From positions 1 to 43,920 of the forward strand of contig JAFRMM010000080.1 in the NCBI GenBank assembly GCA_017430675.1: a DNA stretch of 43,920 nt, in the 5' to 3' direction. A program made the translations under genes and the position numbers. Positions 1-43,920 of this stretch are shown piece by piece. Source of the stretch: Prevotella sp. (GTDB lineage: Bacteria > Bacteroidota > Bacteroidia > Bacteroidales > Bacteroidaceae). A model generated the notes under the pieces. That model saw only the letters and a program-made list of their open reading frames with translations. It made no database searches and was not told the DNA's origin. Positions within the stretch are counted from its first letter, which is position 1, and every line of letters begins with the position of its first letter.

Positions 1-2
1 CA

Positions 3-95
3 AGGATTGCACTTCTATCTGGAAAGTGGGAGAACCAGTTGAATGTCTTTGATTTTAAACACGAATTGCCACGCGCTCGGCATCCCGCAGGGTGA
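3..95 (+). other. Possible 3' end of an upstream ORF, partial
   Basis: The longest open frame entering from the left edge gives about 30 codons ending with a stop at 93-95 and includes the residues SGKWENQLNVFDF. I cannot assign a family. It does not resemble the C-terminus of a periplasmic adaptor, which would be the expected upstream partner of the RND pump. The sequence after the stop (about 96-197) is non-coding and AT-rich near the pump gene, with only a weak promoter-like TTTG (162-165) and TAATTTG (183-189) at poor spacing. Confidence 0.25.
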
Positions 96-197
96 CGCTT
101 GCGTAGCGAAGCGGAGCAAGAATTGGACATGAATTATTCATAAATTATATGTGCAATTAATTTTGATTAGTTACTTAATTACTAATTTGTGTGAAGT

Positions 198-3100
198 ATG
201 AAAAACAATATCTTTATCAATAAATACGTGATGGCATGCGCCATCTCGATTGTGATAGCGTTGGTGGGCTATATCTCGATGAGTTCACTGCCCGTAGAGC
301 AATACCCCGACATTGCGCCGCCAACGGTGATGGTTACCACCAGTTACTCCGGTGCCGACGAGAACACGGTGATGAAGTCGGTCATCCAGCCGCTCGAAGA
401 GGCTATCAATGGTGTGACCGACATGGCCTACATGACCTCAAGAGCCTCATCGAACGGTGACGTTGACATCTCTGTATATTTCAAACAGGGCGTCGATCCC
501 GACATGGCGGCGGTGAACGTACAAAACCGCGTCACCCGCGCACAGGCCCTGCTGCCTGCCGATGTCAACAAGATCGGTGTGACCGTGGAGAAGCGACAGA
601 ACAACATCCTGCAGATCTTCGCTGTGCGCAGTGCCGACGGCAAGTATGACGAGGACTTCGTCTCGAACTACGTCGATATCAATATCAAGCCGCGCCTGAT
701 GCGTATCACCGGTGTGGGTAACGTTCAGAGCCTCGGCAACACCTATGCCCTGCGCATCTGGCTGAAGCCCGACGTGATGGCACAATACAGCCTGACTCCT
801 AACGACATCTTCGCTGCCATCGGTGGACAGAGTTTCGTCGCGGCGGTGGGTTCGCTGGGCGAGAAGTCGGAGAACTCCTACCAGTACACCATGCAGTACA
901 AGGGTACGCTGAAGACCGTCGAGGAGTTCAACGACATCGTGTTGCGTACCAGCGGCGGCGGCATGCTCCACCTGAGCGACGTGGCCGAAGTGAAGATCGG
1001 TGCCATGAGTTACAACTTCACCTCGAACATCCAGGACCGTCCGGGTGCCATGTTCATGGTGTACCAGGCACCGGGTGCCAATGCAACCGAGGTGAACGCC
1101 CGCATCAACAAGACGTTTGAGGAGGTGAAGGCAACGATGCCCGCCGGACTGGAGTTCGTCACCCTGATGACCTCCGACGACTTCCTGTTCGCTGCCATCC
1201 ACAACGTGGTCGAGACGCTTGTCATCGCCATCATCCTCGTGGTGCTCGTGGTGTTCTTCTTCCTGCAGAACTTCAAGGCCACCATCATTCCGTCGATATC
1301 TATCATCGTGTCACTGCTGGGCACCTTTGCCATCGTGTCGCTGGCAGGCTTCTCACTCAACATCCTGACGCTCTTCGCCCTCGTGCTGGCCATCGGTACG
1401 GTGGTGGATGATGCCATCGTGGTGGTCGAGGCCGTCATGGCGAAGATGGAGGGTGGTATCAGCGATGCCCGCGAGGCCACCCGTCAGGCCATGAACGAGG
1501 TGTCGGTAGCCGTCGTCTCGTGTACCTTGGTATTTATGGCCGTGTTCATCCCCGTGACCTTCATGCCGGGTACCTCAGGCACCTTCTTCACCCAGTTTGG
1601 TATTACGATTGCTTCGTCCGTCGGTTTGTCGTGCGTCTCTGCCCTGACGCTCTGTCCTGCACTCTGCGCCATCATGATGCGCGTGACGGAAGGCAAGAAG
1701 GAGGGTAAGGGCATTACCTACTACACGAAGAAAGCCTATACTGTTAGCTATAACGCCATCTACAATAAATACAGCCGTAGTGTCCAGAAGTTCATCAAGC
1801 GCCCCCTCATGGCATGGACCCTTCTGGCAGTGGCCGCCGTGCTGCTGGTGTTCTTCATGAGGAACCTGCCTTCTGGCCTCGTGCCGCAGGAGGACCAGGG
1901 CGTGTTCCTGGTTGACCTCAGTGCACCGGAAGGAACCACGCTGCAACAGACCCGTGAGATTATGAAACAGGTGGAGGAAAAGGTGAAGAAGATTCCCGAG
2001 ATGGAGAGTTTCGCCCTGTGCTGCGGCTATGGTATGCTCTCGGGTGCCGGTTCCAACTTCGCTACCCTGGTGGTACGTCTGAAGAACTGGGAGGAACGTC
2101 CTGGCATGAACCACCTGCTAACCCTTGTCATGTACCGCTTCTATTTCGATTGTCAGGACATCAAGAACGTGCAGGTGACACCCTTTGAGATGCCGCAGAT
2201 TCCCGGCTATGGTACGAGTAACAGCGTCACGCTGGTCGTCGAGGATCCCACCGATGGTAATCTGTCGGAGTTTGCCAAGCAAACCGAGCATTTCTTGGCT
2301 AAACTGTCTGAGCGTCCGGAAGTTGCCTCGGCCATGTCGACCTATTCCGAGCGTTTCCCGAAGTATCAGGTCGATGTCGATGCGGCCCAGTGCGACCGCG
2401 CCGGCGTCTCACCGGCCGACGTGCTCAACACGCTCGGCACCTTCTGCGGTGGCGCATATATCGGCAACTTCAACCAGTATGGTAAGGTTTATCGCATTAT
2501 GGCGGCAGCCTCTCCCGAATATCGTCTTGACCCGCAGTCGCTACACAACATCTTCGTGCAGGTGGGTAACGGCAAGATGGCACCTATCGCTGAGTTTGTC
2601 TCGCTGAAGGAGATTGTCGGTCCTTCCAGCATCGAGCACTTCAACCTGTTCCAGAGCATCACCTGCTACATCCAGACCGGTAGCGGCTATACTGAGGGAG
2701 ATGCCCACAAGGCCATCGCCGAGGTATTCAAGGAGGAGATGCCCTCTACCGCCTCCTACGAGTATAGCGGTATGTCGCGTGAGTTGGAGGAGACTGCCGG
2801 CTCTAATGCCACTGCCTTAATCTACGTCATCTGCGTCATCCTGATCTACCTCATCCTGGCCTCGCTGTATAACTCTTGGTTCACACCGTGGGCCGTGCTC
2901 TTCAGCGTACCATTCGGACTGATGGGTGCCTTTGTGTTCGCTTATTTCGGCAATTTGCTGAGCCTGCCTGGCATGGATAATAACATCTACTTGCAGACGG
3001 GTGTCATCATGCTGATTGGCTTGTTGGCGAAGACGGCCATCCTGATTACCGAGTTCGCCTCCGAGCGACGTGCCCAGGGTTTGACCATCGTCGATGCGGC

Positions 3101-3365
3101 CTTCGAGGCTTGTAAGGAACGTCTGCGTCCTATCCTGATGACGGTGGCCACGATGATCATCGGTATGGTTCCTCTGGTGATTGAGGGTGGTGCTGGTGCC
3201 AACGGCAACCGTGCCCTCGCCCTCGGTGTCATTGGCGGTATGAGCATTGGTACCATTGCCCTGCTCTTCGTCGTTCCCGCCTTCTTCATTGTGTTCCAGA
3301 GGTTGCACGAGAAGTATCAGGGTGCTCCGAAAATGAAAAGTGTTGAAGTAAAAACGGAGGAATAA
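198..3365 (+). CDS. RND multidrug efflux transporter, HAE1/AcrB family
   Basis: Inner-membrane proton-driven pump that passes hydrophobic or amphiphilic compounds to an outer-membrane channel. The 1055-aa length is that of full AcrB-type proteins. A first transmembrane helix at residues 10-28 is followed by a large periplasmic loop starting EQYPDIAPPTV, a second helix group from about residue 335, a second periplasmic loop from about 560, and final helices from about 870. The proton-relay aspartates are visible in GTVVDDAIVVVEAV (about residues 403-405). The relay lysine is in GLLAKTAILITEFA (about 945), with Thr where Asn is usual after it. The TolC-like partner starts 3 bases after the stop, so they form an operon. 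The periplasmic adaptor (MFP), usually just upstream, is not in this window. Substrate is unknown. Confidence 0.95.
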   Translation: MKNNIFINKYVMACAISIVIALVGYISMSSLPVEQYPDIAPPTVMVTTSYSGADENTVMKSVIQPLEEAINGVTDMAYMTSRASSNGDVDISVYFKQGVDPDMAAVNVQNRVTRAQALLPADVNKIGVTVEKRQNNILQIFAVRSADGKYDEDFVSNYVDINIKPRLMRITGVGNVQSLGNTYALRIWLKPDVMAQYSLTPNDIFAAIGGQSFVAAVGSLGEKSENSYQYTMQYKGTLKTVEEFNDIVLRTSGGGMLHLSDVAEVKIGAMSYNFTSNIQDRPGAMFMVYQAPGANATEVNARINKTFEEVKATMPAGLEFVTLMTSDDFLFAAIHNVVETLVIAIILVVLVVFFFLQNFKATIIPSISIIVSLLGTFAIVSLAGFSLNILTLFALVLAIGTVVDDAIVVVEAVMAKMEGGISDAREATRQAMNEVSVAVVSCTLVFMAVFIPVTFMPGTSGTFFTQFGITIASSVGLSCVSALTLCPALCAIMMRVTEGKKEGKGITYYTKKAYTVSYNAIYNKYSRSVQKFIKRPLMAWTLLAVAAVLLVFFMRNLPSGLVPQEDQGVFLVDLSAPEGTTLQQTREIMKQVEEKVKKIPEMESFALCCGYGMLSGAGSNFATLVVRLKNWEERPGMNHLLTLVMYRFYFDCQDIKNVQVTPFEMPQIPGYGTSNSVTLVVEDPTDGNLSEFAKQTEHFLAKLSERPEVASAMSTYSERFPKYQVDVDAAQCDRAGVSPADVLNTLGTFCGGAYIGNFNQYGKVYRIMAAASPEYRLDPQSLHNIFVQVGNGKMAPIAEFVSLKEIVGPSSIEHFNLFQSITCYIQTGSGYTEGDAHKAIAEVFKEEMPSTASYEYSGMSRELEETAGSNATALIYVICVILIYLILASLYNSWFTPWAVLFSVPFGLMGAFVFAYFGNLLSLPGMDNNIYLQTGVIMLIGLLAKTAILITEFASERRAQGLTIVDAAFEACKERLRPILMTVATMIIGMVPLVIEGGAGANGNRALALGVIGGMSIGTIALLFVVPAFFIVFQRLHEKYQGAPKMKSVEVKTEE

Positions 3366-3368
3366 ATC

Positions 3369-4793
3369 ATGAAAAGACTAAGCAATATCTTCGTCACTGC
3401 AGCCGTGAGCCTGATGCTCACGGGCTGCGGCATCTATAATAAGTACGAACAGAACACGCCAACGCCTGCCGATGCCTTTGGCACCAGTCAGGACATTGAG
3501 CAGGCTACCGGCGAAACGTCCATGGCCCAGGTGTCATGGCGCGAGTTCTTCACTGACCCGCTACTGCAGCAACTCATTGAGCAGGTGCTGGCCAACAATA
3601 CCGACCTCAACTCCGCACGTATTGCCGTGGAGAAGAGCGAGGCGTCGTTAAAGGCTGCTAAACTGGCCTATTTGCCGGCACTCAGTCTGGCACCGCAGGG
3701 CACGCTGTCCAGTTTCGACAAGAGTGCCTTCTCGAAGACCTACGACCTGCCACTGCAGTTGTCATGGGACATTGACGTGTTCGGCTCCATCACCAATAAT
3801 AAGCGTGCAGCAAAGGCTGTGCTCCTACAGGCTCAGATGCAGCAGGAGGCCATACGTACCAATCTTATTTCAACCACTGCCCAGCAATACTTCTTGTTGC
3901 AGGTGCTCGACCGCCAGTTGGAAATCCTCACGCAGACCGACAGTCTCTGGAACAAGTCGCTGGAGACAGAGCAGTCACTCTGGGAGAACGGTAAGGCCTA
4001 TAGCACCGCAGTCAACCAGATGGAGGCTTCCTACTTAAGTGTGAAGACACAGATTGTTGATACCCGTCGCAATATCCGCACCGTCGAGAATGCCATCTGC
4101 CGCCTCATGGCTGTCACCCCGCAGCACATCAACCGCCAGAAGTGGGGTGACTCACCACTGCACCATGCTCAGGCGCAGGGAGACGCTGAACAGCGCATGT
4201 TTGACGCCAAATACCTGACGATTGGCGTACCATCTCAGATGTTGGAGAACCGTCCTGATATCCGCATGGCTAACCACGCGATGGAAGAGGCTTTCTACAA
4301 CACGGCGGCTGCCCGTTCCGCGTTCTTCCCCAGCATCACGCTTAGCGCTACAGCAGGGTGGACCAACAATGCTGGCATCGCCATCGTCGATCCTGGTAAA
4401 CTGCTGATCAATATCGTTGGCCAGTTGACGCAGCCCATCTTTGCACGCGGCAAATTGATTGCCAACAAGAAGATAGCCCAACTCACTGAGGAAGACCTGC
4501 AGAAGAAATATGTGCAGACGGTCATCAATGCTGGCAATCAGGTAAACGAGGCCATGGCTGACTGCATGGCTGCCCGTGAGAAAAACACCTATTACCTGCG
4601 TCAGGTTCAAGTGCTCCATGACGCCTACACCGGTACCCACGAATTGATGGACAATGGCAAGGCCAGTTACATCGAAGTGCTCACAGCACAAGAGTCGTTG
4701 CTTAACGCACAACTCAGCCACGCCATGAATATGTACAATGCTACCGAGGCCGTCATCGCCCTCTATATCGCCCTCGGTGGTGGTACGAAGTAA
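3369..4793 (+). CDS. Outer-membrane efflux channel lipoprotein, NodT/TolC family
   Basis: Outer-membrane factor that forms the exit duct of a tripartite efflux pump. A lipoprotein signal peptide is visible, with lipobox LTGC and the lipidated Cys at residue 20. Two OEP-type repeats follow, with family motifs such as WREFFTDPLLQQLIEQVLANNTDL near the N-terminus, VPSQMLENRPDIRMA at the start of the second half, and ARSAFFPSITLSATAGW shortly after. Length 474 aa is normal. It starts 3 bases after the RND pump gene and is surely co-transcribed and functionally paired with it. Confidence 0.93.
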   Translation: MKRLSNIFVTAAVSLMLTGCGIYNKYEQNTPTPADAFGTSQDIEQATGETSMAQVSWREFFTDPLLQQLIEQVLANNTDLNSARIAVEKSEASLKAAKLAYLPALSLAPQGTLSSFDKSAFSKTYDLPLQLSWDIDVFGSITNNKRAAKAVLLQAQMQQEAIRTNLISTTAQQYFLLQVLDRQLEILTQTDSLWNKSLETEQSLWENGKAYSTAVNQMEASYLSVKTQIVDTRRNIRTVENAICRLMAVTPQHINRQKWGDSPLHHAQAQGDAEQRMFDAKYLTIGVPSQMLENRPDIRMANHAMEEAFYNTAAARSAFFPSITLSATAGWTNNAGIAIVDPGKLLINIVGQLTQPIFARGKLIANKKIAQLTEEDLQKKYVQTVINAGNQVNEAMADCMAAREKNTYYLRQVQVLHDAYTGTHELMDNGKASYIEVLTAQESLLNAQLSHAMNMYNATEAVIALYIALGGGTK

Positions 4794-4812
4794 GATTTAA
4801 ACGGGAATAATT

Positions 4813-6144
4813 ATGGTACAAGATTTATATGTTTTGATGATTACGGCCGCGGTGGTCAGTATCATTTTTAAGTTTCTGAAGCAGCCGGTAGTGCTGGGCT
4901 ATATCGTTGCCGGTGTCTTGGTAGGCCCGCATCTGCTTGGCGAGACCCTTGTGAATGAAGAGAACGTCAAGTCATGGGGCGACATCGGCGTGCTGTTTGT
5001 GTTGTTCTGCATCGGTCTGGAGTTCCGCCTTAAGAACCTCATCAGCAGCGGCAAGATTGCAGCAGTAGGTGCCCTGACCATCATCTTGGGCATGATGGCG
5101 ATGGGCTACTTGGTGGGCCAAGATGCCGAACTGGATATGATCAACTCATTGTTCCTGGCAGGCATGCTCTGTATGTCGAGTACCACAATCGTTATGAAGG
5201 TCATCGACGAGGCGGGCATGAGCAAGGAACGTTTCGTTAAGGGCGCTACCAGCATCCTCATCGTGGAGGATGTAGTGGCAGTGGTGCTGATGGTGCTGCT
5301 CTCCAGCATCGCTATCCGCCATCAGTTCGAAGGCGCTGAACTGCTCAACAAGGTGTTTGTGCTGGCCATCACGCTCGCGGCGTGGTTCATCTTCGGCATC
5401 CTGATTTACCCCACGCTGCTACGCAAAATCAAGAAACATCTGAACGATGAGACGCTGATCATCCTCGCCCTGGGTCTGTGCTTAGGCATGGTGCTGACGG
5501 CCGAGGAAGCCGGCTTCAGCAGTGCCCTCGGTGCATTTGTGATGGGTTCTATCCTTGCCGAGACGGCGGAGTCGCACCGTATCGAGAAACTGATGACGCC
5601 GCTGAAGAATGTCTTTGCTGCCATCTTCTTCATCTCCGTGGGCATGCTGATCAACCCATCTACATTGGTGGAATATTGGTACAGCATCTTATGGGTCAGC
5701 CTGGTGGTCATTGTCGGAATGATTCTTTTCGCCACCTTAGGTTGCTGGTGGGGTGGCGCTACGATGCGCGACTCGATGCTGACCAGTTTCTCGTTTGTGC
5801 AGATAGGTGAGTTTTCGTTCATCATCGCCTCACTGGGTACCAGTTTGGGTGTTCTCAATCCTATCATCTATCCCATTATCGTGGCATCCAGTGTAGTGAC
5901 CACCTTCCTCACACCTTATATCATGAAGGCTGCAGTGCCCTGTTACAACTTCCTCTACAACCACGCTCCGAGCAGCCTACGCGCTAAGATCGACCGTCGT
6001 GAGCAGGAGATAGCGGATGCGGAGGCTGCGACCGCATCCGACGGCGTATCGCTTGCCGACAGGGTGCGCCATGCTGTACGTCATACCTACATCACGAAGC
6101 ATCTTGTTAATCTGTTTATCAAAAACATGAGTGCGCACGACTAA
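4813..6144 (+). CDS. Kef-type cation/proton antiporter (CPA2 family)
   Basis: Predicted inner-membrane monovalent cation/H+ antiporter of the CPA2 (KefB/GerN) family. The sequence is almost continuously hydrophobic over residues 1-390, consistent with 12-13 helices. It carries family motifs GYIVAGVLVGPHLLG (near residue 30), FCIGLEFRLKNL (about 65-75) and EEAGFSSALGAFVMGSILAET (about 230-250). The cytoplasmic tail of about 50 aa is short and acidic to basic. There is no TrkA-N/RCK regulatory domain, so it is the membrane module only. It lies 19 bases after the TolC-like gene, so it may be transcribed with the efflux operon. The transported ion cannot be told from sequence. Confidence 0.9.
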   Translation: MVQDLYVLMITAAVVSIIFKFLKQPVVLGYIVAGVLVGPHLLGETLVNEENVKSWGDIGVLFVLFCIGLEFRLKNLISSGKIAAVGALTIILGMMAMGYLVGQDAELDMINSLFLAGMLCMSSTTIVMKVIDEAGMSKERFVKGATSILIVEDVVAVVLMVLLSSIAIRHQFEGAELLNKVFVLAITLAAWFIFGILIYPTLLRKIKKHLNDETLIILALGLCLGMVLTAEEAGFSSALGAFVMGSILAETAESHRIEKLMTPLKNVFAAIFFISVGMLINPSTLVEYWYSILWVSLVVIVGMILFATLGCWWGGATMRDSMLTSFSFVQIGEFSFIIASLGTSLGVLNPIIYPIIVASSVVTTFLTPYIMKAAVPCYNFLYNHAPSSLRAKIDRREQEIADAEAATASDGVSLADRVRHAVRHTYITKHLVNLFIKNMSAHD

Positions 6145-6203
6145 AAGTAGTCATAGGAACTGTCACCTGTTATTTAAGTGAACAAAACTAATATAAAATA
6201 ATT

Positions 6204-8042
6204 ATGAAACAGTTATTATTACTCATCGCTCTTGTCCTGACATGTCAGGCCAAAGCGGACAACTACCGGGACATGGAACCCCTTACACTGGAGACACCAG
6301 AAATGAAAGCCGAGTTGGTGGAAATGGAAGCCCTTCCTGCCTCCACGATGGATATGGCGACAACCACCAATAAGTGGAAGCCTGACTTCGACTTCTTCAA
6401 GACAAAGACAAATCCAGGCGTCAAACCCTACAAGTTCATGGACGACATGACCTTCGTGGGCATCCCCCTGTTCGTGGCTGGCTGGGCTGTCAAGGGCGAC
6501 AAGGCGATGTTCCGCGTCAACGCAAAGGCTGAGCAAGGCGGCAAGAAGAACACCCAGTTGCTCACCGACTTCAAGACCGGCATCGATGATTACACGCAGT
6601 TCTTCGGACCAGCGATGGTGGTCGGCCTGAAGTTGGGAGGCTATGAAGGACGCAGTGACTGGCCCCGCCTGTTGGCAAGTGCCGGTGCGTCATACGCCAT
6701 TATGGCTGCTTTCGTCAATGGCATCAAATATACCGCCAAGGAGATGCGCCCCGACGGCTCCAGCGCCAACTCATGGCCCTCGGGGCATACGGCAACAGCC
6801 TTCGTCGGTGCCTCGTTGCTCCACAAGGAGTATGGTCTCACCCGCTCGCCCTGGTGGTCGGTGGCTGGCTATGGCGTGGCCACGGCAACGGGTGTGATGC
6901 GTGTGCTCAATAACCGTCACTGGATCAGCGATGTCATGTCGGGTGCCGGCATCGGTATCATGTCCACAGAGTTGGGCTATGCCCTTTGCGACCTGATGTT
7001 CAAGGGGAAGGGCCTACTGCGCAACGACCTGGTGCTGGACAGCGAGAATTCCTCTTTCTTCAGCATCTCCATGGGTGTGGGCCTTGGCAGCAAGGATCTC
7101 ACGTTCGAGAGCGAGGGAGATGAGATAGGCCTTAAGTTCCGCGCCGCTACAGTGGTCGATGCCGAGGGTGCCTACTTCTTCAATAAGTACATTGGCGTGG
7201 GTGGTCGCCTCAGAGTCAGGGCACAGTCTGCCAAGGACTTTGGTGACTTTGCCGGTTTTGTGGGTGCCGAGGATTATTATATCTGGGAGGGTCTGCAGCC
7301 CCACTATCAGGAAGCCTTCCCCGGTGACTACACGAGTACTCCAGATGAGAACATGTGGACCTACCTAAGCAAGGTGGGCTATGGGGCAGAAACGGAGAGT
7401 GAGTGGAATGCCAACGCTCCCGTCACCGACAGTTACGGCATCGTGAAGAGTGACCACATCACCGAGTTCACAGGTAGTGTCGGTGTATATTTCAACCTGC
7501 CCCTCAGCAAACACTTCTCACTTGGTACCAAGGCGCTGATCGGCCGCTCCATCACACAGGAACTTGACATTGACGGTCACGCCGAGGGCAATAAGAAAGA
7601 CATCAGTTATACGATGACATTTGACAACCGTCCGAATCATAAGGATGTCTTTGGCGACCCTGGCATATCACTCGACAACCTGCAGTATCCCAACAACACG
7701 GGTGAGAAGTGGACTGATGAATGGGAATACCTCACCATTGGTGCCAAGTCATCCACATCGTTTGGCACGGGCATCTCGCTCACCTATCGCTACAAGTCCA
7801 ATTTCTCCTGGCGTCTCTACTGTGACTACGACTACACCCGCAAGGACTTCACGGCTACTTACGATCCCTTCCACTTCGTGCAAAAGAGTATGACCTCAGG
7901 CGCCAGTTTCCTGGCGGACGCTGCACTCTTGACTTCGACTGACGACTTCGCCGACGGTCTGGGTATGGATGCCAGGGAGTACAAGACCCGCAAGCACATG
8001 AACTATGTGACGCTGGGCCTCTCGTTCCTGGTGAACCTCTAG
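6204..8042 (+). CDS. PAP2-superfamily phosphatase fused to a C-terminal outer-membrane-like domain
   Basis: An N-terminal signal peptide (about residues 1-18) precedes a PAP2 acid-phosphatase domain. The three catalytic motifs are visible: KYTAKEMRP (lysine about residue 175), SWPSGHTA (about 190-197) and NNRHWISDVMSG (about 237-248). The first residue of the third motif, usually Ser before Arg, is not conserved. This family dephosphorylates lipid phosphates such as phosphatidylglycerophosphate, undecaprenyl diphosphate or lipid A. From about residue 275 the protein continues for roughly 340 aa with alternating aromatic/polar strands. It ends in a typical barrel-like C-terminus (YVTLGLSFLVNL), which suggests an outer-membrane anchor or barrel. 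The substrate and whether the active site sits at the outer membrane are inferred, not shown. Confidence 0.8.
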   Translation: MKQLLLLIALVLTCQAKADNYRDMEPLTLETPEMKAELVEMEALPASTMDMATTTNKWKPDFDFFKTKTNPGVKPYKFMDDMTFVGIPLFVAGWAVKGDKAMFRVNAKAEQGGKKNTQLLTDFKTGIDDYTQFFGPAMVVGLKLGGYEGRSDWPRLLASAGASYAIMAAFVNGIKYTAKEMRPDGSSANSWPSGHTATAFVGASLLHKEYGLTRSPWWSVAGYGVATATGVMRVLNNRHWISDVMSGAGIGIMSTELGYALCDLMFKGKGLLRNDLVLDSENSSFFSISMGVGLGSKDLTFESEGDEIGLKFRAATVVDAEGAYFFNKYIGVGGRLRVRAQSAKDFGDFAGFVGAEDYYIWEGLQPHYQEAFPGDYTSTPDENMWTYLSKVGYGAETESEWNANAPVTDSYGIVKSDHITEFTGSVGVYFNLPLSKHFSLGTKALIGRSITQELDIDGHAEGNKKDISYTMTFDNRPNHKDVFGDPGISLDNLQYPNNTGEKWTDEWEYLTIGAKSSTSFGTGISLTYRYKSNFSWRLYCDYDYTRKDFTATYDPFHFVQKSMTSGASFLADAALLTSTDDFADGLGMDAREYKTRKHMNYVTLGLSFLVNL

Positions 8043-8126
8043 AAACCAAAGTGACACTTAAACAATAAAGATATCAGGAATCATATTTAATGGTAATATT
8101 ATAAACATTACTAAATCAAAAATCCT

Positions 8127-8837
8127 ATGATTATGAAGATAATCATGATGGTAGTAGCCGCCCTAATGGTTACAGTAAGTGCTAACGCACAGTTTGAGAA
8201 AGGAACATGGTCTTTGCAGCCGTATTTCGGTGGCGTTGTATCATCAGTTACAAACGTAGATCCATTTGACATAGGCAGTGGTGGTTTACTGAAAAAGAAG
8301 ATGACTGTAGGTATAATCTTCGGTGGTGAAGCCGAATATCAGATCTCAAACAGATTCAGTGCTGCAGTCGGTCTGAACTACACTACTCAGGGTTGCGCAT
8401 GGGAAGACTTTGATTACTGGGACGGACCTATCAGAGTCAAAGTCAAGAACCAATGCGATAACCTGGGCTATATCAAGATTCCTGTGGTAGCCAACTATTA
8501 CATCGCCAAGGGATTGGCTGTCAAGGCCGGTGTACAGTTCGGCTTCATGGTTAACTCTGAGTTCTATGCGAGCGGAGAAGCCAAGATGGACGTCTTTGAA
8601 GATGGCGTTATGAGAGATGTGAATCTTTACGGTACTGTCAATATGAAAGACACGTATAATAAGTTTGACTTCTCTATCCCCGTTGGTCTTTCCTATCAGG
8701 TCAAGCAGATTCCTATTACTATCGATGCCCGCTATCAGATCGGTTTGACAAAGTTGAACAAAGAGAGTATTCCTGGCGTAAAGGACAGCAAGAACAGCGT
8801 GTTTACTCTGACAGTTGGTTACAAGTTTGCCCTCTAA
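8127..8837 (+). CDS. Outer-membrane beta-barrel protein (PorT/OmpA-barrel-like)
   Basis: A 236-aa exported protein. The N-terminal signal (MKIIMMVVAALMVTVSANAQ) ends in a clear Ala-x-Ala site near residue 21. The rest is a series of amphipathic strands typical of the Bacteroidetes outer_membrane beta-barrel family (PF13568-like): GGEAEYQISNRFSAAVGLNY, IPVVANYYIAKGLAVKAGVQFGF and a final strand VFTLTVGYKFAL ending in Leu. I see no enzymatic motif. It follows the PAP2-barrel gene by 84 bases and may share its transcript. Start is either of two closely spaced ATGs (8127 or 8133). Function unknown. Confidence 0.8.
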   Translation: MIMKIIMMVVAALMVTVSANAQFEKGTWSLQPYFGGVVSSVTNVDPFDIGSGGLLKKKMTVGIIFGGEAEYQISNRFSAAVGLNYTTQGCAWEDFDYWDGPIRVKVKNQCDNLGYIKIPVVANYYIAKGLAVKAGVQFGFMVNSEFYASGEAKMDVFEDGVMRDVNLYGTVNMKDTYNKFDFSIPVGLSYQVKQIPITIDARYQIGLTKLNKESIPGVKDSKNSVFTLTVGYKFAL

Positions 8838-8886
8838 CGAAGAGGGACATATCCCGTAAGTTCTTGAGTAGAACATACCAACGGAA

Positions 8887-8918
8887 AGAGAGGGGCATCC
8901 AGACAGATGCCCCTCTCT
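8887..8918. terminator. Hairpin between convergent genes
   Basis: A perfect 13-bp stem (8887-8899 with 8906-8918) and 6-nt loop lies between the convergent barrel gene and GH31 gene. It lacks a long T-run on the plus side. It is probably a transcription-ending or mRNA-protecting hairpin for the plus-strand gene. Confidence 0.6.
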
Positions 8919-8965
8919 ATGGTACTAATCATATTACTGACTTGTACTGACTTGGGGATTTTCCT

Positions 8966-11314
8966 TTATTGTTGGATAATCTGGAGAGTAGTGTCGCCAG
9001 GCTTAAAGAGGAGACCCGTACATTTCTTTGCATCGGCCTTGTAGGGTTTCAACTCGATAGTGTCCCAGTCGATCTGATCCGTGCGCTGGGCGAGCGGGGC
9101 ATGGGGAATCAGGGAGCCATCCTTCACCAAGATGATGGCAGGGATTTTGCCCGCCTCGATGGTCTGGTAGCCGCTATCGTACACCTTACCCGTCTGGTAA
9201 TCGATCCACTTACCCTGAGGCAGATAGACCATCCGCTCGTTGCCAGACTCCATCAGGGGAGCCACGAGGATCTGCGAGCCAAACATATACTCATCCTCCA
9301 CGAGCCAAGCACCCGGATCCTGCGGGAACTCCACGAGCAGGGCACGCACCATCGGCAGACCGCGCTCCGTGCAGTCCTTCGCCTGGGCATAGACGTAGGG
9401 CATCAGTTTGTACTTCATTTCGGCACAGGCACGGAAGGCATCGGTAAATGACTCGCTGATCAGCCAAGGCTCCGTGGGAGGCGCACCGTGGGCACGGGTG
9501 TGACTGCTCAGGAAGCCGAAGGGCAGCCAACGGCGATAGATATCCTCAGGTGAGGCCGTGACGAAACCGCCCATGTCATGACTCCAGAACGAGAAGCCGC
9601 TGAGGCCGAAAGAGAGACCACCGCGCAGGTCACCAAGCAGACCTGTGTTCGTGGTGGCGGCATCACCACCCCAATGCAGGGCATAGCGCTGACTACCTGC
9701 CCAGGCAGAGCGCGCCCAAATGATGCCCTCGCCAGGATGATTGCGCTCGACAACCTCCCAAAGTGCCTTATTATAGCGCAGGGGATAGAGGTTATGCTCG
9801 TAGAGGCCACCCTTGCCACTATGGTAGAAGCCATTATAAGGCGCTGCCTCACCGAAGTCGCACTTGATGGTGGAGACGCCCTGCTTCATCAGGCCCTCGA
9901 TCTTCGACTGGTACCAACTGACGGTCTCAGGATTGGAGAAGTCGAGGATGGCATCCTCCACTGGCATGCCGCCCGTGGCGTTCACCACATGCAGACCGCG
10001 CTCGATGATCTCCGGGAAGAAACGGTTCTTCGGCGTGAAGTAAGGCAACTGCCACAGACAGGTGTGGAAGCCGTCCTTGGAAAGTTGTTTCAGCATGCCG
10101 ACAGGATCCTTAAAACGATCCTTGGCAAACTGATAATCGCACTGCCAATCAACGCCAAACCAACCTGTATCAAAGTGGATGACATCGGAAGGAATCCTAT
10201 GGGCACGGAGTTGCTTGGCGATCTCCAGACCCTCCTCCTGTGAAAAGTAGGTGATACGGCTCATCCATGTACCGAAACTCCAGAGGGGCAGCATCGGCGA
10301 CTTACCCGTGATGTCCGTATATTCATTCAGGATATCCTTCGGTTCTCCGAAGAAAATGAAAAAGTCCATCTGTTCATCAGCCATAAACAGACGGTCTGCA
10401 CCGATATAGGAGGCCCCGAAATCGCAGGTCACGGGGGCCGACGTATGCATGAAGATGCCATAGCCACGATTCGAGAAAAAGAAGGGCACGGGCTTGTACT
10501 GGCCGTCGGTCTCCGGTCCTTGAGGATCGGTGACGGAGAGATGTACCTTCTGCCCCACCTTATTCAAAGAGGTGAACGACTCGCCACAGCCATAGATGCG
10601 TTCACCGGGTGCTAACGTCAGCACGGGATTCACGCTACGGGAATTGTCTGAGCCGCGCTTGATGAAGGAGAAGGGCAACAGTTTCACCTGACTCGAATCA
10701 TTATCTATAATATGCCGCGTCTGTGTCAGGATCCTGCCCTTCGCATCCTTGAGGACAATGCGCCACGGATATTTCTGTATCTCGATGGTGCCATAGTCTG
10801 ACCTATAAACAATGCTATTCTGCGTCACCTGCAAAGCACTCGGGGACTGTCCCTCGCGTGTCGCCCTGCGCTTAAACTGCTCGCAGAACATCACATCGTC
10901 TGCATCATTGTCTTTCGGCTCTATCGGCGTGGTCAGCATCCTGATCCTCGCCGTCCTCGGACTCACCCACTCTATCTTGATCTTCAGTTCCGGATCATTC
11001 TCATACGCCGCATCAGGGAAGTCGAGCATCTGCATCCGCACGGGCCAGTAGCCATTCAGGTTGAATGCCTGACGGGGCGACAGGCGATAGCGCTTCCACT
11101 GCACCAGTCCCTCACCCTTCGCCACATCGAAACTCACGAGTGAGTCTGCAAGGAAATAGGTGTTCGACAGGTCGTAGAAGTCTGTTGACATGTCCTTTTG
11201 CATACATTGCAGGTACTGGACACCTGCATTGGTCTGGATCTGGGCTGTAGCCGTGGTTATACCACCAAGCACACTGATTAGGCAAATAGCACTGATAAGA
11301 TTCTTCGTCATCAT
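8966..11314 (-). CDS. Glycoside hydrolase family 31, YicI-like (alpha-xylosidase or alpha-glucosidase)
   Basis: Retaining exo-alpha-glycosidase. The start is set at the MMTKNL methionine because an upstream TTG-initiated frame would begin inside the promoter. A signal peptide (ISAICLISVLGGITTATAQ) shows export. Domains are an N-terminal beta-sandwich, then the (beta/alpha)8 barrel. The nucleophile motif is KCDFGEAAPYNG (Asp about residue 485), matching the KTDFGE motif of E. coli YicI. The acid/base motif is ARSAWAGSQRYALHWGGDAAT (Asp about 550). SSHTRAHGAPPTEPW follows, then C-terminal sandwich domains. The motif type favours alpha-xyloside hydrolysis, but specificity is inferred. It is transcribed alone and away from the sensor genes at 11.4 kb, which may or may not regulate it. 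Confidence 0.9.
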   Translation of the reverse strand: MMTKNLISAICLISVLGGITTATAQIQTNAGVQYLQCMQKDMSTDFYDLSNTYFLADSLVSFDVAKGEGLVQWKRYRLSPRQAFNLNGYWPVRMQMLDFPDAAYENDPELKIKIEWVSPRTARIRMLTTPIEPKDNDADDVMFCEQFKRRATREGQSPSALQVTQNSIVYRSDYGTIEIQKYPWRIVLKDAKGRILTQTRHIIDNDSSQVKLLPFSFIKRGSDNSRSVNPVLTLAPGERIYGCGESFTSLNKVGQKVHLSVTDPQGPETDGQYKPVPFFFSNRGYGIFMHTSAPVTCDFGASYIGADRLFMADEQMDFFIFFGEPKDILNEYTDITGKSPMLPLWSFGTWMSRITYFSQEEGLEIAKQLRAHRIPSDVIHFDTGWFGVDWQCDYQFAKDRFKDPVGMLKQLSKDGFHTCLWQLPYFTPKNRFFPEIIERGLHVVNATGGMPVEDAILDFSNPETVSWYQSKIEGLMKQGVSTIKCDFGEAAPYNGFYHSGKGGLYEHNLYPLRYNKALWEVVERNHPGEGIIWARSAWAGSQRYALHWGGDAATTNTGLLGDLRGGLSFGLSGFSFWSHDMGGFVTASPEDIYRRWLPFGFLSSHTRAHGAPPTEPWLISESFTDAFRACAEMKYKLMPYVYAQAKDCTERGLPMVRALLVEFPQDPGAWLVEDEYMFGSQILVAPLMESGNERMVYLPQGKWIDYQTGKVYDSGYQTIEAGKIPAIILVKDGSLIPHAPLAQRTDQIDWDTIELKPYKADAKKCTGLLFKPGDTTLQIIQQ

Positions 11315-11338
11315 TTGTAGTTTTTTCGTTTTCTTCTG

Positions 11339-11346
11339 CAAAAATA
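11339..11346 (-). promoter_or_regulatory. -7 promoter box for GH31 gene
   Basis: On the minus strand the box reads TATTTTTG, matching the Bacteroidetes TAnnTTTG. It would give a leader of about 20 nt before the start at 11314. No good -33 TTTG lies 20 bases upstream. Confidence 0.5.
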
Positions 11347-11388
11347 CAACTTTTTTCCGTAATGCACCGATATTTTGAAATAATTTTG

Positions 11389-11396
11389 TATATTTG
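11389..11396 (+). promoter_or_regulatory. -7 promoter box for sensor gene pair
   Basis: TATATTTG matches TAnnTTTG and lies 8 bases before the ATG at 11405, so the transcript would be nearly leaderless. It is divergent from the GH31 promoter about 50 bases away. No clear -33 box is seen. Confidence 0.45.
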
Positions 11397-11404
11397 CGCC
11401 ATAT

Positions 11405-12040
11405 ATGAAGGAAAAAGGCTACCGACTAAATCGCTTGGATTCTCTTTCCACCCAGATTATCCTATGGGTGGGAGGTTGTTCGTTGGCTGTCTTCGTGGTC
11501 GTTTTCCTATGTATGCGCTACTACGACCTGCCGTCCTTCCCTTTAGTAACCGCAGCCCTCTGTCTGTTGATGCTGCTGGTGCTCTGCCGAATCGTCGTGT
11601 CCTATCACCTGAACCCCCTGCGTCTGTTGGCCGATTCTGCCCAGCGCATGGCGGAGGGACATCTTGACGAACGGGTACCAGACAGCGGGCACAAGGACGA
11701 GATCGGCCAGTTGCAGAACAACTTCGTGGCCATGCAGCACTCGCTGGCAGACTACATCTCAGACCTACGCCAGAAACAAGAGGCGCTTAGTCTGCAGAAC
11801 GAGAAACTGCAGACTGCCTACGAACAGGCGAAGGAGTCTGACCGCGTGAAAGAACACTTCCTCAGCAACATGACGGAGCAGATGACGCGTAGCGTGAACT
11901 CCATCACCTCACTGACGGAAGCCATGTGCGACAATTATAAGGATCTTACCAGATCTGACATGGTGAAACTCCAGATACAGATCCTGAACGACACCGAGAC
12001 CGTCACCTTATTACTCAACAAAATGCTCAGTGCCACATGA
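11405..12040 (+). CDS. Membrane HAMP protein with degenerate kinase dimerisation segment
   Basis: A 211-aa protein with two membrane helices (about residues 18-37 and 43-63) and a very short periplasmic loop, so there is no obvious sensor domain. A HAMP domain (about 64-118; LNPLRLLADSAQRMAEGHLDERVP) leads to a coiled coil. The HisKA-like helix FLSNMTEQMTRSVNSIT has Glu where the phospho-acceptor His of FLxNMSHELRTPLN is expected, and Thr-Arg in place of Arg-Thr-Pro. It stops after the second dimerisation helix; there is no HATPase domain. The stop overlaps the ATG of the next, complete kinase (ATGA), so the two are translationally coupled. It could be a truncated kinase kept as a heterodimer partner or regulator. 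Confidence 0.75.
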   Translation: MKEKGYRLNRLDSLSTQIILWVGGCSLAVFVVVFLCMRYYDLPSFPLVTAALCLLMLLVLCRIVVSYHLNPLRLLADSAQRMAEGHLDERVPDSGHKDEIGQLQNNFVAMQHSLADYISDLRQKQEALSLQNEKLQTAYEQAKESDRVKEHFLSNMTEQMTRSVNSITSLTEAMCDNYKDLTRSDMVKLQIQILNDTETVTLLLNKMLSAT

Positions 12041-13938
12041 AGTCACTCGTCAGTTACATACAACAGCGCCTTTCCCTGCGCTTGGGACTTCAGATCCTGA
12101 TCGTCGTCTGCCTGGTCTTCGGAGCCTTCCTCAGTTATGTGTTCTACCAGACAAAGCAGTATGCGAAGCAGGAGGCCATCAACCATGCCACACTGGTGCT
12201 CGACACGACGGAACTCCACATCAATACGATCATGGACGAGGTGGAGGCTGCCACTACCAGCATGGAGCCCCTTATCCTGAAGCATCTGAAGCCCGACTCC
12301 CTGATGGCCTATTCCCGTCGGATGCTGGAGCAGAATCCTGACGTGCTGGGCTTCACCATCGCCATGGAACCAGACTTCTTCCCAGAGCAGGGCCGTCTGT
12401 TCTCTGCCTATTCTTTAAGAAGGGGCAATTCCATCATCACTATCAATGAAAACAACTACGAGTACTTCGAAAGAATATGGTATAAGATGCCCCACGAACA
12501 GCAAAAGGGCTATTGGCCAGAGCCCTATATCGACGACGGCGATGGCGTGCTCACCTCATCGGAATACAACTATTCCTACTGCAAGCCCCTGTTCGACAGC
12601 AGAAGGCGCATCATCGGCGTCCTCTGTACGGACATGCTGCTGAAGCGGATCTCTGAGGCTGTCACAAAAGTCAATGCCTATCCCAACTCCTCTGCCATCA
12701 TGCTCAGCCACGACGGACGGTATATCGTGCACCCCGACACGGCCAAACTCGTCAGACAGACGATTTTCTCCGACCCTGATCCTCAAGCCCGGCATGACGT
12801 GACTCGTCTTGGTGAAGCCATGCTGGCAGGTCAAAGCGGTATGCAGCAGATGATTGTCGATGGACAGGATGCCTACGTTTTCTATCGCCCACTGAAGCGG
12901 ACGGGATGGAGCATCGCCATCGTCTGTCCTGCGAGCGACATCTTCCAAAACTACTACCAACTGCTTTTCTACGTCTGGACCATTATCATCATCTCGCTTA
13001 TCATACTCCTGATACTATGCTATCAGTCTATCAGACGCTCGATTATTCCCCTGAACCAACTTGCCCTTCAGACACAGCACATCACCGAAGGACATTTCGA
13101 GGAGCCGCTATTCCCCAGTCAACGCCAAGATTCCGTAGGACGATTGCAGAATAGTTTTATCCGCATGCAACAGTCACTACACATGCATATCAGCGAGATC
13201 AAGAGAATCAATGATGAGATGGAGGAGCGAAACCAGGAACTCGTCAGAGCCAGCCAACTTGTGCAGGAGGCAGACCAGCAGAAGACGGCCTTCGTACAAG
13301 ACATGTCACATCAGATACGCACACCGCTCAACATCATCAACGGCTTCACGCAAGTGCTTTCTGCCGACTACCACGACATCCCCGACAATGAACTCAACGA
13401 CATCATCACCCGCATGAGGTCCAGTGCCAGGTCGCTCAGCCATATCACCCGTATGCTCATCGTCTCCTCTACTACTGACAGCGAACGGCTTAACGGGAAG
13501 CAGACCACCTTCAGTTGCAATGCACTTTGTCAGGAGGCCATTTCCTCTATCATACCCATGAACCCTGATACCGTCAACATCTCTGTGAAAACGGACTTAC
13601 CTGACGATTTCATGATTCACTCTGATCGCGAGGCGCTCTTATTCATCCTCAGCGAATTGCTCAATAATGCCAATAAATTCACCCAACAGGGCAGTATCAC
13701 GCTGGCGTGCAGTCAGACGGACAGGCAGACTGTCACCTTTGCCGTGAGTGACACAGGTATCGGCATTGCCGAGGGTGACCGCGAGCGCATCTTCACCCAG
13801 TTCACGAAAGTCAACAACTTCACGGAGGGAATAGGTCTCGGTCTGTCGCTCTGTCAGCGGACAGCCGTGATGCTAGGGGGTAACCTCGTGATCGACACCT
13901 CTTACCAAGAAGGCTCCCGTTTTATCCTAACGCTATAA
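12037..13938 (+). CDS. Sensor histidine kinase, Cache-HAMP-HisKA-HATPase
   Basis: A 633-aa membrane kinase. A helix at about residues 17-38 is followed by a large periplasmic Cache-type domain to about residue 300 (including DVLGFTIAMEPDFF, VLCTDMLLKRISE and SAIMLSHDGRYIVHPD). A second helix is at about 307-330, then HAMP (about 331-385) and a coiled coil. HisKA has the H-box FVQDMSHQIRTPLNII (His 425). The HATPase has the N-box LSELLNNANKFT, G1 DTGIGI and G2 GIGLGLSLC, so it appears catalytically intact. It has no receiver domain and no response regulator gene adjoins it, so its partner lies elsewhere. It is coupled to the preceding kinase-like fragment. Ligand unknown; Cache domains usually bind small organic acids, amino acids or similar molecules. 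Confidence 0.92.
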   Translation: MKSLVSYIQQRLSLRLGLQILIVVCLVFGAFLSYVFYQTKQYAKQEAINHATLVLDTTELHINTIMDEVEAATTSMEPLILKHLKPDSLMAYSRRMLEQNPDVLGFTIAMEPDFFPEQGRLFSAYSLRRGNSIITINENNYEYFERIWYKMPHEQQKGYWPEPYIDDGDGVLTSSEYNYSYCKPLFDSRRRIIGVLCTDMLLKRISEAVTKVNAYPNSSAIMLSHDGRYIVHPDTAKLVRQTIFSDPDPQARHDVTRLGEAMLAGQSGMQQMIVDGQDAYVFYRPLKRTGWSIAIVCPASDIFQNYYQLLFYVWTIIIISLIILLILCYQSIRRSIIPLNQLALQTQHITEGHFEEPLFPSQRQDSVGRLQNSFIRMQQSLHMHISEIKRINDEMEERNQELVRASQLVQEADQQKTAFVQDMSHQIRTPLNIINGFTQVLSADYHDIPDNELNDIITRMRSSARSLSHITRMLIVSSTTDSERLNGKQTTFSCNALCQEAISSIIPMNPDTVNISVKTDLPDDFMIHSDREALLFILSELLNNANKFTQQGSITLACSQTDRQTVTFAVSDTGIGIAEGDRERIFTQFTKVNNFTEGIGLGLSLCQRTAVMLGGNLVIDTSYQEGSRFILTL

Positions 13939-13980
13939 GACTATTTTTTCACTTTATCGTATAACATAAAAACTAAAAAC

Positions 13981-15045
13981 ATGAACAAAAGAACTTTATT
14001 GTGTGCAGCCTTTGCGATACTGGCACTGGCAGCCTGTAAGAACAGTCCGAATCAAGTGGCTGAAGTGATTGACCTGCCTCGTGCAGAAACTCCCGACAGT
14101 GTAACTAAGGCTATGGAGGGTTTCTTCCAGCAGGCTGCCGATGACTCGCTGGATATCCATAGCGTGATGATTGTCAAGGACGGCAGTGTCATCTTCAGTC
14201 GTTGGCAGAGCGAGGGTGTAGATAGCGTGCCTCACGTGCTCCACTCCGTCAGCAAAACCTTTACCGCTACCGCCGTGGGTCTCGCCATCGCTGATGGTAA
14301 GATGGCCCTGACGGACAAGGTCATCGACTACTTCCCAGACAAACTGCCCGCCGAGGTCAGCGACAATCTGAGGGCCATGACCGTGCGCGACCTGCTCACC
14401 ATGTCATGCGGACATGACGTCGAGCCGTCTTGGCGCGGTACCAACGATCAAGACTGGGTAACTATCTTCCTTGCTCATCCCGTCGTACACGAACCGGGTA
14501 CTTTCTATCTTTACAACAGCCTCGGTACCTATATGCTCTCGGCCATCGTGCAGCAGGTGACGGGCGAGAAGGTGGTCGATTACCTGACACCCCGCCTCTT
14601 CGAGCCGCTGCACATCGACAAGCCCAAATGGGAAGAGAGTCCGCAGGGCATCAACTGCGGCGGATGGGGACTCTATCTGAAGACTGAGGACCTGGCGAAG
14701 ATGGGCCAGTTGCTGCTGCAGAAGGGTGAATGGAACGGCCAGCAACTGATTCCCGCCGAGTGGGTGGCTGAGATGTCGAAGAAACAGGTGGAGAGCATCA
14801 ACCCTGGTACCCGTATCGAACAGGCAGCCGAGCGTGGCATGACCGTTGAGACCAGCGACTGGATGCAGGGTTACGGCTACCAGATGTGGCGCTGCCGTCC
14901 CGGCTGCTTCCGTGCCGACGGAGCCCGCGGCCAGTATATCATCGTCGTGCCTGACAAGAACGCTGTGATTGCCATCACCTCCAACGTCGAGGATCTGCAG
15001 GCCGAACTGAACCTTGTCTGGAACAAGATCTTACCAGTACTTTAG
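13981..15045 (+). CDS. Serine hydrolase lipoprotein, beta-lactamase class C family
   Basis: A 354-aa exported lipoprotein. The lipobox is LAAC with Cys at residue 19. The beta-lactamase/penicillin-binding fold is indicated by the nucleophile motif SVSK in HSVSKTFTATAVGLAIADGKMAL (Ser about residue 90) and the Tyr motif YNS in FYLYNSLGTYMLSAI (about 178-180). The last third has the GYGYQMWRC strand where the K/H-T-G equivalent lies. Such Bacteroidetes proteins are mostly esterases, D-aminopeptidases or peptidoglycan hydrolases rather than true beta-lactamases. It starts 42 bases after the kinase gene and is followed closely by the dehydrogenase. Substrate cannot be told. Confidence 0.88.
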   Translation: MNKRTLLCAAFAILALAACKNSPNQVAEVIDLPRAETPDSVTKAMEGFFQQAADDSLDIHSVMIVKDGSVIFSRWQSEGVDSVPHVLHSVSKTFTATAVGLAIADGKMALTDKVIDYFPDKLPAEVSDNLRAMTVRDLLTMSCGHDVEPSWRGTNDQDWVTIFLAHPVVHEPGTFYLYNSLGTYMLSAIVQQVTGEKVVDYLTPRLFEPLHIDKPKWEESPQGINCGGWGLYLKTEDLAKMGQLLLQKGEWNGQQLIPAEWVAEMSKKQVESINPGTRIEQAAERGMTVETSDWMQGYGYQMWRCRPGCFRADGARGQYIIVVPDKNAVIAITSNVEDLQAELNLVWNKILPVL

Positions 15046-15073
15046 TCTGTCACACCAAATTTACAAAAAGAGT

Positions 15074-16258
15074 ATGAAGGATTTCAATTATTACGCACCA
15101 ACGGAAGTGGTGTTTGGAGAACAAAGTGAGGAGCAGGTGGCTGCTCTCGTGAAGAAATACGGTGGCACGAAGGTGCTGGTGCACTATGGCGGACAGAGCG
15201 CCCAGCGTTCCGGACTGCTCGACAAGATCTGCGGACTGCTCAAGGAAGGCGGGATAGAATACATCACCCTCGGCGGTGTGGTACCCAACCCTCGTCTGTC
15301 ACTGGCACAGAAAGGTATCGACCTGTGCCGTCAGAAGGGTATTGACTTCATCCTCGCCGTGGGTGGCGGCAGTGTCATCGACTCGTCGAAGTGCATCGCC
15401 TACGGTGTCTGCTTCGAGGGCGACGTGTGGGACATCTACTTAGGCAAGGCCGAGCCGACGACGATGCTGCCCGTGGCCTCGGTGCTCACCATCCCCGCCG
15501 CTGGCAGTGAGATGAGTGAGGCAAGCGTCATCACCAACGAGGACGGTGACGTGAAACTGGGCTACTCCAACGACATGTCGCGCCCGAAGTTCGCCATCAT
15601 GAACCCGCGTCGCACCTTCACCCTGCCCCCCTACCAGACGGCAGCCGGCGTGACGGATATGATGATGCACACCATGGAGCGCTACTTCACCAAGGACGAT
15701 GACATGGACCTGACCACTGATCTGGCAGAAGCCGTGCTGCGACGGATGAAGGCGGCCGTGTTCGATGTGCTGAAGAATCCCGAGGATTATCGCCAGCGTG
15801 CCCAGATCATGTGGGGTGGCAGTGTCGCCCACAACGGACTGACGGGCTGTGGTGTCCACGACGACTGGGCCACCCATCAGTTGGAGCACGAACTGAGTGG
15901 CATGTTCGACGTGACGCATGGTGCCGGTCTTGCCGCCATCTGGCCGAGTTGGGCCCGTTATGTGATGCACGAGAACCTAAGCCGTTTCGTGCGCTTCGCC
16001 GTCAACGTGATGGACGTGCCCAACGACTTCACCGATCCCGAGGGTACTGCCCTGAAGGGCATCGAGGCCATGGAGCGTTTCTATAAAGCCATCGGCATGC
16101 CCATCAATATCAAGGAACTGATTGGCAAGGAGATCACTGACGAGGAGATCAAGGAGATGACGCGCAAATGCAGCCGCGACTACACCGCTACCTGCGGCTG
16201 CCTGAAAGTGCTCAAGGCAGAAGACATGGAAATAATCTATCAAATGGCAAGAGGATGA
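15074..16258 (+). CDS. Iron-containing alcohol dehydrogenase (BDH/YqhD-like)
   Basis: An NAD(P)H-dependent aldehyde reductase/alcohol dehydrogenase of the type III family. The start is the ATG at 15074 (MKDFNYYAPTEVVFGEQ), since the longer frame overlaps the upstream gene and lacks similarity. The nucleotide-binding motif ILAVGGGSVIDSSK is near residue 95. The metal ligands are in GVTDMMMHTMERYF (Asp and His, about 195-200), HQLEHELSG (about 270) and DVTHGAGLA (about 285). The length of 394 aa is typical of the butanol dehydrogenase branch. Its stop overlaps the ATG of the next gene by 4 bases (ATGA), so the two are co-translated. Confidence 0.92.
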   Translation: MKDFNYYAPTEVVFGEQSEEQVAALVKKYGGTKVLVHYGGQSAQRSGLLDKICGLLKEGGIEYITLGGVVPNPRLSLAQKGIDLCRQKGIDFILAVGGGSVIDSSKCIAYGVCFEGDVWDIYLGKAEPTTMLPVASVLTIPAAGSEMSEASVITNEDGDVKLGYSNDMSRPKFAIMNPRRTFTLPPYQTAAGVTDMMMHTMERYFTKDDDMDLTTDLAEAVLRRMKAAVFDVLKNPEDYRQRAQIMWGGSVAHNGLTGCGVHDDWATHQLEHELSGMFDVTHGAGLAAIWPSWARYVMHENLSRFVRFAVNVMDVPNDFTDPEGTALKGIEAMERFYKAIGMPINIKELIGKEITDEEIKEMTRKCSRDYTATCGCLKVLKAEDMEIIYQMARG

Positions 16259-17271
16259 AGATACTCATCATCGGAGGAACAGGCACAATCAGCAGTGCCA
16301 TCACCAGACAGTTAGCAGCCAGCGGCCACGACCTGTGGCTGTTGAATCGCGGCACGCGTAAAAGCGAGGTGCCCGCCAGTGTAAACCAAGTCATCTGCGA
16401 CATCGACGACGAGGCAGAGGTGCTGCGCCAGACAGGCAACGAACAGTTCGATGCCGTCTGCGAGTTCATCGGCTTCCTGCCCTCGCAGGTGGAGCGCGAC
16501 ATCCGGCTCTTCAAGGGGCGCACCCGCCAGTATGTCTATATCAGTTCGGCCTCGGCCTACAACAAGCCAGCCGCCAGCCACTTCATCACGGAGGGGACGG
16601 CCCTCGCCAACCCCTACTGGGAGTATTCGCGCAACAAGATCGCCTGTGAGGAACTGCTGATGCACGAGTACCGCGACAACGGCTTCCCTGTCACCATCAT
16701 CCGTCCCAGCCATACCTATTGCGAACGGGGCGTGCCCGTGAGTGTGCATGGTCCGAAAGGCAGTTGGCAGGTGCTGAAACGTATGATGGCGGGTAAGCCC
16801 GTACTGGTGCATGGCGATGGCAGTTCGCTCTGGACACTGACATGGAACGAGGACTTTGCCCGTGGTTTCATCGGTCTGCTGGGCAATCCCAAGGCCATCG
16901 GCGAGGCCTTCCAGATCATGAGCGACGAGCAACTGACATGGAACCAGATCTACCAGTGTGTCGCCAATGCCCTGGGCGTGGAGTTCCGACCGTATTATGT
17001 CGCCTCAGAGTTCCTCGCCGCCACCTCACCCAAGGAGTGGGACTTCACGGGTAATCTCCTGGGCGACAAGGCTGTCACCGTCGTCTTCGACTGCACGAAA
17101 CTGAAACATGCCGTACCAGGTTTCCAGACCACCGTCCGTTTCGACGAGGGTGTCCGCCGCTGCGTCGCCTACCTGAAGGAGCATCCTGAACTGCAGACGG
17201 AAGATCCTGAGTTCGATGCCTGGTGCGACCGTGTCATCGCCGCCCAGGAACAAGCCAGGAAATCCCTATAG
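16255..17271 (+). CDS. NAD-dependent epimerase/dehydratase (extended SDR family)
   Basis: A 338-aa Rossmann-fold protein. The start is the ATG at 16255, which overlaps the dehydrogenase stop. The N-terminal motif MKILIIGGTGTISSAITRQL is the GxxGxxS/G dinucleotide-binding loop. YVYISSASAYNKP and YSRNKIACEELL supply the Ser and the Tyr-x-x-x-Lys catalytic residues of extended SDRs. PVTIIRPSHTYCERGVP continues the fold. The C-terminal half resembles sugar-nucleotide epimerases of the atypical (CSP41/3-beta-HSD-like) group. The substrate is unknown. It ends the operon before a strong terminator. Confidence 0.9.
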   Translation: MKILIIGGTGTISSAITRQLAASGHDLWLLNRGTRKSEVPASVNQVICDIDDEAEVLRQTGNEQFDAVCEFIGFLPSQVERDIRLFKGRTRQYVYISSASAYNKPAASHFITEGTALANPYWEYSRNKIACEELLMHEYRDNGFPVTIIRPSHTYCERGVPVSVHGPKGSWQVLKRMMAGKPVLVHGDGSSLWTLTWNEDFARGFIGLLGNPKAIGEAFQIMSDEQLTWNQIYQCVANALGVEFRPYYVASEFLAATSPKEWDFTGNLLGDKAVTVVFDCTKLKHAVPGFQTTVRFDEGVRRCVAYLKEHPELQTEDPEFDAWCDRVIAAQEQARKSL

Positions 17272-17296
17272 AATCATCATTTTAAAAATCCATTCA

Positions 17297-17352
17297 CCTT
17301 TCAGCCGAGCGCTTACCTGCTGAGTATCAAGCAGTTCGGCTGAAAGGTCTTT
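17297..17352 (+). terminator. Rho-independent terminator after epimerase
   Basis: A perfect 12-bp stem (17297-17308 with 17336-17347) encloses a 27-nt loop that holds a further small hairpin (17317-17320 with 17331-17334). It is followed directly by a run of T (tctttttt). It closes the 14-17 kb operon and marks the left boundary of the AT-rich island. Confidence 0.85.
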
Positions 17353-17363
17353 TTTGCGCCACT

Positions 17364-17479
17364 ATAGTTGTCAAACTACATACCCTCCTTTCCTAACGAC
17401 CTACATTATAGTAATTTGACAATTGTCAAACAATCGTTTGACAGTTGTAATTTAATCGTTTGACAATTGTCAAACGATT
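17364..17479. repeat. Cluster of TTTGACAATTGTCAAA palindromes
   Basis: A perfect 16-bp palindrome TTTGACAATTGTCAAA is at 17415-17430. A perfect 26-bp palindrome with the same core flanked by AATCG/CGATT is at 17454-17479. Two partial copies lie around 17366-17376 (GTTGTCAAAC) and 17434-17447 (GTTTGACAGTTG). All are within 120 bases upstream of the first DUF1016 gene. A related half-site with GTTTGACAATTG occurs at 40372-40383. The arrangement suits an operator array or a small palindromic repeat family. Confidence 0.75.
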
Positions 17480-17611
17480 ATAACTCAATCCCAAAGGAAT
17501 GCCATCCAGTACGACAGGATAATAACACCTTCAAACAACATTATTACATGCTACTTGCTTCTTTATTGCCATTTTTCCGCTAAAAATATCCGGTGTTCAA
17601 AAAGATTTATG

Positions 17612-17619
17612 TAAATTTG
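17612..17619 (+). promoter_or_regulatory. -7 promoter box for first DUF1016 gene
   Basis: TAAATTTG matches TAnnTTTG and lies 43 bases before the ATG at 17663. No -33 TTTG at the usual distance, which would fit activator dependence, perhaps through the palindrome cluster just upstream. Confidence 0.45.
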
Positions 17620-17662
17620 CATCGTAAAACAAAGAACGATATGAATAACAAAGAACTGAGAC

Positions 17663-18673
17663 ATGAACGACATTCAGAACATAGACAAACAGCATAACAT
17701 GGAGCAACTCTATGCCAGCGTAAAGGAAATCCTTGCCACAGCCAGAAAAAGGGCCTATAGTGCAGTGAACTTCGCTATGGTGGAAAGTTACTGGCTCATT
17801 GGTCAGCAAATTGTTGAACATGAGCAACATGGCGAGGCAAGGGCTGACTATGGCAAGGGACTATTGAAGGATTTGGCAGCAAGACTGACCATAGACTTTG
17901 GAAAAGGATTTGACGAGCGTGAACTACGAAAAATGCGCCAGTTTTACCAGACATTTCAAAAACGGGACACACTGCGTCCCGAATTGACTTGGTCACACTA
18001 TCGACGCCTGATTAGCGTGGAAGACGAGAAGGCTCGACTGTGGTATATGAACGAAGCAGCAGACAGTGTCTGGAGCACCAGACAGATGGATCGTCAGATA
18101 TCCACGCTCTACTATGAGCGTCTTCTTGCCAGCAGAGAAAAAGAGTCGGTTGTGGCTGAAGCCGAAGAGAAACTTAAAGATGTTGCCCCCGCTCAGTTCA
18201 TCCATGATCCGTTTGTGCTGGAGTTCCTTGACTTGAAGGATTATCCTGCCCTGCATGAGAGTGACATTGAGCAGGCACTTATTGACCACCTGCAACAGTT
18301 CTTGTTGGAATTGGGACGCGGGTTCTGCTTTGTGGGCCGTCAGCGTAGAATGCGCTATGACGATGAAGACTTCTATGTAGATTTGGTCTTCTATCACAGC
18401 ATCCTGAAATGTCATGTGCTGATTGACTTGAAACTTGGAAAACTGACACATGAGGATGTAGGTCAGATGGATAGTTATATCCGCATGTGGGACTCACTCT
18501 ATAAGAATGAAGACGACAACCCTACACTGGGCATCATCCTATGTTCACAGAAGAGCGAGGCCATCGTGAAATACTCTGTACTGAACGAAGGCAAGCAACT
18601 CTTCGCCTCTCGCTATAAGTTGTACCTGCCTACCGAAGAAGAGTTCAAACACATGTTGGAGTCAATAGAATGA
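17663..18673 (+). CDS. DUF1016 / YhcG-family PDDEXK nuclease (first copy)
   Basis: A 336-aa protein with the two-part YhcG layout. The N-terminal helical domain (residues about 8-150) has the family sequence YSAVNFAMVESYWLIGQQIVEHEQ and DERELRKMRQFYQTF. The C-terminal PDDEXK nuclease domain (about 180-330) has FYVDLVFYHSILKCHVLIDLKLGKL: the Asp is in YVDL, and the catalytic E-x-K position reads Asp-Leu-Lys. This IDLK form is one of two usual variants; the second copy in this window has ELK. YhcG proteins are common in defence and mobile regions of Bacteroidales, often beside type I restriction genes; none is present here. The start could also be the Met at 17699. A 42-codon frame overlaps its stop. 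Confidence 0.88.
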   Translation: MNDIQNIDKQHNMEQLYASVKEILATARKRAYSAVNFAMVESYWLIGQQIVEHEQHGEARADYGKGLLKDLAARLTIDFGKGFDERELRKMRQFYQTFQKRDTLRPELTWSHYRRLISVEDEKARLWYMNEAADSVWSTRQMDRQISTLYYERLLASREKESVVAEAEEKLKDVAPAQFIHDPFVLEFLDLKDYPALHESDIEQALIDHLQQFLLELGRGFCFVGRQRRMRYDDEDFYVDLVFYHSILKCHVLIDLKLGKLTHEDVGQMDSYIRMWDSLYKNEDDNPTLGIILCSQKSEAIVKYSVLNEGKQLFASRYKLYLPTEEEFKHMLESIE

Positions 18674-18798
18674 ATGGTGCGAAGAAACACATCGCCCCCA
18701 GTTTCCACAAGGATTGGGTGAAGCGTCGGACTGTGGATGTGATGGAATTAAGAAAGAATCAAACACCTGGAACCGTTGTGTTCATACAAAGAGAATAG
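18670..18798 (+). CDS. Possible small protein coupled to DUF1016 gene (42 aa)
   Basis: A 42-codon frame starts at an ATG that overlaps the DUF1016 stop (ATGA) and ends at TAG. It is basic (KKHIAPSFHKDWVKRR) with no transmembrane segment. The stop/start overlap is what coupled translation would look like, but the frame is short and I know of no family. It may be a remnant of a longer gene. Confidence 0.3.
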   Translation: MNGAKKHIAPSFHKDWVKRRTVDVMELRKNQTPGTVVFIQRE

Positions 18799-18831
18799 TT
18801 ACAATCCGTCAATAATTTATGAAGAAATAGT

Positions 18832-18995
18832 ATGGCATACAATTTAGATAAGAAAGTGGTAAAGATGCACGTAAAGCAGCAAAAACCGTGTTCAACATTG
18901 GAGGAGCATTACTTGGATGTTTTCTTGGTTCAAATTCATCCTATAGGAGACCCAAGTCTTCAGGATTAAGAAGGAAAAGGCCTAAGAGATGGTAG
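18832..18995 (+). pseudogene. Frameshifted small membrane-associated protein
   Basis: The frame from the ATG at 18832 reads MAYNLDKKV and then continues as an unconvincing peptide to a stop at 18967. The -1 frame taken from position 18858 instead gives GKDARKAAKTVFNIGGALLG and then CFLGS followed by a very basic tail (RRKRPKRW) ending at 18995. The joined product, about 54 aa, has one glycine-rich hydrophobic stretch and a basic tail and looks like a real small protein. The break falls at GTGGTAAAG, where loss of one G from a GGG run would explain it. This is a likely frameshift or a sequence error. Confidence 0.45.
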
Positions 18996-19051
18996 TAAAT
19001 ATGACAAAATGTAGAATTTTTATTTGTTTTTAATAGTTTTTTGTAGAAAAG

Positions 19052-19083
19052 TTTGTAGGCTCATAGTTTTCTCACTATTTTTG
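19052..19083 (+). promoter_or_regulatory. Promoter of the island operon
   Basis: TTTG at 19052-19055 and TATTTTTG at 19076-19083 are 20 bases apart, the ideal Bacteroidetes -33/-7 arrangement. The first gene starts at 19109, so the leader is about 20 nt. No other good promoter is seen until after the island genes, which supports one transcript. Confidence 0.75.
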
Positions 19084-19108
19084 CAGGTGAATATTAAATT
19101 TTACTATT

Positions 19109-19297
19109 ATGACAGAAGCATTTAAAATGATTATTGAGCAAGCCAAAGAAAATGGCACGTATGAACAACTTATGTCAGTGGTTCGGGGATATGAACAGAC
19201 TCACACTGCTGGGATTCCTAATTCTTTCATTCTTAGCAAGGATCAGGAACGAATATTAAGGGCCCAATTGGAGGATGAGTCTAAAAATGACAAGTAA
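19109..19297 (+). CDS. Small hypothetical protein, 62 aa
   Basis: A 62-aa soluble, helical protein (MTEAFKMIIEQAKENGTYEQ...) with acidic/lysine-rich ends and no signal peptide or membrane segment. I do not recognise a family. It directly follows a strong promoter and is only 5 bases before the DUF2971 gene, so it is the first gene of the island operon. The size and position would fit a small regulator, an antitoxin or an accessory subunit, but nothing in the sequence proves any of these. Confidence 0.7.
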   Translation: MTEAFKMIIEQAKENGTYEQLMSVVRGYEQTHTAGIPNSFILSKDQERILRAQLEDESKNDK

Positions 19298-19302
19298 AAA
19301 AT

Positions 19303-20127
19303 ATGATGGAGAATAAAGAAATACCAGACATCTTATATCATTACACTCTCCTTGAGAATCTACAGAACATCATTCGAGCAGGTAAAACAGGAGCAGAACT
19401 TGTATTTTGGCTAACACATTTCAGGCAACTCAATGATGCTGAAGAGGGGGCTGCATTGGATAAGACAATTGCTGATTTGTGTCCGGAATGGGGTATCAAC
19501 CCCATACCAGATATGTATGTATTATCTTTATGTGGAAGCAAAGAGAATCTTCCTCTTTGGAAAGAATATGCCAACGATGCTAAAGGGATTGTCATTGCTC
19601 TTGATAGCAATATTATCATAAACAACACGTTAGACTTTCGCAAAGAAATAGTTAAATGCGAATATGGTGAGACAGAGAACCTAAAAGCTATACGACAAAG
19701 CATAAAAGACTTGGATAAATATATTGAGTCAGATGAAGGTAAAGTTCGGATAGAAAACATGTTCAATTATGAGCGTTACCCAGAATTGCGTAATAATCCT
19801 CATAAAAGATGGATTTTGAAAATGGGCGAAATAAGAAAGTACTTTAAGCCATTATTAGCTTTTAAAGCCCCTTGCTATTATTATGAAGATGAGTATCGTT
19901 TAACTGTAGATGGTTATAATGCAGAACGAATCAAATACCATGTAAAGGACGACAGACTTATTGAGTATAGAGAATATCACATTGACATAAAGGCACTTAA
20001 AGGAATTTATATAGGTTCAAACAACACAGAAGAAACGACAGAATATGTACGTCGTTATATTATGAATCTCGCACTTAAACAAAATATTGATGTTGAGAGA
20101 ATTAAATTACCATATAGAACATATTAA
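19303..20127 (+). CDS. DUF2971 domain protein
   Basis: A 274-aa cytoplasmic protein. The N-terminal sequence ILYHYTLLENLQNIIRAG followed by LVFWLTHFRQLNDAEEG is the typical opening of DUF2971 (PF11185). VLSLCGSKENLPLWKEYANDAKGIVIALD is the family's central motif, and the C-terminus (ALKGIYIGSNNTEETTEYVRR) also fits. The family's activity is not established; the Y-H-Y-T opening recalls ADP-ribosyltransferase-like folds and it is common in accessory islands. Start could be the first or second of two adjacent ATGs. It lies between the small protein and the paralogue array. Confidence 0.8.
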   Translation: MMENKEIPDILYHYTLLENLQNIIRAGKTGAELVFWLTHFRQLNDAEEGAALDKTIADLCPEWGINPIPDMYVLSLCGSKENLPLWKEYANDAKGIVIALDSNIIINNTLDFRKEIVKCEYGETENLKAIRQSIKDLDKYIESDEGKVRIENMFNYERYPELRNNPHKRWILKMGEIRKYFKPLLAFKAPCYYYEDEYRLTVDGYNAERIKYHVKDDRLIEYREYHIDIKALKGIYIGSNNTEETTEYVRRYIMNLALKQNIDVERIKLPYRTY

Positions 20128-20139
20128 AAATATTCAAAT

Positions 20140-20799
20140 ATGAATGATGTTTTTATTCTTCAAAGTTTGATGGAATCTTTTGATATACTAAAGAATTCAT
20201 GGAATAGCAAAAGGGAGACTATAATAAATTGCATCGTCGAAACAGGTATTTACGATGGTGAAACTGCTATGAATATGTGGTTATATATACTGCAAAATAA
20301 TAAAAACAAATTGAAAAATAAAGAAACAGCAGAAGCATGTATAAATGAAGTATTGAATAGATTTCACGATAAGCATAAGTTTTATGGTTCTGAATACGAT
20401 TATAGAGCAATATTAGAATATGTTGCGCCTTATATTGCTAATAACAATCAAATAATCGAATTAATATTCGGATGTGCATATAATGCAGGTGATAGGAAAA
20501 GTAGTATTTGGGAGAATTTGATACCAGCTTGCATAGCGGGTATTATATTGCAGAAGAAACCTCATGCTGTTAAATCCCTAATCCTTTCATTGTCTCGTAA
20601 TATGTATCTAATTGATACGACAATTGGCGATTTATTAAGGAGGGCTTTGGAATTCATCGATAGGACATCTATGAATTCTGAATTAAATGATGAATATTTT
20701 GTAACACCAGATGTTAAAGACACTTTGCTCACAAGTATAGGGGCTCTAAATAGTGCAGAAGAACGTGCTGACTGCATGGTCACCATCCTTTCTTTGTAG
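20140..20799 (+). CDS. Unknown helical protein, tandem paralogue A
   Basis: A 219-aa, predicted all-helical soluble protein with no signal peptide and no family I recognise. It shares a scaffold with the next two genes: an N-terminal SFDILKNSW, then ETAMNMWLYIL near residue 42, then IIELIFGCAYNAGDRKSSIW in the middle. IGDLLRRALEF follows, and it ends in VKDTLLTSIGALNSAEERADCMVTI. It lies 12 bases after the DUF2971 gene. Base composition is strikingly AT-rich compared with the flanking chromosome, a sign of recent transfer. Confidence 0.75.
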   Translation: MNDVFILQSLMESFDILKNSWNSKRETIINCIVETGIYDGETAMNMWLYILQNNKNKLKNKETAEACINEVLNRFHDKHKFYGSEYDYRAILEYVAPYIANNNQIIELIFGCAYNAGDRKSSIWENLIPACIAGIILQKKPHAVKSLILSLSRNMYLIDTTIGDLLRRALEFIDRTSMNSELNDEYFVTPDVKDTLLTSIGALNSAEERADCMVTILSL

Positions 20800-20825
20800 A
20801 CCAATGTAAGATTCCTCTTAGAAAT

Positions 20826-21506
20826 ATGAATACAGAATTAATAAAGAAAAATCTGGCTGATTCTTTTGATGTATTAAAAGACTCTTGGGAACAATATTGT
20901 GATGCCATTACACTTTGTATTGCCGAGATGATGAAATATGACGGAGAAATGGCTATAGAAATGTGGCTTTATATACTTGAAAAGAACAAAGCATTACTCG
21001 CATCAGATATTGGGACAAAGAAATTGATTCCTGAAATCATTGATAAAATGTACCATATAAGATACGATTATCTTTCACGCAGGGAAGAGATTTTCTTAAA
21101 TGAGATAATTCCTTGTATGCTACACAGAGAGGAAATATTAACTTTTATTTTTGGAAAAGCTCACTGTGCAGGTGCTGAAAAAGATGATATTTTTGGAACG
21201 ACTCTTTTATGTTTTGCATATATATTACTCATCGGAAATAACGAGGTCGTGATGCGAATTATGGAATCTTTATATTCAAATAAAAGAATGATAGGATTGA
21301 GCACAGGTGAGTTTTTATATCAAGCCACAGAGTTATTAAAAGACATGTTTTCTGACAAAGACATCCCCTACGATTCATTAGGACTAGACAAGAGGGATAC
21401 TTTAATGCGTAGTTTGGATTATATTAATGATCCCCTACTAAAAGCAGAATGTACCGTATCAATAATTACACTTATTCAATTATGTACAGACAAGAATACT
21501 TATTAA
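20826..21506 (+). CDS. Unknown helical protein, tandem paralogue B
   Basis: A 226-aa paralogue of the preceding gene: SFDVLKDSW, EMAIEMWLYILEKNK, EILTFIFGKAHCAGAEKDDIF, STGEFLYQATELLKD and KRDTLMRSLDYINDPLLKAECTVSI align in the same order and at the same spacing. Identity looks like roughly a quarter to a third by eye. No catalytic motif is evident. The 3' end overlaps the start of paralogue C by 25 bases. Function unknown. Tandem diverged small proteins of this kind can be immunity proteins, multimer subunits or recognition variants. Confidence 0.75.
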   Translation: MNTELIKKNLADSFDVLKDSWEQYCDAITLCIAEMMKYDGEMAIEMWLYILEKNKALLASDIGTKKLIPEIIDKMYHIRYDYLSRREEIFLNEIIPCMLHREEILTFIFGKAHCAGAEKDDIFGTTLLCFAYILLIGNNEVVMRIMESLYSNKRMIGLSTGEFLYQATELLKDMFSDKDIPYDSLGLDKRDTLMRSLDYINDPLLKAECTVSIITLIQLCTDKNTY

Positions 21507-22168
21507 AGCTCCAAACCTTGAAACGCATTGAAGAAGAAGCGCAAAATGTCATTGATATAGAAAAGACAAATCCTGAGCAGGCTTTTTCTATGTGGAGAGA
21601 TTTGTTATGTGATTATAGCGCATATCTTCATGATGAACAATATATTGAGATACTTATAGATAATCTTTTGTCCAACATCCGTGCTAATCATTGCAGATAT
21701 ATTGATAAGTACACGGATGGACAAATAATGATGGACCGTGTCATACCATATATGATTAAGTTTCCGGAAATACCCGAACTTATTTATCGCGTTTCGGGAA
21801 GAGCAGGATGCCCCAATGATTATTCTATATTTTCGGCTATATGTTTGGCATGTTTTATTGTCAGCAATCAAGCAGAAAATACATACAAGATTATAGAATT
21901 CCTATCAAAGAATAAGGATATTAAAGATATTAAACGTCAAGGACATGTTTTCAATTACATAAATTTTTCTGTTGGTAAGTTCTTAATCAAAACATATGAT
22001 TATGTGAACACATTGATCAATGAGAATGATGAGAAGAAATATAATGTTACAGACAATGTGAAACAGGCATTAATAAATAGTTTATATCTATTTGATGACA
22101 AAACTATTAAGGCTGAATGTATGATACCAATTATGGCGATAATAGGTTATGATTATAAAAAAGATTAG
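21482..22168 (+). CDS. Unknown helical protein, tandem paralogue C
   Basis: A 228-aa protein, third member of the array. The chosen start is the ATG at 21482 (MYRQEYLLKLQ); an in-frame ATG at 21449 would lengthen the overlap with gene B. It is the most diverged copy but keeps QAFSMWRDLL, PEIPELIYRVSGRAGCPNDYSIF and FSVGKFLIKTYDYVN. It also keeps the ending VKQALINSLYLFDDKTIKAECMIPIMAI, which matches gene B's ending closely. No signal peptide or membrane helix. About 80 bases of AT-rich sequence without a recognisable promoter separate it from the ATPase gene. Confidence 0.75.
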   Translation: MYRQEYLLKLQTLKRIEEEAQNVIDIEKTNPEQAFSMWRDLLCDYSAYLHDEQYIEILIDNLLSNIRANHCRYIDKYTDGQIMMDRVIPYMIKFPEIPELIYRVSGRAGCPNDYSIFSAICLACFIVSNQAENTYKIIEFLSKNKDIKDIKRQGHVFNYINFSVGKFLIKTYDYVNTLINENDEKKYNVTDNVKQALINSLYLFDDKTIKAECMIPIMAIIGYDYKKD

Positions 22169-22250
22169 TTTCTAATCTCAAATATAAAACCATATTTATG
22201 ATCAAAATTGCTATAGGATAAAATTATAGATACTTAATAATGAAAACAGT

Positions 22251-24305
22251 ATGATACAATCCACAATTCAGAATATCAACACTTCTTTTATTGCTGAGGC
22301 GAAGAACTCTCCTGCCTTGTTGGCAGATATGGCCGCTATGGAGAAATACATGTCGGAAAGCTACAGCGGACGTATCATTGTTGAATTGTTGCAAAATGCT
22401 GATGACGCCCATTCATCAAGAGTCTATATCACGGAGAAAGACGGTAATGTGATATTTGCCAATAATGGGCGTCCATTTAATGATGCAGACGTGATGGCTA
22501 TCTCGCGTTCTGGTGCCAGCGAGAAGAAAAGAGGTGAGACGATTGGCTATCGGGGAATAGGATTCAAGAGTACATCGTTTCTTTCATCAGAAATCATCAT
22601 ATATTCCAATGAAACGGCTTTCAGTTTTTCGAAAGCAAAGACAGCAGAGGCTCTTGGCGTGGACGAAGAGAATGTACCAACAATTCGCATACCTTTCTTG
22701 GTAGATGCTGCTCCTTATATAAACGTCATAGAGGAATTGTTGGATAATGGCTTTACTACTATTTTTATATTCAAATCTTCGAATAAGGAGGTGTTACAGG
22801 AAGAAATAGGGTTACTTAGTGCTGACCTGATGCTGTTCTTGCGTAATCTTAAGGAAATAGAAACTTCGAACATGGGCGAGGATAAACAACTTCGCGTGGT
22901 TAGAAAAACTAAAGATTGGGGACAGGAAATCACTATCGACAAGAACAAATGGGGGATGGTGGATGACTGTCTGGCATTCAAGATGGAAGATGATGAGTTT
23001 GTAAGGTGTGAGGCTGATGAGGCTGTCTATTACACCTTCCTGCCGACCTACGACAAAGCACCTTTCCTATTTAAGATGAATGGTGATTTCTCCACAGATC
23101 CTTCAAGGAAGCATTTACGTCAGGACGATACTACGCAGAAAACACTTGAGGCACTAGCCAAGACTATTGCGAATGTTATTGAGAAGGCTTTCAGGGAGCC
23201 GAGGCCAGTCTATCGCAATCTACTACAGTTGATAACTGATGGCACCTCATTCAGTACCGCCAACATGCAATTAAAAAAGTATCTAAAAAAGATTCTGAGC
23301 GAGAAGAAGATGCTAAGGTTCAACGACGGAACCACAGGTCGGCTTTCAGATTACAAATGCTTCCCTATTGGTTTTGAAAGCAGTGTGGCAAATATCGTTA
23401 GGAAGGAATCAGAGACCATCCGTAATCAGAGTCTTGCACCAGAGGTTTACGAGAATCTGAATGGTGTGGAGGAATTTATGGCTACATATAGCGACTCTGT
23501 CTTTAGTTCACAAGATATTGCTGATGTGTTGCAAGATAAGACCATGGTGGCTAATCTTTCAGAATATACATATTCTTATCTGTTGGGTAAAACGGTGCAG
23601 GCATATAATAGGAGTAAGTTAATGTCAACCAATGACCTTAACGTGTCTGACATACTTATTAAGAAGAAAGATGGTGCGGTGATACCGATAAGACAGAGCA
23701 ATATGAGTTCAAAGGATATAAGCAAACTGTTACAAGAGAATGACAGCAACCAGTCGCTAACAAATGTTGGATTGAAAGCATTCACCCAGGAACTTGGTTT
23801 GGAATATAAGGAAGATGATGGGTTCAAGTCGTTCCTCAATAGTTCAAAAGTCGTAGGCATAGAGGAAGGGAAAGAGCCTAAGGTGCCTGTTTTTTCGCCA
23901 AAGGCTGTTTTTAAGGCTTCTAAGCCTATCATCCCCAGATGGCGATCAGCAGAGAATGCTTGTGTAGAAATTGAGAAGTTTCTTGGTAATGAGGCCCGCG
24001 ATGTAAGCACTCAGAATCTTGGCTATGACGTGGAGAGTACTACGCCAACAGGAGAGAAACGATATATAGAAGTAAAGTCCGTTTCCAAATCGGACGGGTC
24101 TTTCTCACTTACCAACAATGAATATACGGCTGCCCATCAATATGGCGATGCTTACTATATCTGTCTGTTACATCATGGAGATGACAAGTCAAAAGCCATC
24201 TATATCCAGAATCCGCTTGGCAAATTGAAACTTGAAAAAAGAATCAGACAGTGGGAATGGTTCTGTGAGGAATATCAGGGCGAAGAAATTGAAATAGAGT
24301 ATTGA
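22251..24305 (+). CDS. HSP90-like ATPase with NO VEIN (DUF3883) C-terminal domain
   Basis: A 684-aa protein. Residues about 30-260 form a GHKL/sacsin-type ATPase: the N-box is VELLQNADDAH (Glu45, Asn49, Asp52), the ATP-lid region has NNGRPFNDADVMAISRSGAS, and the glycine motif is TIGYRGIGFKS (98-107). A middle helical region follows. The last 110 residues are a NOV_C/DUF3883 domain with a PDDEXK-like signature: GYDVES, then 12-13 residues on, YIEVKSVS (E606-V-K608), and then NEYTAAHQYGDAYYICLL. This pairing of domains occurs in bacterial defence-type islands and in plant NO VEIN. An ATP-gated nuclease role is inferred. The next gene starts one base after its stop. Confidence 0.85.
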   Translation: MIQSTIQNINTSFIAEAKNSPALLADMAAMEKYMSESYSGRIIVELLQNADDAHSSRVYITEKDGNVIFANNGRPFNDADVMAISRSGASEKKRGETIGYRGIGFKSTSFLSSEIIIYSNETAFSFSKAKTAEALGVDEENVPTIRIPFLVDAAPYINVIEELLDNGFTTIFIFKSSNKEVLQEEIGLLSADLMLFLRNLKEIETSNMGEDKQLRVVRKTKDWGQEITIDKNKWGMVDDCLAFKMEDDEFVRCEADEAVYYTFLPTYDKAPFLFKMNGDFSTDPSRKHLRQDDTTQKTLEALAKTIANVIEKAFREPRPVYRNLLQLITDGTSFSTANMQLKKYLKKILSEKKMLRFNDGTTGRLSDYKCFPIGFESSVANIVRKESETIRNQSLAPEVYENLNGVEEFMATYSDSVFSSQDIADVLQDKTMVANLSEYTYSYLLGKTVQAYNRSKLMSTNDLNVSDILIKKKDGAVIPIRQSNMSSKDISKLLQENDSNQSLTNVGLKAFTQELGLEYKEDDGFKSFLNSSKVVGIEEGKEPKVPVFSPKAVFKASKPIIPRWRSAENACVEIEKFLGNEARDVSTQNLGYDVESTTPTGEKRYIEVKSVSKSDGSFSLTNNEYTAAHQYGDAYYICLLHHGDDKSKAIYIQNPLGKLKLEKRIRQWEWFCEEYQGEEIEIEY

Positions 24306-24306
24306 T

Positions 24307-24885
24307 ATGAATTGTATAAATAAGAAAAAGATTAGTCTATACATTGGGCTGGCAACTGCCGCTATCCTTGGAATGTATTTTTTCATTTTCCACTATGAGC
24401 TTTCTTCCAACAGTAGTGATTGGGCCAATCTGGGCTCATATTTCAGTGGAATGTTACTACCCATCTTAACCTTTGTAAACATTCTTGTTTTCATAGAAAT
24501 ATCTATATGGCTATCTAAAGAAGATGGTAATAGAGCGTTACGTCAATTTCGCATTGATGAAATCAGAAGGCTGAATGACGAATTAGATAAAGCAATAGTT
24601 CCCGATACTTCAAGCGCTATAAGTATAAATGCAGCATCTGCGCCAATCGTGAGGGCAACTTGCTACATAGAGTCTTTTCTAAGAACAAAGTTGGCATTAT
24701 TCAATCTTGATGCAGACTCGAAAGAGACTGATGAAATCAAAAAACTCCATTCTTGTCTGATGGCTTTAGAAAAGGAGTTTGTTCAGCTAGAGAGCATGCC
24801 AATTTCTAACCAGACATTGAATAATATTCTCGATCAAAGAGCCACTGTCATAAATATTCTTCAAGACATAACATTATATAAGTGA
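24307..24885 (+). CDS. Small two-helix membrane protein, possible AbiC-like
   Basis: A 192-aa protein with two hydrophobic helices (about residues 10-29 and 47-68) joined by SSNSSDWANLGSYFSGM, and then a charged cytoplasmic helical domain (about 75-190) with coiled-coil character. The W-x-x-x-GSYFSG link between two helices recalls the N-terminus of putative phage abortive infection proteins (putAbiC), but the soluble part is shorter and the match is weak. It begins one base after the ATPase stop, so the two are almost certainly translated together. It could be the membrane effector or anchor of the ATPase. Confidence 0.65.
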   Translation: MNCINKKKISLYIGLATAAILGMYFFIFHYELSSNSSDWANLGSYFSGMLLPILTFVNILVFIEISIWLSKEDGNRALRQFRIDEIRRLNDELDKAIVPDTSSAISINAASAPIVRATCYIESFLRTKLALFNLDADSKETDEIKKLHSCLMALEKEFVQLESMPISNQTLNNILDQRATVINILQDITLYK

Positions 24886-24932
24886 GTAATTGCAGGTACG
24901 GTTGACTTTCCCTTCGGCCATCGAGCTAGACC

Positions 24933-24992
24933 TTCTCCTGATCCTTTTTAAAAGGACAATAGAACAAGAAACAAAAACGTTATATAAATATG
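24933..24992 (+). repeat. Direct repeat, left copy (leader of second DUF1016 gene)
   Basis: Begins with TTCTCCTGATC (24933-24943). It contains a 28-bp stretch (24956-24983) identical to 26031-26058, and ends at the ATG of the DUF1016 gene. In both copies the 28-bp stretch begins 34 bases before an ATG. It is a duplicated 5' leader. Confidence 0.85.
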
Positions 24993-26018
24993 GCAAACGA
25001 CATAGAGAAAATAAAGGTAGAACAATTTGCTGAGGTAGTCACGATGATTCAGCAGACGAAAGCCAGCGTGATCAGCATCGCGAACACTGCTTTGATCGAC
25101 CTGTACTGGAAAGTGGGCAAGTACATTTCAGAGAAACTCACTGTTTCTGAATGGGGCGATGGAGTGGTTAAGCAATTGGCTGAATACATTGAGAAGACAA
25201 GACCTGACGTAAAGGGCTTTTCTGACAAGAATCTGTGGCGCATGAAACAGTTTTATGAGACGTACTGCGATGCAAAAGAAAAACTCTCACCAGTGGTGAG
25301 ACAAATTAACTGGACAAATAATCTCATTATTCTGAGCCGTACGAAATCGGCAGAGGAACGAGAGTTCTACTTGATGCTATGTAAGAATGAACGCCTTTCA
25401 AAACGAGAGTTGAATAGACAGATAGATGCAGCCATGTATGAGCGTTCAAAATTGGAGGGGCCAAAACTCTCGCCAGTGGTGAGAGAAATTGCACCAAAGG
25501 CAGAACAGGTGTTCAGAGACCAGTACGTGCTGGAATTTCTTGGTGGCAAGGAGTATGAGCATGAAAACAGCATGAAGAAGGCTCTGATTGACCAGATGAA
25601 ACGATTCGTACTGGAAGTTGGCAAGGACTTCCTTTTTATGGAAGAGGAGTATCGCCTGCAGGTTGGAGATAGTGATTTTCGCATTGATCTGCTTTTCTAT
25701 CATAGGGAGTTGCAATGTCTGGTGGCCTTCGAACTGAAAATGGGAAAGTTCAAGCCTGAGCATTTAGGACAGTTGAACTTCTATCTGGAAGCCCTCGACA
25801 GGGATGTGAAGAAGCCGCATGAAAAACCAAGCATTGGTGTACTGCTCTGCAAGGATAAAGACGACGAGGTGGTGGAATATGCCTTGAGTCGTAGCCTCTC
25901 GCCAACGATGGTTGCAGAATACAAGTTACGTCTGCCGGATAAAGCCCTGCTTCAGCAGAAGTTGCGTGATATCTATGAATCGAGTGAAGGAGATGAAGGG
26001 GATCATGGGTTCTCCTGA
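24990..26018 (+). CDS. DUF1016 / YhcG-family PDDEXK nuclease (second copy)
   Basis: A 342-aa YhcG protein, clearly diverged from the copy at 17.7 kb. The helical domain has IANTALIDLYWKVGKYISEKL and GFSDKNLWRMKQFYETY, then the QINWTNNLIILSRTKSAEEREFYL motif. The C-terminal PDDEXK nuclease domain has DFRIDLLFYHRELQCLVAFELKMGKFKPEHLGQLNFYLEALD, with the canonical Asp and Glu-Leu-Lys. Gene and leader are bracketed by a direct repeat whose right copy precedes a different start codon. That suggests insertion as a unit ahead of a now-lost gene. No promoter of the usual type is seen in the 104 bases upstream. Confidence 0.9.
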   Translation: MANDIEKIKVEQFAEVVTMIQQTKASVISIANTALIDLYWKVGKYISEKLTVSEWGDGVVKQLAEYIEKTRPDVKGFSDKNLWRMKQFYETYCDAKEKLSPVVRQINWTNNLIILSRTKSAEEREFYLMLCKNERLSKRELNRQIDAAMYERSKLEGPKLSPVVREIAPKAEQVFRDQYVLEFLGGKEYEHENSMKKALIDQMKRFVLEVGKDFLFMEEEYRLQVGDSDFRIDLLFYHRELQCLVAFELKMGKFKPEHLGQLNFYLEALDRDVKKPHEKPSIGVLLCKDKDDEVVEYALSRSLSPTMVAEYKLRLPDKALLQQKLRDIYESSEGDEGDHGFS

Positions 26019-26067
26019 TCTGTTTTTCAAACAATAGAACAAGAAACAAAAACGTTATTAAGATATG
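26010..26067 (+). repeat. Direct repeat, right copy
   Basis: Starts with TTCTCCTGATC (26010-26020) overlapping the last codons of the DUF1016 gene. It has the identical 28-bp stretch at 26031-26058 and ends at an ATG (26065). The spacing from repeat to ATG is the same as in the left copy, 1075 bases away. Confidence 0.85.
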
Positions 26068-26163
26068 ACGAGTGAAGAATTATGGGAACTAATTAAGTGG
26101 CAACTGAAGCAAGTATCTTTGCACCATAATAACCAACATACAAAGTTAAATGAAGATGAATGA
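26065..26163 (+). pseudogene. Remnant 5' end of a lost gene (32 codons)
   Basis: An ATG preceded by the duplicated leader opens a 32-codon frame beginning MTSEELWELIKWQLKQ. It runs through a promoter for the next gene and ends inside that gene's start. The leader plus plausible helical N-terminus suggest the stump of a gene removed or replaced by recombination. It is too short to name. Confidence 0.35.
26114..26121 (+). promoter_or_regulatory. -7 promoter box for the oxidoreductase
   Basis: TATCTTTG fits TAnnTTTG exactly and lies 28 bases before the ATG at 26150. A -33 TTTG at 20-base spacing is absent, possibly because sequence upstream was replaced when the island arrived. Confidence 0.5.
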
Positions 26164-27136
26164 TGTTTTGCGTGTCGGCATTATCGGCACTGGATGGATC
26201 GCAGAGAAGGCGGCCATCACGTTAAACGGACTGACAGCGTGCGAGGCCTACGCTGTGGGGTCGAGAAAGAAAGAGACGGCAGAGGCTTTTGCCGCCAAGT
26301 GGAATATCCAGAAGGCTTATGGCAGTTATACGGAACTGATAGCCGATCCTTACGTGGATCTGGTCTATATCGGTACGCCCCATTCTCACCATTTCGACGT
26401 GACGAAGGAGGCGCTGATGGCTGGCAAGCCCTGTCTGGTGGAGAAGGCCTTCATGGCGAACTATCGTCAGGCGAAGGAGATCATCGACCTGGCTCATGAG
26501 AAGAAGGTGTTCCTGGCAGAAGCGATCTGGACACGCTACCAGCCCGTCGTCAAGATGATGCGCAACCTGATCAGTAGCGGACGTATCGGTGAGCCCCGTC
26601 TCTTGACGGCCACACTGGGCTACTCGATGGGTGACAAGCCACGTATCATGCGCCCAGATCTCTGTGGCGGTGCCCTACTCGACCTCGGCGTCTATGCCCT
26701 GAACTTCGCACGGATGTTCTTCCCAGCGGACATCGTGAGTATGGAGAGCCAGTGCGTGAAGTCGAAGACGGGCATGGACCTGACGAATGCCATCAGTCTG
26801 GTGCTCAGCGACGGCATGCTCTGCAACCTGCAGTCGAGTGCCCAGTGCGTGGGTGACAACATCGGTGTCATCGCTGGTACGGAGGGTAACCTGATCATCG
26901 ACAACATCAACAATCCGCAGAAGATCACAGTGAACGGCCCTGACCGTACCTATATCGAGACACTCCATGTGCCCCAGCAGATCACGGGCTACGAGTACCA
27001 GTTCCTGGCCTGTCGCCAGGCACTCATCGACGGTCTGCTGGAGCCTCGAGAGATGCCCCATGAGGAGACGCTCTATATCATGCGACTGATGGACACGCTC
27101 CGCGAGAAGTGGGACGTGCGCTATCCGATGGACTAA
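26150..27136 (+). CDS. Gfo/Idh/MocA-family oxidoreductase
   Basis: A 328-aa NAD(P)-dependent sugar dehydrogenase-type protein. The Rossmann motif VGIIGTGWIAEKAA is at residues 8-21. DLVYIGTPHSHHFDVTKEALMAGKPCLVEKAF (about 75-106) contains the family's G-T-P and the conserved E-K catalytic lysine motif. FLAEAIWTRYQPVV follows, then the C-terminal sheet domain with DLGVYALNFARMFF. The exact sugar substrate is unknown; close relatives act on inositols, glucose, xylose or anhydrosugars. It converges on the GH2 gene with only 7 bases between stops. The start could be the ATG at 26150 or 26156. Confidence 0.92.
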   Translation: MKMNDVLRVGIIGTGWIAEKAAITLNGLTACEAYAVGSRKKETAEAFAAKWNIQKAYGSYTELIADPYVDLVYIGTPHSHHFDVTKEALMAGKPCLVEKAFMANYRQAKEIIDLAHEKKVFLAEAIWTRYQPVVKMMRNLISSGRIGEPRLLTATLGYSMGDKPRIMRPDLCGGALLDLGVYALNFARMFFPADIVSMESQCVKSKTGMDLTNAISLVLSDGMLCNLQSSAQCVGDNIGVIAGTEGNLIIDNINNPQKITVNGPDRTYIETLHVPQQITGYEYQFLACRQALIDGLLEPREMPHEETLYIMRLMDTLREKWDVRYPMD

Positions 27137-27143
27137 ACACTAA

Positions 27144-29504
27144 CTATAATGCGACGACGGCATCCTTGAGGTTCACGGCCTGAGCCTTGAGGATGCCGTT
27201 ACCCTTGACCACTACCATGCACTTGCCGAAGAAAGCCTTGCGCTTGGGAGCCTTAAAGTTCTCCATGGAGGTCTGACAGCCATTGTCCGTGCCGATGATC
27301 TTGGCATCGCCAGAGACGGAGAAGAATATCTGATCTTCGGCCAAGGGACAGAGATTACCATCCTTATCCACGACCTCCACGGCAATGAAGGTGGTGTTCT
27401 TGCCCTTATAGTCAGTGGTCAGACGTATATGGTCTGGGGCGCCTGCTGTCTTGATGACCTGTTCTTTCACGACCTTGCCATCCTTGCGCGATACGGCCTT
27501 TATCTCGCCAGGCTCGAACTGCACGCGCCACATCACATGGTACTGATGACTGTCAGCCTTCTTGCGGATGCCTTGGCTTCTGCCGTTGATGAAGAGTTCC
27601 ACCTCGTCGGCATGGTTGTAGTAGGCCCACAGGTCGATGGTCTGTCCAGGCAACCAGTTCCAGTGGGGGAAAAGGTGTAGCACCGTCTCGTCCGTCCACT
27701 CGCTCTGGTACATATAGTAACTGTCCTTGGGGAACCCCGCCAGGTCGATGATGCCGAAGTATGAACTGCGCGCAGGGAAACCGTAGGGCGTGGGTTCGCC
27801 TATATAGTCGAAGCCCGTCCAGATATACTGTCCGCCAACGAAGGCGTTGTGCTTCACCACATCCCACGTCTCCTCGTGCGTCGAACTCCACGAGGCATGC
27901 ATGTTGTCGTAGGCCGAACACATAAACGACGGATCAGTATAGGGCAGCCACCACTCCTTGGGTGCCGTGTAGATGGAGTCGGAGGGCATCATGTAGAAGC
28001 CACGCGTCTGCAGGGCCGACACACTCTCCGAGAAGATAAAGGGTTTGCCCGGGAAGTTCTGCGGCACATCCTTCACCCACTGATGATGGTAGTTAAAGCC
28101 GATGATGTCAATAGCCCCGCTCTTGAAGAGGTGGTTATTAGGCGAGGGCTCATTGCAACCAGCCGTGATAGGACGCGAGGTGTCGTACCGCTTCACGATC
28201 TCCGCCAAGTGCTGGGTGAGCAGACTTTGTACTGACAGTTCGCCGTCCTTCGCCAGCGTCGAGGCATCGTGGCCCGCGTTCAGGATCAGGTTCGCCTGTT
28301 CGAGCGTGAGGGTGTCAGCCTCAGCCGAAGACCACTGCTCAAGTACCTCGTTGCCAATGCTCCACATGAGGATGGAAGGATGATTGCGGTCGCGCAGGAT
28401 CAGGTCGGAGAGGTCGCGCTCATGCCACTCGTCGAAGAAACGGGCGTAGTCGTTCTGTGTCTTCTTGCGCCGCCACATGTCAAACGATTCGTCCATCACG
28501 ATGAGTCCCATCGTGTCGCACATATTCAACAGTTCAGGTGCAGGGGGATTATGCGACGAGCGAATCGAGTTCACGCCCATCGCCTTGAGTTTGGTGAGTT
28601 TGCGGTGCAGGGCATCTTCGTTAAGGGCGGCACCCAGACAACCGAAGTCGTGGTGTTCACAGACACCATTCAGTTTGAAGTTCTTACCATTGAGCCAGAA
28701 ACCCGTCTGAGGATCAAACTTGAAGTCACGGAAGCCCGTGGTGGTCTCCACCTCATCCACCACCTTCCCACCAACGAGCAGTTGCGTGCGTACCTTATAA
28801 ATATATGGCTCCTCGCACGACCACTTCCTTGGCTTCTTGATGTTCGTCGGCTTACCATCAGCATCAAGCCAGATATTCTTAACCGTTACTTTCTGGTTGG
28901 TGGGATTCTCATAATCCACCTCCACCTTACCATCATGCACATGGACACCCCAGTGCTTCACATGGATAGGATGGGTCTGCGTCAGCCACACATGACGATA
29001 GATGCCACAGCCAGAATACCAGCGTGAATTGGGCTGATCCGAGTTATCCACGCGCACAGCCACCACGTTCTCACCCTCACGGACATACGGCGTGATGTCA
29101 TACTCGAACGAACTATAGCCGTAGGGGCGGAAGCCTACTTCCTGTCCGTTGACATAGACGGTAGAGTTCATATACACGCCGTCGAACTCTATAAAGAAAC
29201 GGGTCTGGGACATCTGCGTCTCACAGTCGCCCAACGTGAAGTGCTTACGATACCACCCAATGCCGCCAGGCAGGGCTCCCCCACCCGCTCCACTGGGATT
29301 ACCGGCATAGAAGTCGCCCTCGATGGCCCAGTCATGGGGCACGTCGAGCCTACGCCAATAAGAGTCATTATACTCGGCCTTTGACATCTGTGCAGAGTCA
29401 GCCAATATAAAAAGCCAGTCAGCGTCGAAGTTCCTACGCTCACGAGCCAATGATGGCAGTCCTATGAGGGCTGCCATCACCAGCAGAAATATTCTTCTGT
29501 ACAT
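27144..29504 (-). CDS. Glycoside hydrolase family 2, probable beta-galactosidase
   Basis: A 786-aa exported enzyme with signal peptide MYRRIFLLVMAALIGLPSLA. Domains are a GH2 sugar-binding sandwich (DVPHDWAIEG, SGAGGGALPGGIGWYRKHF), an immunoglobulin-like domain that seems short (about residues 185-258), and the TIM barrel. SSHNPPAPELLNMCDTMGL leads the barrel, with acid/base Glu in WSIGNEVLEQW (about 385) and nucleophile Glu in FSESVSALQTRG (about 491). C-terminal sheet domains follow (DUF4982-like; LWAYYNHADEVELFINGRSQG). It lies 10 bases downstream of the PA14-GH31 gene in one operon. A role removing galactose from xyloglucan oligosaccharides before the alpha-xylosidase acts is inferred from that pairing. 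Confidence 0.9.
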   Translation of the reverse strand: MYRRIFLLVMAALIGLPSLARERRNFDADWLFILADSAQMSKAEYNDSYWRRLDVPHDWAIEGDFYAGNPSGAGGGALPGGIGWYRKHFTLGDCETQMSQTRFFIEFDGVYMNSTVYVNGQEVGFRPYGYSSFEYDITPYVREGENVVAVRVDNSDQPNSRWYSGCGIYRHVWLTQTHPIHVKHWGVHVHDGKVEVDYENPTNQKVTVKNIWLDADGKPTNIKKPRKWSCEEPYIYKVRTQLLVGGKVVDEVETTTGFRDFKFDPQTGFWLNGKNFKLNGVCEHHDFGCLGAALNEDALHRKLTKLKAMGVNSIRSSHNPPAPELLNMCDTMGLIVMDESFDMWRRKKTQNDYARFFDEWHERDLSDLILRDRNHPSILMWSIGNEVLEQWSSAEADTLTLEQANLILNAGHDASTLAKDGELSVQSLLTQHLAEIVKRYDTSRPITAGCNEPSPNNHLFKSGAIDIIGFNYHHQWVKDVPQNFPGKPFIFSESVSALQTRGFYMMPSDSIYTAPKEWWLPYTDPSFMCSAYDNMHASWSSTHEETWDVVKHNAFVGGQYIWTGFDYIGEPTPYGFPARSSYFGIIDLAGFPKDSYYMYQSEWTDETVLHLFPHWNWLPGQTIDLWAYYNHADEVELFINGRSQGIRKKADSHQYHVMWRVQFEPGEIKAVSRKDGKVVKEQVIKTAGAPDHIRLTTDYKGKNTTFIAVEVVDKDGNLCPLAEDQIFFSVSGDAKIIGTDNGCQTSMENFKAPKRKAFFGKCMVVVKGNGILKAQAVNLKDAVVAL

Positions 29505-29514
29505 GGTTGTTTGA

Positions 29515-32511
29515 TTAGAGTTGTACGCTGACGGCTTTGCCGTTGTAGTTGACGAGTCTGCCCTCAGGATTCTCGAGGTTCAGAGGCTTGGGTGCATCCT
29601 TAGTGATCAGCACCACATTAAACTGGCGGTTCTTCAGCATACCAGCGAACTGGCCCTTGCGAGCACCGAAACTGACCGTACGGGAAACATCATCGTAGGT
29701 GATGTCGATGGTGGCATACTTACCCTTCTCGTAGTTATAGTTCGTACCCTCGTCCTCGTAGAGTTGGAATGAGCCGTTCTGTCCAGCATAGACATAGAGA
29801 TTAATGAGTTCAGCGGGTTTCTCGTCGCACCACTCCATCTCAGGGCCAAAGGGGATGATGGCACCCTCGCGGACAAAGACGGGAATCTGCTCGTAGGGTG
29901 CATCGACCACGAGGCGCTGTCCACCCTCGACATATTCGTTGGTGTAGAGGTTGTACCAGCCACACTGTTCCGGGAAATAGACGGAACGGTTACGGGCCTT
30001 ATAATAGCCCACGGGACAAGCCATCAGCGCAGGACCGAACATCCACTGGTTGCCGATGTTCTCCACCTCCTTGTCACCGTTGAAGTCCATCACCAGGGCA
30101 CGCATCAGGGTATAGTCCTTGAAGTGAGCCCAACCTGCCATCGAGTAGAGGTAAGGCATCAGACGATAGCGCAACTTGTCATAATAGACGAACGACTTGT
30201 AGGCGGGATGCTCGTCAGGAGCGATGTTCCAGATCTCGCGCAACGGCCACTGACCATGACTGCGGAAGAGGGGGATGAAGGCACCGAACTGGTTCCAGCG
30301 CGTCTGTAACTCGCGCCACTCCACCAGATCCTCCGTCTCCACACCGCGACGGTCGAAGAATTGCTGGGCATACACGTAACGGTTCTCCACGCAGAAGCCG
30401 CCCTGGTCCATGCCCCAGAAGGGGATTCCCGACATCGAGTAGTTCAGGCCAGCCGTCATCTGGGCACGCATATCCTCCCAACGGGTGCCGATATCGCCAC
30501 TCCACGTAGCCGTCGAGAAGCGCTGTTCGCCAGCAAATCCGCTACGGGTGAGCAGGAAGACACGGGGCTCGTTCATCTTGCCCTTCCAGACTGAACGCTG
30601 ACCGTTATAGATAGCATCGGCATTCATCGTGGAATAGGCATTGAAGTATTCCGTGGATGTACCAAGATAAGTTGGGCCGCAGAGTGCCTTGCGATACCAC
30701 ATCGGCGTACAGTCGCGCACGTTGGGCTCCGAGGCATCCATCCACCAGGCATCCACACCAGCGATGCCATCGTGGTTGTACTTGGTATAGAGGTTCTCGT
30801 CCATCTGGCGCCAGAACATCTTGCGGGCACCCGGGTCGTAGGCATCGTAGAACGAGCCACGGAAGCCCAGCCAGTCGTGGATGTCGTCCTTGACGGCCTG
30901 ATGGTACATCCAGCCATTGGCATCGAGTTCTTTGTAGTTATCGACTGTATCGTAGAACTTCGGCCATACTGAGATCATGAAACGTCCGTGCATGGCGTGT
31001 ACGCTGTCGAGCATGGCCTGTGGATTCGGGTAGCGGGCCGACTCGAAGGTATGGTCGCCCCAGGAGTCGAGTTTCCAGTAGTTCCAGTCCTGCACGATGT
31101 TATCCACGGGGATATGACGCTTACGGAACTCCGCAAGGTTGCTCTCAATGTCAAGTGAACTCTGATAGCGCTCGCGGCTCTGCCAGAAGCCCAGTACCCA
31201 CTTCGGATAGAGGCTGGCCTTACCCGTCAGCGTGCGATAGCCGGAAATCACCTGGTCGAGATTCTCACCAGCGATGAAGTAATAGTCCATATCCTTAGCC
31301 ATCTCACTCCAGATGGATAGTTTTCCACGCTCCTCGGCACTGCGGGTCTCTGCCACGCGCAGTCCGCAGTAGGCCTCACCGCCATCGGGCTGCCACTCGA
31401 TGCGCAACTGGGCCTTCTTGCCCTGTGCCAAGTCGGTAGTGAACTTATAGGTATTAGGGTTCCAGGCCGTGCGCCAACGCTCAGGCACCACCTCCTTACC
31501 GTCAATATATACCTTGACATAGCCTGAGTAATAGAGGATGAACTGGTAGGGACGGATCTTGCCGTCACAACACGGCATGCCACACTCCACTGGTTCAACA
31601 AAACCCTCATAGACCACATTGGCCCCCTGCAGGTTGAAGCCCTGCGGCAAGTTCTTAATACCACCGTTGTCCGTCTTGCAGGCAATCTCACTGGTAGCGG
31701 GATAGGCATACTCAAAGTAGATGGAATCCTCGTCGCGCACAAGTTTCTTACCCTTGGCATCGATATAGGTACCCGTCAGGTGACCCTCCTGCCCCCTGCG
31801 GTCATAGAGTTTGAAGGCACGGTTCAACTGCAGGTAGTCGTTGGGATTGCCGAAGCGACAGTAACTATATGAGTCCCACAGGATACCGTAGTTCTTATTG
31901 GAGAGTACAAAGGGGATACTCACCTTCGTGTTATACTGGAACAGGTCTTCGTTCTTGCCCTTCATATTGAACTCCTCGCTCTGGTGTTGGCCTAAGCCAT
32001 AGAAAGCCTCATCGTCTGGCGAGTCGAACTTCATCTGCCAGGTAAGGCCGTGCTTCATCTCCTCTGTGATAGCGGGACCACCCTTCAGCCCATATTCACG
32101 CTCAGGCACGGTGAAGTCCTTGAACTGCTTGCCGTCCTTTGACTCCTTCAGCAACTGGTTGCCCTCGGCATCGAAGAAAGTCACCTCGCCCGTAGCCTTA
32201 CAGACGACAGCCTTCACGTTCTTAGCCTTCACCACGACACAACTGTCTTCCTCGCTCAAGGTATAACTGCCCTTGGCTGGGGCTGTCTGGGGAATGACCA
32301 TCAGGCTCTGCGGCTTCTGCGGCAGGGCCTCGGCCGATGTCGCACGGACGCGGATGATATTGTCATTCATCACTTCCAGACGGATCACCTTCGCCTGACC
32401 ACCATCAGGACGGATCGTCACGTAGTTACCACTCGTCTGCACCTCTGCTGCCATAGCCATACCCGCCATCAACAGGGCAAACGCCATCATCAAAAATTGC
32501 TTCATTTTCAT
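29515..32511 (-). CDS. Glycoside hydrolase family 31 with PA14 insert, probable alpha-xylosidase
   Basis: A 998-aa exported enzyme with signal peptide (MKMKQFLMMAFALLMAGMAMA). An N-terminal GH31 sandwich is interrupted by a PA14-like insert (about residues 275-400; FEYAYPATSEIAC, YQFILYYSGYVKVYIDGKEV, CGLRVAETR). The catalytic barrel has GFWQSRERYQSSLDIE, nucleophile Asp in DAWWMDASEPNVRD (about 590) and acid/base Asp in WSGDIGTRW (about 673). A C-terminal DUF5110-type domain follows. PA14-bearing GH31 enzymes of Bacteroides and Cellvibrio are alpha-xylosidases acting on xyloglucan oligosaccharides, so this is the favoured activity. It is the first gene of the GH31-GH2 operon, with its own good promoter. 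Confidence 0.92.
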   Translation of the reverse strand: MKMKQFLMMAFALLMAGMAMAAEVQTSGNYVTIRPDGGQAKVIRLEVMNDNIIRVRATSAEALPQKPQSLMVIPQTAPAKGSYTLSEEDSCVVVKAKNVKAVVCKATGEVTFFDAEGNQLLKESKDGKQFKDFTVPEREYGLKGGPAITEEMKHGLTWQMKFDSPDDEAFYGLGQHQSEEFNMKGKNEDLFQYNTKVSIPFVLSNKNYGILWDSYSYCRFGNPNDYLQLNRAFKLYDRRGQEGHLTGTYIDAKGKKLVRDEDSIYFEYAYPATSEIACKTDNGGIKNLPQGFNLQGANVVYEGFVEPVECGMPCCDGKIRPYQFILYYSGYVKVYIDGKEVVPERWRTAWNPNTYKFTTDLAQGKKAQLRIEWQPDGGEAYCGLRVAETRSAEERGKLSIWSEMAKDMDYYFIAGENLDQVISGYRTLTGKASLYPKWVLGFWQSRERYQSSLDIESNLAEFRKRHIPVDNIVQDWNYWKLDSWGDHTFESARYPNPQAMLDSVHAMHGRFMISVWPKFYDTVDNYKELDANGWMYHQAVKDDIHDWLGFRGSFYDAYDPGARKMFWRQMDENLYTKYNHDGIAGVDAWWMDASEPNVRDCTPMWYRKALCGPTYLGTSTEYFNAYSTMNADAIYNGQRSVWKGKMNEPRVFLLTRSGFAGEQRFSTATWSGDIGTRWEDMRAQMTAGLNYSMSGIPFWGMDQGGFCVENRYVYAQQFFDRRGVETEDLVEWRELQTRWNQFGAFIPLFRSHGQWPLREIWNIAPDEHPAYKSFVYYDKLRYRLMPYLYSMAGWAHFKDYTLMRALVMDFNGDKEVENIGNQWMFGPALMACPVGYYKARNRSVYFPEQCGWYNLYTNEYVEGGQRLVVDAPYEQIPVFVREGAIIPFGPEMEWCDEKPAELINLYVYAGQNGSFQLYEDEGTNYNYEKGKYATIDITYDDVSRTVSFGARKGQFAGMLKNRQFNVVLITKDAPKPLNLENPEGRLVNYNGKAVSVQL

Positions 32512-32547
32512 TATAGTTTTAGTCTATTAATCTCGTTTTTACGTCTG

Positions 32548-32579
32548 CAAAGATACAACAACTTTTCCAAACTTCCAAA
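32548..32579 (-). promoter_or_regulatory. Promoter of GH31-GH2 operon
   Basis: On the minus strand TTTG (32576-32579) and TATCTTTG (32548-32555) are separated by 20 bases, a full match to the Bacteroidetes consensus. The leader to the ATG at 32511 is about 30 nt. Confidence 0.75.
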
Positions 32580-32636
32580 TATTATTGTTTATTTTCCTGT
32601 ACCATCAGGCAATTTGTCTGAAATATTGCCCGAAAA

Positions 32637-32668
32637 TTTGGAGGTATAGAAAAAAACAACTACTTTTG
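32637..32668 (+). promoter_or_regulatory. Promoter of the GMP-synthase-like gene
   Basis: TTTG (32637-32640) and TACTTTTG (32661-32668) are 20 bases apart. The ATG is at 32704, leaving a leader of about 30 nt. The region 32580-32636, between this promoter and the divergent GH31 promoter, shows nothing else. Confidence 0.75.
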
Positions 32669-32703
32669 CAGACGGAATAATAATCATTAAAATAGTAAGT
32701 ATT

Positions 32704-33687
32704 ATGACTACAGGAAATGTAAGGCCGGCTAATATGGAGCGTATTACGACTCCTGCCCTGGCCCAGGAGTTTATCGACGAACAGGTGAAAGAACTGCGTG
32801 CTCAGATTGGTGACAAGAAGGTGCTGTTGGCACTTTCGGGTGGTGTTGATTCATCGGTAGTGGCTGCGCTGCTGATCAAGGCTGTGGGGAAACAGTTGGT
32901 ATCGGTGCATGTGAACCACGGACTGTTGCGCAAGGGTGAGCCCGAGCAGGTGATCAAGGTGTTCCGCGACGAGATGAATGCCAATTTGGTGTATGTGGAT
33001 GCCACAGACCGGTTCCTCGACAAACTGGCCGGGGTGGCTGATCCCGAACAGAAGCGCAAGATCATTGGCGCTGAGTTTATCCGTGTGTTTGAGGAGGAGG
33101 CCCGTAAACTGGAGGGTATCAGTTTCCTGGCCCAGGGTACGATCTATCCTGATATTGTGGAGTCGGGTCCTGTAAAGTCACACCACAATGTGGGCGGTCT
33201 GCCTGAGGATATGCAGTTCGAACTCGTAGAGCCCATCAAACTGTTGTTTAAGGATGAGGTCCGTGTGGTAGGCAAGGAACTGGGCCTACCCGATAACATG
33301 GTTTATCGTCAGCCCTTCCCAGGTCCTGGCCTGGGTGTCAGATGTACGGGTGCTATTACTCGGGATCGCCTTGAGGCCCTGCGTGAGAGCGATGCCATCC
33401 TCCGCGAAGAGTTTGCCAAGAACGGCCTTGAGGGTAAGGTATGGCAGTACTTCACCATCGTGCCCGATTACAAGAGCACTGGCGTGAAAGACAATAAGCG
33501 CAGTTGGGACTGGCCAGTCATCATCCGTGCCGTGAATACGCGCGATGCCATGACGGCTACGATCGAGGAGATTCCCTATGCGCTATTGCACCATATCACC
33601 AAGAGGATCATCACCGAGGTATCGGGTGTTAATCGTGTGCTCTACGACCTCACCCCGAAACCTACGGGAACGATTGAGTGGGAATAA
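32704..33687 (+). CDS. Stand-alone GMP synthase ATP-pyrophosphatase subunit
   Basis: A 327-aa protein equal to the C-terminal two-thirds of GuaA. An N-type ATP-pyrophosphatase domain has the PP-loop [12 protein letters not shown] (SGGVDS 45-50). The family motifs are [37 protein letters not shown] and [13 protein letters not shown]. The C-terminal dimerisation domain ends in the characteristic PTGTIEWE. The N-terminal glutaminase (class I GATase) domain is missing, and no separate glutaminase gene is near. It could therefore use free ammonia or a separate subunit, as in archaeal two-subunit GMP synthases, or be a second copy beside a full guaA elsewhere. It is convergent with the sensor gene, 3 bases apart. 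Confidence 0.88.
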
Positions 33688-33690
33688 GGA

Positions 33691-36600
33691 TTACTCATCG
33701 TCGTCCATAAGGACAGCCTCCTCCACATCATCAACAGAAGCCGGGTCCAAGGGCAGGGTGATCGTGAATACGGAACCGCCTCCGGCATTGTTGTCGCCCG
33801 TTACTGTACCGCCATGGGCGGTGACGATGTCTTTCACCATGGAGAGGCATATACCCGTATCCTCATCGCTGACCACCGGGTCAAACATGTGCTCCTTGGC
33901 ACCATCAGGAAGACCGATGCCATTGTCAGAGATACGGATGGTTCCATCACTGGATGTCTTATCAACAAAGACCTTGATACGACAGTCCTTCGGAGAGAAC
34001 ATGACGGCATTGTTGAGCAGGATTTGCACGGCCTGTCCCAGCATGTCGTGGTCAAAGTCCATTACGAGGTCATAGGCTAATGGGAAGAATGAGAATTTCA
34101 CTTTCTTATTCTTGGGAGCCTTGTACTGGGCGCACTGCTCCTTCATAAACTCCTGAAGGTCGCCGGAAGTCTTGTGCAGGGCTTCAGGCTGCATGCTCCA
34201 CATATTTTCGGCTGGTATCTGTTCAGCCTCCTCACCAGCATCCTGCTTCTTATCCTTCAACTTAGTCATCATTTCGTTCATCCACTGCTTCTTCTCCACC
34301 TCTCTGCGGATATCCTCGAGTTCCACTTTCTCTTCATGCTTCTGCAGAAAACGGCGACGCCATAGCCAGACACCTCCTCCGACGGTGCAGAGGAAGAGCA
34401 GCAGGATCCAGCGGTTGCGCAACAAGGGCGGCGTGATGGAAATCTTCAGCGTTGATTCGATATCACCCATCGTACCGTCGTCGTTTAGCATCCTGACATG
34501 GAGGATGTAACTGCCGTGCTTGAGCGACATATAAGTAATATTGGGATTGTTCTCCTCCGTCTCGATCCACTTGTCGCTGAAACCCTCCAGCATGTAGATG
34601 AAGCGGGAGGGATTATGCATCTCACCCTTGTCAGTGGCCAACTGGATAGTGAACTGGTTCTCGTCATAGCGCAAGGTGAGTTCACGACTAACATCAAGGG
34701 CCTCTTCCATGATCACCCGACCTTCATACTCCTGACCGACGCCCATCTGATGGCCGAAGAGTTTCAGACCACTGAAAATAGGTTTCTCCTTGTTGCCGAT
34801 ATTCGTCAGGAGTTTGGGATTGATGACATCGACACCACCAAGACCACCCACCAGGATCTGACCGTCACGAGTACGGCAGATAGAGCGCTGGTTATAGGGG
34901 CCATCCTGAAGACCGTCCTTGCTGCTGAAACTACGGACGAGGAACGTCCATTCCCCGCTCTCATTTTTCTTAGGCACGACATTGGAAATACCATGTTCGG
35001 TGACAACCCACATTGTATGCAACTGATCTTCCGCTATACCGACGACACTCGACCCGATCAGTCCAGAGTTCATGTCCAAAAGCGTCTGATGACCCGTTTT
35101 CTTGTCAACGATACAGCAGCCAGAAGTGGAGCCATGCCATATCAGCCCACGGCTGTCTTCCATCACAGTGACGGTGGAAGCCATGGCGGCAGACTGCCCG
35201 GCAATCACGGGGATACTGTCGTTCTTCACCTGTCCGCTCACGGGATTGATAAAGGAGAAGAACTGCGAGTGACCTACCATCAGCCAACCCTTGCTGATCC
35301 AGGACTCGGATGTCATAAAGTTATCAGGGAGTTTGGAGTTATAGGAGGTCCACGTTTTGAATTTTCCAGTCTTGACGTTCAGGCGCTGTACACCTGCTCC
35401 CAGCGTGCCGATCCAGATGTCACCCCACTTATCTTCCGTCACCGACCACACATTATTGTTCTGCAAGCCATCTTCAGCATTCGAGGCCAGGTAGTTGGTA
35501 GCATGGCCATTGGCGATATGGATAAGGCCGCCGTTATAGGTACCAAACCATACAGAGCCGTCCTTCGAACCGCAAGAGGCCACCATGATATCCGAGGCAA
35601 AGCCGCAGCGGGCCTTGTCGAACACCTCCATCTCGCCCGTTGTCGGGATGTATTTGATGATACCGCGGTTATCAGTGCCCAGCCAGTAGTTGCCTTGTAC
35701 ATCCTCTGTCGTGGTATTGATATCACCGATCTCAAGTGTCTTGAAACCCAGCATCTTCTCAATATACTGGTTCAGGCCGTTACGGTAGGCACCAATCCAC
35801 ATACTGCCGTTCTTGTCGAGCATCAGACGTTTCACGGTGTTCTCGCTCAGAGAGGTCGTATCGAACTTATTATTAACGAACTGCCTGACTTCCTTTGTTT
35901 CCGGGTTGATTACATAAAGCCCATAGTGGTCTGTCGCAATCCACAGCCAGCCACGCTGGTCCATCGCCACATCCCACACCTGCAAAGGATCAGGCAGGGC
36001 TGGGATGTCATGAGCGGCCAAATAACTGTTCAGGGAATTATACCACTTCTTGTCCTTCTGGTCAAAGACAAACACGGTCGTTGTCACCACCCAGAAATTG
36101 CTACGCTTATCCACATAGACGTAATAGGCCTGACTGGGTTGTCCGCCGTTGTTGCGCATATAGGTATCCTTCCAGAGCACCTGTCCCTTATTGCCATCAA
36201 CGCACATCAGGTCACCGTCGCTGGAGGCAATCAACAGTCTGCCGTTCCACTCGGCGAATGACTGGACCCAGAATTCCTTTGGGAACTCATTCTCGCCGTA
36301 GCCGTATTTGATCAGAGTCAGTTCCTTCGTCCTCGGATGATAACAGTAAAGACCCTCGTCGTAAGTCTTCACCCAGACACGTTTCTGTGTATCTATATAG
36401 AAGCGGTCGATGCCTCCTTTTATGCCCCACTTACGAAGGATGGAGGCCGGATTACGGGTGACCTTCTCCGTGACGGGGTCAAAGAAACTGAAGTTCATGC
36501 CCTGTTTCAACCACAGGTTGCCGTCAGCATCCTCCCAGATCTGATCCACATAATTGTTACGCAACGTCGTGGTATCATTAGGATCGGAATAGAAAGTATG

Positions 36601-36807
36601 GAAGCGGTATCCATCATAACGGTTCAGACCGTAGGAGGTACCTATCCAGACGTATCCTTTAGAATCCTGAAAAAGATAGTTAATCGTAGAGTTTGACAGG
36701 CCATCGCGCGTATCCAGACGGCGGAATTTCATCTCTGGAATCAATGCCTGTCCTGCATTGGCAGCAAGGCACCATCCGAACAGCAACGATATCAGATATT
36801 TCTTCAT
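33691..36807 (-). CDS. Periplasmic-propeller sensor with histidine-less kinase core
   Basis: A 1038-aa protein. A signal peptide (about 1-19) is followed by two-component-regulator propeller repeats (FRRLDTRDGLSNSTINYLFQDSKGYVWIGTSYGLNRYDGY and many DxxGxxWIGT units) to about residue 690. A Y_Y_Y domain (about 700-785) and one membrane helix (about 797-818) come next. The cytoplasmic part has a linker QWMNEMMTKLKDKK with no His, where HisKA should be, and then a HATPase with NNAVMFSP, DNGIGLP and a weak G2 box GICLSMVKDIVTAHGG. It lacks the receiver and AraC domains of hybrid systems. It ends in an acidic tail DDVEEAVLMDDDE, also found on the next sensor. It lies downstream of the LuxR regulator and the second sensor. 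Confidence 0.85.
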   Translation of the reverse strand: MKKYLISLLFGWCLAANAGQALIPEMKFRRLDTRDGLSNSTINYLFQDSKGYVWIGTSYGLNRYDGYRFHTFYSDPNDTTTLRNNYVDQIWEDADGNLWLKQGMNFSFFDPVTEKVTRNPASILRKWGIKGGIDRFYIDTQKRVWVKTYDEGLYCYHPRTKELTLIKYGYGENEFPKEFWVQSFAEWNGRLLIASSDGDLMCVDGNKGQVLWKDTYMRNNGGQPSQAYYVYVDKRSNFWVVTTTVFVFDQKDKKWYNSLNSYLAAHDIPALPDPLQVWDVAMDQRGWLWIATDHYGLYVINPETKEVRQFVNNKFDTTSLSENTVKRLMLDKNGSMWIGAYRNGLNQYIEKMLGFKTLEIGDINTTTEDVQGNYWLGTDNRGIIKYIPTTGEMEVFDKARCGFASDIMVASCGSKDGSVWFGTYNGGLIHIANGHATNYLASNAEDGLQNNNVWSVTEDKWGDIWIGTLGAGVQRLNVKTGKFKTWTSYNSKLPDNFMTSESWISKGWLMVGHSQFFSFINPVSGQVKNDSIPVIAGQSAAMASTVTVMEDSRGLIWHGSTSGCCIVDKKTGHQTLLDMNSGLIGSSVVGIAEDQLHTMWVVTEHGISNVVPKKNESGEWTFLVRSFSSKDGLQDGPYNQRSICRTRDGQILVGGLGGVDVINPKLLTNIGNKEKPIFSGLKLFGHQMGVGQEYEGRVIMEEALDVSRELTLRYDENQFTIQLATDKGEMHNPSRFIYMLEGFSDKWIETEENNPNITYMSLKHGSYILHVRMLNDDGTMGDIESTLKISITPPLLRNRWILLLFLCTVGGGVWLWRRRFLQKHEEKVELEDIRREVEKKQWMNEMMTKLKDKKQDAGEEAEQIPAENMWSMQPEALHKTSGDLQEFMKEQCAQYKAPKNKKVKFSFFPLAYDLVMDFDHDMLGQAVQILLNNAVMFSPKDCRIKVFVDKTSSDGTIRISDNGIGLPDGAKEHMFDPVVSDEDTGICLSMVKDIVTAHGGTVTGDNNAGGGSVFTITLPLDPASVDDVEEAVLMDDDE

Positions 36808-36835
36808 AAAAGCGCTTTAGGTTTATATTCCGCCA

Positions 36836-36867
36836 CAAATTTAGGCAAAATCTATGAAACCGACAAA
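36836..36867 (-). promoter_or_regulatory. Promoter of the histidine-less sensor
   Basis: On the minus strand TTTG (36864-36867) and TAAATTTG (36836-36843) are 20 bases apart, with the ATG at 36807 about 29 bases on. The sensor thus has its own promoter despite the short gap to its neighbour. Confidence 0.7.
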
Positions 36868-36909
36868 CTTTTCTATGAAAAAAACTCAGATCGTCTTCAA
36901 AAAGCCGTT

Positions 36910-39519
36910 TCAGGATTCCTCATCATCCATCAGCACAGCCTCCTCGACGTCATCGTCGGCAGGTTTCTCTGCTTCCGCAGCAGCCTGACTGGCAGCCTTC
37001 TCCATCCTGCGCTGCTGGCGATACCTGAGCCATCCCCTGCGCCACTGAGCCGCACGGCTCCAGGCGAAGAACAGCAGGACGGCGATGAGCACATAACAGA
37101 GCCATGCCCACCACGAACGGTACCAGGGGGAGCCGATAGTGATCTCCAACTGACTCTCCACCTCTCCCATCGTACCGTCGTCCTTCAGCATACGGACACA
37201 GAGCGTGTAACTGCCTGGAGGCAACGACATATAGGTGATGTCTGGGTTGGCAGCCGTGGTCTTGATCCACTTGTCGTTGAAGCCCTTCAACTGATAGATA
37301 AAACGGGTATTATTTTTCACACCGCCATTATCCGATGCCATGTGGATGGTGAACTGGTTCTGGGCATACGAGAGGCTGATGCTGCGCTGAAGATCCAGGG
37401 CCAGATCAAGGATGACACAACCGTCTATCTCCTCGCCCACTTCCACTTCATGGTCGAAGAGCACGAGGCCGCTGAATACCGGGCGTTCCTTGTTGTCGCC
37501 ATCACCGAGTTTCAGGGTGCTGATGATGTCGAGACCGTCCTGTCCGCCTATGAGCAACTCACCTGAGCGTGAGCAATAGATGGCACGCTGGTTGAAGGGA
37601 CCCGGCTGCAGACCGTCACGGTCGTTGAAACTGCGGATCGTGAAATTCCACGAACCGTCATCCTGCTTATAGGGGGTGATATTCGAGACGCCGTGATCCG
37701 TAGCGATCCACATCGTATGACGGGTATCCTCGGCCACAGACACGACATTCGACCCGTGGAGACCGGACTTCATGTCCATCAGCGTCTTCTGGCCCGTCTT
37801 GAGGTCGTAGATCACCACACCGGATGGCGAGCACTGCCACAGGAGGCCGCGACTGTCGATGACAGCCTGCGTTGTGGCCGTGGAGACCGTGATGGCCTTC
37901 ATGCTCTGGTCTTCCGGGATCGTACCATTGACCACCTTGAAGTTGGCGGGATTGATCAAGGCATAGTATTCAGAGTTACCCAGTACGATCCAGCCGTTGG
38001 AGCCTGTAGAGATACTGTTGGTCCAGACGGTCTTCAAGTCGGAGTTCTCTGTCGTAAAGGAGCGCTGCTGACCCGTGTTCTTGTCAATACGCACGGCACC
38101 GCCTCCCAAGACACCTACCCAGATATGTCCCCACTTATCTTCAGTGACACCCCAGATATTATTCGTCACGAAGGCGCTGTTGGGGTCTGACGCCCGATAA
38201 TTCTTCCATTGCCCGTCATGATACTTGAGCAAACCGCCCTCGTAGGTGCCGAACCACAGGCTACCGTCCTTGGCGGCATAACTGCCGACGATGATGTCGC
38301 TGGGCACGCCTATTCTCTGCTTGGTGAAGGTCTCCACAGGTTCGAGGGTATTCGGATCCATCTTGATGATACCACCGTCGTTACGCCCCAGCCAGTAGTA
38401 CCCCTCCTGGTCCTCGGTGATGGTGTTGATGTCTCCCACTGCCAGACTCTTGAAGTTGGACAGGGCCTCGGAGCACATGGCCACACCATTCTTATAGGTG
38501 GCCAGCCACATACGTCCCAACTGGTCCCTATAGAGGTGCTTGATGGTGATATCGGGCAACGTGGTCTCGTCGCCCTTGACATTGGTGAACTGCCGCCACA
38601 CCTTGTTCACGGGGTCGAGCACCAGGACACCAAGGTGATCGGTGCCTACCCAGAGTAAGCCCTTGGCATCGTAGCACACCTCCCAGACGAGAATGTCGTC
38701 GGGCACGTTCTCATAGCCTTGAGCACGCATCAGTTCGGTGAGCGACGTGTACCACCGCTTCTCCTTCCTGATATAGATATATGTACCTGTGGAATGGGTG
38801 ATCACCCAGATGTTCTGCTCTTTATCCAAGGTTACCCAATAGTCGTTATAGGCATCGAGCGAACGCTTGACGAAGTCTTCCTTCCAGACGACCTTGCCCC
38901 GCTCGCCGTTGATGCACATCAGTTCGCCATAGGTGGAGACGAGGATCATGCCCTCATTGCTCTCTGCATAGGCAGAGACGCCAAACTCCTTGGCAAACTC
39001 ATCAGGACCATAGCCGAACTTGAAATGGCTGATTTTCTTCGTCTCAGGATTAAAGTAATAGAAGCCGTCCTCGTAGGTCTTGACCCAGTAGTTTTTCTTC
39101 GAGTCGAGGTGCAGACTCTCGATACCGCCCTTGATGCCCTGCTCATTGAGCCAGCGGCCCGGGTTACGATCGACCTTCTCCGTCCTGGGGTCGTACAGGG
39201 AATAGTTCATGCCCTGTTTCAGCCACAGTAAGCCGCCGTGAGCCTCCTGTATCTCATCCACTCGGTTGTTACGTAAGGAAGTGGTATCCTTCTCGTAGGA
39301 GAAATAGTTTCTGAAGCGGTAGCCATCGTAACGGTTTAAGCCATAGTTCGTGCCAAACCACAGATAGCCCTGCGAATCACGCAACATACAACTGACCGTG
39401 GAGTTTGACAGGCCCTCACGTGTATCCAGACGACGGAACTTCATGTCGGGTATAATGGCGGCATTCGTCAGGAGAGAGCATGCCAGGACAAGAGAAAAGG
39501 TTAAAAATAGACGTTTCAT
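36910..39519 (-). CDS. Periplasmic-propeller sensor without any kinase domain
   Basis: An 869-aa paralogue of the sensor at 33.7-36.8 kb. The start is taken at MKRLFLTFSLVLACSLLTNA, because a longer frame (to 39588) would run through the promoter. A signal peptide, propeller repeats (LDTREGLSNSTVSCMLRDSQ and many DxxGxxW units), a Y_Y_Y domain (about 700-785) and a membrane helix (about 796-818) match its paralogue. After the helix only about 50 cytoplasmic residues remain: a basic stretch (RYRQQRRMEKAASQ), an Ala/Glu linker, and the shared acidic end DDVEEAVLMDDEES. There is no kinase, receiver or DNA-binding domain, so signalling must go through a partner. The likely candidates are its neighbours. 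Confidence 0.85.
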   Translation of the reverse strand: MKRLFLTFSLVLACSLLTNAAIIPDMKFRRLDTREGLSNSTVSCMLRDSQGYLWFGTNYGLNRYDGYRFRNYFSYEKDTTSLRNNRVDEIQEAHGGLLWLKQGMNYSLYDPRTEKVDRNPGRWLNEQGIKGGIESLHLDSKKNYWVKTYEDGFYYFNPETKKISHFKFGYGPDEFAKEFGVSAYAESNEGMILVSTYGELMCINGERGKVVWKEDFVKRSLDAYNDYWVTLDKEQNIWVITHSTGTYIYIRKEKRWYTSLTELMRAQGYENVPDDILVWEVCYDAKGLLWVGTDHLGVLVLDPVNKVWRQFTNVKGDETTLPDITIKHLYRDQLGRMWLATYKNGVAMCSEALSNFKSLAVGDINTITEDQEGYYWLGRNDGGIIKMDPNTLEPVETFTKQRIGVPSDIIVGSYAAKDGSLWFGTYEGGLLKYHDGQWKNYRASDPNSAFVTNNIWGVTEDKWGHIWVGVLGGGAVRIDKNTGQQRSFTTENSDLKTVWTNSISTGSNGWIVLGNSEYYALINPANFKVVNGTIPEDQSMKAITVSTATTQAVIDSRGLLWQCSPSGVVIYDLKTGQKTLMDMKSGLHGSNVVSVAEDTRHTMWIATDHGVSNITPYKQDDGSWNFTIRSFNDRDGLQPGPFNQRAIYCSRSGELLIGGQDGLDIISTLKLGDGDNKERPVFSGLVLFDHEVEVGEEIDGCVILDLALDLQRSISLSYAQNQFTIHMASDNGGVKNNTRFIYQLKGFNDKWIKTTAANPDITYMSLPPGSYTLCVRMLKDDGTMGEVESQLEITIGSPWYRSWWAWLCYVLIAVLLFFAWSRAAQWRRGWLRYRQQRRMEKAASQAAAEAEKPADDDVEEAVLMDDEES

Positions 39520-39546
39520 CATTATGATTCTGTTATTTACTGCTTG

Positions 39547-39578
39547 CAAAGGTATTAAGAATTTTCCGTTTGCGCAAA
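39547..39578 (-). promoter_or_regulatory. Promoter of the kinase-less sensor
   Basis: On the minus strand TTTG (39575-39578) and TACCTTTG (39547-39554) are 20 bases apart, with the chosen ATG at 39519. This supports the shorter start for the gene. Confidence 0.75.
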
Positions 39579-39606
39579 AAAATATCAAGTTTTTTCAATC
39601 TGCCGC

Positions 39607-40245
39607 TTAGATATAATACTCGGCGGAATCCACCAGACCTGCCCTCAGGGCGTACTTCGTGGCCTCATGCACATTGTTCACACCCAATTTACGGAAGATA
39701 TTCTTACGGTGGGTATTGACGGTATGGAAACTGGAGAAGCGCTTGTCGGCTATCTCCTTGGTGGTCATGCCCAAGGCGATGTCCTTCAGGATCTCGGTCT
39801 CCGTCTTCGTCAGTAGCATCTCATCTGTTGACTGTACGGGAGGTGCCAACAATATCTCTGTCATACGCTGACAGATATAGCGCTGACGGTTGAGGGCATA
39901 CTGGATGCACTGTCGGATCTCACTCAGGGGAGAATCTTTCAGCAACACACTGAACTGCTGACTGACGGTTATAGCACGACGCACGAAATCCGTGGAGAGT
40001 TCAAAACTGAACAGGATCCAGTGCACCAGAGGGAAACGCTCATGCAGGATCTCCAACTCGTCGATGTCGTTGATATCGAAGAGCGTATAGTCAAGCACCA
40101 CCACGGCATCACCGTGTGCCTTCAACTGTTCCATCAACTCCGTCTTGTCAGGTGAGTACTGAAAATCAACGGACAGTTTCTCACAGAGATACATCAGACC
40201 TGCACGGGTGATGTCCTGGGGATCGGCTAATACAATGTAACTCAT
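39607..40245 (-). CDS. Response regulator with LuxR-type DNA-binding domain (NarL/FixJ-like)
   Basis: A 212-aa protein. The start is at MSYIVLADPQD (40245), where the receiver fold begins. The receiver has the acidic Asp8 and Asp11, a candidate phospho-acceptor Asp52 in VVVLDYTLFD, Ser80 at the Thr/Ser switch position (ILFSFELS) and Lys103 in LLKDSPLSE. The C-terminal HTH (about 143-205) is a clear LuxR/GerE type: LTKTETEILKDIALGMTTKEIA and then HTVNTHRKNIFRKLGV. It is upstream of and in the same direction as the two kinase-poor propeller sensors, so it is the most likely transcription output of that set, or is activated by a kinase elsewhere. Confidence 0.9.
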   Translation of the reverse strand: MSYIVLADPQDITRAGLMYLCEKLSVDFQYSPDKTELMEQLKAHGDAVVVLDYTLFDINDIDELEILHERFPLVHWILFSFELSTDFVRRAITVSQQFSVLLKDSPLSEIRQCIQYALNRQRYICQRMTEILLAPPVQSTDEMLLTKTETEILKDIALGMTTKEIADKRFSSFHTVNTHRKNIFRKLGVNNVHEATKYALRAGLVDSAEYYI

Positions 40246-40326
40246 ATACCTTATTATATTTACTTTGCCCGTACGTTCGTCCACGCAACAGTGGTAATAT
40301 TAACATTATCTTATAATAATGTTGGG

Positions 40327-40358
40327 CAAAGGTACATATTTTTATTCAAACACCCAAG
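40327..40358 (-). promoter_or_regulatory. Promoter of the LuxR-type regulator
   Basis: On the minus strand CTTG (40355-40358) and TACCTTTG (40327-40334) are 20 bases apart. The leader to 40245 would be about 75 nt, longer than for its neighbours. Only the -33 box deviates by one base. Confidence 0.6.
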
Positions 40359-40405
40359 GATTTTTCCTAAAGTTTGACAATTGTTTGTATTGTATGCGTA
40401 CAACT

Positions 40406-40489
40406 GTAGTCATGGGGACAGGCACCTGGGCATGCAGATTTCAAAGGCAACTTCCTCACCCATACCCAGGTACCTGTCCCTAAGGCTAC
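40406..40489. repeat. Inverted pair of 29-bp REP-like elements (BIME-like)
   Basis: Two 29-bp elements face each other: 40406-40434 (plus) and 40461-40489 (minus). Each starts with GTAG and shares GGGACAGG, then C/T, then ACCTGGG, then C/T and ATG. The core CAGG(C/T)ACCTG is itself palindromic. The 26-nt spacer is 40435-40460. A third copy at 43687-43715 adjoins a probable RAYT gene. The rest of 40285-40581 holds the regulator promoter and no gene. Confidence 0.8.
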
Positions 40490-40581
40490 TCCCCAAGGCT
40501 ATCTGGAGGTACGCCGAATCAAGATCTGAAGCCTTGCGTGCTGCCATTACACTACACCCGCATGCTCATATCGTGCTTGTT

Positions 40582-42027
40582 TCATCCAGACTCGAAGAGA
40601 CTGTCGAGCGTAACAACCCGTTGGAAAACACCACTGTGGATGCCATGTTTTAATCCGTAGGTAGTGACGAGTGTCATCTGCACGTTGTGACGACGGCTCA
40701 CATGGGCAGTCATCCAGTTCAGACGCCCACGGAGAGTCATCTCATAGTCATTCTTAACCTCAAACTCCGTGTTGATAAATTTCATCTCGCATAGATTGAC
40801 CACACGGTCTGAACGATTGATGACCAGATCTATCTGCATGCCCTTCTCTCCCTCGATTCCCTGCATCGTCCATGCTGAATTATCAGAACTCACACCTCCT
40901 ACGCCCATTGCCGACTTGATTTGGCCAATGTGAGAAAGACATGCATTCTCGAAAGCCCGTCCGCGCCAAGTGTGGAGTTGTGGCAGATTCTCGTTGTCGC
41001 GCCAGAAATTCTCACTTCTGTTCAGACCGTCCACCTGATCAAGATAAAACAGGCAGAACGGATCAGTCAGGCGATACAACATGTTACGCTTGTTATTCTC
41101 AAAAGGCTTGTAATACTCTATGAAGTCACTGGCCTCCAAAGCACGAAGAATCTCAGAGAGGTTCTTGCCTGAAGAAATGCCCGTTTTTTCTGAAATCTCC
41201 TCGCGGCTGTATCCTTTCTGTCGTTTTGCCAACAGACGGACAATGGTCTTATACTGCTCAGGCGAACGGAAGATAGAGTTGAACAGACGGTCAAACTCGT
41301 CCTTCAGTTTTGCTTTACGGTTGAAATAGAGGTTGTCGATAATCTGTGCAAGGCTGAGTCCAGGATATACATAACTCAGATACATAGGAATGCCACCTGT
41401 AGTCATATATAGTTGCAGGATGTCATAACGGGAGAGGGTGACATCCTGCATCTGAAGCAGTTCTTCTGTCTCACGCAGGGTGAATGGTGACAGTTGTATC
41501 TCTGCATTAACGCGGTCGTAGAGTCCACCATAGGAATTGATGAGGTTGTCCTGTATCCAAGAAGTGGCAGAACCACACACGATAAGCATCAGATTGTCCT
41601 GACCTGCAGCCCATCCGTTCCAGAAGTGTTCAAAGGCTGTCATGAATCCTGAGCGTGGGGTATCCATCCAAGGTATTTCGTCGATAAAGGCCACAAGACG
41701 TTTCTCCCTGCTTTCCTTGCTGATTAAGGTGGCGAGACGTTCGAATGCTTCCGCCCAGTTCTTGGGACGCGCTTCTGTCTCTGCACCGTAACGGATCAAA
41801 CTGGAATTAAAGGCTGTCAATTGGGCTTCCAATTGGTTGGTGTCTTGTAGTTCCAGAGGTGACACACCTGTATGATGAAAAACAAATCTGTCCTTGAAGA
41901 GTTCCCTGACAAGATAGGTTTTACCTACCCGCCTACGCCCATAGACTGCTACCAATTGCGACTGTTTCCTGTGATAGATGTTCATGAGTTCTTCTATCTC
42001 TCTCCTCCGACCGATGATTGTAGCCAT
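40582..42027 (-). CDS. ATPase_2/DUF234-type AAA ATPase
   Basis: A 481-aa protein of the archaeal-type ATPase family common in Bacteroidales. Walker A is VAVYGRRRVGKTYLV (30-37) and Walker B is LVAFIDEIPWMDT (Asp117, Glu118). A sensor region CGSATSWIQDN and a winged-helix part (GYSREEISEKTGISSGKNLSEIL) follow. A C-terminal DUF234 domain has a PDDEXK-like signature: IDLVINRSDRVVNLCEMKF, with Asp then Glu-Met-Lys. Biological role is not established for the family; a link to mobile or defence functions is often suggested. It is monocistronic with its own promoter. Confidence 0.9.
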   Translation of the reverse strand: MATIIGRRREIEELMNIYHRKQSQLVAVYGRRRVGKTYLVRELFKDRFVFHHTGVSPLELQDTNQLEAQLTAFNSSLIRYGAETEARPKNWAEAFERLATLISKESREKRLVAFIDEIPWMDTPRSGFMTAFEHFWNGWAAGQDNLMLIVCGSATSWIQDNLINSYGGLYDRVNAEIQLSPFTLRETEELLQMQDVTLSRYDILQLYMTTGGIPMYLSYVYPGLSLAQIIDNLYFNRKAKLKDEFDRLFNSIFRSPEQYKTIVRLLAKRQKGYSREEISEKTGISSGKNLSEILRALEASDFIEYYKPFENNKRNMLYRLTDPFCLFYLDQVDGLNRSENFWRDNENLPQLHTWRGRAFENACLSHIGQIKSAMGVGGVSSDNSAWTMQGIEGEKGMQIDLVINRSDRVVNLCEMKFINTEFEVKNDYEMTLRGRLNWMTAHVSRRHNVQMTLVTTYGLKHGIHSGVFQRVVTLDSLFESG

Positions 42028-42050
42028 ATACTTTTATTCGAAATCTACTG

Positions 42051-42082
42051 CAAATATACAACAAATTTCGAATACCACCAAA
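42051..42082 (-). promoter_or_regulatory. Promoter of the DUF234-type ATPase
   Basis: On the minus strand TTTG (42079-42082) and TATATTTG (42051-42058) are exactly 20 bases apart, with the ATG at 42027. Confidence 0.75.
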
Positions 42083-42100
42083 CAAAATGGCATTTATTTA

Positions 42101-42190
42101 TCCGCGAAACACCATTTTTGTCGTTTCGTGGACGAATAAGACTCTCTTAGTGGTCCGCGAAACACCATTTTTATCGTTTCGTGGACGAAT
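42101..42190. repeat. Tandem pair of 37-bp hairpin repeats
   Basis: Two copies, 42101-42137 and 42154-42190, differ at one loop base (G/A). Each forms a 10-bp stem with one mismatch: TCCGCGAAAC pairs with GTTTCGTGGA around a 12-nt loop. They sit in the intergenic region upstream of both flanking genes. No coding sense is evident. Confidence 0.8.
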
Positions 42191-42256
42191 TATTGATGAT
42201 CATCGAATTTTCTCGAGATCATCGAAGTGGCACTTTTCGCCAGATACTCATTACTT

Positions 42257-42340
42257 ATTTCGCAAAAAGCAGTGAGTATTTCGCAAAAGTCATTGAGTAA
42301 TTTTCGTAAGTCACTATGCATTTTATAAAAGTTACAAGTC
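42257..42340. repeat. Decaying 21-bp tandem repeat
   Basis: Four consecutive 21-base units at 42257, 42278, 42299 and 42320. The first two match at 18 of 21 positions (both begin ATTTCGCAAAA) and the later ones are progressively diverged. The rest of 42340-42486 is AT-rich without a recognisable feature. Confidence 0.5.
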
Positions 42341-42486
42341 AGATGATTGGGGGAGCCATAGCAGGAAATTATCAATTTAGTGTATAGTTAAATATAAAAA
42401 TCTGCAACTATTCACCAAATAGTTCATTGAGAATCAGTAGTTTATTACAAAAAGTGCATAGGTGAATAGAGAAATACAAGATAGAA

Positions 42487-42518
42487 TTTGAATAAATGAA
42501 ATATTTTTCTTATCTTTG
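42487..42518 (+). promoter_or_regulatory. Promoter of the VirE/BT4734-like gene
   Basis: TTTG (42487-42490) and TATCTTTG (42511-42518) are 20 bases apart, with the ATG at 42547 about 28 bases downstream. It is a full consensus match. Confidence 0.75.
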
Positions 42519-42546
42519 CAGCAAAATCCAATGAGACAAAAGAGAT

Positions 42547-43737
42547 ATGACAAAGGTAACAATCTTGAAGAACAGCCGCAAGGCGGAGACACTCAGGCCG
42601 ACGGACCTGGAAAAGATCGTGCGTAGCATCCAGTTGTGCGAATACCAGCAGGAGGTGGATAACGTGCAGTACATCATGCTGACCACCAGGCTGACACGCC
42701 AGGAAGACGGCAGCATGGACGGGGCCAACAACTACACCGACAAGATCCCCCGCGTGTGCTTCGCCTCGGAAATGGAGAATCGCCAGCACCAGCGCATCCG
42801 CAAAGCATACACGGGACTGGTGCTGCTCGAGGTGAACAACCTGCAGAGCCGCGAGGAGGCCGTAGCCGTGCGACAGGGGGCAGCACTGATGCCACAGACG
42901 CTGCTGGCCTTCGTGGGAGCCAGTGGGGTGAGCGTGAAGATCGTGTGCCGAGGGGAATTGGTTCAGACCACCCCTGCCTCTCCTACTCAGGAGGGGAACA
43001 GGCTGCCGACAGATGAGGAGGAGATCGCCCGCTTCCACCTGAACCTCTATGAGAAGGCGCGGCTGGCCTATAACGCCCAACTCGGTGTGACCATCGACAA
43101 ACTGGAACCCCGTCTTGACCGCACCTGCTACCTGGGCTGCGACACGGGCGTGGCGTACAACCCTGAAGCCATACCTTTCTATACGGACGACTCCAGTCTG
43201 GCGCAGGTCCTGAAGCCGCTCAAGCCCAAGGACAGGACGGACGAGACACTCCCTGGGCGCGACCCATACCAGTCGATGCTGCTGATCTACCAGCACTGTC
43301 TGACAAAGGCCTACGACGATACGGCCGACCTGTCAGGAGAGCAGGAACGCACAGCGATAGTGGTGACCCGTCTGGCGGGCTATTGTCAGGAGTCTGGCCT
43401 CGACATGGCCTTCGCCCAGCGGCAGACGCTCTTCAGCCTGACACTCGGCAAGGACCCCGACGTGGTGCGCAAGACCTTCGACAATGCCTATCGCGAGAAG
43501 CACGAACGCCAGTATCGCCAGCGGATGAACATCGTCAAGCCGCTGAAGCACGTACCAGTGGAGACCCTGCTGACGATGAAGATCGACATGTTCCTCAACA
43601 CCAACTACGAACTGCGGAAGAATGTGATGCGGGGCGTGGCGGAGTACCGTCAGAGGACAGGGCTGGGCTTCGCCTTCCAGGACCTCATAGTCATGGGGAC
43701 AGGCACCTGGGTATGGGCGCCTGTCTTTGCATCATAG
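42547..43737 (+). pseudogene. Truncated BT4734/VirE-type primase-like protein
   Basis: A 396-aa product. The N-terminal half matches the BT4734-like/VirE_N domain of Bacteroidales primase-helicase proteins: IVRSIQLCEYQ, KIPRVCFASE, YTGLVLLEVNNL, TLLAFVGASGVSVKIVCRGE and RLDRTCYLGCDTGVAYNPEAIPFY. A linker region with ETLLTMKIDMFLNTNYELRKNVM follows, then GVAEYRQRTGLGFAFQDL. Full-length members continue here into a VirE/DUF3987-type helicase domain. This one instead runs for about 14 codons through a REP-like element (43687-43715) and stops at 43735-43737. The gene therefore appears cut off by the neighbouring REP/transposase unit. The intact promoter means the fragment may still be expressed. 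Confidence 0.75.
43687..43725. repeat. REP-like element with hairpin at transposase end
   Basis: The 29-bp element 43687-43715 matches the pair at 40.4 kb, with ATAG instead of GTAG at its foot. The stretch GACAGGCACC (43698-43707) pairs with GGCGCCTGTC (43716-43725) with one mismatch, making a REP-type stem-loop. It lies just past the stop of the minus-strand transposase fragment. Confidence 0.75.
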
Positions 43738-43920
43738 CGTTTTTGCTATATTTCTGATGGTCTCATAATTCATGCCAGTAACACGTGAGAGTTGTCTTGG
43801 CCTTGCATCGATAGAAAGCATAATCTCACGGATAATGCTTTTTCTCTTTTCTAATGTCAGAAGCTGGAAATCTGAAATGCTGCGAAGGCCACATGCGTTG
43901 ATGACAGCGTCTCTTACCTC
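43732..43920 (-). CDS. 3' end of probable REP-associated tyrosine transposase, partial
   Basis: On the minus strand an open frame enters from the right edge and ends with TGA at 43734-43732, giving 62 residues. The end of the peptide, IDARPRQLSRVTGMNYETIR and then NIAKTL, looks like the C-terminal helix-turn-helix of Bacteroidales Y1/IS200-like transposases of the RAYT group. The catalytic HUH and Tyr motifs would lie beyond the window. Support comes from the adjoining REP-like element and the matching pair at 40.4 kb. Its stop overlaps the VirE-like fragment's stop tail to tail. Confidence 0.55.
   Translation of the reverse strand, partial: EVRDAVINACGLRSISDFQLLTLEKRKSIIREIMLSIDARPRQLSRVTGMNYETIRNIAKTL

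What the first reader, a model, noticed from the sequence alone, without database searches (positions are those of the whole stretch)
19052..24885. Candidate undescribed defence or immunity operon
One well-formed promoter (19052-19083) precedes seven tightly spaced genes in one direction. They are a 62-aa protein, a DUF2971 protein, three tandem paralogues of unknown family, an HSP90-like ATPase with NO VEIN nuclease-like domain, and a two-helix membrane protein. The set is AT-rich relative to its flanks and edged by DUF1016 nucleases, as in accessory defence islands. I know of no named system with this composition. ATPase plus nuclease-like domain plus membrane protein suggests a sensing/effector core, with the paralogues as recognition, regulatory or immunity subunits. 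The largest internal gap is about 80 bases, before 22251, so there could be two units.
Basis: partly seen in the sequence, partly recalled or inferred. Interest (0 to 1): 0.75.

Follow-up and report, generated by a model that had tools for sequence, protein, structure and literature searches.

The report
Nuclease-ATPase operon with swappable partner genes
A bacterium carries a probable anti-virus operon in which a conserved ATP-driven nuclease sits next to rapidly changing helper genes that seem to be exchanged between strains, which may be how its target recognition is changed.

Summary
In detail: one Bacteroidetes-type promoter (19052-19083) and seven co-directional genes with gaps of -25 to 82 bases, in a 38% GC island within 53% GC flanks, edged by two DUF1016 genes. 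The core is a pair. One member is a 684-aa sacsin-like GHKL ATPase with a C-terminal NO VEIN PD-ExK nuclease domain. The other is one to three copies of a helical protein that matched no curated family. In all five loci of this ATPase clade read (window, three genomes of the Prevotella family, one Planococcus plasmid) the two lie together. A sister ATPase clade (12 loci) has a different partner family directly upstream. Among window, L001 and L005 the ATPase is 88-91% identical, but the best-matching partners only 34-42%. Window-L001 DNA homology stops about 52 codons into the first partner gene and resumes at the ATPase. Other slots hold interchangeable genes: DUF2971 plus a two-helix protein here, AriA-AriB (PARIS) in one relative. 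Best reading: a modular anti-phage system in which the ATPase gates a nuclease and the partner supplies variable recognition. Defence itself is inferred, not shown. The core works like a known GHKL-nuclease protein (VcSduA); the diversifying partner appears new.

The parts
17663..18673 (+). DUF1016_N + YhcG PD-DExK gene (PADLOC PDC-S02), left edge of island
18831..19097 (+). 5' block shared with L005 and, from 18879, with L001: remnant of a 55-aa hydrophobic basic peptide gene (apparently frame-broken here, by eye) plus the promoter
   Evidence: blastn; peptide match in L001; open ORF in L004
19052..19083 (+). Bacteroidetes-type promoter TTTG-N20-TATTTTTG
19109..19297 (+). 62-aa orphan protein, first gene
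19303..20127 (+). DUF2971 protein (PADLOC PDC-S31 match), candidate accessory effector
20140..20799 (+). helical partner copy 1; about the first 51 codons conserved across loci, middle variable
20826..21506 (+). helical partner copy 2
21482..22168 (+). helical partner copy 3 (divergent type, overlaps copy 2 by 25 bases)
22251..24305 (+). core: sacsin-like GHKL ATPase (N-terminal) + middle region + NOV_C/DUF3883 PD-ExK nuclease domain (569-652); motif residues E45, N49, G73, G99/102/104, D593, E607, K609 intact
24307..24885 (+). 192-aa protein with two hydrophobic stretches (about 9-28 and 45-69), candidate membrane effector
24990..26018 (+). second DUF1016/YhcG gene, right edge of island

Best explanation
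A modular anti-phage (or anti-mobile-element) operon. The 684-aa protein is an ATP-gated nuclease: a GHKL/sacsin ATPase that probably dimerises on nucleotide binding (inferred), a clamp-like middle region (inferred), and a C-terminal PD-ExK nuclease that cuts DNA or RNA when released (inferred). The helical partners dock on it through their conserved N-terminal ~51 residues and C-terminal end, and use the fast-changing middle to recognise an invader or its inhibitor (inferred). One to three copies give parallel specificities (inferred). The partner is exchanged or diversified much faster than the ATPase (shown by sequence). DUF2971 and the two-helix membrane protein are an optional second arm, a toxin-like effector layer (inferred), in slots that other loci fill with AriA-AriB and other genes (shown).
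For: Pairing: paralogue hits in 2 of 398 genus genomes and 2 of 399 family genomes (three distinct genomes, G001, G363, G462) are the same genomes that hold the 76-89%-identical ATPase. Six contig lengths beyond the window's own are shared between the 72 partner and 120 listed ATPase proteins; all 7 fall in the 39 closest ATPases and 0 in the other 81 (2000 jittered sets: mean 0.42, maximum 4). A Planococcus plasmid has a 209-aa partner homologue (hhalign probability 95.1, E 3.3e-8; the two other upstream proteins as controls 0.4 and 1.3) overlapping the start of a 37%-identical ATPase that groups with this clade. The sister clade has its own upstream partner family in 12 of 12 loci. Hypervariability: ATPase/best-partner identities are 88/42, 89/34 and 91/34 for window-L001, window-L005 and L001-L005, while DUF2971 and the membrane protein are 84% and 82% in window-L001. 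DNA break points. Of 13 motif positions checked in 17 ATPases, 11 are invariant; D52 is N in one, and position 575 splits by clade. Known defence-type genes share the slots: AriA 6e-61, AriB 3e-97, AbiGi 1.3e-22, TIR effector 6.9e-8. VcSduA, a GHKL-PD-ExK protein, defends and needs both activities (PMC12137116, passages).
Confidence: 0.55

Rival explanations
1. Toxin-inhibitor reading: the ATPase-nuclease (or the DUF2971/membrane arm) is the toxic part and the helical paralogues are its inhibitors, released when a phage attacks.
For: Small proteins upstream of the nuclease in the same operon, several copies in tandem; toxin-like neighbours such as AriB and AbiGi in the same kind of slot.
Against: An inhibitor of an 88-91% conserved enzyme should not fall to 34-42% identity, unless only its conserved ends bind. 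The partner families of the two sister ATPase clades are not related by profile comparison (hhalign probability 0.3).
Confidence: 0.2
2. Cassette reading: the promoter block and ATPase are borders of an exchange hotspot and the genes between are independent small defence or selfish genes that only share a transcript.
For: Within the operon, window-L005 DNA homology is confined to the 5' block and the ATPase, while inner genes differ; a whole AriA-AriB pair sits inside L030.
Against: The partner family is present in every A-clade locus read and also in Planococcus, and the partner type follows the ATPase clade, which random cargo would not do.
Confidence: 0.15
3. Stress or chaperone-like operon: an Hsp90-like machine acting on the cell's own proteins or nucleic acids, without an immune role.
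For: Closest structural matches of the ATPase model are Hsp90/TRAP1 and sacsin.
Against: Low-GC island, patchy occurrence, defence-type genes in the same slots and an intact PD-ExK motif.
Confidence: 0.08

Closest known systems
VcSduA / Shedu type I-D (paraMORC3-like), GHKL ATPase + DUF4263 nuclease
   Same: N-terminal GHKL ATPase, modelled middle clamp, C-terminal PD-(D/E)xK nuclease in one protein; shown to defend, both activities required (PMC12137116, passages read)
   Different: Nuclease is NOV_C/DUF3883, not DUF4263; here a fast-changing partner recurs beside it and optional effector genes are present; in the passages read VcSduA acts as an independent system
Tiamat (PADLOC TmtA; equating the two names is recalled, not from a call)
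   Same: N-terminal ~450 residues match a TmtA profile (E 2.5e-64) and the C-terminal NOV_C matches another TmtA model
   Different: TmtA profiles are 1063-1782 positions long; this protein has 684 residues and lacks the long middle part; partner genes present
PARIS (AriA-AriB)
   Same: A relative locus (L030) carries AriA and AriB between partner and ATPase; sensor plus sequestered tRNase effector (PMC12409363, passages) is a model for a second arm
   Different: Neither gene is in the window operon
Type I restriction specificity subunits (recalled analogy)
   Same: Conserved enzyme with exchanged, variable recognition subunit
   Different: No methyltransferase or target-recognition domain among the operon's family hits; helical partner; GHKL rather than helicase motor

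Membership tests
Shedu type I-D / VcSduA | N-terminal GHKL ATPase with N, G1, G2 motifs | tested here: met
   E45, N49, G73, G99, G102, G104 in 17 of 17 sequences; sacsin/Hsp90/MORC/MutL fold matches. That these residues are the motifs is recalled
Shedu type I-D / VcSduA | DUF4263 nuclease domain | tested here: not met
   NOV_C (6.6e-18) found at the C-terminus; no DUF4263 at E<=1
Tiamat (TmtA) | full-length match to the long TmtA profile | tested here: not met
   best stretch 3-455 on profile 10-490 of 1538; 684 aa in all
Tiamat (TmtA) | TmtA-type N-terminal ATPase region | tested here: met
   E 2.5e-64
PARIS | AriA ATPase plus AriB Toprim/DUF4435 | tested here: not met
   no AriA or AriB hit among the window operon's proteins (only the listings of the two flanking DUF1016 genes were capped at 25); present in L030
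HEAT/ARM/TOG-like helical repeat proteins (partner fold) | superhelical alpha-repeat fold | tested here: inconclusive
Anti-phage defence system | protects against phage | not testable with these tools
   needs a plaque assay

The most novel reading that the evidence does not exclude
A previously undescribed class of bacterial immune locus built on a constant ATP-gated nuclease and an exchangeable, tandem-duplicating sensor subunit, two unrelated sensor families having been recruited by two sister ATPase clades, with a swappable effector slot that can take in whole systems such as PARIS; a bacterial counterpart of receptor diversification that crosses from Bacteroidota to Bacillota plasmids.
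Probability: 0.35. Interest if true: 0.82.

Novelty: new variant of a known kind. Interest (0 to 1): 0.64.

Why it matters
A GHKL-nuclease protein (VcSduA) is known to defend without a dedicated partner; how such enzymes tell friend from foe is open. Here the likely specificity part is a separate, fast-changing gene beside a nearly constant enzyme, so swapping one gene between two natural loci would test directly what determines target range. It also offers a marker pair (partner + NOV_C ATPase) for finding such loci, and a family of 72 proteins of which 71 have no precomputed Pfam domain.

Tried and rejected
Two transcription units split at the 82-base gap: not favoured, because L001 has 12 bases there and in L030 AriB overlaps the ATPase ORF. 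Prophage or phage origin: no phage-record match to the operon DNA or to partner copy 2; the ATPase as protein has 2 weak phage-record matches covering about 40%; IMG/VR scans with A2 and with the single ATPase found no relative, and with A5 five distant ATPases of 23-29% identity that were not followed. Plasmids: 31 records encode ATPase relatives, 1 of them over 80% of the query; only that one (Planococcus) was opened. Alpha-helical modules fused to some sister-clade partners as homologues of the window's paralogues: hhalign probability 0.1, rejected. Partner fold by Foldseek in PDB and BFVD: no match at E<=0.001; by sequence to PDB only hits at E 0.2-0.6; ATPase profile to PDB none at 0.01. 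RNA families: none at gathering score in 17000-27000; no tRNA in the window. The two-helix protein: only sub-threshold Pfam hits, two PHROGs of unknown function, no plasmid match.

Literature: searches for NO VEIN/sacsin/HATPase, DUF3883, GHKL/NOV, DUF2971, TmtA, Tiamat, sacsin/conflict, paraMORC. I saw listings (0 to 25 papers a search, several of them capped) and abstract beginnings; none described this gene pair. Passages were read in PMC3710099, PMC12137116, PMC13092281, PMC8195603, PMC12629846 and PMC12409363; term searches inside PMC10853773 and PMC12839542 gave nothing. PMC13092281 names HATPase in the legend of a figure of predicted, unvalidated systems (one passage seen); PMC10609329 mentions DUF3883 and was not opened. 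Subscription papers and preprints are mostly not held.

Limits of tests: the contig-length test uses only the longest contig of each cluster, so it can miss true pairs. The absence of correlation between ATPase and partner identity (Spearman -0.17, p 0.26, 45 pairs of 10 loci) uses non-independent pairs, and for the six contig-matched loci only one partner copy is visible; for the sister clade the correlation is positive (0.73, 55 pairs of 11 loci, near-duplicate L023 left out), although some pairs are also discordant (96/56, 95/63). Alignments used part of the hits: A2 34 of 72 partners, A3 66 of 72, A4 40 and A5 16 of 120 listed ATPases (of 1267 at E<=1e-60). The sister-clade partner family was grouped by single-linkage blastp at 1e-6.
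Full report
WHAT IS THERE. The window holds a low-GC island (0.383 for 17300-26100 against 0.530 elsewhere). The nine flanking genes that were checked look like ordinary chromosomal ones, such as an efflux pump, a glycoside hydrolase, a GMP synthase and sensor kinases. Inside the island, one promoter of Bacteroidetes type (TTTG-N20-TATTTTTG, 19052-19083; the consensus is recalled) precedes seven genes with gaps of 5, 12, 26, -25, 82 and 1 bases. DUF1016/YhcG nuclease genes stand at both edges. The promoter pattern is expected 0.064 times in that stretch and strand. It lies before the first gene in two related loci, L001 and L005; in L030 no such match precedes the first gene.

THE CORE PROTEIN. 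Gene 22251-24305 encodes 684 residues: a sacsin-like GHKL ATPase and a C-terminal NOV_C domain (6.6e-18). The model (mean pLDDT 84.1, pTM 0.68) matches Hsp90/TRAP1, sacsin SR1, MORC2 and MutL chains. Of 13 motif positions checked in 17 ATPases, 11 are invariant, among them E45, N49, G73, G99, G102, G104 and the nuclease residues D593, E607 and K609; D52 is N in one sequence and position 575 differs by clade. DUF3883 (the older name of NOV_C, recalled) was called a novel REase domain by Anantharaman et al. (PMC3710099, passages).

THE PARTNERS. The three paralogues are 35, 24 and 25% identical to one another. A profile of them finds 72 proteins, 71 without any precomputed Pfam domain. The model of copy 1, from 66 of these 72 (six fragments or odd lengths left out), is confident and all-alpha (pLDDT 93.3). 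It resembles HEAT/ARM/TOG repeats only at the level that helical repeats commonly reach. Conservation is concentrated in residues 1-50 and at the C-terminal end; the middle is variable.

THE PAIR RECURS. In samples of 398 genus and 399 family genomes (centre G001, the genome of L001, a Prevotella MAG), the partner is found in 2 and 2 genomes (G001+G363; G001+G462). In the same samples these are exactly the genomes that hold an ATPase of 76-89% identity to the window's. The loci are L001, L005 and L030 with 2, 1 and 1 partner copies. An order-wide sample of 393 gave an ATPase at E<=1e-60 only in G001. Among the protein-collection hits, seven contig lengths, one of them the window's own, are shared by partner and ATPase lists; all lie in the closest 39 of 120 ATPases. 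On a plasmid of Planococcus lenghuensis (Bacillota), a 37%-identical ATPase gene overlaps the end of a gene for a 209-aa protein that matches the partner profile (hhalign probability 95.1, E 3.3e-8, 184 columns; the two other upstream proteins as controls 0.4 and 1.3). It is also the only hmmsearch hit among 108 open frames of that stretch (1.9e-8 at a database size set to one million). That ATPase groups with the window clade with support 1.0.

A SISTER CLADE WITH ANOTHER PARTNER. The other 12 ATPases found in these samples (29-31% to the window's by blastp) all have a second partner family directly upstream: by mechanical ORF ends, 11 overlap the ATPase by four bases and one (L020) is adjacent (12 of 12; L022 and L023 are near-identical). 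Profile comparison of the two partner families gives probability 0.3. Copies are doubled in L024 and L019. Here too the ATPase can be 95-96% identical while the partners are 56-63%, although over 55 pairs the two identities correlate (0.73). Partner type follows ATPase clade, and none of these 12 genomes had the window-type partner.

PARTNERS CHANGE MUCH FASTER THAN THE ENZYME. Window-L001: ATPase 88, DUF2971 84, membrane protein 82, best partner pair 42%. Window-L005: ATPase 89, partner 34. L001-L005: 91 and 34. At DNA level, window and L001 match without a break from 18879 to 20295, that is through DUF2971 and about 52 codons of partner copy 1; the long match returns at 22273, codon 8 of the ATPase, and runs to 24888, with only short patches of 70-72% between. 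Window and L005 match at 18831-19097 and 22239-24308, plus one 101-base patch in the flanking DUF1016 gene. Window and L030 match at 20129-20286 (start of the partner) and 22268-24308. Residues 1-51 of copies 1 and 2 are 43-65% identical to those of the partners in L001, L005 and L030, residues 52-189 only 18-33%. Copy 3 is the exception, with 19-28% also in residues 1-51, so it may dock differently or do something else.

WHAT FILLS THE OTHER SLOTS. Window and L001: 62-aa gene, DUF2971 and two-helix protein. L005: a 122-aa and a 380-aa gene without family. L030: AriA and AriB of PARIS between partner and ATPase (AriA 6e-61, AriB 3e-97). Sister clade: AbiGi (L020), TIR/deoxyribosyltransferase-like (L019), DUF2971 (L022, L024) and a 26%-identical relative of the two-helix protein (L021). 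DUF1016 genes follow in L001, L005, L018 and L019.

HOW IT PROBABLY WORKS. Shown: conserved ATPase and nuclease motifs, recurrent upstream partner, fast partner change, exchangeable neighbours. Inferred: the GHKL part dimerises and clamps a substrate with ATP; the partner docks by its conserved ends and senses an invader with its middle; this licenses the PD-ExK domain to cut; DUF2971 and the membrane protein give a second arm. VcSduA, a GHKL-PD-ExK protein, gives the precedent: changing either active site abolished defence (PMC12137116, passages). A toxin-inhibitor role of the partner is the main rival.

KNOWN OR NEW. It is not Shedu by domain (no DUF4263), not a full Tiamat (684 aa against profiles of 1063-1782; that TmtA is Tiamat is recalled) and not PARIS. 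It works like a GHKL-gated nuclease system but adds a diversifying partner. The listings of ten searches of the open-access library, several capped, showed no description of this pair.

Noticed in passing
L030 (G462 contig 243) 3114-4834: AriA-AriB (PARIS) pair lies inside the operon between the helical partner and the NOV_C ATPase, AriB overlapping the ATPase ORF.
   Followed up: partly
window 18831-19000; L005 243-410; L001 7068-7355: A small basic peptide with a glycine-rich hydrophobic stretch (55 aa in L005) sits before the promoter in three loci; it looks frame-broken in the window (by eye) and is joined in frame to what looks like the start of an XRE-type regulator in L001.
   Followed up: partly
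L017-L024, L031-L034: Sister ATPase clade has its own upstream partner family (mostly 230-300 aa; five members scanned, none above a Pfam cut-off), sometimes fused to helical modules (L018, L019, L033); in 4 of 5 pairs compared the N-terminal half is the less conserved.
   Followed up: partly
L041 4732-6996 (Planococcus plasmid): Two further genes precede the partner homologue there; one has a weak AbiJ N-terminal match (9.3e-5, below the curated cut-off).
   Followed up: no
L022 2598-3332, L024 10411-11163: DUF2971 proteins show weak N-terminal matches to an ADP-ribosyltransferase toxin family (Tox-ART-HYD1, 0.0022 and 0.05, below cut-off), hinting at the enzymatic class of DUF2971.
   Followed up: no
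window 17663-18673 and 24990-26018; L001, L005, L018, L019: DUF1016/YhcG genes repeatedly border these loci; whether they mark an integration hotspot was not tested.
   Followed up: no
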